From positions 1 through 64,000 of the forward strand of contig NZ_MRCM01000014.1 of the NCBI RefSeq assembly GCF_002303885.1: 64,000 nucleotides of DNA, written 5' to 3'. The stretch is from Flavobacterium sp. ACN2 (lineage in GTDB: Bacteria; Bacteroidota; Bacteroidia; Flavobacteriales; Flavobacteriaceae). Made by a program: the position numbers and the translations under genes. Position 1 is the stretch's first letter. Every line of letters starts with the position of its first letter. Positions 1-64,000 of the stretch are shown piece by piece. Under the pieces are notes generated by a model. The model ran no database searches, was not told the origin of the DNA, and saw only the letters and a program-made list of their open reading frames with translations.

Positions 1-58
1 CTTTTAATCTATAAAAATTATAAATTTATATATTTTAATAGTTAATCTATATAATAAA

Positions 59-84
59 AAAAAGCGCTTATAAAAGCGCTTTTC
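59..84 (-). terminator. rho-independent terminator of glnS
   Basis: An inverted repeat AAAAGCGC / GCGCTTTT with an 8-nt spacer lies just past the glnS stop. Read on the minus strand it is followed by a run of T, the usual intrinsic terminator form. Confidence 0.75.
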
Positions 85-100
85 ATAAATTTAGTTGATA

Positions 101-2218
101 TTACTTCTTCACCATTTCAGAAAGAATTTCAATTTCTCTTTCAGAAGCATTTTTTGGTGGATTTGAATATAATTTCAAAATTTCATCATCATATTGATTT
201 TTGAAACTTTCACTTTCAATATCCCTTAAATTTAAAAGTGCTTTTGACCTTACATAAGTCGATTCACTTTTTAGAGACATTGAATATAATTTCTTAATAT
301 CTTCTTCTTCAAAATCTGTAGATTTCCAGTTTGAATACTTCAAAATAAATTGAGAAAATAACAGCGAAGCCTTATTATTGTTGATATTCTTCTTCAAAGA
401 ATTCTGTAAAAGTGAAAAAGTAGAGATATTTTTGATGTTCTCCCCTATCGCACTTTCAATTGCAATACGCTCGGGTTTAGTCTCAACTTTAAAATATTTG
501 TTAATATCTTTCAAAGAATTATTGATGCTATTTTCTTCTTTTTTACCCTTTTCTTCCCAAGCATCTTTCAATCCAACAGTTTTGTTAAATACTAGTTTTG
601 AAGCAGTTGAGTCTTTATCAACAGTAAAATAACCTAAACGTTGAAACTGAAATTTATCTTCATTTTGAGCTGTTGATAAACTTGGTTCAACAAATCCGGT
701 TACAATTTCTAATGAATTTGGATTCACAAAATCTAAGAAGTTTTTCTCTTTATAACTGTCTGGAGCTTCATCTGTAAACAAACGATCGTACAAACGAACT
801 TCTGCTTCCAATGCATGCTGGATTGAAACCCAATGCAATGTTCCAGATACTTTTCTTTGGCTTGCTTCAGTTCCGCTTCCGCTTAAAGAATCGGTATCAT
901 ACGTTACATGAATTTCTGTAATATTACCTTCAGCATCTTTTATAACAGATTCACCTTTAATAATATAAGCATTTTTAAGACGAACTTCTTTTCCTAAAGT
1001 CAAACGGAAAAACTTAGCTGGAGCTTCTTCCAAAAAGTCTTCTCTTTCAATGTATAACTCACGAGAAAATGGCACTTTTCTGAAACCTGCACTTTCATCT
1101 TCCTGATTGTTTTCGGCTTCCAACCACTCCTCTTTTCCTTCTGGATAATTAGTAATTACCAGTTTTACCGGATCTAAAACAGCCATTACACGAGGTGCAA
1201 TTTTGTTCAAATCTTCACGAATACAGAATTCTAAAACCGATACATTAATCAGATTATCACGTTTTGCAATACCAATTGTATTAGCAAAATTACGCAAAGA
1301 TACAGCTGTATAACCACGTCTTCTTAATCCAGAAATGGTTGACATTCTTGGATCATCCCAACCGTTAACATGCTTTTCTTTAACTAGTTGCTGTAATTTT
1401 CTTTTACTAACAACGGTATGTGATAAGTTACGTCTAGCAAATTCTCTTTGCTTTGGACGCAGTTTATTTTCATCTAAAATCTGATCTAAAAACCAATCGT
1501 ATAATTCACGATGAGGCAAGAATTCTAGTGTACAAAATGAGTGCGAAATCTGCTCTAAATAATCACTTTGTCCGTGTGCCCAATCGTACATTGGATAAAT
1601 TTTCCAGGCATCTCCAGTTCTGTGATGTTCTTTATGTAAAATTCTGTACATGATAGGATCACGCATTAACATGTTTGTTGATTTCATGTCAATTTTTGCA
1701 CGAAGAATATGTGTACCAGCCTCAAATTCACCGTTTTTCATTCTTTCGAATAAATCTAAGTTTTCTTCAACAGAACGATTTCTGTATGGACTATCCGTTC
1801 CTGGAGTTGTTGGAGTTCCTTTCTGGATCGCCATTTCTTCAGAAGATTGGCTGTCAACATAAGCTTTATCTTTTTTAATTAATAAAACTGCCCAATCGTA
1901 TAATTGTTGGAAATAATCTGATGCATAACATTCTTCGGCCCATTTGTATCCTAGCCATTCTACATCTTTTTTAATAGCATCAACAAATTCCTGTTCTTCT
2001 TTTTCAGGGTTTGTATCATCAAAACGTAAATTCACAGGAGATTGATAATCAATTCCTAAACCAAAATTTAACGCAATAGAACTTGCGTGCCCAATGTGTA
2101 AATAACCATTAGGTTCTGGTGGAAAACGAAAGCGAAGTTTAGTATTTGAAAGACCTGATTTGACGTCTTCCTCTATGATTTGTTCAATAAAATTGAGTGA
2201 TTTCTCTTCTGATGCCAT
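101..2218 (-). CDS. glnS: glutaminyl-tRNA synthetase with long C-terminal extension
   Basis: Class I aminoacyl-tRNA synthetase that charges tRNA-Gln in the cytoplasm. The HIGH signature is at residues 41-44 inside PPEPNGYLHIGH, and the KMSKS counterpart is VVSKR near residue 267. The stretch YPMYDWAHGQSDYLEQISHS is typical of GlnRS rather than bacterial GluRS. The two beta-barrel anticodon-binding domains occupy about residues 340-560. The protein is 705 residues against about 555 in E. coli. The extra roughly 140 residues at the C-terminus are Lys/Glu/Ser-rich, helical-looking and resemble no YqeY-type appendage I recognise. It is transcribed alone from a TAnnTTTG element close upstream and ends at an intrinsic terminator. 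The enzyme identity is very secure; the role of the extension is unknown. Confidence 0.97.
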   Translation of the reverse strand: MASEEKSLNFIEQIIEEDVKSGLSNTKLRFRFPPEPNGYLHIGHASSIALNFGLGIDYQSPVNLRFDDTNPEKEEQEFVDAIKKDVEWLGYKWAEECYASDYFQQLYDWAVLLIKKDKAYVDSQSSEEMAIQKGTPTTPGTDSPYRNRSVEENLDLFERMKNGEFEAGTHILRAKIDMKSTNMLMRDPIMYRILHKEHHRTGDAWKIYPMYDWAHGQSDYLEQISHSFCTLEFLPHRELYDWFLDQILDENKLRPKQREFARRNLSHTVVSKRKLQQLVKEKHVNGWDDPRMSTISGLRRRGYTAVSLRNFANTIGIAKRDNLINVSVLEFCIREDLNKIAPRVMAVLDPVKLVITNYPEGKEEWLEAENNQEDESAGFRKVPFSRELYIEREDFLEEAPAKFFRLTLGKEVRLKNAYIIKGESVIKDAEGNITEIHVTYDTDSLSGSGTEASQRKVSGTLHWVSIQHALEAEVRLYDRLFTDEAPDSYKEKNFLDFVNPNSLEIVTGFVEPSLSTAQNEDKFQFQRLGYFTVDKDSTASKLVFNKTVGLKDAWEEKGKKEENSINNSLKDINKYFKVETKPERIAIESAIGENIKNISTFSLLQNSLKKNINNNKASLLFSQFILKYSNWKSTDFEEEDIKKLYSMSLKSESTYVRSKALLNLRDIESESFKNQYDDEILKLYSNPPKNASEREIEILSEMVKK

Positions 2219-2237
2219 TATTTTATAGTAATTTTAG

Positions 2238-2245
2238 CAAAGATA
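2238..2245 (-). promoter_or_regulatory. -7 promoter element of glnS
   Basis: On the minus strand this reads TATCTTTG, matching the Bacteroidota TAnnTTTG -7 consensus, about 20 nt upstream of the glnS ATG. No convincing TTG -33 box is seen. Confidence 0.6.
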
Positions 2246-2335
2246 AAAAAAAGGTTTCAGGTTTCAGGTTTAAAGTTATTTAAGTCGCACAAAACATGAA
2301 ACGTTAAAGCTGAAACTCGAAATTAATTTTATTAG

Positions 2336-2343
2336 TATTTTTG
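2336..2343 (+). promoter_or_regulatory. -7 promoter element of the toxin-antitoxin/folB unit
   Basis: TATTTTTG matches TAnnTTTG and lies 17 nt before the antitoxin ATG. The next two genes follow with an overlap or a 3-nt gap, so this element probably drives all three. Confidence 0.6.
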
Positions 2344-2360
2344 TACAAATATTCAGAATT

Positions 2361-2576
2361 ATGAGACAATTAACTGTTACAATTCCAGACGATTTTTACG
2401 AAACTTTTATTAGTTTTTTTAAACATATTCCAGATGTTTCTATAAATGAAAATATTGAGAATGAAATTCCGCTATGGCAACAAGAAATTGTTTTGGATCG
2501 TATAAAGAATGCTAAACCAGAGGATTATATTCCTATAGAAGATGCCTTAAAAGAGTTAGATAAAAAATGGCTTTAG
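2361..2576 (+). CDS. antitoxin of a RelE/ParE-type module
   Basis: A 71-residue acidic protein that begins MRQLTVTIPDDFYETF, a ribbon-type N-terminus of the sort seen in small antitoxins. Its C-terminal half is acidic and helical (IEDALKELDKKW), as in Bacteroidota addiction-module antitoxins. Its last 10 bases overlap the start of a RelE/ParE-like toxin gene, the normal antitoxin-first order. By family analogy it would bind and neutralise the toxin and repress its own promoter. The role rests mainly on size, composition and the neighbour; I do not recognise a precise antitoxin subfamily. Confidence 0.75.
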   Translation: MRQLTVTIPDDFYETFISFFKHIPDVSINENIENEIPLWQQEIVLDRIKNAKPEDYIPIEDALKELDKKWL

Positions 2577-2878
2577 AAGAAAATTATAAAACCATAATTC
2601 TTCAAAGAGCAAAACTAGAAGTAGATGAAACAGCTTTTTATTATGAATCTATAAGAAAAGGCTTGGGCAAATTATTTTACAAAGAGTTTAAAAACTATGC
2701 TTTAACGTTAAAAACTATGCCTTTTTTTGAGGAAAAATACAATATTGTCCGTACATTACCTTTAAAGAAATTTCCTTATACCATTCACTTTACAGTTGAT
2801 GAATTAGAAAAAATTGTTTCTATTCAAGCTGTAACATCCAATTACCAAGATCCAAACACCACAAGAATAAAATTATAA
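2567..2878 (+). CDS. RelE/ParE-family toxin
   Basis: A 103-residue basic protein in the RelE/ParE fold family. These toxins act as ribosome-dependent mRNA interferases or gyrase poisons. The visible family pattern is an N-terminal AKLEVDETAFYYESIRKGLG helix-hairpin, a central region rich in F and K, and a C-terminal strand pair with KKFPYTIHFTVDE followed by IVSIQAVTSNYQDP. That matches the common Bacteroidota form with R-x-FPY and a terminal H/N-x-x-DP. It overlaps the antitoxin by 10 bases and is followed 3 bases later by folB, an unusual housekeeping gene to sit directly behind a toxin. It appears intact. Confidence 0.82.
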   Translation: MALEENYKTIILQRAKLEVDETAFYYESIRKGLGKLFYKEFKNYALTLKTMPFFEEKYNIVRTLPLKKFPYTIHFTVDELEKIVSIQAVTSNYQDPNTTRIKL

Positions 2879-2881
2879 AAA

Positions 2882-3241
2882 ATGGGAGTTATTAAACTAA
2901 AAAATATCCGTACTTTTTCTTACCACGGATGTTTAATTGAAGAAGGAAAAATTGGATCTGATTATACTGTTGATCTAAAAATTAAAACCAATTTACAGAA
3001 ATCAGCAGAAACAGATCATCTTTTAGATACTGTTGATTATGTTCATTTGAACAAAATTGTAGCCGAAGAAATGGCAATTCGTTCGCATTTATTAGAGCAT
3101 GTTGCCAAAAGAATCAATATTCGTGTGCTGGCAGAGATAGAAACAGTAGAAAAAACTACAGTTTGGGTTTCTAAAATAAATCCGCCTATTGGTGGTGATG
3201 TTGAGTCAGTTACTATAAAAATGACGGAAATTAGAAAGTAA
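2882..3241 (+). CDS. folB: dihydroneopterin aldolase
   Basis: A 119-residue enzyme of folate synthesis that splits 7,8-dihydroneopterin to 6-hydroxymethyl-dihydropterin and glycolaldehyde. The N-terminus IKLKNIRTFSYHGCLIEEG carries the family signature with the G-x-x-x-x-E motif. TVDYVHLNKIV, SHLLEHVAKRI (catalytic-region E) and the C-terminal KINPPIGGDVESVTI are all typical, and the length is normal. The start is 3 nt after the toxin stop codon, so it is probably cotranscribed with the toxin-antitoxin pair. The gene is followed by tRNA-Cys, which has its own promoter. Confidence 0.93.
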   Translation: MGVIKLKNIRTFSYHGCLIEEGKIGSDYTVDLKIKTNLQKSAETDHLLDTVDYVHLNKIVAEEMAIRSHLLEHVAKRINIRVLAEIETVEKTTVWVSKINPPIGGDVESVTIKMTEIRK

Positions 3242-3289
3242 TCACTGCAATTAAATCTGTATTTTTTTAAAATAGTTCATTCGAAACTT

Positions 3290-3318
3290 TTGAAATTTAA
3301 AGATTTTAGTTACTTTTG
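3290..3318 (+). promoter_or_regulatory. promoter of tRNA-Cys
   Basis: TTG at 3290-3292, then 18 nt, then TACTTTTG at 3311-3318. This is a full match to the Bacteroidota -33/-7 pattern (TTG, spacer, TAnnTTTG), placed 17 nt upstream of the mature tRNA end. Confidence 0.75.
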
Positions 3319-3335
3319 CCAACCGTTCAAGTAAT

Positions 3336-3406
3336 GGCGTCGTGGCCGAGCGGCTAGGCTGGGCTCTGCAAAAGCTCCTACTCCGGTTCGAATCCGGACG
3401 ATGCCT
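3336..3406 (+). tRNA. tRNA-Cys (GCA)
   Basis: A 71-nt cloverleaf. The acceptor stem GGCGTCG pairs with CGATGCC (one G-U). The anticodon loop CTGCAAA sits on a 5-bp stem GGGCT/AGCTC and gives anticodon GCA. The T-arm is CCGG-TTCGAAT-CCGG. The discriminator base is U, a tRNA-Cys identity element. The 3' CCA is not encoded. An intrinsic terminator follows within a few bases. Confidence 0.95.
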
Positions 3407-3407
3407 C

Positions 3408-3439
3408 AAAACCTTCAAAGCAATTTGAAGGTTTTTTTT
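3408..3439 (+). terminator. terminator of tRNA-Cys
   Basis: AACCTTCAAA and TTTGAAGGTT form a hairpin with a GCAA-type loop and are followed by eight T residues, immediately after the tRNA. Confidence 0.85.
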
Positions 3440-3499
3440 ATGTTTAATTTTTAGAAAAAATTAATTAAAATATATTGGTTCGAATCCAGACGATACCTT

Positions 3500-3530
3500 A
3501 AAACCTTCAAAGCAATTTGAAGGTTTTTTT
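3500..3530 (+). terminator. duplicated terminator in the second tRNA-tail copy
   Basis: The same ACCTTCAAA/TTTGAAGGT hairpin with a T run as the tRNA-Cys terminator, carried in the second copy of the repeat. Confidence 0.7.
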
Positions 3531-3591
3531 ATGTTTAATTTTTAGAAAAAATTAGATAAAGATTTATGTTCGAATCTGAACGATACAAAAA

Positions 3592-3619
3592 AGAGATACA
3601 GAAATGTGTCTCTTTTTTT
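3592..3619 (+). terminator. intrinsic terminator after the third tRNA-tail copy
   Basis: AGAGATACA and TGTGTCTCT pair (one G-U) around a GAAA loop and are followed by six or more T residues. This hairpin is unrelated to the two before it. Confidence 0.7.
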
Positions 3620-3640
3620 GTGCTTAATTTTTTCACAATC

Positions 3641-3742
3641 TTGTCATTCTGAGGAACGAAGAATCACACTAGAAATTTCGTAAACAATATCGCCAATCTT
3701 TGTCGAGTCCCTAGTGTGATTCTACGTTCCTCAGAATGACAA
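3641..3742. repeat. 102-bp inverted-repeat element (MITE/REP-like)
   Basis: Two 32-base arms (3641-3672 and 3711-3742) are reverse complements with a single mismatch and enclose 38 unpaired bases. The outer ends begin TTGTCATTCTGAGG. No open reading frame is contained. It lies in a spacer between the tRNA region and the LysE gene. The form is that of a small non-autonomous or REP-type element; no target-site duplication is obvious. Confidence 0.7.
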
Positions 3743-3774
3743 ACTGGAGTCAACTTTAATGAACGTTATAAACA

Positions 3775-3801
3775 CAAAAAAACCTCTGAAATTCAGAGGT
3801 T
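3775..3801 (-). terminator. terminator of the rnr-GIN-LysE unit
   Basis: AACCTCTGAA/TTCAGAGGTT with a short loop; on the minus strand it is followed by a run of T. It sits about 30 nt beyond the LysE-family stop codon. Confidence 0.75.
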
Positions 3802-3829
3802 TGATTTTATATTTTTGAGTTATTAACAA

Positions 3830-4513
3830 CTACTTTTTCTCTATTCTTTCGAAAGCATTTTTAACCATTTCTTTTTCCTTTGGAAACCAGCCTTGAATTA
3901 CTAAAGCAAATCCGAAAACCATTAAAACAATGCTAATTCCTTTTTTAATTTTAAGAATATTAGTTGGCGTCATTTTCGATTTTAACTGTTTGGCTAATAA
4001 AATCTTAGCACAATCAATTAATAAATAAGTGATAATTACTGCAGCAAAAAAGGTCATCATTCTTGAAGTCTGCATATCTAACTTTGGTCCTACAGAGATA
4101 ATTACTGCTAGCCAGAAGCCTAAAACTCCGATGTTAATAACATTCAGTAAAAAGCCTTTTACAAACAAACTTCCATAGTTTCTTTTCAGAATGTCACGAT
4201 CAATTTCTTCATCGTTTATTTTTTCCTCTTTCTTTAGTTTTACAAACGAAATAATACCGTAGGAAAGCATAATTATTCCTCCAAAAATAAAAAGTGCCGG
4301 ATCGTCTTTTAAACTCGAAATCAAACGGTAACTTCCTAGATAAGCAATAGCAATAAAAAAAATATCACCTAGTACTACTCCAAGATCAAAAACCATTGCA
4401 GCTCTGAATCCTTTTGTAATACTGGTTTCTAATAAAACAAAAAATACAGGACCTACCATAAAACTAAGAACAAGTCCCCAGGGAAGTCCCGCTAGAATAT
4501 CATTAATCATCAA
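3830..4513 (-). CDS. LysE-family amino-acid exporter
   Basis: A 227-residue inner-membrane protein with six predicted hydrophobic segments (about residues 5-27, 38-60, 70-88, 115-140, 150-172 and 188-210). The N-terminal helix ends in the LysE/RhtB hallmark MVGPVFFVLLETS, followed by KGFRAAMVFDLGVVLGD. The family exports amino acids or related small molecules; the substrate cannot be told from sequence. A charged cytoplasmic loop (KLKKEEKINDEEIDRD) separates the two halves, as usual. It lies 10 nt behind the GIN-domain gene and is probably cotranscribed with it. A hairpin terminator follows. Confidence 0.85.
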   Translation of the reverse strand: MMINDILAGLPWGLVLSFMVGPVFFVLLETSITKGFRAAMVFDLGVVLGDIFFIAIAYLGSYRLISSLKDDPALFIFGGIIMLSYGIISFVKLKKEEKINDEEIDRDILKRNYGSLFVKGFLLNVINIGVLGFWLAVIISVGPKLDMQTSRMMTFFAAVIITYLLIDCAKILLAKQLKSKMTPTNILKIKKGISIVLMVFGFALVIQGWFPKEKEMVKNAFERIEKK

Positions 4514-4523
4514 TTGCTACTTG

Positions 4524-5192
4524 TTATTTTACTTCTTCTATTTTACCGCCAAAAACAGTTTTTTGGTTTATTTGCTTTGGTTTTCCATAAATGTAAATAG
4601 AGCCTCCTGCGCTCACTTTTGCATCGACAAGGGTAGAAGCATTAACATCTGCTTTTCCTCCCGCAGAAACGCTTACAGTAGTCTGAGAAGTCTCTAATTT
4701 ACTAGCAAGTAAATAACCTCCTGCTCCTAAACTTGCAACTTGATTTTCTGCTTTTCCTGTCAAAGTGATAGAACCTCCTGAAACAGAGCTTACTTTGAGT
4801 TTATCAACATTCAAATCAACATTAATAACACCTCCTTCTTGTGCGCTTACTTTAAAAGAAGTTGCTTTGATAGCTTCACTGCTTTTTACCTCTGCTCCTT
4901 CATTAACATCAATAAGTTCTAAATGTTTGTAGTATAATGTAATATCAAGATCATTTCCCGACAAAAGTTTTGGGAAAGGCATTCTTAATTTTAAAATACC
5001 ATTTTTATTAACCGCTTCAACCTCTGCTTCTCTTGCTCCTTTGATAATAATTTTATTTTCAGATGACTGAACTAATTTTACACTTAATTTATCAAATACT
5101 TTTACGGTATCAAAATCACCTAAATCTTTGGTAACCTGACCAAAAGACATTTGTACAAATAAAATTGCTGCTCCAATAATTAGCTTTCTCAT
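4524..5192 (-). CDS. head GIN-domain protein (DUF2807), exported
   Basis: A 222-residue protein with a signal peptide (MRKLIIGAAILFVQMSFGQ, cleaved near residue 19) and no lipobox. The rest is a repetitive beta structure of the GIN/DUF2807 type: DFDTVKVFDKLSVKLVQSSE at the start, then repeated strand motifs such as VSAQEGGVINVDL, VSSVSGGSITLTG and VSAGGKADVNAS. These fold as a beta-helix or stacked-strand auto-transport-like surface. The biochemical role of the family is not established. It is tightly spaced between rnr and the LysE gene, so the three may form one minus-strand unit. Confidence 0.85.
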   Translation of the reverse strand: MRKLIIGAAILFVQMSFGQVTKDLGDFDTVKVFDKLSVKLVQSSENKIIIKGAREAEVEAVNKNGILKLRMPFPKLLSGNDLDITLYYKHLELIDVNEGAEVKSSEAIKATSFKVSAQEGGVINVDLNVDKLKVSSVSGGSITLTGKAENQVASLGAGGYLLASKLETSQTTVSVSAGGKADVNASTLVDAKVSAGGSIYIYGKPKQINQKTVFGGKIEEVK

Positions 5193-5215
5193 ACTTTTAT
5201 TTTTAAATTAATTAT

Positions 5216-7399
5216 TTATTCTGCTCTTCTTAAAAAATGAAAATCCAGTTGTTTTTTAACTAAATCGGCATTTTTTACCTTCACATAAATCTCGTCTCCT
5301 AATTGTAGTAAACGGTTTGAAGTTGCTCCAACCAATGCATATTGTCTTTCGTCAAAAGTATAGTAATCCTCTTTTATTTCTCTGATTCTTACCATTCCTT
5401 CACATTTATTAGAAACGATTTCAACATAAATTCCCCATTCGGTAACACCAGAAATAACTCCAAGGAATTCTTCATCCTGATGATCCTGCATGTATTTAAC
5501 CTGCATGTATTTGATACTATCTCGCTCAGCATTTGTTGCTAAGTTTTCCATGTTTGAACAATGCAGACATTTGGTTTCGTAAGTTTCTTCATCTACAGAA
5601 GCTCCTCCGTCCAAATAATATTGTAACAAACGGTGTACCATAACGTCTGGATAACGACGAATTGGCGATGTAAAATGACTATAATAATCAAAAGCTAAAC
5701 CATAATGACCAATATTATCAGTGGAGTATTTGGCTTTGCTCATACTTCTAATGGCAAGAGTATCAATAAGATTTTGTTCTTTCTTACCATTTACTTCTTC
5801 CATCAAAGCATTTATCGATTTCGCTATATCACCTTTTGTTCTAAAATCAATTTTATAACCAAACTTAGCAATTACAGTTTGCATGGCAACCAGTTTATCT
5901 TCATTTGGTTCATCGTGAATACGGTAAACAAAGGTTTTCTTTTGTTTACCAATGTATTCTGCTACTTTTCTGTTAGCCAAAAGCATAAATTCTTCAATCA
6001 AATGATTGGCATCTTTTGAAACTTTAAAGTACACTCCTTCTGGTTCTCCTTCTTCATTAAGATTAAATTTAACTTCCACTTTATCAAAAGAAATAGCACC
6101 TTGCTGCATTCTTTTCTTTCTTAAAATCTTAGCTAATTCATCCAATTTTAAAGTGGCTTCAACAATTTCATCTGAAACTACATACGATTCTCCGGTAATA
6201 GAAATATCAACTGGAATGGTATTATTTCCTTTTGTTTCAATAATATGCTGAGCCTCTTCGTAAGCAAAACGCTGATCTGAATAAATTACTGTTCTTCCAA
6301 ACCATTGGTTAATAACCTGTGAAGTTGGCGAAATTTCAAATACTGCAGAAAATGTATATTTCTCTTCATTTGGACGAAGTGAACAAGCAAAGTTAGACAA
6401 TACTTCTGGAAGCATTGGCACTACTCTATCGACCAAATAAACCGAAGTAGCTCTTTGATACGCTTCATCATCCAAGATTGTTCCTTCTTCTAAATAATAC
6501 GAAACATCGGCAATATGAATTCCAATTTCAAAGTTTCCATTCTCTAACTTTTTGAAAGACAATGCATCATCAAAATCTTTTGCATCTTTTGGGTCAATCG
6601 TAAACGTAAGTGTATCACGCATATCACGACGTTTTGCAATTTCAGATTCCTGAATCGAAGTGTCCAGCTTTTGTGCAAACACCTCTACTTCAACAGGAAA
6701 ATCTGCTGGCAAGCCATATTCAGCTAGAATAGCATGAATTTCTGTATTATGTTCTCCAGGTTTTCCAAGTACTCGAATTACAGATCCAAACGGACTATCG
6801 GCTCTTTTTGGCCAGTCTTCAATCTTAACTAAAACAACATCACCATTTTCTGCTTCACCAATTTTATCTTTTGGAATAAAAATATCGGTATACATTTTAG
6901 GATTTGCAGTAGAAACAAAAGCAAAATTTGGCTGCATATCAATTACACCAACAAATTCTGTTTTATCTCTTTCGACTACTTCAATTACTTCACCTTCAGG
7001 TCTTTTTCCTTTTCTACGGTTATAAACGTAAACTTTTACTTTGTCTTTATCTAATGCACGATTCAAATTATTGGTCGGAATAAAAACATCTTCTTCAAAT
7101 TCATCACAAATAAAATATGCCGTTTTTCTGCTCGTCATATCTATTGTTCCTTCGTAGTAGTCCTGGCTTATTGCTTTAATCAAGTATTTTCCAGGTTCTG
7201 TTTCTATAATCTTCTTTTGAGCTGCAAGAATCTTTAGTTCTTTTATAATCTGATTTCTACTATTTGTATCATCTAATTCTAGCTTAGCTCCTATTTGTTT
7301 GTAATTGAAAGGTTTATTAGCATTTTGCGATAAAATCTTAAGTATTTTTCCAGAGAAATCTTTCTCCTTTTTTATCGGCTTTCTAATTTTCTTACTCAT
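5216..7399 (-). CDS. rnr: ribonuclease R
   Basis: A 727-residue processive 3'-to-5' exoribonuclease of the RNB family that degrades structured RNA. Domain order is an N-terminal winged helix (about 15-70), cold-shock/OB folds (about 85-230), the RNB catalytic domain with FTIDPKDAKDFDDALSF (metal-binding aspartates), and SHFTSPIRRYPDVMVHRLL. A C-terminal S1 domain (GVISGVTEWGIYVEIV, about 640-725) completes it. E. coli RNase R is about 813 residues; the missing part is mainly the basic tail, and this protein ends right after S1 with FHFLRRAE. The start sits downstream of a purine-rich spacer. It heads a minus-strand group with the GIN and LysE genes. Confidence 0.96.
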   Translation of the reverse strand: MSKKIRKPIKKEKDFSGKILKILSQNANKPFNYKQIGAKLELDDTNSRNQIIKELKILAAQKKIIETEPGKYLIKAISQDYYEGTIDMTSRKTAYFICDEFEEDVFIPTNNLNRALDKDKVKVYVYNRRKGKRPEGEVIEVVERDKTEFVGVIDMQPNFAFVSTANPKMYTDIFIPKDKIGEAENGDVVLVKIEDWPKRADSPFGSVIRVLGKPGEHNTEIHAILAEYGLPADFPVEVEVFAQKLDTSIQESEIAKRRDMRDTLTFTIDPKDAKDFDDALSFKKLENGNFEIGIHIADVSYYLEEGTILDDEAYQRATSVYLVDRVVPMLPEVLSNFACSLRPNEEKYTFSAVFEISPTSQVINQWFGRTVIYSDQRFAYEEAQHIIETKGNNTIPVDISITGESYVVSDEIVEATLKLDELAKILRKKRMQQGAISFDKVEVKFNLNEEGEPEGVYFKVSKDANHLIEEFMLLANRKVAEYIGKQKKTFVYRIHDEPNEDKLVAMQTVIAKFGYKIDFRTKGDIAKSINALMEEVNGKKEQNLIDTLAIRSMSKAKYSTDNIGHYGLAFDYYSHFTSPIRRYPDVMVHRLLQYYLDGGASVDEETYETKCLHCSNMENLATNAERDSIKYMQVKYMQDHQDEEFLGVISGVTEWGIYVEIVSNKCEGMVRIREIKEDYYTFDERQYALVGATSNRLLQLGDEIYVKVKNADLVKKQLDFHFLRRAE

Positions 7400-7509
7400 A
7401 TATCTTTTCTAATAAGGCTTAAAATTACAAATAAGATATCAGATAATACTTTTTAGCAAATAGAATTATTAAAAATATAACTTTTCGTACATTTACAAAA
7501 AGACCTAAA

Positions 7510-7743
7510 ATGGAAAGCTTCAAAACGATTGCCGTATTCAATTATCTGCACGAAACCGTAGTTCTCAAACACTTACTAGAACAAGAAGGAATTCCATTCT
7601 TTTTTGAAAACGAAATGACACTCTCTGTCATGCCGTTTTACTCCAACGCACTCGGTGGCATCAAACTCAAAGTTCATCCAAACGATTTCGAAGAAGTCCA
7701 GCAAATTCTGGACAATCTCAACAATCCTTTAAAAATTGTATAG
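7510..7743 (+). CDS. DUF2007 family small protein
   Basis: A 77-residue protein beginning MESFKTIAVFNYLHETVVLKHLLEQEGIPFF, the usual DUF2007 pattern: a ferredoxin-like fold in which a first strand is followed by a helix and a second strand. It ends with DFEEVQQILDNLNNPLKIV. DUF2007 is often annotated as putative signal transducing, but no activity is proven. It is transcribed divergently from rnr and converges on the T9SS propeller gene, with a shared hairpin between. A decayed copy of its 3' end lies about 1.6 kb downstream at 9313-9390. Confidence 0.8.
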   Translation: MESFKTIAVFNYLHETVVLKHLLEQEGIPFFFENEMTLSVMPFYSNALGGIKLKVHPNDFEEVQQILDNLNNPLKIV

Positions 7744-7745
7744 AT

Positions 7746-7773
7746 AAAAAAAGGCCACCATTTGGCAGCCTTT
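7746..7773. terminator. shared bidirectional terminator
   Basis: An AAAGGC-x-x-CCA / TGG-x-x-GCCTTT hairpin with two internal mismatches lies between convergent DUF2007 and T9SS-propeller genes, with A and T runs on its two sides. Confidence 0.65.
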
Positions 7774-7784
7774 CTAATCATTTT

Positions 7785-9224
7785 TTAATTAATCAAGATT
7801 TTTTTTGTTGCTTTTCCTTTATCTGTAACAATTTCAAATAAATAGGTTCCATTTGATAAAGAATTTACATTGATAACCTTATTATTTTCTGTTCTAATTA
7901 ATTGTCCTAGAATATTGTAAATATTTACTTTTTGTAAATTCAAATTTTCCTGAAGATCTATAGTTACAACTTGTGAAGCTGGATTAGGAAAAATTCTAGA
8001 ATTATTTAGAACAAATTTATTTGTATTTAATTCTCCAAATAATTGAAATATTCTGATTTCTCCTCTACTTTTTCCGCCTCCAGCACTTATTGAAGCATTA
8101 ATTGCAACTATAGAACCATCGGCAGAAATCGCAATTTTTGTACCGCTTAAATCATAACCTGTTCCATTAATATTATCTCCAATTTGGTTCCAATTACCAT
8201 TAGCATACTTATATACTTTTGTCTGTCCCGCATTATATATTATATCACTATTTTGATTATCACTAAAAGCAACTATAGAACCATCAGAAGATAAAGCTAC
8301 ATCATAACCAATATGATTATTTTGTTGAGTTCCAGAAAATGTATTTCCTTTTTGTTTCCATACACCTCCTTCATTTTGATATACGCTTACAGAGCCATAA
8401 CTTATACTTTGATCTATCCCAGGTGCGCCCACAACTACTGTATTTCCATCTGAAGATAAAGAAACTGAAAAACCACAATTAGCATTTTTTACCTTTCCAT
8501 CAATATCACTTCCAATTTGAATCCATTTATTATCTACGTTACTAAAAACTCTTACATATCCAGCATTTAAAAAACTTCCACTATTTTGGTATCCTCCAAT
8601 AGCAATTTTAGAGCCATCAGGAGTTAGAGAAATACTTTTTCCAAACTTGCTATTTGAAGCTTCTCCATCAATATCTTCACCTATTTGTTGCCAATTGCTT
8701 GAATTATTTCGAAATATCTTAACTGTACCTGAGTCAAAACCAGCATGATCTTCTTCCGAAAAGCCAAAAGCCAATACATTACCATCATTAGATATAACAA
8801 CCTTATCTGGTCTAGAAAGTGTTGAAAAATCAAGATTATTTGTCTGTTTTATCCAACTTCCAGAAACATTTCGATACATTCTAACATAATTAGCCCCTGA
8901 AGAAGTATAACCACAGCAAACCAAAAATTTTCCATCACCAGAAAGTGTTAAATGTCGTCCAAGATAATCTTCCTTTTTTTCACCATATATATCATTTCCA
9001 ACTTGCTTCCAGACATTAGATATCCTTTGATAAACTCTAATTAATCCTGCACCTGTACCGTTGTCAGCATTAAATGCAGAACCAATTGCAATCGTTGATC
9101 CATCTGGAGTTAAAGAAATAGATTGCCCCATTGTATCATAATCATTTTTTCCATTTATGGTTCCAATCTCAGTTTGTCCAAAAGATAAAATAGGAAACAA
9201 AATAAAAAGTAAAATTTTCTTCAT
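7785..9224 (-). CDS. T9SS-exported beta-propeller protein
   Basis: A 479-residue secreted protein. The signal peptide is MKKILLFILFPILSFGQ. The body carries at least seven repeats of the form S(L/I)(T/S)xDGSxIAIGS (for example SLTPDGSTIAIGS, LSGDGKFLVCCG, SLSSDGNTVVVGA, LSSDGSIVAFS). Between them are blocks such as VRVFSNVDNKWIQIGSDIDG, consistent with a seven-bladed propeller related to FG-GAP/kelch types. The last about 75 residues (SRIFPNPASQVVTIDL to GTYLFEIVTDKGKATKKILI) are a type A T9SS sorting domain, so the product should cross the outer membrane by T9SS and be surface-attached or released. No catalytic motif is seen. It lies between an intact DUF2007 gene and a DUF2007 remnant, which suggests a local rearrangement. 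Confidence 0.85.
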   Translation of the reverse strand: MKKILLFILFPILSFGQTEIGTINGKNDYDTMGQSISLTPDGSTIAIGSAFNADNGTGAGLIRVYQRISNVWKQVGNDIYGEKKEDYLGRHLTLSGDGKFLVCCGYTSSGANYVRMYRNVSGSWIKQTNNLDFSTLSRPDKVVISNDGNVLAFGFSEEDHAGFDSGTVKIFRNNSSNWQQIGEDIDGEASNSKFGKSISLTPDGSKIAIGGYQNSGSFLNAGYVRVFSNVDNKWIQIGSDIDGKVKNANCGFSVSLSSDGNTVVVGAPGIDQSISYGSVSVYQNEGGVWKQKGNTFSGTQQNNHIGYDVALSSDGSIVAFSDNQNSDIIYNAGQTKVYKYANGNWNQIGDNINGTGYDLSGTKIAISADGSIVAINASISAGGGKSRGEIRIFQLFGELNTNKFVLNNSRIFPNPASQVVTIDLQENLNLQKVNIYNILGQLIRTENNKVINVNSLSNGTYLFEIVTDKGKATKKILIN

Positions 9225-9312
9225 ACATCAATAATTTATATTTCAGGTAAATATACATATTTCTACAAGCAATAAATTTCTTTCTCAAATCAACAATTTG
9301 AAGAAATAGAGT

Positions 9313-9390
9313 TCGAAACTCAATTTTAAAGATTTTGAACAGAGCACCGACAATTTTGACAATCTCAATAATCCGTTGAAAATCGTCTGA
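9313..9390 (+). pseudogene. remnant of a second DUF2007 gene (3' end only)
   Basis: Reading the frame that stops at TGA 9388-9390 gives KDFEQSTDNFDNLNNPLKIV. The intact DUF2007 protein ends NDFEEVQQILDNLNNPLKIV. The DNA upstream also keeps an AAACTCAA block matching the intact gene's AAACTCAAAG. No start or 5' half can be found. Confidence 0.75.
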
Positions 9391-10146
9391 AACAAAACTC
9401 AAAACAGAACAAAATTCAATTCATCAAAAAATTTTTTTCCTTTTCAACTTTTTTAGTTTTCAACATATATTAAATACAACAAAAAAGATTTTTAAAAATT
9501 TAAAAAAATTTGTTGGTTATTATAGTGTGTTAATATGTCGAATAAATTTATTTTTAAAAGTATTGAAATCAAGTTTCTCTTAGTTATTGTGAGTTATCAA
9601 CATAGTTATTTTTGGTTAAATGATTAATTTATAAGACTTTTTGTATTTTAATTAACAACGGTTGACAACCAAATTTGATTTGATTTTGTAGATAAGTTGA
9701 TATGTTGATTTCTGTTGAAAATGGTATTTTTGATATTGATAACTTTTCCAAAAATTCACGAAACTTTTCTTGGATATTTAATTCCTCTTTTGGATTAGGC
9801 ATTTTTTTGAAACAACCAAAAAAAACTTCTAATTTTCTTTTCGAACTTATTAACATTTTCTGTTAACTTAAAGTTAATTGAATATCAAGCAATTACAAAC
9901 TCCTATTAACACCTCAAAATTTTAACAAATATTCTGTTTATTCTTCATTGATTATGAGATAGTTATAGAGTTATTAAAATTGTTAATAACCTATAAGGTT
10001 TTGACAGTAAGATAGTTGTGATTCTTGTTTTTTGAAACGAATTACACGAATGTGTACGAACTTATATTAGAATGTTTATATAGTATTGAAAAAGAAAATA
10101 ATTTGTGAAAATTGGTGTAATTCGTAGCAACCATTTATTAATTGAG
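9391..10146. other. AT-rich gene-free region, candidate chromosomal origin
   Basis: About 750 bases without a convincing gene. It contains long A/T tracts (for example around 9480-9515) and a cluster of 9-mers resembling relaxed DnaA boxes of the form TTATNAACA: TTATCAACA at 9594-9602, TTATTAACA at 9847-9855, TTATTAACA on the minus strand at 9980-9988 and TTATCAATA on the minus strand at 9734-9742. A further TTATCAACA is at 10747-10755. Most genes to the left are on the minus strand and most to the right on the plus strand. The perfect TTATCCACA box is absent and dnaA is not adjacent, so the call is tentative. Confidence 0.35.
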
Positions 10147-10154
10147 TAAATTTG
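10147..10154 (+). promoter_or_regulatory. -7 promoter element of rpiB
   Basis: TAAATTTG matches TAnnTTTG and lies 27 nt before the rpiB ATG. Confidence 0.5.
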
Positions 10155-10181
10155 CATAACACAACTTAATAGTATAGAAAA

Positions 10182-10613
10182 ATGAAAATTTCGATAGGAA
10201 ACGACCACGCAGGACCAGAATATAAAAAAGCAATTGTTGAAATGCTGAAAGCTAGAGGATATGAAGTAACTAACTATGGTACAGATACTGATGCTTCTGT
10301 TGATTATCCTGATTTTGGACATCCAGTGGCAAATGATGTATCTGAAGGAAAAGCTGATTTTGGAATCGTAATCTGCGGAAGCGGAAACGGAATTGCAATG
10401 ACTGTTAATAAACACCCTAAAGTACGAGCTGGTTTATGCTGGACTAAAGAAATTGCCTATTTAACTCGTTTACATAATGATGCAAATATTGTGAGTATTC
10501 CAGCAAGATTTACCTCAATTCATCAAGCTGTTGAAATCGTTGAAACTTTCCTTGATACCGCTTTTGAAGGTGGTAGACACCAAAATAGAGTGAATAAAAT
10601 TGCTTGTGCATAA
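10182..10613 (+). CDS. rpiB: ribose-5-phosphate isomerase B
   Basis: A 143-residue RpiB/LacAB-type isomerase that interconverts ribose 5-phosphate and ribulose 5-phosphate in the pentose phosphate pathway. Family features are the N-terminal ISIGNDHAGPEYK, the strand plus loop GIVICGSGNGIAMTVNK with the catalytic-base cysteine, and RLHNDANIVSIPARF. The length is normal. It is the first plus-strand gene after the long AT-rich spacer. It is monocistronic, with its own -7 element and a GC-rich terminator behind it. Confidence 0.95.
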   Translation: MKISIGNDHAGPEYKKAIVEMLKARGYEVTNYGTDTDASVDYPDFGHPVANDVSEGKADFGIVICGSGNGIAMTVNKHPKVRAGLCWTKEIAYLTRLHNDANIVSIPARFTSIHQAVEIVETFLDTAFEGGRHQNRVNKIACA

Positions 10614-10631
10614 AAAGTCAAAAAAAAATTC

Positions 10632-10690
10632 GGTGCTTCGCACCTAGTAATAAACACACCGGGCCGATTTTTTAATTTGCCCGTTTTTTT
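10632..10690 (+). terminator. double-hairpin terminator of rpiB
   Basis: A tight GGTGC-TTC-GCACC hairpin (10632-10644) is followed by a CGGGC...GCCCG stem (10660-10683) and seven T residues. It is unusually GC-rich for this window. Confidence 0.75.
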
Positions 10691-10765
10691 ATTTAAGTAT
10701 TTATAATTCAATTATTTAAACTTGTATAAGATCAATGTTTTTTGAGTTATCAACAATGTTAATAT

Positions 10766-11035
10766 CTACTTTTTGTAATTCATAAAGGCAATTATAAGTA
10801 ATGCTTGAATTATTAAAATCAAAACAAACTTCACAATAAAAGAAGTTTTACTCGTTTTATGTCTAAATAGTAACATTGCTGTTAATAACCCTGGCGAGCC
10901 TCCAGCTAAAGCCATGAGAAACAAGGTTTTTTCAGGAATTCTTCGGTTATTTTTTCGAGCTTGAGATTTGTCATATCCAGCGAAAATAAAAACCAGAACA
11001 TTTATAAATAAAAAATATAGTAATAAAACTTCCAT
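10766..11035 (-). CDS. DUF1294 family membrane protein
   Basis: An 89-residue hydrophobic protein with a helix at about residues 3-20 and another at about 66-86. The conserved DUF1294 features are an early YDKSQARKNNRRIPE segment, then LFLMALAGGSPGLLTAMLLFRHKTSK. The DK-x-x-A and GG-x-x-G-x-x motifs are all present. The function of the family is unknown. It is transcribed from a TATCTTTG element on the minus strand and convergent with rpiB. Confidence 0.85.
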   Translation of the reverse strand: MEVLLLYFLFINVLVFIFAGYDKSQARKNNRRIPEKTLFLMALAGGSPGLLTAMLLFRHKTSKTSFIVKFVLILIIQALLIIAFMNYKK

Positions 11036-11052
11036 TGGTTTAAAATTAGAAA

Positions 11053-11060
11053 CAAAGATA
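11053..11060 (-). promoter_or_regulatory. -7 promoter element of the DUF1294 gene
   Basis: TATCTTTG on the minus strand, 17 nt upstream of the DUF1294 ATG. Confidence 0.55.
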
Positions 11061-11150
11061 TTATTTTAGCCAAATGATTTACTATTTTGCAGAAACATTT
11101 TAACAAGTAAATTACACTATTTTAAATAAGAAAATCATTTCATTAAAAGT

Positions 11151-13274
11151 ATGACTAATATTCAATTCATTGCCAAGTCTGTGCAGGCGCCAGCAGTTAG
11201 TATTCAAAACACAGTAAAATTATTAGAAGAAGACTGTACGATTCCGTTTATTTCGCGTTACCGAAAAGATGCTACCGGAAATCTTGATGAAACTGTAATT
11301 GAGCAGATTGCAAAACTTCAAAAAGATTATGATACACTTATAAAACGCAAAGAAGCCGTTTTAAAATCTATTGAAGAGCAAAAAGCACTTACGCCAGATT
11401 TGAAGAAAAAAATTGAAGATAGTTTTGATTTACAAGAAATTGAAGATTTTTACCTTCCGTACAAAAAGAAGAAAAAAACAAAAGCCGATGTTGCGCGCGA
11501 ATTTGGTTTAGAACCTTTGGCGAAATTGATTATATCTGAAAGTGATGCTGATATTGATTTTATTTCAACACAGTACATTAATGAAAATGTTATTAACGAA
11601 GAGGCCGCTATTCAAGGCGCAAGAGATATTGTAGCCGAATGGATCAATGAGAATATCTATGTTCGTAAACAGCTTCGTAGATTATTTCAGCGAAAAGCGT
11701 CGATTACTACAAAAGTGGTTAAAAAGAAAGCCGAAGAAGAAGGAGCACAAAAATTCAACCAATATTTTGATTGGGAAGAACCTTTAACAAAAGCTCCAGC
11801 ACACCGTTTATTGGCAATGCTTCGTGCAGAAAATGAAGGTTTTATCAAAATGAAAATAGATGTTGATATCGACGATGCGTACGATGTTATTGACGAAATC
11901 ATCATTAAAAAACAAAATAATTCGACAGCTCATTTACAATTAGCAATAGAAGATAGTTATAAACGTTTATTGAATCCGGCAATTGGAAATGAAACCCTGC
12001 AGGAAGCAAAAGCAAAAGCGGATGCCAACTCAATTCAGGTTTTTGCCAACAATTTAGGACAGTTATTATTGGCTCCGCCGTTGGGAGAAAAACGTATTTT
12101 GGCAATCGATCCTGGATTTAGAAGCGGTTGTAAAGTGGTTTGTCTGGACGAAAAAGGCGATTTATTATACAACGAAACCATTTATCCGCACGCGCCTCAA
12201 AATGAGGAATCGATGGCGATTAAAAAAATTCGTTCGATGGTAAATGCATATCAAATTGATGCGATTTCTATTGGAAACGGAACAGCTTCGAGAGAAACTG
12301 AATTTTTCATCAAAAAAATCGCGTTTGACAAACCAGTTCAGGTATTTATAGTTTCTGAAGCTGGAGCCTCAGTATATTCGGCATCAAAAATTGCGAGAGA
12401 AGAATTTCCAAATTACGATGTAACGGTGCGTGGATCGGTTTCTATTGGACGACGACTTTCAGATCCGCTGGCCGAATTGGTAAAAATTGATCCAAAAGCG
12501 ATTGGAGTAGGGCAGTATCAGCACGATGTTGACCAAACTAAATTAAAAGAAGAATTAGATAATACGGTTATTCGTTGCGTAAACTCGGTCGGAATTAACA
12601 TCAACACGGCAAGTAAACATTTACTAAGTTATGTGAGTGGAATCGGGGAGAAGCTGGCTGAAAACATTGTACAGTATCGTTCTGAAAACGGGCCTTTTGA
12701 AGATAGAAAACAGTTGAAAAAAGTACCTCGTTTGGGAGATAAAGCCTATCAGCAAGGAGCAGCGTTTATTAGAATTACAAATGCTAAAAATCCGCTGGAT
12801 AATTCGGCGGTGCATCCAGAAGCTTATTCGGTTGTTGAAAAGATGGCAAAAGATTTGAATATTTCTCTAAACGAATTAATTGCTAACAAAGAGAAAACAG
12901 CACTTATTAAAGCAGAAAAGTATGTTACTCCTGAAATTGGTTTACTTACGCTGAAAGACATCATTAAAGAGCTTGAAAAGCCTGGATTGGATCCAAGAAA
13001 GTCGGCTAAGGTTTTTGAATTCGACGCAAACGTAAAATCGATCAAAGATGTGAAAACTGGAATGATTCTTCCAGGAATTGTTAATAACATTACCAACTTT
13101 GGCTGTTTTGTTGACATCGGAATTAAAGAAAGCGGATTGGTTCATATTTCGCAGTTAAAAGCGGGGTTTGTAAGCGATGTAAATGAAGTGGTGAAACTGC
13201 ATCAGCATGTTGATGTAAAAGTTACTGAGGTTGATGAAGATAGAAAGAGAATTCAATTAACAATGATCTTGTAA
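11151..13274 (+). CDS. tex: Tex-family RNA-binding transcription accessory protein
   Basis: A 707-residue Tex protein. The order is a helical Tex N-domain with PFISRYRKDATGNLDE and FYLPYKKKKKTKADVAREFGL, then a YqgF/RNase H-like domain (RILAIDPGFRSGCKVVCLDE). Helix-hairpin-helix motifs follow (NINTASKHLLSYVSGIGEKL and GPFEDRKQLKKVPRLGDKAY), and the protein ends with an S1 domain (GMILPGIVNNITNFGCFVDI) that closes near residue 705. The family binds nucleic acid and affects transcription and stress or toxin gene expression. Length and domain order are normal. It is followed by a bidirectional hairpin shared with the convergent GH8 gene. Confidence 0.95.
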   Translation: MTNIQFIAKSVQAPAVSIQNTVKLLEEDCTIPFISRYRKDATGNLDETVIEQIAKLQKDYDTLIKRKEAVLKSIEEQKALTPDLKKKIEDSFDLQEIEDFYLPYKKKKKTKADVAREFGLEPLAKLIISESDADIDFISTQYINENVINEEAAIQGARDIVAEWINENIYVRKQLRRLFQRKASITTKVVKKKAEEEGAQKFNQYFDWEEPLTKAPAHRLLAMLRAENEGFIKMKIDVDIDDAYDVIDEIIIKKQNNSTAHLQLAIEDSYKRLLNPAIGNETLQEAKAKADANSIQVFANNLGQLLLAPPLGEKRILAIDPGFRSGCKVVCLDEKGDLLYNETIYPHAPQNEESMAIKKIRSMVNAYQIDAISIGNGTASRETEFFIKKIAFDKPVQVFIVSEAGASVYSASKIAREEFPNYDVTVRGSVSIGRRLSDPLAELVKIDPKAIGVGQYQHDVDQTKLKEELDNTVIRCVNSVGININTASKHLLSYVSGIGEKLAENIVQYRSENGPFEDRKQLKKVPRLGDKAYQQGAAFIRITNAKNPLDNSAVHPEAYSVVEKMAKDLNISLNELIANKEKTALIKAEKYVTPEIGLLTLKDIIKELEKPGLDPRKSAKVFEFDANVKSIKDVKTGMILPGIVNNITNFGCFVDIGIKESGLVHISQLKAGFVSDVNEVVKLHQHVDVKVTEVDEDRKRIQLTMIL

Positions 13275-13327
13275 AAAACAATTTTTAAATCCGAAAATCA
13301 TTTTTTTTTGAATTCTTAAATAAAAAA

Positions 13328-13357
13328 ACTCCCAAACTACATTAGTAATTTGGGAGT
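13328..13357. terminator. bidirectional terminator between tex and the GH8 gene
   Basis: AACTCCCAAA and TTTGGGAGTT are paired across a 10-nt loop, with an A run on the left and T-rich sequence on the right. Its inner sequence nearly matches the hairpin at 14817-14849 on the other side of the GH8 gene. Confidence 0.75.
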
Positions 13358-13369
13358 TTCTATTTTAGG

Positions 13370-14767
13370 TTATTTCAAAATCACTTTTTTGGTAATGCTT
13401 TTAAAATTCTCATTAGATATTTTTACAAAATAAACACCTCTTGATTGGTTAGCTAAATTTATTTCTGTCAATTCTGAAGTTGTTTTTTGCTGATGAATAA
13501 TACTTCCGGAAGAAGAAATTATCGAGATAGTAGATTGCCCAGGCGCGTTAACTGTGATTCGATCAGCACTCGGATTGGGGTAAAGCGTGACTGTAGATTT
13601 TTTAATATCGAAATTATCATTTGATAATGTGGCATTTAATGGTAAATAGAAATTACCTGTTAGTAAAAGGGAGTATAATGTTTTTAATGTTTGATGAAAA
13701 TAATTATTTGGCTCGTTGAGGTTTTTAAGATCAATATAAGAAGCATTTAAATGCGCCGGATCTTCACCAGCCATGGCCGCGCAGGCAAAAGCGCCCACAA
13801 ACGTAGCATTATGCCATTGTCCGATTACGTTTCCATTTTGATTGTAACCGTCTTTGATGTTTGCAGAACCGCCAAGATTAACCCGAACAAAATCTGATGT
13901 TTTTTTAGAATAGGTTTTGGCATCAGGAGACCCGTACCAAAGATAATCAACGGCAATTCTCCAAGGAGTTCTAGCGGCATCATAAGTATAGGTTTTTCCT
14001 GCATTAGCATATCTATTAGCTTCAGCTGAATAAGCTCCAGAAGCTTCGCACCAATCAGAAACTAAACCGCCAACAGCATTATTCTGTGTCAAATTATTGT
14101 TGATAACCGTATAAGCCTTAGCAGCAACTTGATTCCAAAAAGCCACATCATTTGTAAAAACCCCAAAAGCTCGGTAATAAGCAGGAGAGAAGTAGGATAT
14201 ATTGGTAATTTGGCTTCCGCCGAATTGATCTCCAGGTTTTAAAACAAAAGTATTAGCTTCAATTTCAAATTTTTTAATTGCTGCAATAAGTGCTTTTGCA
14301 TCACTTTTGTAATTGATGCTTCCAGAACTTGCCCATTGATAATCGGCAACAATTAAAGCAAATGCCGCGTCTAGTTCTGCATCTGTAGCTCCATTAAATT
14401 CTTTTGAACCAGAACAACCGTTAATTTTCCAATTCATAACGCCATTTCCATTCACATGGTCTTTGTAGTAAAGCCAGAAACCGTCAAAGAGTATTTTATC
14501 GGCCATATAAGCAGAAAGGAGCATTCCGTATGCAATACCTTCAGAAACGGTTTCACCCGGATTGTCAAATTTTACCCTGTACCGGCCATTGTTGCAGTCT
14601 TCGACAAAATTGGTTTTCCAAGTATCGTAATTGTTTTGTGCATCCTGACTGTTTTTGGATACAGCCATAATTCCGTTTCCGTACACCTTATTGGCGGGAA
14701 AGGGTTGAGTTTGCGACCAACTTTCTGCTGTGAGCAGAAAAGCCATCACTAAAAGTAAGTTTTTCAT
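13370..14767 (-). CDS. T9SS-exported glycoside hydrolase family 8 (endoglucanase/chitosanase type)
   Basis: A 465-residue secreted glycanase. The signal peptide is residues 1-18 (MKNLLLVMAFLLTAESWS). The GH8 catalytic domain spans about 20-370. VSEGIAYGM contains the predicted general acid Glu76, and ATDAELDAAFALIVADYQW (about 127-145) matches the GH8 signature. A type A T9SS sorting domain occupies about 395-465 (LYPNPSADRITVNAPG to ISNENFKSITKKVILK), so it should be exported to the cell surface or medium. Family members cut beta-1,4-glucan, chitosan, xylan or lichenan; the substrate is not fixed by what I see. It is flanked by two near-identical hairpins. Confidence 0.9.
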   Translation of the reverse strand: MKNLLLVMAFLLTAESWSQTQPFPANKVYGNGIMAVSKNSQDAQNNYDTWKTNFVEDCNNGRYRVKFDNPGETVSEGIAYGMLLSAYMADKILFDGFWLYYKDHVNGNGVMNWKINGCSGSKEFNGATDAELDAAFALIVADYQWASSGSINYKSDAKALIAAIKKFEIEANTFVLKPGDQFGGSQITNISYFSPAYYRAFGVFTNDVAFWNQVAAKAYTVINNNLTQNNAVGGLVSDWCEASGAYSAEANRYANAGKTYTYDAARTPWRIAVDYLWYGSPDAKTYSKKTSDFVRVNLGGSANIKDGYNQNGNVIGQWHNATFVGAFACAAMAGEDPAHLNASYIDLKNLNEPNNYFHQTLKTLYSLLLTGNFYLPLNATLSNDNFDIKKSTVTLYPNPSADRITVNAPGQSTISIISSSGSIIHQQKTTSELTEINLANQSRGVYFVKISNENFKSITKKVILK

Positions 14768-14816
14768 ATGTAAAAAATTTAGGGTGCCTAAAAGTAAGAT
14801 TTTTTAGATATAAAAA

Positions 14817-14849
14817 AAATCCCAAACTACAATTTGTAATTTGGGATTT
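14817..14849. terminator. terminator of tatA, related to the one after tex
   Basis: AAATCCCAAA and TTTGGGATTT pair; the minus-strand side reads into a T run, about 20 nt beyond the tatA stop. The CCCAAACTAC...GTAATTTGGG core is almost the same as at 13331-13354. Confidence 0.75.
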
Positions 14850-14868
14850 AATAAGTTTTTCGAATTTA

Positions 14869-15048
14869 TTATTTCGTTTCTTCTTCTTGTTTTTTAGAAG
14901 CAGCAGGTTGATCGTCTTTAGCAGCGTTTTTAAATTCCTTAATTCCACTTCCTAAACCTTTCATTAATTCTGGAATTTTTTTACCTCCAAAAAGTAATAT
15001 CACAATACCTACGATAACAAGGATTTCTGTAAGACCTAATCTTCCCAT
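14869..15048 (-). CDS. tatA: Sec-independent translocase subunit TatA/E
   Basis: A 59-residue protein read directly from the minus strand. It starts [20 protein letters not shown], a single N-terminal membrane helix with the Glu8 typical of TatA/E. The conserved [20 protein letters not shown] hinge plus amphipathic helix comes next, and the tail is charged ([16 protein letters not shown]). TatA multimerises to form the pore for folded twin-arginine substrates. A TACCTTTG -7 element lies about 50 nt upstream and a hairpin terminator follows. tatB and tatC are not in the window. Confidence 0.93.
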
Positions 15049-15096
15049 GACTAATATATTTAATGCCGAAGCAAATTGTTTATCTTAATTATTCCG

Positions 15097-15104
15097 CAAA
15101 GGTA
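15097..15104 (-). promoter_or_regulatory. -7 promoter element of tatA
   Basis: TACCTTTG on the minus strand, about 48 nt upstream of the tatA ATG. Confidence 0.55.
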
Positions 15105-15235
15105 TATAGAAATATACGAAATAGAAGTATTTTTAGTTTAAAATATTTCGATAAGACCACGTTAAATATTTTATAAAATCGTAAATTATAGCTCTTCATG
15201 AAATTTTTAGAACAAATATCATGACGATTAATTAC

Positions 15236-15243
15236 TATATTTG
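15236..15243 (+). promoter_or_regulatory. -7 promoter element of the 15262 gene
   Basis: TATATTTG matches TAnnTTTG, 18 nt before the ATG of the next gene. Confidence 0.5.
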
Positions 15244-15261
15244 CTAGCATAAAGATGTAGA

Positions 15262-15768
15262 ATGACTAAGAATAAGAAAAAGAATTTTAGGAAAAAACTA
15301 TTCATTAAAAACAGATTAGTAATTTTAAATGAAGACACTTTTGAAGAGATCTTTTCTTTTAAGCTTACTTTAATGAATGTGTTTGTAACGTTTACTTTAG
15401 GTGGAATATTTCTAATTTTGGTTACAACTTTCATTATTGCATTTACCCCACTTCGTGAATTTATTCCTGGATATTCTTCGACAGAATTAAAACGAAATGC
15501 TACGAAACTGGCTATTAAATCAGATTCTTTAGAAACGGCTTTAAAACAAAATGAAGTTTATATAAAAGGAATTCAGAAAGTTTTAAAAGGGGAATTAGAA
15601 TATTCAAAATTTAATAAAGATTCTATCTTAGCAGAATCTGTTGAAGATGCCTCAGATTTAAATATGAAAGCATCTGATGCAGAAATAAAGCTAAGAGAGG
15701 ATGTAGCCGAAACAGAAAAAGAGCTAAAGACAAAATCTCAAGACAAAAAGAAAAGTGACAAAAAATAA
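15262..15768 (+). CDS. single-pass membrane protein resembling the N-terminus of an M23 peptidase
   Basis: A 168-residue protein with a strongly basic cytoplasmic start (MTKNKKKNFRKKLFIKN), then RLVILNEDTFEEIFSFKLT and one membrane helix at about residues 40-62. A periplasmic part begins FTPLREFIPGYSS-x-ELKR, followed by a Lys/Glu-rich coiled-coil tail. The NEDTFEE...FTPLREFIPGYSS block is, as I recall, the N-terminal part of Bacteroidota membrane-bound M23 endopeptidases. Here no HxxxD or HxH zinc motif follows and the frame closes at TAA after a Lys-rich end. It may be a shortened form that keeps only the anchor and coiled coil. It lies between tatA and the GH3-like gene. Confidence 0.6.
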   Translation: MTKNKKKNFRKKLFIKNRLVILNEDTFEEIFSFKLTLMNVFVTFTLGGIFLILVTTFIIAFTPLREFIPGYSSTELKRNATKLAIKSDSLETALKQNEVYIKGIQKVLKGELEYSKFNKDSILAESVEDASDLNMKASDAEIKLREDVAETEKELKTKSQDKKKSDKK

Positions 15769-15779
15769 TACCACTAAAA

Positions 15780-17264
15780 ATGTCAATTAAGTCAATTGCG
15801 GCAAAAATTTTTGCCCGAAAAATATATAAACAAACGCTTAAATGGACTGAAAAACCAGTTGAAACCCAACAAAAGGTTTTTAAAAGTTTGATAGAGAATG
15901 CAAAAAGTACTGCATTTGGAAAAGATCATCATTTTGATCAGATAAAAAACTTTGAGGATTTTCAGAAACGTGTTCCTGTAAGAGATTATGAAGATTTAAA
16001 ACCTTATGTTGAAAAGGTTGTAAAAGGCGAATCGGATATTTTATGGAAAGGAAAACCATTGTATTTTGCTAAAACTTCGGGGACAACTTCGGGAGCAAAA
16101 TTTATTCCGTTAACCAAAGAATCGATGCCTTATCATATAGAAGCAGCTCGAAATGCGATTTTACATTATATTCATGAAACGGGAAATGCTGATTTTATTG
16201 ACGGAAAAATGATTTTTTTGCAGGGAAGTCCAATTCTAACCGAAAAATACGGAATCAAATTCGGAAGACTTTCTGGAATTGTAGCACACTTTGTTCCTAA
16301 ATATTTACAGAAAAACAGAATGCCATCTTGGGAAACCAATTGTATTGAAGATTGGGAAACCAAAGTAAATGCTATTGCAGATGAAACTATCAAAGAAAAT
16401 ATGTCGGTGATTTCTGGAATTCCGTCTTGGGTCCAGATGTATTTTGAACGTTTACAGCAAAAAAGCGGCGGAAAAAAGATTGGCGAGATCTTCAAAAACT
16501 TTAATCTTTTTATTTACGGAGGTGTAAATTACGAACCTTATCGCGCCAAATTTGAAAACATGATTGGTCGAAAAGTTGATAGTATCGAATTGTTTCCTGC
16601 TTCTGAAGGTTTTTTTGCCTATCAAGATTCTCAGAAAGAAAAAGGAATGCTTTTATTGTTGAATTCAGGAATTTTCTTCGAGTTCATAAAAGCAGACGAA
16701 TTCTTTAACGAAAATCCGAAAGTATATACAATTGGGGAAGTTGAGGTAGGAGTAAACTATGTTTTGATTATTTCGACCAATGCAGGACTTTGGCGTTATA
16801 ATATTGGAGATACTATTCTATTTACCTCTTTGGCTCCGCATCGTGTTATAGTTTCTGGACGTATTAAACATTATATTTCGGCTTTTGGCGAACACGTAAT
16901 TGCCAATGAGGTCGAAAATGCGATGAAAGAAGCCGTAAATTCTACTAATATTGTAATTAACGAATTTACCGTTGCACCACAAATAACGCCTGCAAGCGGA
17001 TTACCTTATCATGAATGGCTAATAGAATTTGAAAAAGAGCCTGAAAACATGGAAATTTTTGCAGAAACGATTGACAATTCAATGCGTAAGCAGAATATTT
17101 ATTACGATGATTTAATTACCGGAAACGTTTTACGAAAAGTAGTGATCACGAAAGTTTCTAAAAATGGATTTCACGATTACATGAAATCGCAAGGAAAACT
17201 GGGCGGGCAAAATAAACTTCCTAGATTATCAAATAATAGAGATATTGCAGATAATTTAAAGTAG
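15780..17264 (+). CDS. GH3-family acyl-adenylating enzyme (auxin-responsive GH3-like)
   Basis: A 494-residue member of the GH3 branch of the ANL adenylating superfamily, named for plant auxin-conjugating enzymes. The ATP/AMP motif FAKTSGTTSGAKFIPLTKES is at about residues 99-118. IYGGVNYEPYRAKFE, SIELFPASEGFFAYQ and the C-domain hinge region (RVIVSGRIKHYISAFGEHV) also match. Bacterial homologues activate a carboxylic acid and may amidate it with an amino acid; the substrates here are unknown. The gene starts 11 nt after the membrane protein before it and is probably cotranscribed. Confidence 0.9.
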   Translation: MSIKSIAAKIFARKIYKQTLKWTEKPVETQQKVFKSLIENAKSTAFGKDHHFDQIKNFEDFQKRVPVRDYEDLKPYVEKVVKGESDILWKGKPLYFAKTSGTTSGAKFIPLTKESMPYHIEAARNAILHYIHETGNADFIDGKMIFLQGSPILTEKYGIKFGRLSGIVAHFVPKYLQKNRMPSWETNCIEDWETKVNAIADETIKENMSVISGIPSWVQMYFERLQQKSGGKKIGEIFKNFNLFIYGGVNYEPYRAKFENMIGRKVDSIELFPASEGFFAYQDSQKEKGMLLLLNSGIFFEFIKADEFFNENPKVYTIGEVEVGVNYVLIISTNAGLWRYNIGDTILFTSLAPHRVIVSGRIKHYISAFGEHVIANEVENAMKEAVNSTNIVINEFTVAPQITPASGLPYHEWLIEFEKEPENMEIFAETIDNSMRKQNIYYDDLITGNVLRKVVITKVSKNGFHDYMKSQGKLGGQNKLPRLSNNRDIADNLK

Positions 17265-17404
17265 AATTTAGCTTTTTCAAAAAAACCTTCTAACAATTTG
17301 TTAAATGGTAATTCTTTAAAGTTATATATATAATTCCTACTTTCGCCTTTCGAAATATTCGAATCTTCTTTAAAAATTAAAGTTGATTTTTTAAATTAAA
17401 TGAC

Positions 17405-19081
17405 ATGAAAGAAACCAAACATATATCAAGATCTAGAGCGCAGGAATCTTCTGCGGCTATAGAAAAAATGTACATTACAATGCGCCATTTATTCAACCGT
17501 GGTTTTTACAAACCAATGGGAGTTTCGGGCGATAGTTTAAGAGAATCATTATTGGCATTACGTCCTGAGATTTACGGGAATATTGCCGAAGAAAAAGTAG
17601 AGCTTAACGGACTTTTGTACGTTATTGAGCGTCTTCCGATAGGAATTGAGCAATGCCGTTTTATCAATTTAACTTCAGACGAAGGATATTCTAAATCGCA
17701 TTTCCAAGCAATTGTTCCTCCAAAAAGAAGAAGAAACTGCTATAGAATCGACGAAGAGCAAATGAATGTCGAAATCACGCGTGGACGTTCAGACATTTAC
17801 GATATTCTAACCCACTTGACTTTCATTTTCATTGAATCTCATAAAATTAAAAATAGAGTTTTAATAGACGATGGAGGAGAGGTTTCTCGCGATTGGCAGA
17901 AACTGGAACAAGCTGTTATGCAGACCAAAAAGCTTACTTTGGTAGAAAAAGAAAAAGCGATTTCTCATGTTGCGAATATTTTGGCGAGAACTTTTGAGGA
18001 GGTTTTAGACATTTACGACGCATTTGGTTCAGAAACTGCTCCAGATCGTTTCTTGCACGTTATTTATTGGTTAGGAAAATTAGCAATCGAAGAAATTGTT
18101 GAAAATAATAAACGTACAATTACTTTTAGCCCAGTTTTACGTGAGCGTCTGGGACACCATATTCACGGAGAAATTTGGGCAACAAATATCAAAGAAGTTC
18201 TTAAAGCAAATGATTTGCTAAAAAGACCAATTCACGTCATTAGCGCTAATATGCATAGCGTAATGAATTCGATTTTTGCAACACCATTGTTAAAAACAAA
18301 ATACAAAGGAAAAACAGATTTCTTTATTTATGAAGAATTAAGCGGTTCTGGTTCAAAAGAAATTAGATCTCAAGTAGAAGATTTGGCTTTAAAAAATGGA
18401 ATGATTTCATTGCCAGATTGCTCAGGAACCAATATTGATGTTCAAATTTTTGATACCGCTAAAATTGATTGGTCAAAAACAGCCTTTTCTCACGCCAATG
18501 TGGGTGAAGATAAACCAGTAATTATCGTAATGGATTATGCTTTTGGTGAACAAGCCTACGAGACTATCGATGAACTTTTAAAACCATTTAAAAAAGAAAC
18601 TTTACTTAATGTAAAATCAGTTTCTATTATGGGTAAAGCGGGAATTTTGGAAGGTGGAAAAGGAGATATCATGATTCCGTCTGCACATATTAACGAAGGA
18701 ACGGCTGATAATTATTTCTTTGAAAATGAACTTAATGGCGCAATGTTCGAAGGAAATGATATAGATATTTATGAAGGAGCGATGGTTACCGTTTTAGGAA
18801 CTTCATTGCAAAATAGAGATTTATTGAAATTTTTCCACGAATCGACTTGGGGAGTAATTGGTCTAGAAATGGAAGGTTCTTATTACCAAAAAGCAATTCA
18901 GTCGGCATCAAAAATTAGAAAAAGTGTACCACACGATATTAAAGTTCGTTATGCGTATTATGCTTCAGATAATCCTTTAGAAACAGGAAGTACTTTGGCT
19001 TCAGGCGGATTAGGAACAACAGGTGTAAAACCAACTTATTTGATTACCATTAAAATTTTAGAACAGATTTTCAATTTATAA
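17405..19081 (+). CDS. DUF6909 family protein
   Basis: A 558-residue soluble protein that I match to the Bacteroidota family DUF6909, from memory. The N-terminal half has ISRSRAQESSAAIEKMYITM, DEGYSKSHFQAIVPPKRRRN and TRGRSDIYDILTHLTFIFIE. The C-terminal half carries IVMDYAFGEQAYETIDELL, SIMGKAGILEGGKGDIMIPS and GVIGLEMEGSYYQKAI. The last resembles the GLEMEGAAY motif of nucleoside phosphorylases, so a purine-salvage-like fold is possible but unproven. It has no signal peptide or membrane helix. It precedes the polysaccharide locus with only 12 nt before the Wzz-like gene. Confidence 0.65.
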   Translation: MKETKHISRSRAQESSAAIEKMYITMRHLFNRGFYKPMGVSGDSLRESLLALRPEIYGNIAEEKVELNGLLYVIERLPIGIEQCRFINLTSDEGYSKSHFQAIVPPKRRRNCYRIDEEQMNVEITRGRSDIYDILTHLTFIFIESHKIKNRVLIDDGGEVSRDWQKLEQAVMQTKKLTLVEKEKAISHVANILARTFEEVLDIYDAFGSETAPDRFLHVIYWLGKLAIEEIVENNKRTITFSPVLRERLGHHIHGEIWATNIKEVLKANDLLKRPIHVISANMHSVMNSIFATPLLKTKYKGKTDFFIYEELSGSGSKEIRSQVEDLALKNGMISLPDCSGTNIDVQIFDTAKIDWSKTAFSHANVGEDKPVIIVMDYAFGEQAYETIDELLKPFKKETLLNVKSVSIMGKAGILEGGKGDIMIPSAHINEGTADNYFFENELNGAMFEGNDIDIYEGAMVTVLGTSLQNRDLLKFFHESTWGVIGLEMEGSYYQKAIQSASKIRKSVPHDIKVRYAYYASDNPLETGSTLASGGLGTTGVKPTYLITIKILEQIFNL

Positions 19082-19093
19082 TAGCGCTTTTAA

Positions 19094-20086
19094 ATGAGTA
19101 CAAAAGTACCACAAAATGCAGAAGATCAAGAGATTGATTTAGTTCTGATTTCAAAGAAGGTTAATAGTTTTTTTGCTAGAATTAATACTTCTATTTTTAA
19201 AGGAATTCAGTTTTTCATAAAAAATTGGGTAATTGTTTTGGTTTTAGTTTTGTTAGGATTCGGTATAGGACTATTTCTAGACATTACTCAAAGAAAATAT
19301 ACGCATGAAATTATTGTAGCTCCAAATTTTGAGAGTACTGATTATTTATATTCAAAAATTAATTTAATTGACTCTAAAATTAATGAAGGCGATACACTCT
19401 TTTTAAAAAATACTGTTGGAATTCAATATCCTAAAAACCTTAAATCTATTGAAATAAAGCCTATAACCGATATCTATAAATTAATTGAAAATAAACCCGA
19501 AAATTTTGAATTAATAAAATTGATGTCAGATAATGGCGATGTCAAAAAAATTATAGAAGATAATCTGACCAGTAAAAATTACCGATATCACAGAATTTCA
19601 ATTATGACAGATGGATTACTTGATGATAAAAAAGGGACAGAGCCATTTTTGGATTTCTTGAATAAAACAGATTTTTATAAAAAAATTCAAGACGTGCAAT
19701 TAGCTAACGTTAAAGCGAAAATGGAGCAAAATGATGCGACAATTTCTCAGATTGAAGGCATATTGAATGAATTTTCTAATAAAGCAAATAACTCTCAAAA
19801 AAGTGATAAACTAATTTATTATAATGAGAACAATCAGCTTAACGATGTTATTAAAACAAAAGGGGATTTAGTTAGAGAACAAGGAAATCATAGAATTGAA
19901 TTAATAGGCTACGATAAAATTATAAAAGATATTAGTACAACATTAAACATTGAAAAAGAAGGTATCCTTTACGGAAAAAAGAAACTGTTTTTTCCTTTCT
20001 TATTTGTTTTTATTTATATTTTGCTACAATTTTTTAAGGCTTTTTATAGAAAGCAAAAGTTATTAGTTGTAGATAAAATAGCATAG
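19094..20086 (+). CDS. Wzz-like chain-length/co-polymerase protein
   Basis: A 330-residue protein with the polysaccharide co-polymerase layout. It has a short cytoplasmic N-terminus, a first membrane helix (about 44-65, NWVIVLVLVLLGFGIGLFLD), a long periplasmic helical domain, and a second membrane helix near 297-316 (FFPFLFVFIYILLQFFKAFY). In Wzy-dependent assembly such proteins set polymer length. There is no fused tyrosine kinase. Pairwise similarity to well-known Wzz proteins is low, so the call rests on topology and on the flippase and polymerase genes that follow. Confidence 0.65.
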   Translation: MSTKVPQNAEDQEIDLVLISKKVNSFFARINTSIFKGIQFFIKNWVIVLVLVLLGFGIGLFLDITQRKYTHEIIVAPNFESTDYLYSKINLIDSKINEGDTLFLKNTVGIQYPKNLKSIEIKPITDIYKLIENKPENFELIKLMSDNGDVKKIIEDNLTSKNYRYHRISIMTDGLLDDKKGTEPFLDFLNKTDFYKKIQDVQLANVKAKMEQNDATISQIEGILNEFSNKANNSQKSDKLIYYNENNQLNDVIKTKGDLVREQGNHRIELIGYDKIIKDISTTLNIEKEGILYGKKKLFFPFLFVFIYILLQFFKAFYRKQKLLVVDKIA

Positions 20087-20151
20087 AAGAAATATTAATA
20101 TAGATAAAGCATTTTTAAACTTTAAAAACTAAATTAGCCCAAAAATTTAAA

Positions 20152-20700
20152 ATGAGAACAAAACTATTTTTTGCAAGTTTGATTTTATTCGTCACATTTA
20201 CTTCATGTAAGAAAGAAGTTAGTAAAGAAGAGGTTAAACCCGCTGAAGTTGAAACAAAAAATAATAATTTTCAAGTGACTTTAACAGCAACAGTAAAAAC
20301 GGACGATAATTTTCAGTTGTATTATAGCCAGGATGCTTATGAGGCTCCTTATAAAGAAGAAAATTCAGTTTGGACAGCTGTAAAAGGTAATGATAATCCG
20401 CAAGACATTGTTTTTAATCTTCCAGAAGATGCAATTCCGAATTATATCCGAATTGATTTTGGAACAAATGAAGACCAAAAAGAAATCATTATCAAAAATT
20501 TTAAAATGAAGTATTACAGTAAAAGTTTTGAAGCTAAAGATTCCTTATTTTTCAACTATTTCATTCCAAATGATTGTATAAAAATTGTAGATAAGAAAAA
20601 TGCTGTTATACAAAACTTCAAAACTAAGGAAGGAAAATATGATCCGTTGTTTTATTCAGAAAAAGCACTTTATGATCAAATACAATTAATCGTAAAATAA
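20152..20700 (+). CDS. lipoprotein of unknown function
   Basis: A 182-residue protein with a lipoprotein signal (MRTKLFFASLILFVTFTSCKK, lipidated Cys19) and a KKEVSKEEVKP linker. The linker is followed by a beta-rich domain with alternating Asp/Tyr/Phe strands (FQVTLTATVKTDDNFQLYYS; PNYIRIDFGTNEDQKEIII). I do not recognise a named family; it could be a carbohydrate-associated jelly-roll or a structural lipoprotein. It sits between the Wzz-like and flippase genes and ends at a strong terminator, so it is the last gene of the first transcription unit in the locus. Confidence 0.7.
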   Translation: MRTKLFFASLILFVTFTSCKKEVSKEEVKPAEVETKNNNFQVTLTATVKTDDNFQLYYSQDAYEAPYKEENSVWTAVKGNDNPQDIVFNLPEDAIPNYIRIDFGTNEDQKEIIIKNFKMKYYSKSFEAKDSLFFNYFIPNDCIKIVDKKNAVIQNFKTKEGKYDPLFYSEKALYDQIQLIVK

Positions 20701-20720
20701 CTATATTTTATAAATATTTA

Positions 20721-20745
20721 GGAGCCACATTTTGTGGCTCTTTTT
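20721..20745 (+). terminator. intrinsic terminator
   Basis: GAGCCACA-TTT-TGTGGCTC followed by five T residues, downstream of the lipoprotein gene. Confidence 0.85.
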
Positions 20746-20850
20746 ATCTGGTTTCGATACAAAATATTTTTTAACTTTTTTATAATGAATTTCGTAGCTT
20801 TTAAAATTAACCAAAAGCTTTATTCTAATTTCTAAACAAATCCTGTAATC

Positions 20851-22119
20851 TTGTTTAAATTAAATTACCAAAATATATTGCAAAATAGCCGAATCAGGAA
20901 TTTTGTTATTTACGGAATTGGTCAGATTGTTAATCTGGTGAGTCCGCTTTTGGTAATGCCATATTTGGTAACTATTTGTGGAAAAGAAGGATTAGGTAAG
21001 ATTGGAGTAGGATTTTCGTTTGCTTTAGTATTAAATGTCTTGGTCGATTACGGTTCTTATATTAACGGAACTAAAGAAATATCAATTAACAGAAATAACG
21101 CTGAAATTATAAGAAAGAAAATAGTTTCAATTTATGTAATGAAGTTATTTTTGATTGTAATTTTATTGTTTACAGCTCTTTTCCTGGTTTATTTTATACC
21201 CTTTTTTAAAAAAGAACAGGCTGTATTCTTTTTCAGTTTTTTATATGTGGTTGGTCAATTAATAAATCCCACTTGGATTTTTCAGGGTCTAGAAAATTAT
21301 AAATGGATTTCCTTCATCAATATTATTTCTAAAGCAATATATGTAGCTGGGATCTTTATTTTTATTAATAAAAAGGGAGACTACATTTTTGCCAATGCTT
21401 ATTTAGGATTGGGATTAATTATTTCGAGTTTGATAGGATTAATTAGTCTGATCGAAAAATACAATTTAAGATTCTACCGTAATGTCACTAAAGATGCGGT
21501 GCTGTTGTTAAAAGAGGAATTTTCTCTGACTTTTTCTCAGTTGTTTCTTTCATTTTATCAATATCTGCCAATAATGATCATTAGTTATGTAGGAGGAAAT
21601 AATATGGCCGGACAATATAGAATTATAGAGCAGATTGTTATGACTTTCAGAACCTATTTGCAAATGTTTTTTAATTTCATTTATGCTGATGTTTGCCTGC
21701 AGATACATACGAGTTTAAAAAACGGAATTTCTAATTGGTTGAAGTATAATGGTCTAAATTATTTGTTTGTCCTATTATTAGTAGTTGTTGCATTTGTATT
21801 GACAGATCAGATTTTAATGTATTTCAATATTTCTTCAAATGAATTAGATTCTATGGCATTCTTTTTCAGACTAGGTCTGATTATTCCTCTGTTTATGGCA
21901 ATTTCCTTTGCTTTAAAACAATTACTTTTTGCATTAGACAAGAATAAAATGTACATAAATATTACGATTGGCTCTTCTATTTTTAGTTTGTTCGTAATTT
22001 ACTTGTTCGTAAAAAACATTGGACTCCAAGGTGCTTTTTTGGCTACAATTGTTATCGAAATAATGGTAATCCTTTTATATTGTACTGTTTTAAAACCAAT
22101 AATTAGATTGAACAAGTAA
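20851..22119 (+). CDS. Wzx-like oligosaccharide flippase
   Basis: A 422-residue polytopic inner-membrane protein of the MATE/MOP polysaccharide-transporter group, with about 12 hydrophobic segments. The N-terminus (FVIYGIGQIVNLVSPLLVMP) with a following GKEGLGKIGVGFSFA is the usual Wzx pattern. It would flip lipid-linked repeat units to the periplasm. The start is TTG at 20851: no in-frame ATG precedes it, and the next one would remove the first helix. The following gene begins 2 nt after its stop, so a multi-gene unit starts here. Confidence 0.85.
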   Translation: MFKLNYQNILQNSRIRNFVIYGIGQIVNLVSPLLVMPYLVTICGKEGLGKIGVGFSFALVLNVLVDYGSYINGTKEISINRNNAEIIRKKIVSIYVMKLFLIVILLFTALFLVYFIPFFKKEQAVFFFSFLYVVGQLINPTWIFQGLENYKWISFINIISKAIYVAGIFIFINKKGDYIFANAYLGLGLIISSLIGLISLIEKYNLRFYRNVTKDAVLLLKEEFSLTFSQLFLSFYQYLPIMIISYVGGNNMAGQYRIIEQIVMTFRTYLQMFFNFIYADVCLQIHTSLKNGISNWLKYNGLNYLFVLLLVVVAFVLTDQILMYFNISSNELDSMAFFFRLGLIIPLFMAISFALKQLLFALDKNKMYINITIGSSIFSLFVIYLFVKNIGLQGAFLATIVIEIMVILLYCTVLKPIIRLNK

Positions 22120-22121
22120 TA

Positions 22122-23384
22122 ATGAATATCAAGATTTATAAAAGTTTTCCGTATCAAGTTTTATTTTTGCTATGCATTGTAGTTTCCTTGTTTGCTAATT
22201 ACGAACTTACTTTTGCAGTTTGGTCTTTAACTTTATTGGTAACCGTTAAAAGAAAATACTCTTTTACTATAATTCAATACAATGCCATTTTTCTCCTAAT
22301 ACTTTTAATTGCAATTGTTTCTACTTTTTTCAATAATACAACACCATTTTTATTCATAAGAGATTTTACTTATCTCGTTAAACCGATTTTAGGATTATTT
22401 GTAGGTTATCAACTATGCAGATTTAGTAGTAAGCTAGGATTAAAAGTCATGGTTTATACAGGATTAGCGATTGCTATTATGCACTTGTTAATGATACTTT
22501 TTGCTGTAATTGAATTTAGAACTTTAAGTGTAAATCTTTTAAGAGAACATGGAGGATATTTTAGTGATTATGAAATCTATATACTAATTATTCTTATTTT
22601 TTATAAAAACCTGAAATTAGAAATTTCCAAGAATCAAAGATTGCTTTTAATAGTCATAATTGGTTTATCAAGCTTTTTATATTTGGCTCGTACCAATTTG
22701 ATTCAATTTATAATTCTATATGTTGGTTTAAAAGGATATTTAACTTTTAATAAAAGATCTTTAAAAGTAATTTTATTGGTTCTAGTGGCTGTAATTGTAG
22801 GCTATACAGCCATTGTTTATATTAATCCAAAAAGAGAAGGAAAAGGAATTCAAGCTTTTTTGTATAAAATAAAAATTGCTCCTCAGGAAGCTTTTAAAAC
22901 AAAAATAGACAAGGATGACTGGAAAGATTTTAATGACAATTATAGATCATTTGAAAATATAATTACTGTAAAACAAGTTTCAGCTAACGGAAATAGGGCT
23001 ATAATTTTTGGTGAAGGCTTAGGATCAACTCTGAATTTGGGTAGAAAAATTTGGACAAACGACCACGAATATGTTCAGTATATTCCAATTGTACACAACG
23101 GATATATGACTGTATTTTTAAAATCAGGATTATTAGGTGTTTCATTGCTACTGATTTTTTTGATTGTTTTATTCAGACAAAAGAAATCTGATGTAGAGAA
23201 CGTGCAGACAATAAATTATTTATTAATAGGCTCAAGTGTTTTTCTGATAGTTTCAAACTGGGTATTTTTAGGATTGTATTTAAAATTAGACAACAAATCG
23301 ATAATAATTGGATTCTTGATTGCTCTTAGAGAAGTAATGATTAGAGAGCATAATAGCCAAAAAAGAATAAAAGATGAATATTAA
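22122..23384 (+). CDS. Wzy/O-antigen ligase-like membrane protein
   Basis: A 420-residue protein with about ten to eleven hydrophobic helices and a large periplasmic loop near residues 235-330 holding NGNRAIIFGEGLGSTLNLGR and VHNGYMTVFLKSGLLGVSLL. The G-E/F-G-x-G plus HN-x-(Y/F) pattern is characteristic of the Wzy_C/O-antigen polymerase and ligase fold. It would polymerise or ligate lipid-linked glycans. Sequence alone does not separate polymerase from ligase; a second such protein is encoded at 26462. It overlaps the next gene by 11 bases. Confidence 0.75.
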   Translation: MNIKIYKSFPYQVLFLLCIVVSLFANYELTFAVWSLTLLVTVKRKYSFTIIQYNAIFLLILLIAIVSTFFNNTTPFLFIRDFTYLVKPILGLFVGYQLCRFSSKLGLKVMVYTGLAIAIMHLLMILFAVIEFRTLSVNLLREHGGYFSDYEIYILIILIFYKNLKLEISKNQRLLLIVIIGLSSFLYLARTNLIQFIILYVGLKGYLTFNKRSLKVILLVLVAVIVGYTAIVYINPKREGKGIQAFLYKIKIAPQEAFKTKIDKDDWKDFNDNYRSFENIITVKQVSANGNRAIIFGEGLGSTLNLGRKIWTNDHEYVQYIPIVHNGYMTVFLKSGLLGVSLLLIFLIVLFRQKKSDVENVQTINYLLIGSSVFLIVSNWVFLGLYLKLDNKSIIIGFLIALREVMIREHNSQKRIKDEY

Positions 23385-24489
23385 AAACACAACCAGTATT
23401 TTTGTTGACTGTCATGTTTTTGATAGTGGTTTTCAAGGAACTAGAACATATATACAAGGTTTATATTCTGAGTTGATTATAAAAAGAGATCTTCATTTCT
23501 TTTTAGTGTCTTCTAATCCAGATAATTTAGCATCTATTTTTGGCAATCATTCAAATGTTACGTATTTGAAATATAAATACGAAAACAAATATTTGAGATT
23601 GCTTATTGATATACCGCAAATTATAAAAAAACATAAAATAGATTTTGCTCATTTTCAATATACCGTTTCACCGTTTAAAAGGTGTAGATACATTGTTACA
23701 ACACATGATATATTGTTTATTGATTTTCCAGAATATTTCTCTTTTTTTAGCAAAACCATCAATACGTTTTTATATAAACAAAGTGCCAAATGGTCAGAAA
23801 TCAGATTGACAGTTTCAGAATTTTCTAAACAAAAAATCCATCAGCATTTTGGTTTTTCAAATTATGAAATAACGCCAAACGCAATTGACAATGTATTTTT
23901 TGAAGATTATGATAAAGTGTTAATTAAGAATGAAGTAGCCCAAAAATTTTCATTAAAAAAATATATTATTTATGTAAGCCGGTGGGAGCCAAGAAAAAAT
24001 CACCAAATGGTTTTAAAGGCTTTTTTAGACTTGGAGTTGTATAAAGAATACGAGCTTCTTTTTTTAGGAAATGATACGTTATCTAATCCTCAATACAATG
24101 AAATTTTTAGCCAAGTAGATTCTGAAATAAAAAAGAAGATATTTACTTTAAAAAACACCGATTTTAATACCATGTTATTACTACTAAGAGGGGCAGATGC
24201 ATCTGTTTATCCTTCTATGGCTGAAGGTTTTGGAATTCCTCCATTAGAATCAGTAGCAGCAAAAATTCCGACAATTTGCTCAGATAAAACAGCTATGTCA
24301 GATTTTAGCTTTTTTGAAGACTATTATTTCGATCCTCATAATCAGATTGATTTTAATGATAAACTTCAAAAAATCTTAAAAGAAAACTTAGGCACAGATT
24401 TTAAAATAATGGCACAAAAGATTAAAGAAAAGTATAGCTGGAAAAAATCAGCAGAAATAGTATACCGTCTTATAAAACAGAATCAGTAA
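23374..24489 (+). CDS. glycosyltransferase family 4
   Basis: A 371-residue GT-B transferase. The N-terminal domain opens with SIFVDCHVFDSGFQGTRTYI and includes TTHDILFIDFPEYFS. The C-terminal nucleotide-sugar domain has YVSRWEPRKNHQMVLKAFL and the family E-x7-E element in SMAEGFGIPPLESVA. It would add a sugar to the lipid-linked repeat unit in the cytoplasm; donor and acceptor are unknown. The start overlaps the upstream polymerase-like gene, implying translational coupling. The gene converges on the 2OG-oxygenase gene, and a palindrome covers both stop codons. Confidence 0.88.
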   Translation: MNIKNTTSIFVDCHVFDSGFQGTRTYIQGLYSELIIKRDLHFFLVSSNPDNLASIFGNHSNVTYLKYKYENKYLRLLIDIPQIIKKHKIDFAHFQYTVSPFKRCRYIVTTHDILFIDFPEYFSFFSKTINTFLYKQSAKWSEIRLTVSEFSKQKIHQHFGFSNYEITPNAIDNVFFEDYDKVLIKNEVAQKFSLKKYIIYVSRWEPRKNHQMVLKAFLDLELYKEYELLFLGNDTLSNPQYNEIFSQVDSEIKKKIFTLKNTDFNTMLLLLRGADASVYPSMAEGFGIPPLESVAAKIPTICSDKTAMSDFSFFEDYYFDPHNQIDFNDKLQKILKENLGTDFKIMAQKIKEKYSWKKSAEIVYRLIKQNQ

Positions 24490-24515
24490 TTAAATTATCT
24501 AATTACTGATTTTTA
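24481..24515. terminator. bidirectional terminator overlapping two stop codons
   Basis: AATCAGTAATTA (24481-24492) and TAATTACTGATT (24500-24511) are exact reverse complements around a 7-nt loop. The plus-strand side runs into TTTT. The left arm includes the GT4 stop codon and the right arm runs into the 3' end of the oxygenase gene. Confidence 0.7.
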
Positions 24516-25279
24516 GCAGTATTGCTTCCAAACAACTTATTTTTCGTTTGCACTAAAAAGTTATAATTTTTTGCAAATTGTTTCTTTAAAAAAGAAGCAT
24601 CTTCTTTTGGAAACCAATCTGTTGTTCGCGGTTTTTCAATTTGTCTTTTATGAATTTGATAGGCGTACGTTGCGATTGATGTTCTATAACTTCCTTCTGG
24701 AAAATAAGTCATATCATATCCATGAAGTGTGTAAGGAGCACATTGTTGGATAATTAATCGATTAAAAGGAACATCAAGTTCAGCTTCTTCTTGAGTTCTT
24801 AAATCACATATTTTTAAACCTCCTTTATATTCTGGTTTCCAATCTTTATTTAGATATAAAAGCAGATTCAATTCTCGATACCAATCTTTGTTTATAGGAT
24901 GATAATTAAAATCTAAATGCATATCTAAAAAACTATTTTTCTTGCCCTGATGTAATCCTCCACCGTGATTTTTCGGGTCAACAAAAATTGATTTTGATGT
25001 TATATAAGATATGATTTTATTGAATCTTTCAGATGAGAGGTCATCATATAATTCATGAAGTTCAGGGCCTAATTCTCTATAATTTGATTTTTCAAATTTA
25101 TTATTTGCAAAAGAATAATCGCGACTCTTGTTGTTGAGTTCAGGAATACTTTTATGAGCTTTGAGTAATTTTTCTTCTTCACAAAAGTTATCAATTATTA
25201 AATGCGGAAAAGGGTTTGCTGTTAAATACTTTAAGCGAAGATCATCTAAATGGTTTTCGAGATATTCAAAATTTATCAT
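24503..25279 (-). CDS. 2OG-Fe(II) oxygenase
   Basis: A 258-residue 2-oxoglutarate/iron-dependent oxygenase. The facial triad and co-substrate residues are visible: H-x-D in DMHLDFNYHP, the distal His in YTLHGYDMTY, and the Arg in YRTSIATYAYQIH. ELNLLLYLNKDWKPEYKGGL is the usual core strand region. Such enzymes hydroxylate proteins, sugars or small molecules. Its position inside a polysaccharide locus suggests glycan tailoring, but that is inference. It is the only intact minus-strand gene in the biosynthetic part of the locus, AT-rich like its neighbours. Confidence 0.85.
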   Translation of the reverse strand: MINFEYLENHLDDLRLKYLTANPFPHLIIDNFCEEEKLLKAHKSIPELNNKSRDYSFANNKFEKSNYRELGPELHELYDDLSSERFNKIISYITSKSIFVDPKNHGGGLHQGKKNSFLDMHLDFNYHPINKDWYRELNLLLYLNKDWKPEYKGGLKICDLRTQEEAELDVPFNRLIIQQCAPYTLHGYDMTYFPEGSYRTSIATYAYQIHKRQIEKPRTTDWFPKEDASFLKKQFAKNYNFLVQTKNKLFGSNTAKNQ

Positions 25280-25413
25280 AAATATTGCTATAAGCTGCTT
25301 TCAAACAAAAATAGGAATTTAATTATGTATTCATAATTTAAAATAGAATTTGTTATAACTAAATTTTAATTTTTAAAATCATTATTTTTGGCTTCTGATT
25401 GATAAAAAAATAG

Positions 25414-26502
25414 ATGAAAATAGCCATTCTTGGTACTAGAGGAATCCCTAACAATTATGGCGGATTTGAGCAATTTGCAGAATGTTTTGCAGTGTATTTA
25501 GCGCAGCAAAAACATGAAGTTTATGTATATAATTCACATAATCATGTTTTTCAAGAAAAACAGTATATGGGAGTACATATTATTCATCAATATGATCCCG
25601 AAGATAAAATGGGTTCTGCAGGACAATTTATTTATGATTTGAATTGTATTCTAGATTCAAGAAAAAGGAATTTTGATATTATCTTGCAATTAGGATACAC
25701 AAGCAGTTCTATTTGGTCTTTTCTTTTCCCTAAAAAATCGACTATTATTACCAATATGGATGGATTGGAATGGAAGAGAACAAAATATTCTAAAACCACC
25801 CAAAAGTTTTTAAAATTTGCAGAACAAAAAGCAGTGAAAAGCAGCAATTATCTGATTGCCGATTCACTTGGAATTAAACAATATTTGCAAGAGAAATACA
25901 ATGTAGAAGCAACTTACATTGCGTATGGAGCTGAGCCGTTCCTTAAACAAAATGAAGAATTACTTTCAATCTATAATGTAGAAAAAAACAACTACAATCT
26001 ATTAATCGCTCGCTTTGAACCTGAGAATAATATCGAAGTGATTTTAGACGGAATTGTAGATAGTAAAGATGATAAGGTTGTATTGGTTGTAGGAAACAGT
26101 AACAATGGTTTTGGAAATTATCTTAAAAATAAATTTAGTAATTATCAAAATATACGTTTTACAGGCGGAATTTATAATAAAGAACATTTAGATAATTTGA
26201 GATATTTTTCTAATCTCTATTTTCATGGGCATTCAGTAGGAGGGACAAATCCGTCTTTGCTGGAAGCGATGGCAACAAAAGCATTAATTGTCGCACATAA
26301 CAACGAGTTTAACCGTGCTATTTTACAAGAAAATGCATTTTACTTCTCGGATGCAGCAGATGTTAAGAGTCTCATAGAAACGGTAAAAAGAGAAGATCAT
26401 GATCAAATGGTTCAGGATAACTTCGATATTATAATTCAAGAATTTAATTGGAATAAAATAAATGAATCGTACCTCAGATTATTTGAAAAAAGTCTTCAGT
26501 AA
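25414..26502 (+). CDS. DUF1972/rhamnosyltransferase-type glycosyltransferase
   Basis: A 362-residue GT-B glycosyltransferase whose N-terminus, KIAILGTRGIPNNYGGFEQF, is the diagnostic DUF1972 start. NMDGLEWKRTKYSKTTQKFL, YIAYGAEP and FHGHSVGGTNPSLLEAMATK complete the family pattern (GT4 type). These enzymes are often annotated as rhamnosyltransferases, but the sugar here is unknown. It begins a new unit after the oxygenase and overlaps the next gene by 41 bases, so the two are probably translationally coupled. Confidence 0.87.
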   Translation: MKIAILGTRGIPNNYGGFEQFAECFAVYLAQQKHEVYVYNSHNHVFQEKQYMGVHIIHQYDPEDKMGSAGQFIYDLNCILDSRKRNFDIILQLGYTSSSIWSFLFPKKSTIITNMDGLEWKRTKYSKTTQKFLKFAEQKAVKSSNYLIADSLGIKQYLQEKYNVEATYIAYGAEPFLKQNEELLSIYNVEKNNYNLLIARFEPENNIEVILDGIVDSKDDKVVLVVGNSNNGFGNYLKNKFSNYQNIRFTGGIYNKEHLDNLRYFSNLYFHGHSVGGTNPSLLEAMATKALIVAHNNEFNRAILQENAFYFSDAADVKSLIETVKREDHDQMVQDNFDIIIQEFNWNKINESYLRLFEKSLQ

Positions 26503-27784
26503 AATTGATGAATTATGGCAGAATAAAACATTGCTCATTTTTCTTTTAGCCGCAATGTTGATTGCTCTTCCATTGAAACATTCAATAGGAAGTTTAACCT
26601 GTATTGTTTTTTTATTGGTTTCTTTAGTCAAATCAAAAAAAGCAGATTTTTCAATTCCGATGTTTTTAGTATTTCCAATTCTATTGTATGGTTTAATGCT
26701 TTTATCTCTTATTTGGACTATAGAAAGCAGGCAAACAATTAAAGGGTTACAAAAAGAAGTTTTATTTTTATTAATTCCTCTAGCATTTTGCAGCTTGCCA
26801 AAAATAAATCGAGATGATGTAAATAAGGTTTTCAGTTGGTATAGTTTTACAATGGTAGGTTTTACGGTTTTCTATATTTTAAAGGCAATTGTAAGATTTA
26901 TAAATTCAGGAAATAAAGAAGTCTTTTTCTACCATGAACTCGTTACTTTAGAATTGAATGCTATATATATGGCTGTTTTTGTTTCATTGGCCATGTTTTT
27001 CTTCCTAGCTAAAAAAGAAAAGGCAATTATCGATAAAATAGCATTTACGATCCTTATTGTTTTTATTTTTTTATTATCATCGAAGAATATTATCATAGTC
27101 GATTTAATAATGATAATAATATATTACTCGTTTTTTTCTGATGTTTCTAGAAAAACGAAGAAAGCGATATTGTTGGCAGTCATTATATTATCTGTGAGTT
27201 CTATACTTTTTATTAAACCCGTTAGAGATCGATTTATGATTGAATTTGAAACTGTATTTGTTGATGGATCTTTGAATGAAACTACAGCAAAAAATCAAGG
27301 GCCAATTTATAATATTAGTCTAAAACAAGCTTGGAACCAAGATCAATTTCAGCAAAATGACTTTTTTCCAGGAACAGCTTTTCGACTTTTTCAGATTAGG
27401 ATTTTTAAAGAAATGCTTGAGGAAAAGAATATCTTTTTCACAGGATTTGGATTAGATGCTTCTCAAAATAAAATAAAAGAAAAAATAAAAGAACATAATT
27501 TATACCCAAATTATGGCGAGTTTAATTTCCATAATGAATATGTTCAAATATTTTCAGAATTAGGAATATTTGGCTTTTTGACAGTCTTAATTATGTTGTT
27601 TATCACCATCAGAAAAGGAATTGCCACCAAAGATTTTGTACATATTGCTTTCGCGGTAACAATGATAGTCTTATTTTTGACCGAATCTTTTTTGAGTCGA
27701 CAAAGAGGAATAATTTTCTTTATAATTTTTTACTGTATGCTTAATTTGGTAAACGATTATAATGAACAGAAAATATTGAAATGA
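26462..27784 (+). CDS. O-antigen ligase/polymerase family membrane protein
   Basis: A 440-residue polytopic protein with about ten membrane helices and a periplasmic loop near residues 270-360. [20 protein letters not shown] and [20 protein letters not shown] give the G-x-G and HN-x-(Y/F)-x-Q signature of the WaaL/Wzy fold. It is more canonical for a ligase than the 22122 gene. The chosen ATG overlaps the previous gene by 41 bases; a later start would cut into the first helix. The next gene overlaps its stop by ATGA, again suggesting coupling. Confidence 0.8.
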
Positions 27785-28764
27785 AAAGAATACTTATTAC
27801 AGGAGCGGCAGGATTTTTAGGATCGCATTTATGTGACAGATTTATCAAAGAAGGTTATTTTGTAATCGGAATGGATAATCTGATTACGGGAGATCTAAAA
27901 AATATTGAACATTTATTCAAATTAGAAAACTTTGAATTTTATCATCATGATATTACAAAGTTTGTTCATGTTCCAGGAGATTTAGACTATATATTGCATT
28001 TTGCTTCGCCGGCAAGTCCGATTGATTATTTAAAAATCCCGATTCAGACTTTGAAAGTAGGATCTTTAGGAACGCATAATCTACTTGGATTAGCGAGAGT
28101 AAAAAAGGCTAGAATTTTGATTGCATCAACATCAGAAGTTTACGGAGATCCTTTGGTACATCCGCAAACAGAAGAATATTATGGAAACGTAAATACAATT
28201 GGTCCACGCGGTGTTTATGACGAGGCAAAACGTTTTCAGGAATCTATCACAATGGCGTACCATACTTTTCATGGCGTAGAAACCAGAATCGTTCGTATTT
28301 TTAATACTTACGGACCAAGAATGCGATTAAATGACGGACGTGTAATTCCTGCTTTTATCGGACAAGCACTTCGCGGAGAAGATTTAACCATTTTTGGAGA
28401 CGGTATGCAGACTCGTTCTTTCTGCTACGTAGACGATCAGGTTGAAGGTATATTCAGATTATTACATTCTGATTATGTATATCCAGTAAATATTGGAAAC
28501 CCAGATGAGATTACGATTAAAGATTTTGCAGAAGAGATCATTAAATTAACAGGAACGAACCAAAAGGTAGTCTATCATCCGTTACCAATAAATGATCCTT
28601 TACAGCGTCAGCCAGACACGACAAAAGCAAAAGAATTGTTAGGTTGGGAAGCAAAAGTAAACCGTGCAGAGGGAATGAAAATTACCTATGAGTATTTCAA
28701 ATCATTATCTCCTGAAGAACTTGCAAAAGAAGAACATAAAGATTTTTCAAGCTACATTAAATAA
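27781..28764 (+). CDS. UDP-glucuronate decarboxylase (UDP-xylose synthase)
   Basis: A 327-residue extended SDR enzyme. The NAD-binding motif GAAGFLGSH is at residues 8-16, [19 protein letters not shown] is the UXS hallmark, and [15 protein letters not shown] is followed by GVYDEAKR with the catalytic Tyr-x3-Lys. [19 protein letters not shown] and the terminal LGWEAKV region also match. It would convert UDP-glucuronate to UDP-xylose, so xylose or a derivative is likely in the polymer. Length is normal for a soluble UXS. The start overlaps the previous stop as ATGA. The UDP-glucose dehydrogenase that makes its substrate is not in this window. Confidence 0.92.
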
Positions 28765-28793
28765 CATTCAACTTTGAAAGACATTCAATTCTA

Positions 28794-29561
28794 ATGAACG
28801 ATTTAGTATCTATTTTAACTCCAACATATAATACTGAAAAGTTCATTAGATCAACAATAGAATCAGCTCAAAACCAAACCTATACAAATTGGGAAATGAT
28901 TTTGGTTGATGATGCTTCTACAGATAATACGGTTGCTATAATTGAAGAATTTGTAAAAAAAGACAGTCGAATAAAGCTTTTCAAACTACCAGAAAATCGA
29001 GGAAATGGTTTTGCCAGAAACGCCGCTTTAGAAAAAGCCACAGGAAAATATATTGCCTATTTAGACGCTGATGATTTATGGTTTCCTGAGAAATTAGAAA
29101 AACAGATTCAGTTTTTAAAAGCAAATAATTTACACTTTACTTTCAGCTTTTACGATTCTATTGATGAGGATGGAAATAATTTGAATAGAAAAGTAGAATC
29201 ACCAAATCCGTTAACTTATAAACAATTGTTTTTCTGCAATTATGTAGGCAATTTGACTGCTATTTATGACGCGGATTATTTTGGGAAAATTATCTTGGAG
29301 ACGTCGCAAAAAAGACAAGATTGGAGAATATGGCTTACGATTTTAAAACAAATTAAAATAGCAAAACCAGTTCCAGAATCTTTGGCTTTTTACAGAATTA
29401 GAAAAGATTCTGTTTCCTCTTCAAAATTTAAATTGATTAAACATAATTTTGGTGTTTACAGAGAATTTCACGGATATAATTTTGTGTTTTCTATTTTATT
29501 GATGATAAGGTTTTTGTTTACTCAATTGATAATCAAATCAAAATATATAAAGAAGATTTAA
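28794..29561 (+). CDS. glycosyltransferase family 2
   Basis: A 255-residue GT-A transferase. The order is VSILTPTYNTEKFIRSTIES, then VDDASTDNTVAIIEEF (first Asp motif), and AYLDADDLWFPEKLEKQI with the metal-binding D-x-D. WRIWLTILKQIKIAKPV follows and the C-terminus is partly hydrophobic (FVFSILLMIRFLFTQLI). It resembles the short capsular/LPS family-2 transferases. The donor sugar is unknown. It is the last gene of the plus-strand unit before the palindrome array. Confidence 0.88.
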   Translation: MNDLVSILTPTYNTEKFIRSTIESAQNQTYTNWEMILVDDASTDNTVAIIEEFVKKDSRIKLFKLPENRGNGFARNAALEKATGKYIAYLDADDLWFPEKLEKQIQFLKANNLHFTFSFYDSIDEDGNNLNRKVESPNPLTYKQLFFCNYVGNLTAIYDADYFGKIILETSQKRQDWRIWLTILKQIKIAKPVPESLAFYRIRKDSVSSSKFKLIKHNFGVYREFHGYNFVFSILLMIRFLFTQLIIKSKYIKKI

Positions 29562-29566
29562 AATTC

Positions 29567-29844
29567 AACTTGAAGTCGCAAATAGCGACTTCAAGTTTCA
29601 AGGTCACAAATTGTGACCTTGAAGAATTTCGCTTAGAATTGGAGGTCGCAATTTGCGACCTCCAATTTTTTTAAATAATACGTTTCGAATTTTAAGGTCG
29701 CAATTTGCGACCTTAAAGATTTTAGTTTAGAATTGGAGATCACAATTTGTGACTTCCAATTTTTTCAAACCGTAATATAAATGACAAACTTGAGGTCGCA
29801 AATTGTGACATCAAGTTTCTAAGGTCACAATTTGTGATCTTAAA
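29567..29844. repeat. array of seven palindromes with GGTCRCAA-N-TTGYGACC core
   Basis: Seven hairpin units fill this spacer: 29567-29597, 29597-29623, 29637-29667, 29691-29717, 29731-29761, 29787-29817 and 29819-29844. Each has a core of GGTC(A/G)CAA, a short centre, and TTG(C/T)GACC, or a near form. The flanking arms vary between units (AACTTGA, TTCAA, AATTGGA, TTTAA) but still pair within each unit, so the pairing is kept while the sequence changes. The third unit runs into seven T residues and could act as a terminator for the GT2 gene. The same palindrome occurs inside the adjacent ORF6N frame at 30126-30156. Confidence 0.9.
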
Positions 29845-29847
29845 GAA

Positions 29848-30354
29848 TTATTTTTTATAGCCAATCTTTACTCTTTCAGATTCATCTTCTTTCTTTTCAG
29901 TTAATTCATCTAAATAAGAAAATACCAATTCAATGTTTTTATCGTGATTTTCTAACTTCTTCTGAATCTGAGTATCCAAAAGCATTTGTCTCACTTTTGT
30001 GAAAATACGCATGATTTGTATATTGGTTTGAATGGCTTTGTCGCTTTTTAAGATGCTTGAAAGCATTAAAATTCCATGTTCTGTAAAAACAAAAGGCAGA
30101 TATTTTTGACATTTACCTCTTCCTTTCTCTAAGGTCACAATTTGTGACCTTAGAGAATCATATTCTATTTTAGTAAGTTCAAACATAAAATCTTCCGGAA
30201 ATCAGGATAAATTTCTTTTAACAGATTGTTTTAGAACTTTAGTTTCTATTTCATAAAGCAAAGCCAAATCCAGATCAAGCATCACTTTTTGACCGCGGAT
30301 AAAATATATTTTATTTGAAATTGTTTCTTCAGAAAGAAGAGATTGATCTTCCAT
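29848..30354 (-). pseudogene. ORF6N-domain protein gene with in-frame stop
   Basis: Read from the ATG at 30354 the frame gives MEDQSLLSEETISNKIYFIR, then GQKVMLDLDLALLYEIETKV and LKQSVKRNLS. A TGA follows at 30202-30204 (codon 51), and the frame then continues without shift as FPEDFMFELTKIEYDSLRSQ. The canonical ORF6N sequence here is RN-(I/L)-x-RFPEDFMFELT, so the TGA replaces an Arg codon. The part after the stop keeps a possible internal ATG start at 30186 and encodes YLPFVFTEHGILMLSSILKS plus a helical tail, 112 residues in all. ORF6N is related to the KilA-N/Bro DNA-binding domains of phages and mobile elements. The frame contains one copy of the neighbouring palindrome, which encodes LRSQIVTLE. 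Confidence 0.85.
30126..30156. repeat. 31-bp perfect palindrome inside the ORF6N frame
   Basis: Fifteen-base arms (TCTCTAAGGTCACAA and its exact complement) surround a single central T. It has the same core as the seven-unit array at 29567-29844 and encodes part of SLRSQIVTLEK. Confidence 0.9.
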
Positions 30355-30396
30355 AAGTTTTTAATTAGAAAACAAATGTAAGATTTTATTTATTTT

Positions 30397-31707
30397 TTAT
30401 AAATAAGATTTAAATTGTTTTAGTTTCCCGCGATTGGTTCTTTCTAAAACTGTTTTTCTGGTGAAAGTGAAGATTAGATTTGGCTCGAGATACAAATCAA
30501 TTGCTTCTTTTATTTTTTGAATTTGTTCTGAAACTAATTCATTTTCAGAAATATATTCAATTTCAAAAGTGTTTAATTTAGTTTGTTTGATAATGAATTC
30601 TTTCACGTTTCCATCATCTTCAATAATGCTTTTGGTTACATAATAAAAGGTCAAACCTGGAGATTTTTTACCACTTGGCAAAACGGCAACATCATTAGTT
30701 CTTCCAATTAATTTTTTAAGAATTGGTTTTTGAGGTGTACTTTTTTCATCCAAAATTCCGATGTCTCCAATTTCATATCGAATGAAAGGATTTGCTTTGT
30801 TGTATAATGAAGTAATTACAATTTTCCCTTCTGTTCCATGTGGAACAGGATTATTGTTTTCATCCAAAATTTCGACAAAAAGGGTTTCAGCATTAACTTG
30901 CCATTCTCCTTTTGGATTTTCAAAAGCAATCAAATCCAATTCAGACGCGCCATATTCACTGATAATCGGAATGCCAAATTGTTTTTCCAATAACTTTTTA
31001 TCGGATTCAAAAAGCATTTCGGAAGTTACAAAACAAGCTTTTAAAGTTGGAGAAATATCTTTTAAAACAATATTTTTATTTTCTAAATATTTGGCAAACA
31101 AAACAATAGAACTGGTATATCCGTTGAGGTAATCGAATTTTTTGGTTTTGAATTTTTGTAGAAATTTTTCCAACACTTCATCAGACAAATCAAAAACGGG
31201 AAAACGATAGCGATGGCTCAAAAAATCTTTGAAACGTTCTTTTTGATATCCAATAAAATCCATTGGAATTCCGTAAAAACGTGCCTGATACGAATGGTTA
31301 AAATCAATTCCAAACCAGCCAAAGCGCATAATATTGGAAGCCCAAGTTAAAGCATGTGAATATTTATCTTTAGCAAAAACAAAAGGAGTTCCGCTTGAAC
31401 CAGATGTTTTGTTGAGGTAAATAGATTTTTTAGAATAGCCTTTTGAAAGCCTTTCTTCCAGCGGTTTTTGTAGATTTTTTTTGTTTAAAATTGGAAGATT
31501 TTCCCAATTTTGTGCGGTTGTATTTCCTGCTAACTCTCTGTAAAAAGGGTTGTTTTTTAAATGAAAATCAACAATTTCTGCTTTTTTGTTTTCAAGAAAC
31601 GAAGCAAATTCTTCTTCAGAAAAATGAACAATTTTATCCAATTCGGTTTTGGCTTTCTTTATAGGAAAACCATTTAATTGGAGCGAAATATCAAAAAGGC
31701 GAATCAT
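30397..31707 (-). CDS. CapK/phenylacetate-CoA ligase-like adenylating enzyme
   Basis: A 436-residue member of the ANL superfamily in the branch annotated as phenylacetate-CoA ligase or CapK capsule protein. LNKTSGSSGTPFVFAKDKYS is the ATP/AMP loop, SEYGASELDLIAFE the A5-type motif, and KANPFIRYEIGDIGILDE precedes the C-terminal domain with LIGRTNDVAVLPSGKK. Such proteins occur in many surface-polysaccharide loci, where they may activate an acyl group for glycan modification. The role is inferred from context. It runs opposite to the cluster, from its own TATTTTTG element, and shares a divergent promoter region with purD. Confidence 0.85.
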   Translation of the reverse strand: MIRLFDISLQLNGFPIKKAKTELDKIVHFSEEEFASFLENKKAEIVDFHLKNNPFYRELAGNTTAQNWENLPILNKKNLQKPLEERLSKGYSKKSIYLNKTSGSSGTPFVFAKDKYSHALTWASNIMRFGWFGIDFNHSYQARFYGIPMDFIGYQKERFKDFLSHRYRFPVFDLSDEVLEKFLQKFKTKKFDYLNGYTSSIVLFAKYLENKNIVLKDISPTLKACFVTSEMLFESDKKLLEKQFGIPIISEYGASELDLIAFENPKGEWQVNAETLFVEILDENNNPVPHGTEGKIVITSLYNKANPFIRYEIGDIGILDEKSTPQKPILKKLIGRTNDVAVLPSGKKSPGLTFYYVTKSIIEDDGNVKEFIIKQTKLNTFEIEYISENELVSEQIQKIKEAIDLYLEPNLIFTFTRKTVLERTNRGKLKQFKSYL

Positions 31708-31726
31708 TTTTCAGAATAATTTTCGT

Positions 31727-31734
31727 CAAAAATA
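31727..31734 (-). promoter_or_regulatory. -7 promoter element of the CapK-like gene
   Basis: TATTTTTG on the minus strand, 19 nt upstream of the ATG; divergent from the purD promoter. Confidence 0.5.
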
Positions 31735-31796
31735 ATGTTTCGGAATGATTCAACAACTTTTTAAAGATTTAATTATTTTTTACGTGCAAAAGCAAG

Positions 31797-31804
31797 TATT
31801 TTTG
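31797..31804 (+). promoter_or_regulatory. -7 promoter element of purD
   Basis: TATTTTTG matches TAnnTTTG, 25 nt upstream of the purD ATG. Confidence 0.55.
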
Positions 31805-31829
31805 CACCACAACTAAATACAACAACACC

Positions 31830-33104
31830 ATGACAATTTTATTATTGGGATCAGGCGGAAGAGAGCATGCTTTTGCATGGAAAATGACTCAGAGTCCGCT
31901 TTGCGAAAAACTTTTTGTAGTGCCTGGAAATGCAGGAACTGCTGCAATCGCTGAAAACGTGGCAATATCTGCAACAGATTTTGAAGCAGTAAAAGCATTA
32001 GTACTTAAAGAAAATATAAGTTTAGTAGTCGTGGGACCTGAAGATCCGTTGGTAAAAGGAATTTACGATTATTTTAAAAACGACGAAAATTTAAAACATA
32101 TTCCAGTTATTGGCCCATCTAAATTAGGTGCTCAGTTAGAAGGAAGTAAAGAATTTGCAAAAGAATTCTTGATGAAACATAATATTCCAACAGCTGCTTA
32201 CGATAGTTTTACTGCCGAAACAGTTGAAGAAGGATGCAAGTTTCTTGAAACATTACAACCTCCATACGTTTTAAAAGCTGATGGTTTAGCAGCTGGAAAA
32301 GGAGTTTTGATTATTCAGGATCTTGAAGAAGCAAAAACTGAATTAAGAAATATGCTTGTTCATGCAAAATTTGGAACAGCAAGTGCAAAAGTTGTAATCG
32401 AAGAATTTTTGGATGGAATCGAATTAAGCTGTTTCGTTTTAACTGACGGAAAAAACTATAAAATTCTTCCAACTGCAAAAGATTATAAAAGAATTGGAGA
32501 AGGCGATACAGGTTTAAACACAGGTGGAATGGGAGCAGTTTCTCCAGTTCCTTATGTTGATGCAGTTTTGATGGAAAAAATTGAAACTCGTATTGTAAAA
32601 CCAACAATAGAAGGTTTCCAAAAAGACGGAATCGAATATAAAGGATTTGTATTTATTGGTTTAATCAATGTGAAAAACGAACCAATCGTTATTGAATACA
32701 ACGTAAGAATGGGTGATCCTGAAACTGAAGTTGTTGTTCCAAGATTAAAATCAGATTTAGTAGAGTTATTCTTGTCTGTTGCTGATCAGAAATTGGGAGA
32801 TTTTAATTTAGAAGTTGATCCAAGAAGCGCGACGACTGTAATGGTAGTTTCTGGCGGATATCCTGAGGATTTCGAAAAAGGAAAAGTAATTTCTGGATTA
32901 GAAAATGTTACAGATTCGATAGTTTTTCACGCAGGAACAAAATTAGATGGCGAAAATGTCGTTACTAATGGAGGACGTGTAATTGCTGTAACTTCTTATG
33001 GAGATAATTTCCAAGAGGCCATAAAAAAATCTTATCAAAACATAGATAAACTAAGCTTTGATAAGATGTATTTTAGAAAAGATATCGGTTTCGATTTAAT
33101 CTAA
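31830..33104 (+). CDS. purD: phosphoribosylamine-glycine ligase
   Basis: A 424-residue ATP-grasp enzyme, the second step of de novo purine synthesis (5-phosphoribosylamine + glycine + ATP to GAR). The start is MTILLLGSGGREHAFAWKM. ADGLAAGKGVLII is the ATP-grasp nucleotide loop, YKRIGEGDTGLNTGGMGAVS the GARS signature, and EYNVRMGDPETEVVVPRL the metal/ATP site. The length is typical. It is monocistronic, with its own -7 element and an intrinsic terminator shared with the convergent DUF6341 gene. Confidence 0.97.
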   Translation: MTILLLGSGGREHAFAWKMTQSPLCEKLFVVPGNAGTAAIAENVAISATDFEAVKALVLKENISLVVVGPEDPLVKGIYDYFKNDENLKHIPVIGPSKLGAQLEGSKEFAKEFLMKHNIPTAAYDSFTAETVEEGCKFLETLQPPYVLKADGLAAGKGVLIIQDLEEAKTELRNMLVHAKFGTASAKVVIEEFLDGIELSCFVLTDGKNYKILPTAKDYKRIGEGDTGLNTGGMGAVSPVPYVDAVLMEKIETRIVKPTIEGFQKDGIEYKGFVFIGLINVKNEPIVIEYNVRMGDPETEVVVPRLKSDLVELFLSVADQKLGDFNLEVDPRSATTVMVVSGGYPEDFEKGKVISGLENVTDSIVFHAGTKLDGENVVTNGGRVIAVTSYGDNFQEAIKKSYQNIDKLSFDKMYFRKDIGFDLI

Positions 33105-33116
33105 AAAATAAATTCA

Positions 33117-33145
33117 CCAGCCCTTTATTAATTAAAGGGTTTGGT
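33117..33145. terminator. bidirectional terminator between purD and the DUF6341 gene
   Basis: CCCTTTA-TTAAT-TAAAGGG, extended by an outer ACCA/TGGT pairing, lies between the two convergent stop codons. Confidence 0.7.
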
Positions 33146-33148
33146 TTA

Positions 33149-33379
33149 TTATTTTAAAAATGAATGAGCTGTAGTATCTTGGTTTTCTGTTCCAGCGTCA
33201 TCAAAAATGCGTAATTGTTTAATCCAATAAACGATTGCACATGAACAGATGATCATGAAAATCCAGTTAATAGTGTTTGCACCAAACCATGTAATTAATT
33301 CCAAACGACGTAAAAAGTCAAGAGGAGCAAACAAAATGTTAACGAATAAGTATTGTATTCCTTCAAAAAAAGCTGTCAT
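33149..33379 (-). CDS. DUF6341 family small membrane protein
   Basis: A 76-residue protein with a hydrophobic N-terminal segment (FFEGIQYLFVNILFAPLDF) and a clear membrane helix at about 36-54 (TINWIFMIICSCAIVYWIKQ). A short acidic tail (DDAGTENQDTTAHSFLK) follows. I place it in DUF6341, a small Flavobacteriia family, from memory of its sequence and its usual place near purD and upp. No function is known. Confidence 0.7.
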   Translation of the reverse strand: MTAFFEGIQYLFVNILFAPLDFLRRLELITWFGANTINWIFMIICSCAIVYWIKQLRIFDDAGTENQDTTAHSFLK

Positions 33380-33521
33380 AATTTTTTAAAATTATATGTT
33401 ATTTATTGTTGTGTAATGCTTTGAAGATAAAATTCGGTAAACCAAATCTTTTTTCAACTTGTTAGGTTTTTCCTTTTAAACAAGTATTATCTTTACAATC
33501 ACAAAAGTATAAAATATCCTT

Positions 33522-34451
33522 ATGATAACAAGTGTTTTTAAAAAATCTACGCCATTAAATTATTCATTGGTTGTAATTTTAATACTGGTTTTCTTTTTTA
33601 TGTTCCAAATTAAAGACCCATCTTGGGTTACTTCTTATTTTTTGGCTTTTCAGAAAGTGAGTTTGCTGTGCTTTATTTTGGCTTCTTTTTTTATGATTAA
33701 TTTCATTGTAAAAAAGAATGGACTCAGTAAAGACAACGGTTACGCGATACTTTTTTACTTGTTGTTTATTTTATTTTTTCCGACCATATTTAATAACTCA
33801 AATATTATTTATGCCAATTTTTTCATTTTATTGGCACTTCGAAGATTAATTTCGCTGCAATCTCTAAAAGCATCAAAAGAAAAAATATTTGATGCTGCGT
33901 TTTGGATTTTTGTAGCTTCTTTATTTCAATTTTGGAGTATTCTCTTCTTAATATTGGTTTACATCTCGATTATTTTTCACGTTTCAAGAGATTATAGAAA
34001 CTGGGTTTTACCATTTATTGCACTTTTGGCCGTAACGATTTTATTCTATATGACATCATTAATTTTCAATTTTGATGCAGTAGCTTTCATTCAAGAAAGA
34101 GCTGTAATCGATTTTAGAATTGATTATTTTAAGAATAATTACGAAAATGCAGCATTTTCGATATATACAGCAGTAGCGTTATTTTTTGTTACTTCGATGC
34201 TAATGACATTGTCAAACAGACCACAAATTGTACATTCTTCGTACAAGAAAATTGTAGCCTGTTTTTTTATAGCAGTCTTTGTTTACATCATTTCGCCAAA
34301 TAAAAGCAACGATTTATTATTGTTTAGTATTGCACCATTAAGTATTATGGCAACGAGTCATGTAGAGTATATGCAGCAGAAGCTAAATAATGAAATTGTT
34401 TATTACACTCTGATAGTATGTAGTTTATTTACTTTTTTCTCTCAGTTATAA
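33522..34451 (+). CDS. DUF6427 family polytopic membrane protein
   Basis: A 309-residue protein of about eight to nine membrane helices with few charged loops (SKDNGYAILFYLLFILFFPT; NWVLPFIALLAVTILFYMTS). I assign it to DUF6427, a Flavobacteriia membrane family of unknown role, from memory. Its 3' end overlaps the upp stop by 6 bases tail to tail, so no terminator separates the two and each gene's transcript is antisense to the end of the other. A TATCTTTA near-match to the -7 consensus lies about 30 nt upstream. Confidence 0.7.
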   Translation: MITSVFKKSTPLNYSLVVILILVFFFMFQIKDPSWVTSYFLAFQKVSLLCFILASFFMINFIVKKNGLSKDNGYAILFYLLFILFFPTIFNNSNIIYANFFILLALRRLISLQSLKASKEKIFDAAFWIFVASLFQFWSILFLILVYISIIFHVSRDYRNWVLPFIALLAVTILFYMTSLIFNFDAVAFIQERAVIDFRIDYFKNNYENAAFSIYTAVALFFVTSMLMTLSNRPQIVHSSYKKIVACFFIAVFVYIISPNKSNDLLLFSIAPLSIMATSHVEYMQQKLNNEIVYYTLIVCSLFTFFSQL

Positions 34452-35099
34452 TTTACTTCCATAGGCAAGATCACCGGCATCGCCAAGACCAGGAACAATG
34501 TAGTTTTTCTCATTTAGTTTTTCGTCTAGAGACGCTACCCATAAATGACAGTTTTCAGGAAGATTTTCTTCAAGATAGGCTATTCCTTCAGGAGCAGCAA
34601 TAACAACAACAATGTGTATTTCTTTTGGAGTAGCATTCTCGATTAGTTTTTTATGAACAGCTACAATTGATTGTCCTGTAGCCAGCATCGGGTCAAGAAG
34701 CAAAACGGTTTTATTATTTAGATCCGAAATGGCTTGATATTCAACACGAATTTCAAAGGCATCATCATTATTTGGGTGAAATCTGCAGGCCGAAACAAAG
34801 CTATTTTCGGCATGATCAAAATAATTTAAAAAACCATTATGAAGCGGTAATCCAGCTCGTAAAATAGGACATAAAACTAAATCCGTGTCAATTTCTGTAG
34901 TTTTCTTAATTCCAAGTGGCGTTTGAATTTCAACTTTTTTATAAGGTAAAATTTTACTCAGTTCATAAGCCATAATTTCTCCAATGCGTTCAATATTTCT
35001 ACGAAAACGCATACTGTCATTTTGAACATTTACATTTCTAATTTGTCCTAAGAAATGATTTAAAACGCTGTTATTTTCAGAGATATAATGAATTTTCAT
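34446..35099 (-). CDS. upp: uracil phosphoribosyltransferase
   Basis: A 217-residue type I phosphoribosyltransferase that makes UMP from uracil and PRPP (pyrimidine salvage). The PRPP loop is VLLLDPMLATGQSIVAVHKK. VLCPILRAGLPLHNGFLNYF and the C-terminal uracil-binding YIVPGLGDAGDLAYGSK are diagnostic. The length is normal. It starts right after a short AT-rich spacer and is divergent from the DUF4254 gene. Confidence 0.96.
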   Translation of the reverse strand: MKIHYISENNSVLNHFLGQIRNVNVQNDSMRFRRNIERIGEIMAYELSKILPYKKVEIQTPLGIKKTTEIDTDLVLCPILRAGLPLHNGFLNYFDHAENSFVSACRFHPNNDDAFEIRVEYQAISDLNNKTVLLLDPMLATGQSIVAVHKKLIENATPKEIHIVVVIAAPEGIAYLEENLPENCHLWVASLDEKLNEKNYIVPGLGDAGDLAYGSKL

Positions 35100-35180
35100 G
35101 ATGAAATTGTAATTTATTTAGAGATATAATGATGAAACGAAAAATAATTGCTTTTCTTCGCAGCATAAAAGTATAAAAAG

Positions 35181-35188
35181 TATCTTTG
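35181..35188 (+). promoter_or_regulatory. -7 promoter element of the DUF4254-GT9 unit
   Basis: TATCTTTG matches TAnnTTTG, 21 nt upstream of the DUF4254 ATG. Confidence 0.55.
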
Positions 35189-35209
35189 TATCTATAAAAA
35201 AATAAAGAC

Positions 35210-35815
35210 ATGTTTTCAAAATTAGCATATTCTGTTTTCGAGCAAAGCATTAAAGATTATCATCAGTTTGATAATGTAGATCAGCCGATCAATAATCCTT
35301 ATCCAAAAGATAAGTTCGAGCATTTGTTATATCTAAAAAATTGGATTGATACCGTTCAATGGCATTTTGAAGATATTATTCGTGACCCGCAGATTGATCC
35401 AGTTGCGGCATTAACTTTAAAAAGAAGAATCGACGCATCAAATCAGGAACGTACTGATATGGTGGAATATATTGACAGCTACTTTTTACAAAAATACAGT
35501 AATGTAAAAGTAAAAGACGGAGCAAAAATTAACTCAGAAAGTCCAGCTTGGGCTTTTGACAGATTATCGATTTTAGCCTTAAAAATTTATCATATGCATG
35601 AAGAAGCAAATCGTGCAGAAGCTTCTCAAGAGCACAGAGATAAATGTCAGGAAAAATTAAATATCCTTTTAGAGCAAAGAACAGACTTGTCTACGGCAAT
35701 TGAAGAATTATTGACAGATATCGAAAACGGAGATAAATTCATGAAAGTGTACAAACAAATGAAAATGTACAATGATGATGATTTGAACCCTGTTTTATAC
35801 CAAAATAAAAAATAA
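35210..35815 (+). CDS. DUF4254 domain protein
   Basis: A 201-residue helical soluble protein. YHQFDNVDQPINNPYPKDKF followed by LLYLKNWIDTVQWHFEDIIR, RIDASNQERTDMVEYIDSYF and INSESPAWAFDRLSILALKI match the DUF4254 pattern. The family has no proven biochemistry. Here the next gene, a GT9 glycosyltransferase, starts 4 nt after its stop, so the two very likely work in the same lipopolysaccharide-related process. Confidence 0.82.
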   Translation: MFSKLAYSVFEQSIKDYHQFDNVDQPINNPYPKDKFEHLLYLKNWIDTVQWHFEDIIRDPQIDPVAALTLKRRIDASNQERTDMVEYIDSYFLQKYSNVKVKDGAKINSESPAWAFDRLSILALKIYHMHEEANRAEASQEHRDKCQEKLNILLEQRTDLSTAIEELLTDIENGDKFMKVYKQMKMYNDDDLNPVLYQNKK

Positions 35816-35819
35816 TAAT

Positions 35820-36869
35820 TTGGCAGACTTGTCTAGCAAAATTAAGCATATAGCCGTCATGAGACTATCCGCAATGGGAGATGTCGCCATGACGGTTCCT
35901 GTTTTACGCGCCTTTGTAAAACAATATCCAACGGTAAAATTGACCGTTATTTCTCGTCCGTTTTTCAAACCTTTTTTTGAAGGAATTCCGAATCTTGAAT
36001 TTTTTGCTTTTGATGAAAAAGAAAGGCACAAAGGATTTCCAGGGCTTTTACGCCTGTATAAGGATGTAAAAAAATTAAAGATTGATGCTTTTGCGGATCT
36101 TCATAATGTTTTGAGATCTAAGGTTGTGAGTTTACTTTTCGCTTTAAGCGGAAAAAAAAGAGCAACTGTTGACAAAGGCCGTGAAGGAAAAAAAGAATTA
36201 ACGCGTGAAGAAAACAAGATTTTCGCTCAATTGCCAACCATGTTCGAAAGACATGCAAAAGTGTTTGAAGAATTAGGTTTTCCGTTAGATTTATCGAAAC
36301 CAACATTTCCTGAAAAAGCAGTTTTAAGTTCTGATATTTTAGACATTATTGGAAATGAAAATCAAAAACTAATTGGAATTGCTCCTTTTGCTCAATACGA
36401 TTCCAAGGTTTATCCTTTTGATTTGATGAAAGAATTAATTGAAAAATTAGCTGAAAATTCATCGTACAAAATTTTGCTTTTTGGCGGAGGGAAAAAAGAA
36501 ATTGAAATTTTAGATTCTCTTGCTCAACCATTTGAAAATGTAATAAATATGGCTGGAAAAATCAAGTTTCAGCAGGAATTACAATTGATCAGCAATCTTG
36601 ATGTAATGCTTTCTATGGATTCTGGAAATGCGCATATCGCAGCAATGCTTGGCGTAAAAGTCGTTACACTTTGGGGCGCGACGCATCCTTATGCAGGATT
36701 TTTGCCTTTCAATCAAAGTTTAGAAAATGCACTGACTTCAGACCGAAATCAATATCCAAAACTTCCAACTTCAGTTTATGGCAATAAAGTTGTTGAAGGA
36801 TATGAGGATGCTATGAGAACAATTTTACCGCAACAGGTTGTTGACAAAGTTGTAAAACAGCTTTCATAA
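35820..36869 (+). CDS. glycosyltransferase family 9 (heptosyltransferase-like)
   Basis: A 349-residue GT9 enzyme as in LPS core heptosyltransferases. HIAVMRLSAMGDVAMTVPVL is the conserved N-terminal acceptor motif, IGIAPFAQYDSKVYPFDLMK opens the C-domain, and SMDSGNAHIAAMLGVKVVTL is the nucleotide-sugar signature, followed by WGATHPYAGFLPF. The start is TTG at 35820, 4 nt after the DUF4254 stop; the first ATG (35859) would begin inside the conserved block and is unlikely. The sugar may not be heptose in this phylum. The unit ends at a strong hairpin terminator. Confidence 0.87.
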   Translation: MADLSSKIKHIAVMRLSAMGDVAMTVPVLRAFVKQYPTVKLTVISRPFFKPFFEGIPNLEFFAFDEKERHKGFPGLLRLYKDVKKLKIDAFADLHNVLRSKVVSLLFALSGKKRATVDKGREGKKELTREENKIFAQLPTMFERHAKVFEELGFPLDLSKPTFPEKAVLSSDILDIIGNENQKLIGIAPFAQYDSKVYPFDLMKELIEKLAENSSYKILLFGGGKKEIEILDSLAQPFENVINMAGKIKFQQELQLISNLDVMLSMDSGNAHIAAMLGVKVVTLWGATHPYAGFLPFNQSLENALTSDRNQYPKLPTSVYGNKVVEGYEDAMRTILPQQVVDKVVKQLS

Positions 36870-36874
36870 AAATA

Positions 36875-36903
36875 AAAAACTTCTCTTTATGGAGAAGTTT
36901 TTT
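36875..36903. terminator. bidirectional terminator
   Basis: ACTTCTC and GAGAAGT pair around TTTATG with A run before and six T after, between the GT9 gene and the convergent gene at 36908. Confidence 0.75.
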
Positions 36904-36907
36904 AATC

Positions 36908-37342
36908 TTAAGCAATATTTTTGCTCAAATCATATTTTTCATTGGAATCGAGGAAAGAATATCCTATTGTTTTTTTTCTTTTTTTGTTTACTATAATGGA
37001 AACAAAGTTATTTTTATTTTCAGTTGACAATAGAATATGTTCGAATTTTTGGGATGGATCTCTGTAAATCTTATAGATAAGGTCGTGATCTTTAATTTTG
37101 TTAGATAAAACTTTAGCCGATTTAAGCCTGCTTACATAAGGCCAGATATTGAAGATATTCGAATCTGTTTTTTTTACTTCTACCATTTTTTCGGTCAAAG
37201 TTGAATTGTATTTTTCTCTTTTGAGCAACTTGGGACCTTTTCTGTTTTTCATTTTTATAATAACTGCCAGAACGCAAAGCGAAGCAGTTACAACCAGCAT
37301 AATAAATAGGTATAAATGAAAGTGTTGAACGTGAGCTGTCAT
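36908..37342 (-). CDS. unknown protein with one N-terminal membrane helix
   Basis: A 144-residue protein I do not recognise. It has one membrane helix (about residues 8-29, FHLYLFIMLVVTASLCVLAV) and then a strongly basic cytoplasmic domain (KMKNRKGPKLLKREKYNS). The rest is a mixed Lys/Asn-rich domain ending GYSFLDSNEKYDLSKNIA. No catalytic motif is seen. It is alone on the minus strand and ends at a shared terminator. It is longer than chance for this base composition and has a credible start. Confidence 0.6.
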   Translation of the reverse strand: MTAHVQHFHLYLFIMLVVTASLCVLAVIIKMKNRKGPKLLKREKYNSTLTEKMVEVKKTDSNIFNIWPYVSRLKSAKVLSNKIKDHDLIYKIYRDPSQKFEHILLSTENKNNFVSIIVNKKRKKTIGYSFLDSNEKYDLSKNIA

Positions 37343-37481
37343 GATATTTAATGTTTAAATGTTTGACAAATTTGATTTAGCTCCACAAATTCTCAGATTA
37401 CGAGATTAAGATTGCCATAATTATACCTCTAATTTAATGAAAAACCAGCAATATTTCGCCAAAATTTTGCTTTTATTTCAA

Positions 37482-37796
37482 TTAGAACCAAATCTTCTCA
37501 TTACGGCAGCGACTGTAAATGTAACTTTTTAAATTTGCAATAGTTTCCTGATAATTTGGTGCGTCATAACCGTAGCGTTCATGTTCCATTTGTTCTCTTT
37601 CGATGGCATCACACCCTTTTATAACCTCTTTGATCATGTCGAATAAAGCAAGTTCTTTATTGTCGGTTTTTTGAAATTTAAATTCAACGATTTCATCCTG
37701 AAGTTCTTCGCAGTAATCAACCAGCTTCATAACTTCTGGTTCTTCCAAAAGATATTCTTTATTTCTAAAAATTTCTCGTACAGATTTCATATTCAA
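37482..37796 (-). CDS. conserved-looking small soluble protein of unknown function
   Basis: A 104-residue acidic helical protein. EYLLEEPEVMKLVDYCEELQ and DEIVEFKFQKTDNKELALFD are followed by Cys/Tyr-rich motifs and the end SYIYSRCRNEKIWF. I recall similar lone genes in Flavobacterium but no domain name. Met1 or Met3 could be the start; no promoter element decides. The spacing to either neighbour is over 100 nt, so it is probably monocistronic. Confidence 0.65.
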   Translation of the reverse strand: MNMKSVREIFRNKEYLLEEPEVMKLVDYCEELQDEIVEFKFQKTDNKELALFDMIKEVIKGCDAIEREQMEHERYGYDAPNYQETIANLKSYIYSRCRNEKIWF

Positions 37797-37889
37797 TTAA
37801 TTTTCAACTTTTTAAATTCCAAATTCCAAGTTACATCTTTATCGAAGTTTTAAACTTTGACAAAGAGTAGAAACGCAATTAAACAAAAA

Positions 37890-37929
37890 AAATTCCAAAT
37901 CCCAATTGAAAGATTGGAATTTGGAATTT
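37890..37929 (-). terminator. terminator of the ferredoxin-type reductase gene
   Basis: AATTCCAAATCCCAAT and ATTGGAATTTGGAATT pair with a single wobble around a 6-nt loop; the minus-strand side reads into a run of T. Confidence 0.65.
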
Positions 37930-37950
37930 TTGATATTGGAATTTGATTGA

Positions 37951-39003
37951 CTAAACGTCGTCGTAATCAACATAAATAGTTTCTGAAGTTGGATGCGCCT
38001 GACAAGTCAAAATTAAACCTTCAGCAATTTCGCTATCTGTTAAAATAGAATTTTTAGTCATTTCTGCACTTCCTTTTGTAACACGACCTAAACAGCTGCT
38101 GCAAATTCCGCCTTGGCAAGAATAAGGAGCGTCAACGCCTTGTTTTAGGGCTGCATCAAGAATAGTTTGTTTTTTAGACATTTCAAAAGTAACTTCTTCA
38201 TCATCTACTAAAACGGTAATTTTTGTATGTCCTTCCTGAGAACCTTGAATTGCATGTTCTTCAGAAGAACTAGTAAAAAGCTCAAATTTAATTGCAGATT
38301 CTTTTACATTTTTTTCTTTCAAAACATTAGAAACAGTGTTAATCATGTCTTCTGGCCCGCAAAGGAAAAATTTATCAAATTGAAGCTCTTTGTGTTTGTT
38401 GTTTAAAACAAAATTTACAGCCGATTTTTCAATTCTTCCAAATAAAGCATTTTCGGCTTTTGCTTGGCTGTAAACATAATGCACAAAAAATCTGCCTACG
38501 TATTGTAATTGTAAATCGTGAAGTTCTTGGTGAAAGATAGTACTTTCTGGAGTTTTGTTTCCGTAAACCAATACAAATGAGCTTTTTGGCTCATTTTTTA
38601 GAACCGATTTTATAATAGAAAGAACTGGTGTAATTCCGCTTCCTGCAACAAATGCTGCGTAGTTTTTTTGTCTTTCGGCATCTGGCTCAAAAGTAAATTT
38701 ACCTTCTGGCTGACCAACTTCAAGAACATCTCCTGCTTTTAGTTTTGTATTAGCAAACTGAGAAAAAAGACCGTTTTTTACTGCTTTTACAGCAATTCTT
38801 AATTCGCCGCTGTCTGGTGCAGAGCAAATAGAATAAGCACGTCTAATTTCTTGGTTATCAAGAGTTAGTTTTAAATTTATATATTGGCCTGCTATAAATT
38901 TATAGTCAGATTTTAGTTCTTCAGGAACATTAAAAAGAATAGAAACAGCATCTGCAGTCTCACGTTTAACCTCTTTAATTATAAGTTTTAAGAATGAAGG
39001 CAT
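37951..39003 (-). CDS. ferredoxin-NADP reductase-type flavoprotein with C-terminal 2Fe-2S domain (PaaE-like)
   Basis: A reductase of about 350 residues from the start I prefer. An FAD-binding domain has RRAYSICSAPDSGELRI, an NAD(P) domain has FVAGSGITPVLSIIKSVL and FFLCGPEDMINTVSNVL, and a plant-type ferredoxin tail has PYSCQGGICSSCLGRV plus a distal Cys in LTCQAHP (four ligands). The order matches PaaE of the phenylacetyl-CoA epoxidase system, but homologues also serve other oxygenases and desaturases. I choose the ATG at 39003 (MPSFLKLIIKEV), because a TACTTTTG promoter element at 39019-39026 lies downstream of the alternative start at 39030. No paaABC genes are near. Confidence 0.85.
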   Translation of the reverse strand: MPSFLKLIIKEVKRETADAVSILFNVPEELKSDYKFIAGQYINLKLTLDNQEIRRAYSICSAPDSGELRIAVKAVKNGLFSQFANTKLKAGDVLEVGQPEGKFTFEPDAERQKNYAAFVAGSGITPVLSIIKSVLKNEPKSSFVLVYGNKTPESTIFHQELHDLQLQYVGRFFVHYVYSQAKAENALFGRIEKSAVNFVLNNKHKELQFDKFFLCGPEDMINTVSNVLKEKNVKESAIKFELFTSSSEEHAIQGSQEGHTKITVLVDDEEVTFEMSKKQTILDAALKQGVDAPYSCQGGICSSCLGRVTKGSAEMTKNSILTDSEIAEGLILTCQAHPTSETIYVDYDDV

Positions 39004-39018
39004 GATAGAATTTTTATG

Positions 39019-39026
39019 CAAAAGTA
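39019..39026 (-). promoter_or_regulatory. -7 promoter element deciding the reductase start
   Basis: TACTTTTG on the minus strand, 15 nt upstream of the ATG at 39003 and inside the longer frame that begins at 39030. Confidence 0.55.
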
Positions 39027-39089
39027 GCAAACCACTATTAAAATTTTAGCACGAAATTATTTTTTTTAACTTTTTTTGTAACGTTTTCC

Positions 39090-39097
39090 TACATTTG
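39090..39097 (+). promoter_or_regulatory. -7 promoter element of the DUF5687-ABC unit
   Basis: TACATTTG matches TAnnTTTG, 34 nt upstream of the DUF5687 ATG. Confidence 0.4.
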
Positions 39098-39131
39098 GTC
39101 TCTTACTACAAAAATATTAAAACCATAAACC

Positions 39132-40592
39132 ATGATTAAGAAGTTTATTTATCTCGAATGGAAGGCCTTTATTCGGTCTGCATCTTTCGGTAAAAATCTA
39201 ACAATGAAAATAATAATAGGTTTTTTGATGATCTATTTTTCATTAATTTTTATTGCTATGGGAGTGGGGGCATTTTATATGCTTAAGGAAATGAATTTGG
39301 AACCTCTGGCAACTTTAAACAAATTTCTAATTTATTATTTTCTAGGCGATTTAGTAATTCGATTGTTATTACAGTCAATTCCTGTATTGAACATCAAACC
39401 TTTGCTAGCTCTTCCTTTAAAGAAAACAACCATTGTTCATTTTTCTTTAGGCAAAACCATTTTATCTTTTTTTAACTGGATACACGCTTTATTTTTTATT
39501 CCATTTACAGTTGTCCTAATTTTAAACGGATATGATGTTGTACAAATTATTTTTTGGCATTTGGGAGTAATGTCTATTATTTACATTAACAATTTTCTCA
39601 ATATTATTTTAAGCAATATCGATAGATTATTTGCTCTTTTTCTACTGCTAATTGTAGTTCTAGGAGGTGCACAGTATTATCAATTGTTTGATATTACGCA
39701 GTTTACAACTCCATTTTTTCAAAGCTTTTATGAAATAGATGGATTGTTCTTGATTCCGATTCTAGTATTATTTGCGTTGCATTATTTTACATTTAAGTAC
39801 TTCGAAAAGAATTTATATCTCGATGCAGGACTTTCTGTCAAACATGATGTTGCCTCTACAGAAAATCTTTCTTGGCTAAATCAGTTTGGTACTTTGGGCA
39901 CTTTCCTTAAAAATGACATTAGACTCATCAAAAGAAATAAAAGATCAAAAACTACTATAGTAATGAGTGTGATCTTTTTATTCTACGGAATGATTTTTTT
40001 CGGAAATACACATCAACCGGCAGCTATGCAAATTTTTGCTGGAATATTTGTTTCGGGTGGATTTCTATTTGTCTTCGGACAGTTTGTACCTAGCTGGGAT
40101 AGTTCATATTATCAATTAATGATGACGCAGAATATTCCGTATAGAGGTTATATTACCGCAAAATGGTGGCTAATTGTAATTGCTACTTTTATTTCTACAA
40201 TTCTAGCATCTTTTTATCTTTTTTACGGATGGGAAGTTTATCTCACCATTGTAGTTGGTGCAATTTATAATATTGGAGTTAATTCTCATTTGGTGCTTTT
40301 GGGTGGTGCTTTTACTAAAACACCAATTGATTTAGGCAGTGCTGGTGGCGCTTTTGGAGATAAAAAAGCATTTAATATAAATTCGATGCTTCTGTCTTTG
40401 CCAAAAATATTCCTTCCTTTATTATTGTATTGGCTTGGACTTCGTTTTGCAGATAAAACTGTAGCATTAAGCTTGGTTGCAGGAGCAGGAATTTTGGGTT
40501 TTATCTTTAAAGAAAAAGTATTTTCATCAATAGAAAAGAGGTACAAAAAAGAAAAGTATAGTACAATAAGTGCTTATAAACAAAAGGGTTAA
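39132..40592 (+). CDS. DUF5687 family ABC-type export permease
   Basis: A 486-residue membrane protein with about eleven to twelve helices (FLMIYFSLIFIAMGVGAFYM; SVIFLFYGMIFFGNTHQPAA). It starts FIYLEWKAFIRSASFGKNLT, the DUF5687 pattern, and has an SWDSSYYQLMMTQNIPYRGY segment between helices. The partner ATP-binding subunit is encoded 81 nt downstream, as expected for an export permease. The substrate is unknown. The ends carry basic cytoplasmic residues, consistent with inner-membrane placement. Confidence 0.82.
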   Translation: MIKKFIYLEWKAFIRSASFGKNLTMKIIIGFLMIYFSLIFIAMGVGAFYMLKEMNLEPLATLNKFLIYYFLGDLVIRLLLQSIPVLNIKPLLALPLKKTTIVHFSLGKTILSFFNWIHALFFIPFTVVLILNGYDVVQIIFWHLGVMSIIYINNFLNIILSNIDRLFALFLLLIVVLGGAQYYQLFDITQFTTPFFQSFYEIDGLFLIPILVLFALHYFTFKYFEKNLYLDAGLSVKHDVASTENLSWLNQFGTLGTFLKNDIRLIKRNKRSKTTIVMSVIFLFYGMIFFGNTHQPAAMQIFAGIFVSGGFLFVFGQFVPSWDSSYYQLMMTQNIPYRGYITAKWWLIVIATFISTILASFYLFYGWEVYLTIVVGAIYNIGVNSHLVLLGGAFTKTPIDLGSAGGAFGDKKAFNINSMLLSLPKIFLPLLLYWLGLRFADKTVALSLVAGAGILGFIFKEKVFSSIEKRYKKEKYSTISAYKQKG

Positions 40593-40673
40593 TTAGATAA
40601 ATTGTCAATTTGAAAATGAGATAATTATCTCCATTTTATATCTAAAATCTGAAATCAACAATCTAAAATTATT

Positions 40674-41369
40674 ATGATACAAGTAAATCAGCTTTCAAAA
40701 ACATATAACGGAACAACAGTTTTAAACATTAATAATCTAGAAATTCCAAAAGGACAAAGTTTTGGATTGGTGGGAAATAACGGAGCAGGAAAAACAACTT
40801 TTTTCAGTTTGCTTCTTGATCTAATCCAGCCATCAACAGGATATATAAAAAGTAATGACATTCAGGTAAATACAAGCGAGAATTGGAAATCTTTTACGGG
40901 ATCTTTTTTAGACGAAAATTTCCTTATCGGATATTTAACTCCAGAAGAATACTTTTATTTTATTGGTGATTTACGCAATCAGAATAAGGCAGATATTGAT
41001 GCATTGCTAGCAAAACACGAAGAGTTTTTTAACGGAGAAATTTTGAACAACAAAAAATACCTTCGCGATCTATCAAAAGGAAACCAGAAAAAAGCAGGTA
41101 TTATTGCCACACTTATTGGTAATCCTGAAGTTGTAATTTTAGATGAGCCTTTTGCAAATTTAGATCCCACAACAGTGAGCCGATTAAAAAAAATTATCAA
41201 AGAATTAGCCGACGATCCAAATGTAACGGTTTTGGTTTCAAGCCATGATTTACAGCATACTGTAGAAGTTTGCAATCGTATTGTGGCGCTTAATAAGGGC
41301 GAAATTGTTAAAGATATTCAGACCTCAGAAGAAACCTTACAAGAACTAGAATTATTTTTTGCGGTGTAA
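40674..41369 (+). CDS. ABC transporter ATP-binding protein
   Basis: A 231-residue ABC ATPase. Walker A is GLVGNNGAGKTTFF, the signature is LSKGNQKKAGI (a common variant of LSGGQ), Walker B with the catalytic Glu is VVILDEPFANLDPTT, and the H-loop is VSSHDLQ. The layout is of the export-type ABC-2 group that pairs with permeases such as the DUF5687 protein upstream. The exported substrate is unknown. It precedes sprE by 90 nt, but sprE probably has its own transcript. Confidence 0.92.
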   Translation: MIQVNQLSKTYNGTTVLNINNLEIPKGQSFGLVGNNGAGKTTFFSLLLDLIQPSTGYIKSNDIQVNTSENWKSFTGSFLDENFLIGYLTPEEYFYFIGDLRNQNKADIDALLAKHEEFFNGEILNNKKYLRDLSKGNQKKAGIIATLIGNPEVVILDEPFANLDPTTVSRLKKIIKELADDPNVTVLVSSHDLQHTVEVCNRIVALNKGEIVKDIQTSEETLQELELFFAV

Positions 41370-41459
41370 GAATTTCTATATTTCAAAAAGAAGCGTATTT
41401 TTACAAATGAATATACTAAAACCAATTTTTAGTAGTTATCTGTTTTAAACTCTTTTCTA

Positions 41460-44072
41460 TTGAAAAAGAATACTCTTAAATATAGTTTTACTTTCGTTTT
41501 TTTATTCTTTTTGATAGCTTGTTCTACCAAAAAAAATACCTTTTTGGCTCGAAGTTCTCACTCGATTGGGACAAAATACAACATTCTTTACAATGGAGGA
41601 ATTGGTTTAGACAAAGGTTTAAAGTCCATTCAGGCCAATAACGAAGATAATTTCTGGAAACAACTGCCAATTGAAAAAATGCAGTTTGATGAAAATTTTT
41701 CTGAAGGAGAAAAAGCTAAAAACCCTGATTTTGAAAAAGCAGAAACCAAAGCTACAAAAGCCATTCAGAAACACTCCATGAATATTGGAGGAAGAGAAAG
41801 AAACTGGCAGATTGATGAAGCTTATCTTATGCTTGGAAAAGCAAGATATTACGATCAGCGTTTTATTCCAGCAATTGAGGCTTTCAACTATATTTTATAC
41901 AAATATCCTGAAAGCAATAATATTTATACGGCAAAAATCTGGCGCGAAAAAACCAATATGCGCTTAGGTAATGACGCGATTGCTCTTAAGAATATCAAAA
42001 TTTTACTTAAAAAAACAGATTTAGATAAACAAACTTATGCAGATGCCAACGCACTTTTGGCAGAAGCTTTTCTAAATCTGGAACAAAAAGACAGTGCTGT
42101 TTCTAGACTTAGAGTTGCAGAACAATTTACTCGAAATAATGAAGAACGAGCGAGATATCGTTTTATACTTGGCCAAATGTATCAGGCAGAAGGAAAACGT
42201 GACAGTGCCATTTATTTTTATGATGCGGTTATTGATTTAAACAGAAAAGCAGATCGTAAATACATGATGCACGCATACGCGAAAAAAGCACAGATGTTTG
42301 ATTATGGAAAAGATAATGATACGATTTTCTTAAAAACATTTAATAAATTGGTGACTGATCGTGAAAATCGTCCTTATTATGATGTTCTTTTTTATGAAAT
42401 GGGAGTTTATTATGATAAAAAGAAAGATCAAGAAAATGCATTAACATTTTACAATAAGTCTTTAGGAAGAAAATCTAAAGATCCGTATTTAATGGCTTCT
42501 GCTTATAGAAACATTGGAAACATGTATTTTAAAAATACAGATTATTCGATGGCGGCAAAGTATTATGATAGTACTTTGGTTAAACTGGATCCTAAAACAA
42601 GAGAATTTGCATTTATAGAAAAAAACAGAAAAAATCTGGATGACGTAATTAAGTACGAAGCTATTGCAAAACGCAATGACAGTATTATTAAAGTATATAA
42701 TCTGCCACCAAACGATAAGAAAGCTTATTTCGAAAATTATATTGCAGAACTTAAAAAGAAGGACGAAGCAAAAAAACTTTTAGAAGAAAAGGAAAAAGAA
42801 CGATTAGCTAATATTGATCGAAATTCTCAAGCAGATTTTTCAGGAAATGGAGCTGTTAATCCTAATTCTTTAGGTAAACCAGTAGAACCAGAAGGAGTTG
42901 GAATGCCTCCTGGAGGAAATGATAATGCCAGTTCATTCTATTTTTATAATCCAACAACAGTTGCTTACGGAAAACTACAGTTTAAAAAAATGTGGGGTAG
43001 TAGAACTATGGGCGGAAACTGGCGATTGTCAGGTATAAAAGGCGCAAATAGCGATGCTATGAATGATACGATTTCTACTAAAGAAGTTGCCAATGTGCTC
43101 AATGACACAATTGTACCAGAAAAATATACTGTAGCCTATTATGTAAAACAGCTTCCAAGTTCTCAAACTGCAATGGATAGTATTGGCAAAGAGCGTAATT
43201 TTTCATACTATCAATTAGGACTTATATATAAGGAGAAGTTTAAAGAATATAATTTGGCTAGCGACAAACTAGAACAGCTGCTTCAGAACAATCCTGAAGA
43301 AAAACTGGTATTGCCATCAATGTATAATTTGTACAAAATTTATCAAATTACAAATCCGGCAAAAGCCGAAGCTATAAAAGCCGAGATTTCATCTAAATAT
43401 CCAGATTCGAGATATGCTCACATTTTAAACAATAAAGAAGACGATCCAAATTCTAGTCCAGACAAAGAATATCAAAAATGGTATAAACTTTTTGAAGAAG
43501 AACATTTTGATGAAGTCTTGGCGAATATTGATAATCTAATTAATCAATATTCTGGAGATGATATTGTTTCAAAATACGAATTGCTAAAAGCCAATACTTC
43601 AGGAAAAGTATATGGTTTAGAAGCCTATAAAAAAGGACTTGAGAACGTTGCAGATAATTACCCAAATAGTGAAGAAGGTAAAAATGCAAGAGAGATCTTA
43701 GAAAAACAAGTTCCTGTTTTGGAGAAACTTAACTTTACAACAACAGATACTAAAAATTGGAAAATAGTATATCGTGTTGCAAACAACGATACAAAAGCGG
43801 TTAAAAGAATAGAAGAAGCAATTAGAGTGTTTTTATTAGTTGAAAACTACGAAAGATTGACAACATCTCTAGATAAATACAATAAAACAGAAAGTTTTGT
43901 AGTTATTCATGGTTTAAAATCTGAAGCTTATGCAAATGATATTGCTGGAGTTTTCAGAGAAGATAAGAAATATAAAATCCCAGATCAAGCAATAATTATA
44001 TCAAATGATAATTACAAAATTGTTCAGATTAAAAAAAATCTAGACGCATACCTTACCCCGAAAACCCCTTAA
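41460..44072 (+). CDS. sprE: gliding motility/T9SS lipoprotein SprE
   Basis: An 870-residue TPR lipoprotein. The lipoprotein signal ends at Cys21 (FLFFLIACSTKK). RSSHSIGTKYNILYNGGIGL is a Bacteroidota SprE hallmark; TPR-like helical repeats run through about residues 110-380 and 590-750, with a Pro/Gly/Asn-rich spacer around 465-490. SprE is required in F. johnsoniae for full gliding and T9SS secretion, and its product there is about this length. The start is TTG at 41460. Downstream lie bactofilin (12 nt after the stop) and the ATP synthase genes, the gene order I recall for F. johnsoniae. Confidence 0.88.
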   Translation: MKKNTLKYSFTFVFLFFLIACSTKKNTFLARSSHSIGTKYNILYNGGIGLDKGLKSIQANNEDNFWKQLPIEKMQFDENFSEGEKAKNPDFEKAETKATKAIQKHSMNIGGRERNWQIDEAYLMLGKARYYDQRFIPAIEAFNYILYKYPESNNIYTAKIWREKTNMRLGNDAIALKNIKILLKKTDLDKQTYADANALLAEAFLNLEQKDSAVSRLRVAEQFTRNNEERARYRFILGQMYQAEGKRDSAIYFYDAVIDLNRKADRKYMMHAYAKKAQMFDYGKDNDTIFLKTFNKLVTDRENRPYYDVLFYEMGVYYDKKKDQENALTFYNKSLGRKSKDPYLMASAYRNIGNMYFKNTDYSMAAKYYDSTLVKLDPKTREFAFIEKNRKNLDDVIKYEAIAKRNDSIIKVYNLPPNDKKAYFENYIAELKKKDEAKKLLEEKEKERLANIDRNSQADFSGNGAVNPNSLGKPVEPEGVGMPPGGNDNASSFYFYNPTTVAYGKLQFKKMWGSRTMGGNWRLSGIKGANSDAMNDTISTKEVANVLNDTIVPEKYTVAYYVKQLPSSQTAMDSIGKERNFSYYQLGLIYKEKFKEYNLASDKLEQLLQNNPEEKLVLPSMYNLYKIYQITNPAKAEAIKAEISSKYPDSRYAHILNNKEDDPNSSPDKEYQKWYKLFEEEHFDEVLANIDNLINQYSGDDIVSKYELLKANTSGKVYGLEAYKKGLENVADNYPNSEEGKNAREILEKQVPVLEKLNFTTTDTKNWKIVYRVANNDTKAVKRIEEAIRVFLLVENYERLTTSLDKYNKTESFVVIHGLKSEAYANDIAGVFREDKKYKIPDQAIIISNDNYKIVQIKKNLDAYLTPKTP

Positions 44073-44084
44073 ATCTTAACCGCC

Positions 44085-44483
44085 ATGTTTGAAAAAGTAA
44101 AAAAAAACGGAACTGAACAATTAGGAAAAACTAATAGAATTGTTGAAGGAACATCAATAATAGGAGATATAGTCTCTCAAGCCGACTTTAGATTAGACGG
44201 TGAATTGATAGGAAATTTTACTTCGCAGGGCAAAATTGTGATAGGAGCAAAAGGAGTTGTAAAAGGAGAAATTATCTGTAACAATGCAGACATCGAAGGA
44301 GAATTTCATGGAAAGATAAAAGTTCTTGAAACCCTTAATATTAAATCGACTGCTCAAATTCATGGAGAAGTAGCAGTAGGAAAACTTTCAATAGAACCAG
44401 GAGCTGACTTTACAGCAACCTGCACTATGCTTGCGCATTCAAATACAGTAATAATGCTAGAAGATGGAAAAGGAGCCGAATAA
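44085..44483 (+). CDS. bactofilin (polymer-forming cytoskeletal protein)
   Basis: A 132-residue bactofilin. The disordered basic N-terminus is short. The beta-helix core repeats I-x-G-x-(I/V) steps: TSIIGDIVSQADFRLDGELI, GKIVIGAKGVVKGEIICNNA, IEGEFHGKIKVLETLNIKST and IHGEVAVGKLSIEPGADF. Bactofilins form nucleotide-free filaments at the membrane and localise cell-wall or motility machinery. It follows sprE by 12 nt and overlaps the atpZ-like gene by 20 bases, so the three are probably one transcript; a link between filament and SprE placement is plausible but inferred. Confidence 0.92.
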   Translation: MFEKVKKNGTEQLGKTNRIVEGTSIIGDIVSQADFRLDGELIGNFTSQGKIVIGAKGVVKGEIICNNADIEGEFHGKIKVLETLNIKSTAQIHGEVAVGKLSIEPGADFTATCTMLAHSNTVIMLEDGKGAE

Positions 44484-44691
44484 TAATAGGAGAAATAAAT
44501 GGTTGGCATTTATTAATATTCCCTTTCAAATGGGAGTAATCATTTTCGTATTCTCTTATTTCGGAACCTGGCTCGACGAGAAACATCCAAGCCCAAAAGT
44601 ATATTATAACACCATTTTTGTATTAGCTGGTGTTGGAGTTGCATTGTACAATGTAATCCGACAAGTAAATGATATCAATAAAACAAAGTAG
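44464..44691 (+). CDS. AtpZ/AtpI family F0F1-ATPase assembly protein
   Basis: A 75-residue protein with two membrane helices and the family pattern FINIPFQMGVIIFVFSYFGT then WLDE-x-HPSP, with VYYNTIFVLAGVGVALYNVI as the second helix and a C-terminal IRQVNDINK. AtpZ/AtpI members help c-ring assembly or Mg/Ca handling near ATP synthase genes. The start overlaps the end of bactofilin by 20 bases in another frame. Confidence 0.82.
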   Translation: MEKEPNNNRRNKWLAFINIPFQMGVIIFVFSYFGTWLDEKHPSPKVYYNTIFVLAGVGVALYNVIRQVNDINKTK

Positions 44692-44749
44692 TTTGTAAAT
44701 AAAAATGGCTTGAGATAAAAGTTGCATCTTTGCACAAAAATTATTTCAA

Positions 44750-45142
44750 ATGCTTTCAAAAAATTACAAACCAGTTTTTTATTTGTTATGTCTTGCTTTA
44801 GGAACTTATAGTATTCATAAAGCCGTTTTTTTATTTAGTGAAATTAGTACAGAGAAGTTTCATTACAGTTTAGAAATACTGTATTTTTCTTTCTTCGCAA
44901 TTTCGTCTTTATTATACCTTATATTATTAATAGTAAAAAAGAAGAATTTTGAAATTGTCGGAATGGCATTTTTATTTGGAACTTTTACACAAATGTTATT
45001 AGCCTATTTATTTCTTCAGCCGATCTTAAAAAATAAAACTGGAGAAAGCAATGTTGAAAAAGTCAGTTTTTTTATAACATTTGTGCTGTTTTTGTTATTT
45101 CAGACGCTTTTAACTGTCCGATTATTAAATGAAAAGCGTTAA
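44750..45142 (+). CDS. DUF6168 family four-helix membrane protein
   Basis: A 130-residue protein with four membrane helices (about 9-25, 42-62, 69-90 and 104-124). It carries HYSLEILYFSFFAISSLLYL and GTFTQMLLAYLFLQPILKNK. I match it, from memory, to DUF6168, found in Flavobacteriia next to atp genes. Its place between the atpZ-like gene and atpB is where atpI lies in other bacteria, so it may be a diverged assembly factor. Function is unproven. Confidence 0.68.
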   Translation: MLSKNYKPVFYLLCLALGTYSIHKAVFLFSEISTEKFHYSLEILYFSFFAISSLLYLILLIVKKKNFEIVGMAFLFGTFTQMLLAYLFLQPILKNKTGESNVEKVSFFITFVLFLLFQTLLTVRLLNEKR

Positions 45143-45190
45143 AATAACAATTCTTTAAAACAAGGTTTAAAAATAATTTTTCATATCCTT

Positions 45191-45218
45191 TTGAATATTA
45201 ATAAAAAATGTACCTTTG
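45191..45218 (+). promoter_or_regulatory. promoter of the atp operon
   Basis: TTG at 45191-45193, a 17-nt spacer, and TACCTTTG at 45211-45218: a good Bacteroidota -33/-7 match, 43 nt upstream of the atpB ATG. Confidence 0.7.
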
Positions 45219-45260
45219 CACCAAATTTTAGAAACGTAAAAAAATAAGATTTTCCACGAT

Positions 45261-46436
45261 ATGGTGATTTCAAACAAACCACTCAGCTTTATTCTTGCAG
45301 CTTTTGTAGCTTCTCTACCTATTATGGGTTTTGCAAATCAAGAGAATGATTCGACGCATGTTCAAACTGAAACAGCTCACGAAGAGAAAGTAGTTTCACA
45401 TACTGCTCACGAAGAAGGGGAGCATGTTGCTCTTGATCCAAAAGCTAAAGTAGATGCTTTTATTGATCACCACTTACAAGATTCTCATGACTTTGTTTTC
45501 TTTTCAGATGAAAAAGAAAATAAACACTACGGTTTTCCATTACCAGTTATTTTAATTGATGGTGGTTTAAAAGTTTTCTCTTCTTCAAAATTACACCACG
45601 GAGAAGAAGTTGCAGAAGTTGACGGTAGCTACTACAAATTAGTTCACGGTAAAATCTACAAAACAGATGCTGCCGGAACAATCAACTTTGATGAGCACGG
45701 TCATCCATCAAATGAAAAACCATTAGATTTTTCAATTACTAAAAATGTTGTTTCAATGCTTTTCGTATCAGTACTATTATTAGTAATGTTTACTGGTTTA
45801 GCAAGATCATATAAAAAAGGACCAATCCCAACAGGATTTGGTAGAGTTTTAGAACCATTAGTAATTTTCATCAGAGATGAAATTGCTGTTCCAAATATTG
45901 GAGAGAAAAAATACCGTAAATACATGGGTTACTTATTAACTGTATTTTTCTTTGTTTGGATCTTGAACTTATTAGGAATGACTCCGCTAGGAATCAACGT
46001 TACAGGAAATATTGCTATTACAGTTTGTTTAGCAGCCTTTACATTTATCATTACTCAATTTAGTGCAAACAAAGATTATTGGGGACACATCTTCTGGATG
46101 CCAGGAGTACCAGTTCCAATGAAAATTATCTTAGCTCCAATTGAGGTTTTAGGAACATTAACAAAACCATTCGCATTATTAATTCGTTTGTACGCAAACA
46201 TTACTGCAGGTCACGTAGTAATTATGAGTTTGATCGCAATGATTTTTGTTGGAAAAAATTTAGCAGCAGATTTGCCAATCTCATTAGGATTGACATTATT
46301 TATCTCTGTTATTGAAATTTTAGTTGCATTTTTACAGGCATTCATCTTTACAATGTTATCATCATTGTTTATTGGTATGGCAGTTCAAGATCATGATCAT
46401 GCTCACCACCATGAAGACGAAACAGCAATTATTTAA
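45261..46436 (+). CDS. atpB: ATP synthase F0 subunit a, with exported His-rich N-terminal region
   Basis: A 391-residue proton-channel subunit, much longer than the about 270 residues of E. coli. Residues 1-25 look like a signal peptide (SFILAAFVASLPIMGFANQ). About residues 30-120 are His- and Glu-rich (THVQTETAHEEKVVSHTAHE; FIDHHLQDSHDFVFF). The membrane part begins near 157, and the essential Arg is in ALLIRLYANITAGHVVIMSL near residue 313. The end is again His-rich (QDHDHAHHHEDE). Long N-terminal regions in AtpB are known in Bacteroidota. It is the first gene of the atp group. Confidence 0.93.
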   Translation: MVISNKPLSFILAAFVASLPIMGFANQENDSTHVQTETAHEEKVVSHTAHEEGEHVALDPKAKVDAFIDHHLQDSHDFVFFSDEKENKHYGFPLPVILIDGGLKVFSSSKLHHGEEVAEVDGSYYKLVHGKIYKTDAAGTINFDEHGHPSNEKPLDFSITKNVVSMLFVSVLLLVMFTGLARSYKKGPIPTGFGRVLEPLVIFIRDEIAVPNIGEKKYRKYMGYLLTVFFFVWILNLLGMTPLGINVTGNIAITVCLAAFTFIITQFSANKDYWGHIFWMPGVPVPMKIILAPIEVLGTLTKPFALLIRLYANITAGHVVIMSLIAMIFVGKNLAADLPISLGLTLFISVIEILVAFLQAFIFTMLSSLFIGMAVQDHDHAHHHEDETAII

Positions 46437-46469
46437 TTTAGAAGTTTAATTTTATATATATAAATAGTT

Positions 46470-46667
46470 ATGGGAACAATTCCAACTTTAGTAGGTGCTG
46501 GTTTAGTAGTAATCGGTGCAGGTTTAGGTTTAGGTAAAATCGGTGGATCTGCTATGGACGCTATTGCTCGTCAGCCAGAAGCTGCTGGTAAAATTCAAAC
46601 TGCGATGATTATTATCGCGGCTTTATTAGAAGGTTTAGCATTTGCTGCTTTGATCTTAGGAAAATAA
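46470..46667 (+). CDS. atpE: ATP synthase F0 subunit c
   Basis: A 65-residue two-helix ring subunit. Helix 1 is Gly-rich (GAGLVVIGAGLGLGKIGGSA), the polar loop is ARQPEAAGKIQ, and helix 2 is MIIIAALLEGLAFAALILGK with the ion-binding Glu in ALLEGLAF. The pattern looks like a proton-type ring. The length is slightly short, as in Bacteroidota. Confidence 0.96.
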   Translation: MGTIPTLVGAGLVVIGAGLGLGKIGGSAMDAIARQPEAAGKIQTAMIIIAALLEGLAFAALILGK

Positions 46668-46757
46668 TAAAGAGAGAAATAACAGCATCTTTAACGGTTG
46701 GTTAAAGATGTTGTTACTTTTAAAAAAGAAATTAAATATTTAATATAGTTATATAAA

Positions 46758-47258
46758 ATGGATAAGTTAATTAACGATTTTTCATTCGGATTATTCTTCT
46801 GGCAGGCTTTAATCTTGGTAATATTAATTTTGCTTTTAGTAAAATTTGCTTGGAAACCAATTATGGAATCTATTACTGCAAGAGAAGAAGGTATTAAAAA
46901 TGCATTGCTTTCTGCTGAAAACGCAAAGAGAGAAATGGAAAATTTACAAGCTGACAATCAAAGAATTTTGAATGAAGCTCGTGCAGAACGTGACGCGATG
47001 TTGAAAGAAGCTCGCGAAATGAAAGAGAAAATGATTGCTGATTCTAAAAACGAAGCTCAAGAAGCTGGTCAAAAAATGATTGATCAAGCTAAAGCGGCTA
47101 TCGAAAGCGAAAAGAATGCTGCAATGGCAGAATTGAAATCTCAAGTTTCAACTCTATCTTTGAGTATTGCTGAAAAATTATTGAAAGAAGAACTATCTAA
47201 TAAAGAATCTCAAACTAAATTGGTAGAGAAATTATTAGGTGACGTAAAGTTAAACTAA
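46758..47258 (+). CDS. atpF: ATP synthase F0 subunit b
   Basis: A 166-residue peripheral-stalk subunit. One N-terminal membrane helix (about 10-30, GLFFWQALILVILILLLVKF) is followed by WKPIMESI and a long charged coiled coil (REEGIKNALLSAENAKREME; NEARAERDAMLKEAREMKEK). The C-terminus SIAEKLLKEELSNKESQTKL matches the delta-binding end. Length is normal. It is 4 nt ahead of atpH. Confidence 0.95.
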   Translation: MDKLINDFSFGLFFWQALILVILILLLVKFAWKPIMESITAREEGIKNALLSAENAKREMENLQADNQRILNEARAERDAMLKEAREMKEKMIADSKNEAQEAGQKMIDQAKAAIESEKNAAMAELKSQVSTLSLSIAEKLLKEELSNKESQTKLVEKLLGDVKLN

Positions 47259-47262
47259 GATT

Positions 47263-47796
47263 ATGGCAAGTACAAGAGCAGCAATTCGTTATGCAAAAGC
47301 AATTCTAGACTTAGCAAACTCTAAAGGTGTTGCCGAAGCTGTCAATAACGATATGAAATCAATTGCAAATGCAATTGAGACGAATCAAGAATTGAGTACA
47401 TTTATCCAAAACCCAACAACTACTGTTGAAGTTAAAGAAGGTGCTCTTTTGGAAGTTTTTGCAGATGTAAATGGAGTAACAAAAGGTTTGTTCCATTTAT
47501 TATTTGAAAACAAAAGATTCGAAATTCTAAATGCAATTGCATTAGAATACAATAAATTATTTGATGAAAGTAATGGTGTTGAAGTAGCAAAAGTTACAAC
47601 AGCTATTCCAATGGATGCAGCTTTAGAAGCTAAAGTTTTGGCAAAAGTTGCAACTTTATCAGATAAAAAAATTACAATAGAAAATGTAGTAGATCCTTCA
47701 ATTATTGGTGGATTTATTTTGAGAATAGGAGATAATCAGTACAACGCTTCAGTTGCTAACAGATTACAAGTATTAAAAAGAGAGTTAAGTAATTAG
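47263..47796 (+). CDS. atpH: ATP synthase F1 subunit delta
   Basis: A 177-residue OSCP/delta subunit. ASTRAAIRYAKAILDLANSK is the conserved N-terminal helix pair, FIQNPTTTVEVKEGALLEVF the middle, and DPSIIGGFILRIGDNQYNAS the C-terminal signature with KRELSN at the end. It joins the stalk to the alpha3beta3 head. It is 4 nt downstream of atpF and about 37 nt before atpA. Confidence 0.94.
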   Translation: MASTRAAIRYAKAILDLANSKGVAEAVNNDMKSIANAIETNQELSTFIQNPTTTVEVKEGALLEVFADVNGVTKGLFHLLFENKRFEILNAIALEYNKLFDESNGVEVAKVTTAIPMDAALEAKVLAKVATLSDKKITIENVVDPSIIGGFILRIGDNQYNASVANRLQVLKRELSN

Positions 47797-47833
47797 TTTT
47801 ATAACACAAAAAGTGTCTAAATTATAAATTAAG

Positions 47834-49411
47834 ATGGCGGAAATCAAACCTGCTGAAATTTCAGCAATATTAAGAAAGCAAGTAGAAGGTTTTGAATCTG
47901 GTGCTACGCTAGAGGAAGTAGGATCAGTACTTCAAGTTGGAGACGGTATTGCTCGTGTTTACGGGCTATCTAATGTTCAATATGGTGAGTTAGTGGAATT
48001 TGATAACGGTATGGAAGGTATCGTATTGAATCTTGAGGAGGATAATGTTGGGGTTGTATTATTAGGACCATCAACTGGAATTAAAGAAGGATCTACAGCA
48101 AAAAGAACTCAACGTATTGCTTCTCTTAAAGTTGGTGAGCAAATGGTAGGACGTGTAGTTAACACTCTTGGTTTTCCAATTGATGGAAAAGGACCAATCG
48201 GTGGTGACTTATACGAAATGCCTTTAGAAAGAAAAGCACCTGGAGTTATCTTCCGTCAGCCAGTAACTGAGCCATTACAAACAGGAGTAAAAGCGGTTGA
48301 TGCTATGATTCCAGTTGGTCGTGGACAGCGTGAGCTTGTAATCGGTGACCGTCAAACAGGTAAATCTACTGTTTGTATCGATACAATCTTAAATCAAAAA
48401 GAATTTTACGATGCAGGAAAACCTGTATTCTGTATATATGTTGCAATTGGACAAAAAGCTTCAACTGTAGCAGGAATCGCTAAAATGTTAGAAGAAAAAG
48501 GAGCAATGGCTTATACAGTTATCGTTGCTGCTAATGCTTCTGACCCAGCTCCTATGCAAGTTTACGCTCCATTCGCTGGTGCTGCAATTGGAGAATACTT
48601 CAGAGATTCTGGTCGTCCAGCTCTTATCGTTTATGATGATTTATCTAAACAAGCTGTTGCTTACCGTGAGGTTTCTCTTTTATTAAGAAGACCACCGGGA
48701 CGTGAGGCTTACCCTGGAGACGTTTTCTACTTACACTCTCGTTTATTAGAGCGTGCTTGTAAAGTAATCGCTGATGATGGTATCGCTAAAAACATGAACG
48801 ATTTACCAGATTCTATTAAGTCTATCGTAAAAGGTGGTGGTTCATTAACTGCATTGCCAATTATCGAAACTCAAGCTGGTGACGTTTCTGCATATATCCC
48901 AACAAACGTAATTTCTATTACAGATGGTCAGATTTTCCTTGATGGAGATTTGTTCAACTCTGGGGTTCGTCCTGCAATTAACGTAGGTATCTCTGTATCT
49001 CGTGTTGGAGGTAATGCTCAAATTAAATCAATGAAAAAAGTTTCTGGAACTTTAAAATTAGATCAAGCTCAATTCCGTGAATTAGAAGCTTTCGCTAAAT
49101 TTGGTTCTGACTTAGATTCTGTTACTTTAAACGTAATCGAAAAAGGAAAAAGAAACGTTGAGATCTTGAAACAAGGTTTAAATGATCCTTATACAGTTGA
49201 AAACCAAGTAGCTATTATCTACGCTGGTTCTAAAAACTTATTGAAAAATGTTCCTGTTAATAAAGTAAAAGAATTCGAAGCAGATTTCTTAGCTTACTTA
49301 AACAGCAAACATAAAGATACACTTAACGCTTTGAAAGCTGGAAAATTAGATGACGCTATTACAGATGTTATCGAAAAAGCGGCAAAAGAAGTTTCAGCAA
49401 AATATAACTAA
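47834..49411 (+). CDS. atpA: ATP synthase F1 subunit alpha
   Basis: A 525-residue non-catalytic nucleotide-binding subunit. The P-loop is [16 protein letters not shown] near residue 172, and [38 protein letters not shown] and [20 protein letters not shown] are textbook alpha. Length and order are normal. The region before atpG (49412-49501) is AT-rich and carries a duplicated TAATTAGATAATT-like block. Confidence 0.98.
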
Positions 49412-49501
49412 TTAGATAATTGGTAAATTAGATAATTAGATAATGTTCCATCATTATTCTAATTGTCTAATTTTAAAATTGTCGCATTTTCTAATTAATA
49501 G

Positions 49502-50362
49502 ATGGCAAATTTAAAGGAAATCCGTAATAGAATTACTTCCGTTTCATCGACGATGCAGATTACATCGGCTATGAAAATGGTTTCTGCTGCAAAGCTGAAG
49601 AAAGCACAAGATGCAATCACTGCAATGCGTCCTTATGCCGAGAAATTAACGGAGTTATTGCAAGATCTTTCTGCTACACTAGAAGGTGAAATAGGAGGAG
49701 ATTACACTACAGAACGTGAAGTAAAAAAAGTATTGTTAGTTGCTGTAACTTCAAACAGAGGTTTATGCGGTGCTTTCAATTCAAATATTATTAAAGAGAT
49801 TAAAAATCGTACTGATTTTTATGCTGGAAAGCAAGTTGACGTTTTTGCCATTGGTAAAAAAGGTGGTGATGCTTTAGTTAAAACGCATAAAATTCACGGT
49901 CATCATAATGCAATCTTTGATCATTTAACATTTGAAAATGTTGCTGGAATTGCAGATAATTTGACTGAGAAATTCTTATCTGGAGAATACGATAGAATTG
50001 AGTTAGTATACAATCAGTTTAAAAATGCTGCTACTCAGATTGTTCAAGTAGAGCAGTTTTTACCGTTAGCGCCTATTAATACTGATGGTGCTGCTGTTTC
50101 TGGAGATTATATTTTTGAACCAGGAAAAGAAGAAATTGTATTGGCTTTAATTCCTAAGTCTTTAAAAACACAATTGTACAAAGGTATTCGTGACTCATTT
50201 GCTTCTGAGCATGGAGCTCGTATGACTGCAATGCACAAAGCAACAGATAATGCAACTGAATTAAGAAACCAATTGAAATTAACTTACAACAAAGCTCGTC
50301 AGGCTGCGATTACAAGTGAGATTTTGGAAATCGTTGGTGGAGCAGAAGCTTTGAATGGATAA
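49502..50362 (+). CDS. atpG: ATP synthase F1 subunit gamma
   Basis: A 286-residue rotor subunit. It starts ANLKEIRNRITSVSSTMQIT, continues SAMKMVSAAKLKKAQDAITA, has a central LLVAVTSNRGLCGAFNSNII, and ends MTAMHKATDNATELRNQLKL, NKARQAAITSEILEIVGGAE. This is the last atp gene here. atpD (beta) and atpC (epsilon) are not downstream; in Flavobacteriia they are normally elsewhere on the chromosome. Confidence 0.97.
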   Translation: MANLKEIRNRITSVSSTMQITSAMKMVSAAKLKKAQDAITAMRPYAEKLTELLQDLSATLEGEIGGDYTTEREVKKVLLVAVTSNRGLCGAFNSNIIKEIKNRTDFYAGKQVDVFAIGKKGGDALVKTHKIHGHHNAIFDHLTFENVAGIADNLTEKFLSGEYDRIELVYNQFKNAATQIVQVEQFLPLAPINTDGAAVSGDYIFEPGKEEIVLALIPKSLKTQLYKGIRDSFASEHGARMTAMHKATDNATELRNQLKLTYNKARQAAITSEILEIVGGAEALNG

Positions 50363-50380
50363 TTTATCCTATTATATATA

Positions 50381-50414
50381 AAAAGAAAAGCCAGCTAATG
50401 CTGGCTTTTCTTTT
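50381..50414 (+). terminator. terminator of the atp operon
   Basis: AAAAGAAAAGCCAGC and GCTGGCTTTTCTTTT form a perfect 15-bp stem with a TAAT loop, 18 nt after atpG. Confidence 0.85.
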
Positions 50415-50444
50415 ATTGGAAGTTTTATTCTTTTTTAAAAATAA

Positions 50445-50505
50445 TTTTATAAAATGGTGATTCTCAAATTACAGTTAAGTTGAGAATCACTACCATTTTA
50501 TAAAA
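50445..50505. repeat. long imperfect palindrome downstream of the atp operon
   Basis: A left arm of 23 bases (50445-50467) pairs with the right arm (50480-50505), interrupted by a 3-nt bulge. The arms begin TTTTATAAAATGGT and end ACCATTTTATAAAA. There is no T run, so it is not a simple terminator. Confidence 0.7.
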
Positions 50506-50521
50506 ATAGACAGATAACTCT

Positions 50522-50791
50522 GCGTGCTTTGTCTTTCATGGGAACAAACTAGCTTTATTAATCCCAATGCTCTGTTTTTTTGAGGGTTACAATACAGCAG
50601 AATCAATCCCTTATGCTTTGTCTTTTGTGGGAACAAACAAGCTTTATCAGTCCCAGTGCTCTGTTTTTATTAGGGTTACAATACAGCTGAATCAATCCCT
50701 TATGCTTTGTCTTTTATGGGAACAAACAAGCTTTATTAGTCCCAGTGCTTTCTTTTTTCTGAAGGGTTGTTGCTAGCTTTCTCATTCCCTT
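50522..50791 (+). repeat. three tandem repeats of about 89 bp
   Basis: Units begin at about 50526, 50615 and 50704 (GCTTTGTCTTTNNTGGGAAC), giving a period of exactly 89 for the first two steps. Each unit keeps two short potential stems, TGGGA-N18-TCCCA and AGGG-N-CCCT, even where the loop sequence has changed in unit three. The period is not a multiple of three and no protein frame is kept, so it is non-coding. About 360 bases of AT-rich spacer with no visible gene follow up to 51150. Confidence 0.85.
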
Positions 50792-51150
50792 TGAAACAAA
50801 TTTAAAAAAAGACTGTTAAAAAAATGTTACATAATTTTCATGTGTATTTTATATATTTCACATGTTGTGTTAAAAAACAGTATAATTATCTGTAAGTAAG
50901 GAGATTGATGAAACATTACGAATGTTTCTGTAGTTTTGCTCAGACATTCCTCAGTTAGTCTGCTATCAAGAAGTTTTCAAAGCATTGCTTTTATGTAAAA
51001 ACGTAAAAAAATCGAATTTATTTTTCTCAGATAAAATTAATGTCCAATAAATTAGTTAAAGATTTATAAGAAGAAGAGATAGATGGATGAAAACAGATTC
51101 TTTGATGATTATATTTTGAGTATTTTTGACTTCTATTTCATTTTTAAACG

Positions 51151-51597
51151 ATGGCTTTACAAATAAAAGAGCTAACTACCATTGAGGATATGGCTGCTCA
51201 AATAAGTACAATTCGATTTTTGTATCCTAATATATCTCTAGAAAAATATCAATCATTTCTTTCTGAAATGGTTCCGCATAACTATATTCAGATTGCAATA
51301 TTTGAAGATGATATTTGTCTCGGTCTAACAGGTTGCTGGTCGGCTACAAAACTTTGGACGGGAAAATATCTAGAAATTGACAATTTTGTTGTTAATCCGG
51401 ATCATCGATCTAAAGGAATTGGAAAATTGCTTACCGATTATATAGAGAAAAAAGCTATTGAGCTAAATTGTAGCAGTATAGTTTTGGATGCTTTTACAGG
51501 AAATTTTGGAGCGCATAGATTTTATTATAATCAAGGTTATGCTCCAAAAGGATTTCATTTTGTCAAAATTTTAGATGAAAAGAAAATGACAGTCTAA
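51151..51597 (+). CDS. GNAT-family N-acetyltransferase
   Basis: A 148-residue acetyl-CoA-dependent transferase. The acetyl-CoA motif A region is IDNFVVNPDHRSKGIGKLLT with the R-x-x-G-x-G/A pattern, preceded by ICLGLTGCWSATKLWTGKYL. DAFTGNFGAHRFYYNQGYAP is the motif B region with the typical N-x-x-A-x-x-F-Y. The acceptor is unknown. It stands alone after a long spacer, with no close partner. Confidence 0.85.
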   Translation: MALQIKELTTIEDMAAQISTIRFLYPNISLEKYQSFLSEMVPHNYIQIAIFEDDICLGLTGCWSATKLWTGKYLEIDNFVVNPDHRSKGIGKLLTDYIEKKAIELNCSSIVLDAFTGNFGAHRFYYNQGYAPKGFHFVKILDEKKMTV

Positions 51598-51658
51598 GAA
51601 ACAATCAGAAGTTTTCTTTATTGCATCAACAAAAACTCCATTAAACAAAAGAAATGGT

Positions 51659-51666
51659 TATTTTTG
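51659..51666 (+). promoter_or_regulatory. -7 promoter element of the flippase-dut operon
   Basis: TATTTTTG matches TAnnTTTG, 27 nt upstream of the flippase TTG start. Confidence 0.5.
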
Positions 51667-51693
51667 TCTCACAAACATTATTAGAATTATATT

Positions 51694-53154
51694 TTGGGAT
51701 TATATAAAAATCTATTCAAGCAAACGGCAATTTACGGACTGGCGACAGTTTTACCTAGAATGCTAAGTTTTTTATTAGTGAGATTATATACAGGAATTTT
51801 GCCTACGGCTGAGTATGGTGAAGTTTCGATCGTATTGTCTTGGATGGTTTTCTTTAACGTGGTCCTTTCTTACGGAATGGAAACTGCGTTTTTTAGATTT
51901 TACAGTGCCGAAGAAGATAAGAAAAATGTAATAGCCACTTCGACTATTTCTATATTTTGGACCTCAATAATCTTTCTTTTCGTTGGGTTAATTTTTAGAA
52001 ACACACTGGCAAATCTAGCCGAAGTCGATGTTCAATATATTACTTATACCGTATGGATTTTAGTTTTAGATGCACTGGTTTTAATTCCGTTTTCTAAACT
52101 TAGAGCCAATCAGAGACCGATGGTTTATGCGGCGATCAAGATTGGAAATGTTGTTATAAACTTACTGCTGAATATATTTTTCTTGATTTATCTGCCAAAA
52201 TTGGCGGCAGAAAATCCGAATTCTGTTTGGGATAATTTATATGTACAAAATTTCCAAATTGCTTATATTTTCATTGCAAACCTTTTGGCAAGTTTGGCAA
52301 CTTTTATTGTGCTCTCTCCAAATTATCTTTCGCTTGGACGAAAATTCGATCCTGTGCTTTGGAAGAAAATGATGAAGTATGGATTGCCTATTTTAGTGGC
52401 TGGACTAGCGTTTGCAGTAAATGAACACTTCGATAAAATTCTATTAGGATATTTACTTCCAGAAAATTTAGCAAAGTCTGAAGTTGGAGCTTATTCTGCT
52501 TGTTACAAACTAGGACTATTTATGGTTCTTTTTGCAACTGCTTTCAGATTAGGAATTGAGCCATTCTTTTTTAGTCATGCTAAAAATGAAAATGCACCGC
52601 AAACTTATGCGGTAATTACTAAATATTTTGTGATTCTGGGATCATTAATTTTATTAGGTGTAATTGTTTTTGCCGACGTTTTGAAATATTTGTTATTAGA
52701 TAATAAATCGTATTGGGAAGCCATGAAAGTGGTGCCATTAATTATTTTGGCAAATTTCTTTTTAGGGATTTACAACAATTTATCAGTTTGGTATAAACTG
52801 ACGGATAAAACAAAAATTGGAGCTTACATTTCTATTGTAGGAGCAATTGTTACCTTGATTTTAAATTATCTATTAATTCCGAAATACAGCTATTATGGTT
52901 CTGCAATTGCGACCATTTCAGCTTATGGTAGTATGATGCTTATTTCTTATGTTTTAGGAAATAAATATTATCCAATTCCTTATGACATGAACAAAATTGG
53001 CGCTTATCTAGGCGTTTCAATATTGTTTTCAATTATCTCTTTTTACGGATTTAGAGAAAAATATTATGTTGGAATTCCGCTTCTTTTAGTCTTTATGTAT
53101 ATGGTTTACCATTTTGAAAAAGATACTATTAAAGGAATAATGAAGAGAAAATAA
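51694..53154 (+). CDS. polysaccharide flippase (MATE/MOP family)
   Basis: A 486-residue protein with about 14 membrane helices, related to Wzx and lipid flippases. It starts [20 protein letters not shown] and has [40 protein letters not shown] and FGMSLF-like later helices. The start is TTG at 51694; no in-frame ATG lies upstream. It heads a group with dut and a sugar nucleotidyltransferase. This is the second flippase of the window, outside the 19-32 kb glycan locus, and may carry a different substrate. The role is inferred from family. Confidence 0.85.
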
Positions 53155-53182
53155 GACGCTTTTAAAAATTTTATATTTAAAA

Positions 53183-53617
53183 ATGAAAATTCAAATTATC
53201 AATAAATCACAGCACGATTTACCAAATTACGAAACTATTGCTTCTGCAGGTATGGACTTGCGTGCCAATATTATAGAACCAATTACGTTAAAGCCTTTAG
53301 AAAGAACTATTGTAAAAACAGGACTTTTTATGGAATTGCCAATTGGTTACGAGGCGCAAGTAAGACCAAGAAGCGGTCTGGCTGCAAAAAAAGGCGTAAC
53401 AGTTTTAAATTCGCCAGGAACTATTGATGCAGATTACAGAGGAGAAATAGGAGTAATTTTAGTAAATTTATCTAATGACGATTTTGTAATCGAAAATGGA
53501 GAACGAATTGCACAGCTGATTATTGCTAAACACGAAAGAGCAGAATGGATCGAAGTTGAAACACTTACTGAAACATCAAGAGGTGAAGGAGGCTTTGGAA
53601 GCACTGGAGTGAAATAA
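53183..53617 (+). CDS. dut: dUTP diphosphatase
   Basis: A 144-residue trimeric dUTPase that hydrolyses dUTP to dUMP and PPi, keeping uracil out of DNA. All five motifs are in order: [54 protein letters not shown] and [10 protein letters not shown]. The length is normal. It is 28 nt after the flippase and upstream of the nucleotidyltransferase. Confidence 0.97.
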
Positions 53618-53682
53618 TAAAAAAGAAAGACCAAACCCAATGAAGATTTTTATAAAATCTTCACATAAAATCAAATAAGAAA

Positions 53683-54699
53683 ATGAAGATAATTGTGCCA
53701 ATGGCGGGCCGTGGATCAAGATTGAGGCCTCATACATTAACCGTTCCAAAACCATTAATTCCAGTTGCAGGAAAATCTATCGTTCACCGTTTAGTAGAAG
53801 ATATTGCCAAAATATTAAAAGAACCAATTGAAGAGGTTGCTTTTATTTTAGGAGACGAGGCTTTTTTTGGAGATGATGTTGTAGCAAGCTTAGAAGATTT
53901 AGCAAAAGGATTAGGAGCTAAAGCTTCAATTTACCGTCAGGATCAGCCTTTAGGAACTGGACATGCGATTATGTGTGCAAAAGAATCTCTATCTGGACCA
54001 GCTGTAATTGCTTATGCAGATACTTTAATTAGAGCAGATTTTGAATTAGATCCAGAAGCAGATGCTGTAATCTGGGTAAAACAAGTAGATCAGCCAGAGG
54101 CTTTTGGTGTTGTAAAACTAAACCAAAATAATGAAATTGTAGAATTGGTTGAAAAACCAAAAGAGTTTGTAAGCGATTTAGCCGTTATCGGAATTTATTA
54201 TTTTAAAGAAGTTGGAGTTTTAAGAAACGAACTTCAAAATGTTTTGGATAATAACATTCAGAATGGTGGAGAATACCAGATTAATGACGGTATCAAAGCG
54301 ATGATGGCAAACGGAAAAGTTTTCAAAACAGGAAGTGTTGACGAATGGATGGACTGCGGAAACAAAGATGTTACTGTTGAGACTAATTCTAGAATGTTAG
54401 GTTTTCTTCATAATGACGGAGAACATTTAGTAGATTATGGTGTGACTTTAGAGAATTCAACAATTATTCCTCCTTGTTATATTGGAGAAAATGTGGTTTT
54501 GAAGAATACGACAATCGGACCAAATGTTTCTCTTGGAAATGGATGCCACGTAACAGACAGTACAATCAAAAACAGTTTGGTACAAACGTATTCTAAAATT
54601 AAAAATGCTAATCTTGATAATGCAATGATTGGAAACCATGTAAGTTACGATGGTAAATTTACAAGCATCAGCATTGGAGATTACGCTGTTTTGGAATAA
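53683..54699 (+). CDS. sugar-phosphate nucleotidyltransferase with left-handed beta-helix tail
   Basis: A 338-residue NDP-sugar pyrophosphorylase-type enzyme. The N-terminal signature is KIIVPMAGRGSRLRPHTLTV followed by PKPLIPVAGKSIVHRLVED. LGTGHAIMCAKESLSGPAVI and AYADTLIRADFELD follow. The C-terminal part (about residues 255-335) has hexapeptide-like repeats (IIPPCYIGENVVLKNTTIGP). The sugar, glucose-1-phosphate or another, is not certain. In Bacteroidota this gene is commonly next to dut and the TPR/DUF4292/EnvC genes, as here. Confidence 0.88.
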   Translation: MKIIVPMAGRGSRLRPHTLTVPKPLIPVAGKSIVHRLVEDIAKILKEPIEEVAFILGDEAFFGDDVVASLEDLAKGLGAKASIYRQDQPLGTGHAIMCAKESLSGPAVIAYADTLIRADFELDPEADAVIWVKQVDQPEAFGVVKLNQNNEIVELVEKPKEFVSDLAVIGIYYFKEVGVLRNELQNVLDNNIQNGGEYQINDGIKAMMANGKVFKTGSVDEWMDCGNKDVTVETNSRMLGFLHNDGEHLVDYGVTLENSTIIPPCYIGENVVLKNTTIGPNVSLGNGCHVTDSTIKNSLVQTYSKIKNANLDNAMIGNHVSYDGKFTSISIGDYAVLE

Positions 54700-54747
54700 A
54701 ATAAAAATTAGCAAAATTTCGTTTTGTTTAAAATGTAATTTTTACAA

Positions 54748-56100
54748 ATGATTAAAAAAAGAGTTTTTACAGTTTTGTTTTTTGCTTTATTCAGCATATC
54801 ATTTTCGGTTTTTGCACAGACAGAACCCGAAGATATTGCCATGGCACCAGACGAATACCAAGACTCGTTTTATGAATCTTTAAAACAAAAAGGAATTGAA
54901 AATTATGATAAAGCCATTGTATCATTGGAGAAATGTATAAAACTCAAACCCAATGATGCAGTTGCTTATTTTGAATTAGGAAAAAACTATTTGGCGCTTA
55001 AGCAATATCCAAGTGCGCAAGATGCTTTTGAAAAAGCAACACAGCTTGATCCTAAAAACAAATGGTTTTGGCTTGGAATTTACGATGTAAGTTATGAGAC
55101 AAAAAACTATCCGCTGGCAATTGAAATTATTCAAAAAATAATTGCTTTTGACGAAGAATATAAAGACGATTTGATTTCGTTATACATGATTACCAATCAG
55201 TATGACAAGGCATTGACAGCGATTAACGAAATGAACGATAAGTTCGGAAAATCGTCTGATCGCGAAATTTATAAAGCGCAAATTTTATCGCAAGGAAAAT
55301 ATCAGAATGCCGAAATTGATAATTTGATTCAGCAGATTAAAAAAGATCCTAAAGAAGAATCGAATTATTTGAATCTCATTCTTTTATATTCAAAAAATAA
55401 TGAAAATGAGAAATCACTCGAAGTAGCAAAACAGCTGGCAAAAGAGATACCAAATTCTGAATGGGCGCAGGTAAGTCTGTTTAAAACTTATTTGGATGCG
55501 AATCAAGCGGATAAAGCTATAAAATCAATGAATGTGATTTTAGCAAGCTCAAAAATCGATTCAAAAATCAAACATAGAACTTTGAATGAGTTTTTGATTT
55601 ATGTAAATAAAAATCCACAGTATTCTGCCGATTTAGAAAAAGCCATTTCTTATTTTGACAATGATAAAGATGTTGACGTAGCCAAAGAAATTGGAAAGTT
55701 TTATCACAGCAAAGGACAATTTGAAAATGCCATTAAATATTATGAAAAAGATTTAAAAGCAAATTCAGATACTGAGCTTGAAACCAATATGTTATTACTG
55801 GAAGCTTATGCTCAGGCAAAACAATACGAGCCGATGACCAAAAGAGCCATGATGCTGATCGAAGTTTATCCGAGTCAGGCTCAATTTTATTACTATGCAG
55901 GTTTAGGAAGCAATCAGTTGAAACAGTTTAAAAATGCAAAAACCGTCTTAGAAATGGGTCTTGATTATGTGGTAGATGACGTAAAATTAGAATCAAATTT
56001 TAATATTCAGTTAGGAGAGGCATACAATGGTTTAGGAGATGCAAAGAAAAAAGAGGAATACTTTTTGAAGGCAAATGAATTATTAAAGAAGAAAAAATAA
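54748..56100 (+). CDS. exported TPR-repeat protein
   Basis: A 450-residue protein with a signal peptide (residues 1-23, ending SVFAQ) and tetratricopeptide repeats over most of its length: YDKAIVSLEKCIKLKPNDAV, YFELGKNYLALKQYPSAQDA, then others around 280-330 and 395-445. TPRs mediate protein-protein contacts in the periplasm. No catalytic motif. It sits in a conserved-looking dut-NTP-TPR-DUF4292-EnvC run and may help that envelope system. Confidence 0.85.
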   Translation: MIKKRVFTVLFFALFSISFSVFAQTEPEDIAMAPDEYQDSFYESLKQKGIENYDKAIVSLEKCIKLKPNDAVAYFELGKNYLALKQYPSAQDAFEKATQLDPKNKWFWLGIYDVSYETKNYPLAIEIIQKIIAFDEEYKDDLISLYMITNQYDKALTAINEMNDKFGKSSDREIYKAQILSQGKYQNAEIDNLIQQIKKDPKEESNYLNLILLYSKNNENEKSLEVAKQLAKEIPNSEWAQVSLFKTYLDANQADKAIKSMNVILASSKIDSKIKHRTLNEFLIYVNKNPQYSADLEKAISYFDNDKDVDVAKEIGKFYHSKGQFENAIKYYEKDLKANSDTELETNMLLLEAYAQAKQYEPMTKRAMMLIEVYPSQAQFYYYAGLGSNQLKQFKNAKTVLEMGLDYVVDDVKLESNFNIQLGEAYNGLGDAKKKEEYFLKANELLKKKK

Positions 56101-56112
56101 AAGAGAATTCAG

Positions 56113-56892
56113 ATGAAAAAATATATATCAATACTAGTATTGTCTATTGCTGTAATTTCATGTAAATCGAAAGCAGTAGCAGTACAAGGAAATACAAGCC
56201 AGACAATTGCACCAAAAGAAGACAAAAAAGTAATCGAAAAACATTATGATAATAAGTTAGATTTTTCGACTTTATACATCAAAGCAAGTGCAAAATATGT
56301 TGATGAAAAACAAAGCCAAAATGTTACGGCTGAGATTAGAATCGAAAAAGATAAACAGATTTTAATAAGCATTCGTTTCTTAGGAATAACAATGGCTAAA
56401 GCTTTAATAACACCCGATGCAGTAAGTTATTATGAGAAAATAAACAGTACATATTACGAGGGTGATTTTACTAGTTTAAGCAAATGGTTAGGAACAGATT
56501 TAGATTATTCTAAAGTTCAGAATCTGTTGATTGGAGAAGCATTTGATGATTTAAGAAAAGGAAAATATACTCAAACTATTGTAGATAATCTTTTTAGGCT
56601 AGACGAAGAAAAAGATGCCAATTTGAAAAAAACCTTTTTCTTAGACGGAGAGAAATATTTAATTCAGAAAGAAGAAATTTCGCAGCCATCAGAAAACAGA
56701 ACTTTACAAATTGCGTATTCTGACACTAAAAATTTTGATCAAGGAGCCTTACCAACAAGCATCGAAATTAATGCAGTGCAGCCAAAAGGCAAAACAAGTA
56801 TTAACTTGAATTACAATAATATTTCATTTAATGAAGAACTTTCTTTTCCGTATAGTGTTCCAAGCGGTTATAAAAAAGTTACAATTAAGTAA
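56113..56892 (+). CDS. DUF4292 lipoprotein
   Basis: A 259-residue lipoprotein (lipobox SISCK-type, Cys17 in VISCKSK). The body is beta-rich: FSTLYIKASAKYVDEKQSQN, TAEIRIEKDKQILISIRFLG and TMAKALITPDAVSYYEKINS match DUF4292, a LolB/LppX-like fold family in Bacteroidota. A role in lipid or lipoprotein transport at the outer membrane is plausible from the fold but unproven. It starts 12 nt after the TPR gene and is followed by the EnvC-like gene after 24 nt. Confidence 0.85.
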   Translation: MKKYISILVLSIAVISCKSKAVAVQGNTSQTIAPKEDKKVIEKHYDNKLDFSTLYIKASAKYVDEKQSQNVTAEIRIEKDKQILISIRFLGITMAKALITPDAVSYYEKINSTYYEGDFTSLSKWLGTDLDYSKVQNLLIGEAFDDLRKGKYTQTIVDNLFRLDEEKDANLKKTFFLDGEKYLIQKEEISQPSENRTLQIAYSDTKNFDQGALPTSIEINAVQPKGKTSINLNYNNISFNEELSFPYSVPSGYKKVTIK

Positions 56893-56916
56893 ATTTGCAA
56901 AAATAAAAATAGAAAG

Positions 56917-58173
56917 ATGCCAAAATTTCTCCTAAGTCTAGTTTTAGTTTGTGCCACTACATTTGTATGGGCGCAAGATTCTCAGCAAGAAAAACTGGAG
57001 CAGCGTAAAGCTCAAATTCAGCAGGAAATCAGAGATAACGAAAAGATGCTACAGTCTGTTCGAAAAAAAGAGAAATCTGCTGTAAATGAATATTTAATTC
57101 AGGCAAACAAAATCAAGCTAAAAGAGAAATTAATCAATACTACAGCAAAACAAGAAAAACTGATTAGTAATGATATGTACATTAATCAGGTTCAGGTTAA
57201 TAAACTTAAAAAAGAATTGAAAGTTCTAAAGGAAGACTATGCCGAGATGATTTTAAAATCATACAAAAGCCGTTCTGAACAGAGTCGTGCTATGTTCATT
57301 TTATCTTCTGAAAGTTTCTTACAAGCTTATAAAAGAGCGCAATACCTAAAACAATATACTGCTTTCAGAAAAAATCAAGGTCTTGAAATTCAGTCCAAAA
57401 CGGCTCAATTAGTAGATTTTAATGCTAAATTGGATGGTCAAAGACAAATAAAAAAGAAGGTAATTGCTGAAAACCAGAAAGAGAAAATTACGTTGGAAGT
57501 AGAGAAAAAAGAGCAGCAAAAATTAGTTAACTCGCTTAAAAAAGATAAAAATAAAATTGCTGCAGATATTCGATCAAAACAAAATGAATCTAAACGTATC
57601 GACAAACAAATTGACCGTTTAATTCGTGAAGCCATTGCAGAAGCAAATAGAAAAGCTGCTGCTGAAAGAGCAAAAGCAAATCCAGGTTCTACTGAAACAA
57701 AAACTACAACAGTTTCGTCTTCCAAAATTGCAATGACTCCAGAAGATAAAGTTTTGGCGGCTGATTTTAAAGCAAATAGAGGAAGGTTGCCTTGGCCAGT
57801 TGAAAAAGGATTTATTTCTCTAGGTTACGGAGATCAACCACACCCATTGCATCCGTCAATTACGGTTCATAATTCTGGAGTTGAGATCACAACAGAAGAT
57901 GGAGCAAGTGCTAGAGCCGTATTTGCGGGAGAAGTTTCTAAAGTAATTGTTTTATCTCCTGTGAATAAAGCAGTTGTGATTCAGCACGGAGACTTTTTTA
58001 CCGTGTATCAGAACTTAAGTTCAGTTTCTGTGAGTCAGGGAGATAAAGTGACTATTAAGCAAAACATTGGAAAAGTGAGAACAAGTGGTGATACAGGAAA
58101 AACAATTATTAAATTCTTGATTCTTCAAAATACATCAAATAATAATCCAGAAGGATGGCTGCAAAGTAGATAA
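56917..58173 (+). CDS. EnvC-like murein hydrolase activator, LytM domain without zinc ligands
   Basis: A 418-residue exported protein: a signal peptide (about 1-20, CATTFVWAQ), long coiled coils (about 22-110 and 165-265), and a C-terminal LytM/M23 domain (about 290-418). Active M23 peptidases have H-x3-D and H-x-H zinc ligands. Here the first site reads HNSGVEI (Asp replaced by Glu), the YAHL position reads YQNL, and the HFEV position reads KFLIL. The catalytic ligands therefore look lost, as in EnvC of E. coli, which activates amidases instead of cutting. I infer an activator role in septal or envelope murein splitting. It ends with a strong terminator. Confidence 0.85.
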   Translation: MPKFLLSLVLVCATTFVWAQDSQQEKLEQRKAQIQQEIRDNEKMLQSVRKKEKSAVNEYLIQANKIKLKEKLINTTAKQEKLISNDMYINQVQVNKLKKELKVLKEDYAEMILKSYKSRSEQSRAMFILSSESFLQAYKRAQYLKQYTAFRKNQGLEIQSKTAQLVDFNAKLDGQRQIKKKVIAENQKEKITLEVEKKEQQKLVNSLKKDKNKIAADIRSKQNESKRIDKQIDRLIREAIAEANRKAAAERAKANPGSTETKTTTVSSSKIAMTPEDKVLAADFKANRGRLPWPVEKGFISLGYGDQPHPLHPSITVHNSGVEITTEDGASARAVFAGEVSKVIVLSPVNKAVVIQHGDFFTVYQNLSSVSVSQGDKVTIKQNIGKVRTSGDTGKTIIKFLILQNTSNNNPEGWLQSR

Positions 58174-58200
58174 AGTTCTTCCAAAAGATTATCCTATAAA

Positions 58201-58233
58201 AAATCCTTTCCATCAAACTGATGGAAAGGATTT
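58201..58233. terminator. bidirectional terminator between the EnvC-like and SusD genes
   Basis: A perfect 15-bp stem (AAATCCTTTCCATCA with its complement) around AAC, with A-rich sequence before and TTT after. Confidence 0.85.
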
Positions 58234-58240
58234 TCTGGTT

Positions 58241-59821
58241 TTAATTGCTTACGTTGTCAGGATTTTGAATTAATGCAGGATTAGAATCTAAATCATATCG
58301 CGGAATTTTAAATAAGAAATTTTTAGAAGGAATAAATTGTAAAGGGTTGTTTACGTACATATTAATTCCGTTGTCATTTCCGTATTTGACATGTTCAGAA
58401 ACATTTTTTCCAATACGATTGGTTCTTAATTCATCAAAAAACAATAATCCTTCACCAACAAATTCCCATCCTCTTTCTTTATAAATGGCGTCTGCAAATT
58501 GCTCTTTGCTTAAGCCTGGAGTTAAATCTGATAGTTTTGCTCTGTTTCGTACTTTGTTTACATACGCGTAAGCGGCAGCAGGACCGTTGATTTCATTTTC
58601 TGCTTCGGCATAATCTAGTAATACATCGGCATAACGAATGACATAAGAATTTGCCTGAGGCTTTTTTAGCGAAGCAGAACTTTCGGTTCTATCATAAAAT
58701 TTCAGATTTCCTGGCGAGGCTGTTTTCCATCCTTTAGATCCGGGAAAGAAACCTTTGTCAGCTGGAACAAATTCGATGGTTTGCAAAATATGACTTGAAT
58801 TTCCTTTTTCAGTGACATTTACTTTTGTTAAAAAACTACCTTCTTTTCTAGTATCATCATTGCTATAAGAAAGATAATGCTGAATTGAAGGACCAAATCT
58901 GTGATACATATAACAGCCCAATGTCGTCTCAGTTATATTTACACCAAACATAACATGGTTATTGTTGTATTCATTTTCGACACCACCATACTGCATTTCA
59001 AAAACAGATTCTATTCCGTTTTTATTGTTGATGTTCCACCAAAACCATAAATCTTTAAAGCTGGATTGTAAATCGTATTGACCAGACTGAATAACTTTTG
59101 CAGTATAATCTTTAGACTTTTGAAAAAAGGTTTTATCTCCCGTCATGCTTCCTCGAGTAAGATACAAATCTCCTAGTAAAGCTTGAGCAGCTCCTTTTGA
59201 AGCTCTCCAAATATTGTCGCTTTGATAACCCGATTTTTGAGGTAAATTTTCTTCAGCATATTCAAGATCAGCAATAATGTAAGCGTAGGTCTCTTCGGTT
59301 GTTTTTCTTGGTATTGCCAAGTTTTTTAAACCTTCTGTAAAAGTTTCCGGAATTGGGACACCGCCGTACATGCGCACTAAATTGTAATACGTTGCCGCTC
59401 TTAGAAATCTTGCTTCGGCAAAATATCTTTTTTTAAGCGTTTCGTCCATTTCAACATCTGCACCTCTGCCAATAACCAAATTCGCTCTGTTGATGATGTT
59501 GTAAGCATCATCCCAATTGGTAATAACCATTTTATCAGCATTATTCATGTCTGACCAAACGTTCCAAAGTTGGGCATCGTCTTTTGCGTAAGCGGGCGAA
59601 CCAAATTCGGTTAACACTTCCAAATACATAATATATTTGTAATTGCCATTAAATCCGTTTTGATAACCATCGTAAACGCTTACCAAAGCAGTATTTAATT
59701 CATCTGCATTTTTATAGTAATTACCAGGCGATAGGAAAGTAAATGGTTCTTCAGCCAAATCGGTGCACTGTGAAAAAAGCAGTAATGCACAACCCGAAAA
59801 GATATATTTTAGAATTTTCAT
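58241..59821 (-). CDS. SusD/RagB family glycan-binding lipoprotein
   Basis: A 526-residue outer-membrane lipoprotein (lipobox LFSQC19). The SusD-like part has FTFLSPGNYYKNADELNTAL, ARFLRAATYYNLVRMYGGVP, the TPR-like helices and the C-terminal YVIRYADVLLDYAEAENEIN, YKERGWEFVGEGLLFFDELR. It would bind a glycan or peptide at the cell surface and hand it to the SusC partner, encoded 17 nt upstream on the same strand. The ligand is unknown. No glycoside hydrolase or regulator gene lies next to the pair in this window. Confidence 0.95.
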   Translation of the reverse strand: MKILKYIFSGCALLLFSQCTDLAEEPFTFLSPGNYYKNADELNTALVSVYDGYQNGFNGNYKYIMYLEVLTEFGSPAYAKDDAQLWNVWSDMNNADKMVITNWDDAYNIINRANLVIGRGADVEMDETLKKRYFAEARFLRAATYYNLVRMYGGVPIPETFTEGLKNLAIPRKTTEETYAYIIADLEYAEENLPQKSGYQSDNIWRASKGAAQALLGDLYLTRGSMTGDKTFFQKSKDYTAKVIQSGQYDLQSSFKDLWFWWNINNKNGIESVFEMQYGGVENEYNNNHVMFGVNITETTLGCYMYHRFGPSIQHYLSYSNDDTRKEGSFLTKVNVTEKGNSSHILQTIEFVPADKGFFPGSKGWKTASPGNLKFYDRTESSASLKKPQANSYVIRYADVLLDYAEAENEINGPAAAYAYVNKVRNRAKLSDLTPGLSKEQFADAIYKERGWEFVGEGLLFFDELRTNRIGKNVSEHVKYGNDNGINMYVNNPLQFIPSKNFLFKIPRYDLDSNPALIQNPDNVSN

Positions 59822-59838
59822 TTGTATAGTTTTTTAAA

Positions 59839-62829
59839 TTAAAATTTCGCAGTAAAACCAATCAGCATTGTTTTTACATAAGGAGAAGTTACATTTCCAC
59901 TTTCTGGATTATATCCTCTGTGGTTGGCAATATTGATAAAGTTCTGCGCATTCACATACACGTTTAACTGTTTTACCCAATCAACACTTTTGATTACGCT
60001 AGATAAATTGTAAGCTAGTTTAATGTTTTTAACTACAAAATAATTCCAATCTCCGTTTGTACGATCAGACAGATACACATCTTTAGCACCTGCTCTTGGG
60101 AAATTTCCAGACGGATTTGTCGGACTCCACATTCTATCATAAGCATATTGAGTCGGAATATAATTTCTGTTCTGAATCTGGTTTTCACCAAAAATCATAT
60201 AATTGCTATCTTCATCAGAAGCTAGACCAGTTGCGCCTTGTCCGTAAATGTCTAAGGTCAAATTCTTATAACTTAGATTAGTTGATATTCCGTAAAAGAA
60301 ATCAGGAGAAGTTGTTCCGATATTTACGTAATCGTCATTATTAATGATTTTATCGTTGTTTTTGTCCACATACATTTCTTCTCCAAGCTGTGCTGTTGGA
60401 CGTATTTGCTGATAGGCAGTCAGCTGTTCCTGCGTTTTAATAATACCAGCAGATTCTCTAGCCCAAACACTATTTACAGGCTGACCAACAATTAGATATT
60501 TAGCAATTCCAGCAGAAGAACTTCCAACATTTATGCGACTTACGTCTCCGTAAAGGCTCACAATTTCGTTTTTGTTTTTAGAGAAATTACCACTTATATC
60601 CCACTTAAAATTAGAGTCTATTACTTTTACTCTTGCCGTAACTTCAAAACCAATATTTTTGACTTCGCCAATATTCTGAAGCATACTAGAATAACCAGAA
60701 GTGGTAGGAATAGGAACGTTGTATAAAAGATCTGAAGTTTGTCTCTGATAAAAATCTAAGTTCAAATCAAATCTTTTCCATAAGCTTAAATCGATTCCAG
60801 CATTGTACTGAATGTTGCGTTCCCATTTCAAATCTGGATTTCCAATTGTCTCCACAAATCCAAAAATCGGATTGTTATCGTACACATAATTTGCTTTAAC
60901 AAGTTTAGATAAAGATTGATAATTACCAATTTCCTGATTACCCGTAACACCATAACTAGCTCGAAGTTTTAAAGCAGAAATTACGTTACTGTCTTTAAGA
61001 AAGTTTTCTTTGTCAACATTCCAGCCGAGTCCCACAGAAGGGAAAAATCCCCATTTATTGTTGCTTCCAAAACGAGAAGATCCATCATAACGCCCAGTTA
61101 AGGTTATAAGATATTTTTCGTTGTAAGCATAAGAAGTTCTGGCTGTCCATGAAATTAATTTGCTGGAATATTTGTTTGAAGAATTGGTAATACTTGCTCG
61201 ATCTGCATACGTAATATCATGTGCTCCTGTAGCATCATTTTGGAAACCAGATCCTTTTACACCCAAATCTTCATAAACATATTCTTGCCATGAATAAACT
61301 GCTGTTGCAGTAAGACTATGTTTATCTTTCCAAGTATTAGCATAACTTAAAATATTGTCTGTTAACTGAGAACTTTGTCTTCTGTAATACTGTCCTCCAG
61401 TTCCTGTGTTTCCAGATCCAATTCCAGCTGTAGATTTTGAAGTGTAGTATTCATATTGTTTTTCATTAGAAATATCTACGCCATAATTGGTTTTAAAAGT
61501 CAAGTTTTTTGCAACTTTAAAATGGGCATACACATCGCCAAGAATACGATCTGTAGAAATTTCGTTTGTCATTTCTGATGCCTCTGAAACAGGATTCCAA
61601 GTTCCTTCAAAATAAGAGCTTACTGCAGGATCTTCTGTGGCATAATACCAGCTGCCATCAGGGTTTTTTACAGGTATTGTGGGCCAGCCATATCTAAAAA
61701 TATCTCCAGTCGGATTGTTTCGAATGTCTCTTTGCGAACGGCCAACTTGCAAATGTGTTCCAACGGTAAGCCAAGGTTTGTATTCGTGATTTAAATTGGT
61801 TCTAAGAGTTAGTTTCTTAAAACCAGATGCTTCTACAATTCCGTCTTGCGAAAAAATATTACCAGAAAGGAGATAAGTTGTGTTTTCTTTTCCTCCACTA
61901 AAAGACAAAGAATAGTTTTGCATAAGCGCCATATTCTGGATAATTTCGTCTTGCCAATCTGTATTAATGTTCGGGGCAGGATTGGTAGCAGAGTAAACAG
62001 GTTTTCCAGTAGAATACGTATAGGCATCATTTATAAAATTGACAAAACTATCTCTGCTTAATGTTTTAGGAAGTCGGGTAGGAGTTGAGATTCCTTGAGT
62101 TCCAACGATCTCTAAATTATTTTGCCCTTTTTTACCTCTTTTTGTAGTAATCAAGATAACACCGTTTGCTCCTCTGGATCCGTAAATTGCGGCCGAAGAA
62201 GCATCTTTTAGAATCTCCATAGATTCAATGTCGTTAGAACTAATGTCGTTTAAGTTGCTGTTGACTAGCGGAAAACCATCAACAACAATTAAAGGATCAT
62301 TGCCTGCACTGACAGATCCGTTTCCGCGAATTCTTATTTTTGGAGAAGAACCCGGAGAAGAATCGTTGTTTAAAACGGCAACACCGGCAGCTCGTCCTTG
62401 AACAGCTTCTAACGGATTAGAACTGGTAACGGTATTAAGAACATCTCCTTTAATTTGTGCGATCGATCCCGTTAAATCACTTTTTTTCATAGTTCCATAA
62501 CCCACAACAACTACTTCTTTAAGCTCGGCAACTTCATCGCTTAATGTGATATCTATAATGGAGGATTGTTCAACCGTTTTTTCGATTGTTTTAGAACCAG
62601 TAGAACTAAAAATTAAAACGCTTCCTGTATTGGCGTTTATGGAATATTTTCCATCAAAGTCGGAAATGGTGTTGATTTGTGAGCCCTTTACGACAATATT
62701 TGCGCCGGGAATTGGAATTCCGTTGGAATCCGTGATTGATCCAGTTACCATTTTGTTTTGTGCTAGTGTGGTTAGATGCACAAAAATGGAAAAGATCAAA
62801 ATTAACAAATGGCTAATTTTGTTTTTCAT
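59839..62829 (-). CDS. SusC/RagA TonB-dependent outer-membrane transporter
   Basis: A 996-residue TonB-linked receptor. Signal peptide about 1-23; a carboxypeptidase-D-like N-terminal domain (about 27-100, VTGSITDSNGIPIPGANIVV, DFDGKYSI); a TonB box region (EVVVVGYGTMKKSDLTGSIA); a plug with SSAAIYGSRGANGVILITTK; and a 22-strand barrel ending TSPYVKTMLIGFTAKF. It has no STN domain, so it is not the sigma-signalling type. It imports a large oligomer (glycan, peptide or similar) with the downstream SusD. The start is upstream of a spacer with a direct repeat. Confidence 0.96.
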   Translation of the reverse strand: MKNKISHLLILIFSIFVHLTTLAQNKMVTGSITDSNGIPIPGANIVVKGSQINTISDFDGKYSINANTGSVLIFSSTGSKTIEKTVEQSSIIDITLSDEVAELKEVVVVGYGTMKKSDLTGSIAQIKGDVLNTVTSSNPLEAVQGRAAGVAVLNNDSSPGSSPKIRIRGNGSVSAGNDPLIVVDGFPLVNSNLNDISSNDIESMEILKDASSAAIYGSRGANGVILITTKRGKKGQNNLEIVGTQGISTPTRLPKTLSRDSFVNFINDAYTYSTGKPVYSATNPAPNINTDWQDEIIQNMALMQNYSLSFSGGKENTTYLLSGNIFSQDGIVEASGFKKLTLRTNLNHEYKPWLTVGTHLQVGRSQRDIRNNPTGDIFRYGWPTIPVKNPDGSWYYATEDPAVSSYFEGTWNPVSEASEMTNEISTDRILGDVYAHFKVAKNLTFKTNYGVDISNEKQYEYYTSKSTAGIGSGNTGTGGQYYRRQSSQLTDNILSYANTWKDKHSLTATAVYSWQEYVYEDLGVKGSGFQNDATGAHDITYADRASITNSSNKYSSKLISWTARTSYAYNEKYLITLTGRYDGSSRFGSNNKWGFFPSVGLGWNVDKENFLKDSNVISALKLRASYGVTGNQEIGNYQSLSKLVKANYVYDNNPIFGFVETIGNPDLKWERNIQYNAGIDLSLWKRFDLNLDFYQRQTSDLLYNVPIPTTSGYSSMLQNIGEVKNIGFEVTARVKVIDSNFKWDISGNFSKNKNEIVSLYGDVSRINVGSSSAGIAKYLIVGQPVNSVWARESAGIIKTQEQLTAYQQIRPTAQLGEEMYVDKNNDKIINNDDYVNIGTTSPDFFYGISTNLSYKNLTLDIYGQGATGLASDEDSNYMIFGENQIQNRNYIPTQYAYDRMWSPTNPSGNFPRAGAKDVYLSDRTNGDWNYFVVKNIKLAYNLSSVIKSVDWVKQLNVYVNAQNFINIANHRGYNPESGNVTSPYVKTMLIGFTAKF

Positions 62830-62887
62830 AAGAATAGATTTCGGTTAGTTAAAGTTGTTTAAACTTATTTATAACAGAAACCCTTAG

Positions 62888-62906
62888 TATCCTGTTCTAT
62901 CCTGTT
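62888..62906. promoter_or_regulatory. direct repeat upstream of susC
   Basis: TATCCTGTT occurs twice, one helical turn apart (start to start 10 bases), about 60-77 nt upstream of the susC ATG. It may be a regulator site or leader element. Confidence 0.35.
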
Positions 62907-63135
62907 AGTTTTGAATTGAATAAGTTCTTTTTACAAGAATCCTTGAGTCTTTTTTTCTTTGAAACGCTGATTTACTGCTTTTTAAGTTTAGTAGTACTAA
63001 TTTTATTTTTGTCAAAAAAAATGTAAAATTTTAACAATAATAAAATTATTTAATAATCAAATATGGGTTAGTTTTTTATTATGATGTTTAATAAATTGTA
63101 TAATTTATTGAATTATGTGTTGTATAAAAAACAAA

Positions 63136-63162
63136 AGTGGCAGAAGAATGCTCTGCCACTTC
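63136..63162 (-). terminator. terminator of the CBS-domain gene
   Basis: AGTGGCAGA and TCTGCCACT pair with a 7-nt loop; on the minus strand it is followed by TTTTGTTTTTT. About 30 nt beyond the CBS stop. The rest of the 62830-63193 spacer is AT-rich and shows no gene. Confidence 0.75.
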
Positions 63163-63193
63163 TAAGAATAAATGTATGTATGATGAATATTTG

Positions 63194-63613
63194 TTAATCG
63201 TACTGTTCTAAGAGATATTTCATGACATCAGTTGTAGTAACAATTCCTTTCAATTCTCCATTGTCAACAACTGGAAGAGCATGAAATTCTTCTTTCACAA
63301 AAATTTCGGCTAAATCTCTTATTATGGTATCAGATGATACTGTTTTCGGTTTCGAAGTCATAACCTGAGAAATAGTTAGCATTTCTAATATCGCTTCATC
63401 GGCATTTTCCTGACCTTCAAATAAAGCTCCAAAAGTTAATCGGTTTATATCAGTTCGGCTAATAATTCCAACAACTTCTTTACCTTTTACAATCGGAATG
63501 TGACGTATTGTATGTGCTTTTAATTTTTCGACTACTTTTTTAAGATCATCTTTTTCGTTTGCAGTCACTACGGTTTTAGTCATAATATGACTAATTGGTT
63601 CTCTTTTTTTCAT
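63194..63613 (-). CDS. tandem CBS-domain protein
   Basis: A 139-residue protein of two CBS motifs (about 8-60 and 78-135): SHIMTKTVVTANEKDDLKKV, HIPIVKGKEVVGIISRTDIN, then TSKPKTVSSDTIIRDLAEIF, HALPVVDNGELKGIVTTTDV. CBS pairs bind adenine nucleotides and report energy or nucleotide status to a partner; no partner domain is fused. It is alone on the minus strand with its own terminator. Confidence 0.92.
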   Translation of the reverse strand: MKKREPISHIMTKTVVTANEKDDLKKVVEKLKAHTIRHIPIVKGKEVVGIISRTDINRLTFGALFEGQENADEAILEMLTISQVMTSKPKTVSSDTIIRDLAEIFVKEEFHALPVVDNGELKGIVTTTDVMKYLLEQYD

Positions 63614-63725
63614 GATAGATTAGTTTTATATTTATATCAAATATGTAGAATAATTCCCTCAAAAGCCATGACCTTTATCAGCTTTTAAAACAATTAAAAG
63701 AGCATGTAATACGACTAAATTTTAG

Positions 63726-63733
63726 TATTTTTG
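63726..63733 (+). promoter_or_regulatory. -7 promoter element of rbfA
   Basis: TATTTTTG matches TAnnTTTG and lies only 4 nt before the rbfA ATG, so the transcript would be leaderless or nearly so. Confidence 0.5.
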
Positions 63734-63737
63734 CAGT

Positions 63738-64000
63738 ATGGAAACAAATAGACAGAAAAAAATAGGCGGTGTTATTCAGAAAGATCTGGTTGACATTTTG
63801 CAAGGTGAAGTGAGAAAAAACGGAATTACAAATTTGGTAATTTCTGTATCCAAAGTGAGTGTAACTACAGATTTATCTGTGGCGACAGTATATTTAAGTA
63901 TTTTTCCACAAGAAAAAGCCAAAGAAACTTTAGAGGCAATTAAAACCAATACCACTTTAATCAAACATGATTTATCACAACGTGTACGTTTGCAATTGCG
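63738..64000 (+). CDS. rbfA: ribosome-binding factor A (partial, runs off the window)
   Basis: The first 87 codons and two further bases of rbfA. METNRQKKIGGVIQKDLVDI, LVISVSKVSVTTDLSVATVY and LIKHDLSQRVRLQL match the KH-like fold of RbfA, which helps 30S maturation by binding 16S rRNA helix 1. The 3' end lies beyond position 64000. The start codon is at 63738, with a TATTTTTG element just before it. Confidence 0.9.
   Translation, partial: METNRQKKIGGVIQKDLVDILQGEVRKNGITNLVISVSKVSVTTDLSVATVYLSIFPQEKAKETLEAIKTNTTLIKHDLSQRVRLQL

Follow-up and report, generated by a model that had tools for sequence, protein, structure and literature searches.

Covariation of ORF6N proteins with a palindrome inside their own genes suggests a self-encoded binding site, with arrays of differently coded sites nearby

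ORF6N genes contain a palindrome that is conserved as DNA, and the variable base pairs of this palindrome follow particular residues of the protein encoded around it, residues that are placed on the recognition helix and in the wing of its DNA-binding domain. Judged from this covariation, ORF6N very probably binds the dyad in its own gene. Taken as a whole, the comparisons reported here are probably best explained by a gene that holds the binding site of its own product, is controlled by that product, and has beside it an array of sites with other codes. The ORF6N protein is of the winged helix-turn-helix type and belongs to the Bro network of phage antirepressors, which in the available excerpt of a published description comprises KilA-N, Bro-N, ORF6N, ANT, and other domains (PMC10111431). 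If our interpretation is true, it would predict the DNA target of a widespread yet little-understood class of phage and bacterial regulators, provide a residue-to-base code for them, and explain the look of the well-conserved ORF6N motif. A description of the in-gene ORF6N dyad and its arrays was not found in the CC-licensed PubMed Central literature, and the excerpt of PMC10111431 makes no mention of in-gene binding sites of this kind or of arrays.

The window locus

The window, the 64,000-nucleotide stretch of Flavobacterium sp. ACN2 DNA analysed here, carries the only ORF6N match of its genome at E ≤ 0.001. In the whole-genome search this gene matched PF10543 with 110.2 bits over positions 1 to 86 of 86, with one TGA inside, and both halves of the interrupted frame exceed the curated cut-off of that family. 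Intact relatives are present in related genomes. Because the window gene is interrupted, its sites may now be without a resident ligand. The features of the locus are listed below, the code of a unit being the bases at bp 4/10/11 of the palindrome.

29848 to 30354, minus strand: ORF6N gene (PF10543), in-frame TGA at codon 51 (30202 to 30204), last stop at codon 169
30214 to 30243, minus strand: recognition helix of the helix-turn-helix, codons 38 to 47; K39, V40, and Q43 are alignment residues 40, 41, and 44
30125 to 30157, minus strand: perfect in-gene palindrome (centre 30141), proposed self-operator; 16-bp arms, code A/A/T, codons for DSLRSQIVTLEK
30100 to 30123, minus strand: wing loop, codons 78 to 85, directly after the palindrome; codons 82 to 85 are alignment residues 82 to 85, placed in the window by alignment
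29567 to 29597, no strand: array unit 1, centre 29582; code G/G/T, LS-type arms, 13/14 pairs
29597 to 29623, no strand: array unit 2, centre 29610; code A/A/C, LL-type arms, 13/14 pairs
29637 to 29667, no strand: array unit 3, centre 29652; code G/G/G, W-type arms, 14/14 pairs
29691 to 29717, no strand: array unit 4, centre 29704; code G/A/T, LL-type arms, 13/14 pairs
29731 to 29761, no strand: array unit 5, centre 29746; code A/G/G, W-type arms, 12/14 pairs
29787 to 29817, no strand: array unit 6, centre 29802; halves unlike, with G and A at bp 4 and arms G/T, 12/14 pairs
29818 to 29846, no strand: array unit 7, centre 29831; code A/A/T, the same as the in-gene code, 11/14 pairs

With up to three mismatches allowed, the core GGTCRCAANTTGYGACC was matched at eight window sites between 29574 and 30149, compared with 0.26 expected and a maximum of two per shuffle in 100 shuffles. 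The initial annotation, made from this DNA alone, had described seven spacer palindromes and a perfect eighth copy among the coding codons of ORF6N, and all eight are indeed present, the last in the minus-strand codons for DSLRSQIVTLEK. Its length had been given as 31 bp and is 33 bp, two 16-bp arms round one base, with 14 of 14 pairs and 16 of 16 when extended. Pairing of the arms within every unit, as also described, is complete in the array for unit 3 alone; units 5 to 7 miss two or three pairs, and the two halves of unit 6 differ. The seven array units lie between a GT2 gene (ending at 29561) and the 3′ end of the opposite-strand ORF6N gene (ending at 29848), where they are flanked by convergent genes and occupy no promoter position. 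In the 5.4-Mb genome, six sites match the core with at most one mismatch and all six are inside the window locus, so that the genome-wide scatter which would have severed the palindrome from ORF6N is not seen.

Around the ORF6N locus lie genes of glycosyltransferase type and others of polysaccharide type (25414 to 31707, partly judged by eye), and similar surroundings are apparent by eye in the 3′ flanks of some relatives (L078, L081, and L096). Sixteen Rfam matches in the window at E values up to 1, all under their gathering scores and mostly to microRNA families, were set aside as artefacts of the palindromes.

PHROG matches of ORF6N relatives were mostly to anti-repressor families (to E 1e-27), in keeping with the inclusion of ORF6N in the Bro network, and a search for PF09669 (pRha) found three places, all of them ORF6N genes already in our set. 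An AlphaFold2 model of an intact relative, L062 (mean pLDDT 82, 51 sequences), matched KilA-N proteins of phages when compared with viral models by Foldseek (best E 4e-6) and gave no Foldseek match among PDB folds at E ≤ 0.001. Weak likenesses to PDB folds comprised MerR-like, Dachshund/Ski, RacA, and APSES chains (Z 4.6 to 6.5); comparison with the APSES/KilA-N fold of Mbp1 (1bm8) gave Z 4.8 over 84 aligned residues at an rmsd of 3.5, a score that other folds equal. No solved structure of a sequence relative of ORF6N was found, the best match (E 0.063) being taken as chance. All three ORF6N relatives submitted to PADLOC matched PDC-S05, which is a candidate label (best E 1e-71, 2e-63, and 9e-134), and because relatives match this candidate defence family, a role for ORF6N in conflict with mobile elements is conceivable.

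The dyad across ORF6N genes

We surveyed 199 genomes of the genus, using the reversed core pattern as a control. The initial annotation had proposed looking for the core next to ORF6N genes in related Flavobacterium genomes. In the survey, the exact core occurs in 75 of the 199 genomes and the reversed control in one, and 119 of the 199 have an ORF6N match. Thirty places and 100 further regions were read among about 150 listed places; one of these regions, L150, had been picked for its core matches, and another, L151, is the same place as L022. Because loci L001 to L020 and those of the genome-contig scan were selected by means of the core, prevalence is quoted solely from the profile-found loci, L021 to L194.

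The ORF6N motif region was aligned in 156 sequences, of which 152 have the motif column and 128 remain after identical or cut stretches are dropped. In 69 of these regions every one of the 14 positions pairs about a common point; 127 regions reach 10 pairs or better, and the lone outlier, L019, is a shifted register of the palindrome. Among the profile-found rows, at least 10 of 14 pairs form in 148 of 152 unique sequences and all 14 in 65 of 152, compared with 2 of 152 that reach 10 pairs at random places in the same frames with equal freedom of centre. The possibility that the in-gene copy is a chance codon pattern absent from relatives, which had been raised at the outset, is thus contradicted. 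In the frames of L152 to L194, after the removal of eight rows that lack the motif column and of a single edge row, positions elsewhere pair at a mean of about 3.3 to 4.4 of 14, and some frames hold an isolated second dyad of up to 12 pairs, or of 14 in one Butyrivibrio frame. A motif column reading IRGQK, an unplanned negative control, pairs at just 0 to 4 of 14 positions. Beyond Flavobacterium, further classes of the same phylum have the in-gene dyad, as do Treponema (13/14) and Sulfuricurvum (11) plasmids; it is weaker in Haliovirga (9/14) and Legionella oakridgensis (8/14), and its register is shifted in Legionella fallonii, Segatella, and Butyrivibrio.

Codon usage at the motif is atypical of these genes. 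In an analysis of 172 unique rows, reduced to 148 by dereplication at 90%, the motif arginine is encoded by AGG in 89 of 148 rows, compared with 11% of arginine codons elsewhere in the frames. A serine codon covaries with the codon three on, TCA being combined with GTG (Val) in 64 rows and TCG with GCG (Ala) in 45, while TCA-GCG occurs in none and TCG-GTG in one (Fisher P 3e-30, a guide only since the genes are related); GCG makes up 10% of alanine codons elsewhere in these frames. Double amino-acid changes that preserve the palindrome are also found, for example F..G (TTC/GGA), C..G, and T..S (L002). The palindrome centre is displaced by two bases in 20 of the 253 aligned rows; the palindrome is there translated in a different frame, most often giving VV[AT]NCDHL or LV[AT]NCDRF.

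The core was also scanned for in bacterial genome contigs (at least 119 stretches). Among the matches listed, 104 of 135 core places fall in an ORF6N domain or no more than 1 kb from one; the remaining 31 are in stretches without ORF6N, and none is more than 1 kb off in an ORF6N-bearing stretch. In viral contigs (L314 to L433) there are at least 120 core places, 115 of them without an ORF6N domain in the stretch examined, and these cores often lie between an A run and a T run in the manner of a two-way terminator (by eye, e.g., L343, L351, and L370). Many resemble terminator hairpins by eye, and the viral-contig cores were set aside as evidence. In L204, L201, L205, and L215, a single ORF6N gene holds two or more tandem in-frame palindromes, sometimes of differing codes, and a plasmid of Parabacteroides distasonis (L155, 816 to 2549) carries three tandem ORF6N genes, each with an in-gene dyad and with at least two codes among them.

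Residues, bases, and allele cassettes

Every protein column with enough letters was compared with each variable base pair of the dyad, the palindrome-coded columns being left out. Of 293 aligned rows, 258 were unique, 253 had at least 6 of 8 inner pairs, and the 247 with at least 10 of 14 pairs were used, made up of 127 genus rows and 120 others (13 rows are gapped at the helix). Numbering follows L031, residues 44 and 41 of which are residues 43 and 40 in the window protein. Base pair 4 is tracked most closely by residues 44 and 41, with MI/H values of 0.95 and 0.90 in genus rows (next column, 0.39) and 0.76 and 0.66 in non-genus rows (next column, 0.18). The same two residues lead at bp 5, yet there other genus columns reach 0.68. 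Base pair 7 is tracked by residue 40, also in the recognition helix, and the outer base pairs are tracked by the wing: bp 8 by residue 85, bp 10 by residues 84 and 82, and bp 11 by residue 83 and residue 79 or 82. In the L062 model, the numbering of which is also that of the window protein, residues 40, 41, and 44 are on helix 38-47 of the helix-turn-helix, and the palindrome-coded stretch lies between two wing strands, its loop being of low confidence.

The correspondence at bp 4 takes a simple form. Where residue 44 is Gln, bp 4 is A:T (55/55 genus rows, 51/54 others); Glu44 accompanies G:C (41/42 and 38/40), Arg44 accompanies C:G (12/14 and 8/10, the remainder being mismatched pairs), and Lys44 goes with T:A at bp 5 together with C:G at bp 4 (14/14 and 4/4). 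Pairing of glutamine with adenine, of glutamate with cytosine, and of arginine or lysine with guanine are textbook recognition-helix contacts. The in-gene site of the window has A:T at bp 4, as expected for Gln at alignment residue 44. Register-shifted rows obey the code in 19 of 20 cases, the exception being L250, and the bp 4 rule is also broken by two R41-E44 rows.

As a guard against relatedness, we compared disjoint pairs of genes with similar letters in the remaining columns. Among such pairs, those that differ at bp 4 also differ at residue 44 in 79 of 80 cases, and those that agree at bp 4 do so in 4 of 94 (69 of 70 and 4 of 83 at a stricter identity limit), and residue 84 likewise differs in 65 of 69 pairs where bp 10 differs and in 12 of 95 where it agrees. 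Residue 45 follows bp 4 more weakly than does residue 44 (57/80 versus 29/94). Since neighbouring residues follow bp 4 less, linkage within one cassette is insufficient to account for the correspondence, and the matched pairs together with the weaker neighbours appear to answer the objections of cassette linkage and row kinship largely, although not wholly. The covariation of helix and wing with the palindrome, inside and outside the genus, lends strong support to the suggestion of the initial annotation that ORF6N-type proteins bind such sites.

Comparison of alleles shows predicted specificity and site changing together, alleles at one locus differing centrally and keeping their ends. In 317 pairs with C-termini at least 90% identical and different codes, identity is 0.86 in the N-terminal part, 0.73 in the helix, 0.51 in the wing, and 0.94 in the C-terminal part; the corresponding values in 105 pairs with similarly matched C-termini and the same code are 85, 91, 87, and 94%. 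The 27 genes with an L062-like C-terminus carry seven site codes, and 232 of 247 in-gene sites are symmetric in code. Because helix, site, and wing span about 150 bp, the centre can vary with the ends kept, and specificity and site would therefore move jointly.

Arrays and possible functions

Core palindromes outside the ORF6N gene are found by a lax criterion in 48 of 152 profile-found rows (94 units) and by a stricter one (12/14 pairs) at 33 of 169 loci. They are close to the gene, 61 of 62 downstream units lying within 240 bp of the frame end; on the upstream side, 28 of 32 are no more than 380 bp from the centre of the in-gene palindrome. Halves are unlike in 32 of the 94 external units, given which many of these units may be decaying. 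There are 20 loci, including that of the window, with 3′ arrays of two or more units, comprising 64 units, of which 44 are symmetric. Among these 44, no code is repeated within any of the 20 arrays (5.7 repeats expected, P 0.0004; 5.2 and P 0.0008 against shuffles in position bins; 3.1 and P 0.014 against shuffles in arm classes), although the P values are optimistic because arrays share ancestry. A preference for units matching the resident code was considered and rejected, there being no excess over chance: the resident code is borne by 4 of 62 symmetric external units (6.4 expected at random) and is present in just 5 of 20 arrays, the window's included (4.8 expected), and the array is therefore no bank of self-operators. 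The window array reads, from the gene outward, AAT, hybrid, AGG, GAT, GGG, AAC, and GGT, and of the seven codes carried by the 27 related alleles, five are represented in it.

As read from their predicted codes, then, arrays are shown to be sets of nonredundant sites, mostly of codes other than the resident's. That the units are mostly of foreign specificity was absent from the readings first proposed, and it raises the question why a locus should keep sites for a series of allele specificities, one apiece, regardless of the resident's own. It is possible that the nonredundancy is neutral, identical neighbours deleting each other; a tentative suggestion is that the array lets other alleles act on the locus or be titrated by it.

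In the account that we favour, the dyad of about 29 to 33 bp in the wing-coding segment would be ORF6N's own binding site, the recognition helix (residues 40, 41, and 44) would read bp 7 and bp 4-5, and the wing after the palindrome (residues 79 to 85) would read bp 8-11. Bound ORF6N would block transcription inside its own gene and so exert negative self-control, as LacI does at O3, and other ORF6N alleles, past or incoming, could bind the 3′ array and thereby control the locus or be titrated by it. We put the chances of self-repression by such a roadblock at about even. PMC3711431 describes LacI bound at O3 as a transcriptional roadblock, a precedent for self-regulation by a DNA-binding protein that blocks transcription from within its own gene region, and by analogy ORF6N, whose dyad lies inside the protein's own gene, may do the same. 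LacI, however, represents one operator and one protein, whereas the ORF6N dyad lies within the codons of the DNA-binding domain itself, occurs in 148 of 152 profile-found sequences, and covaries with helix and wing.

Binding could be real and serve another purpose, either exchange of specificity cassettes by homing-like recombination or nucleation of a protein-DNA complex of the parS-ParB type, and we regard this as unlikely. The parS site inside spo0J is a palindromic ParB site within the gene of its own ligand, and parS is largely invariant. The ORF6N dyad resembles it in position and differs in that site and predicted protein specificity vary together between alleles; a ParB domain was not detected by Pfam (E ≤ 0.001) in the two ORF6N halves, the GT2 protein, or the next gene. 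Cassette exchange would fit the 317 pairs of alleles that keep their N- and C-terminal parts while the centre varies, and the array units with unlike halves (32/94) suggest exchange at the core; moreover, the excerpt of PMC10111431 describes the Bro network as domain-swapping and as having a likeness to homing endonucleases. However, neither half of the window protein has a Pfam match to a nuclease or a recombinase, and the two halves of in-gene sites nearly always agree (232/247).

A role for the palindrome in RNA, as a hairpin in the mRNA or in an array transcript that affects stability, termination, or antisense pairing, is very improbable. The inverted repeats are perfect, two array units have terminator-like scores (0.3 expected), and the immunity RNA of P4 is located within a Bro gene (PMC10111431). 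Mismatches on the mRNA strand, however, are of the G-U type in 19 cases and of the A-C type in 32, and this lack of a G-U skew speaks against selection for an RNA hairpin; nor would a hairpin predict that a helix residue tracks one base pair.

Still less credible is a palindromic mobile element that entered the gene and spread alongside it, a reading put forward in the initial annotation. Rickettsia palindromic elements, REP sequences, and GTAG/CGTC palindromes are short, in some cases lie within reading frames, and are dispersed through the genome. Extra tandem in-frame palindromes in L204, L201, and L205, and copies 5′ of, inside, and 3′ of genes, are what such an element might leave behind, but the window palindromes are confined to one locus, with none of the copies at one mismatch or fewer elsewhere in the genome, the listed core places in bacteria lie largely in or within 1 kb of ORF6N (104/135), and the dyad keeps the same gene position across phyla together with the protein code, which renders a mobile palindrome unnecessary. 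Hardly any weight can be given to a mutational artefact, in which template switching perfects quasi-palindromes and arrays are the debris of decayed ORF6N genes, because, although the window gene is interrupted and some array units have unlike halves, intact relatives carry the in-gene site and comparable arrays (contradicting the by-product of decay also considered in the initial annotation), no ORF6N remnant is visible by eye in the spacers, and copying of arms fails to predict the identity of residue 44.

In-gene dyads, on which our preferred reading of ORF6N turns, are general in the family, which had not been foreseen. For KilA-N and Bro-N/DinD genes the result concerns dyads alone, the residue-to-base comparison having covered ORF6N. 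Among KilA-N genes, 7 of 14 loci (one of them marginal) have the best dyad of their frame at the motif, and two more have 11 of 14 pairs; among Bro-N/DinD-like genes, 18 of 20 loci have at least 11 pairs, two of them marginally. Compared with codon shuffles, 4 of 10 phage genes stand out at P 0.03 or better (EW, Javan279, Royals2015, and Javan97, for which the stretch tested is longer than the annotated gene), P1 kilA reaches P 0.06, and 5 of 10 (Alexphander, Attis, Enceladus, Javan728, and Emek) do not stand out; 6 of 11 named dinD, KilA, or antirepressor genes are not above codon shuffles at P 0.05. In Escherichia coli K-12 dinD, the dyad is at codon 64 with 12 of 14 pairs, and 1 of 100 codon shuffles is as good.

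We advance with reserve, as a speculation that may well prove too broad, a generalization in which Bro-network regulators (ORF6N, KilA-N, and Bro-N/DinD) would be self-addressed: the apparently conserved protein motifs LRSQ.VTS, NP.FN..EF, and DHF.D..KM would each be the footprint of a dyad read by the encoded protein, specificity and address would move as one cassette, and bacteria would keep around some of these genes nonredundant panels of the addresses of other alleles, a cis-encoded repertoire that would let a polymorphic regulator locus recognise rival alleles. If true, this suggests that the targets of KilA-N, Bro-N, and DinD proteins could be predicted from their own genes. The KilA-N and Bro-N/DinD dyad loci are L437 to L470, L471 (3761 to 4585), and L472 to L481. 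On a Treponema plasmid (L158, 1 to 4351), ORF6N is clustered with genes for a DNA methyltransferase, a restriction specificity subunit, and a Fic protein.
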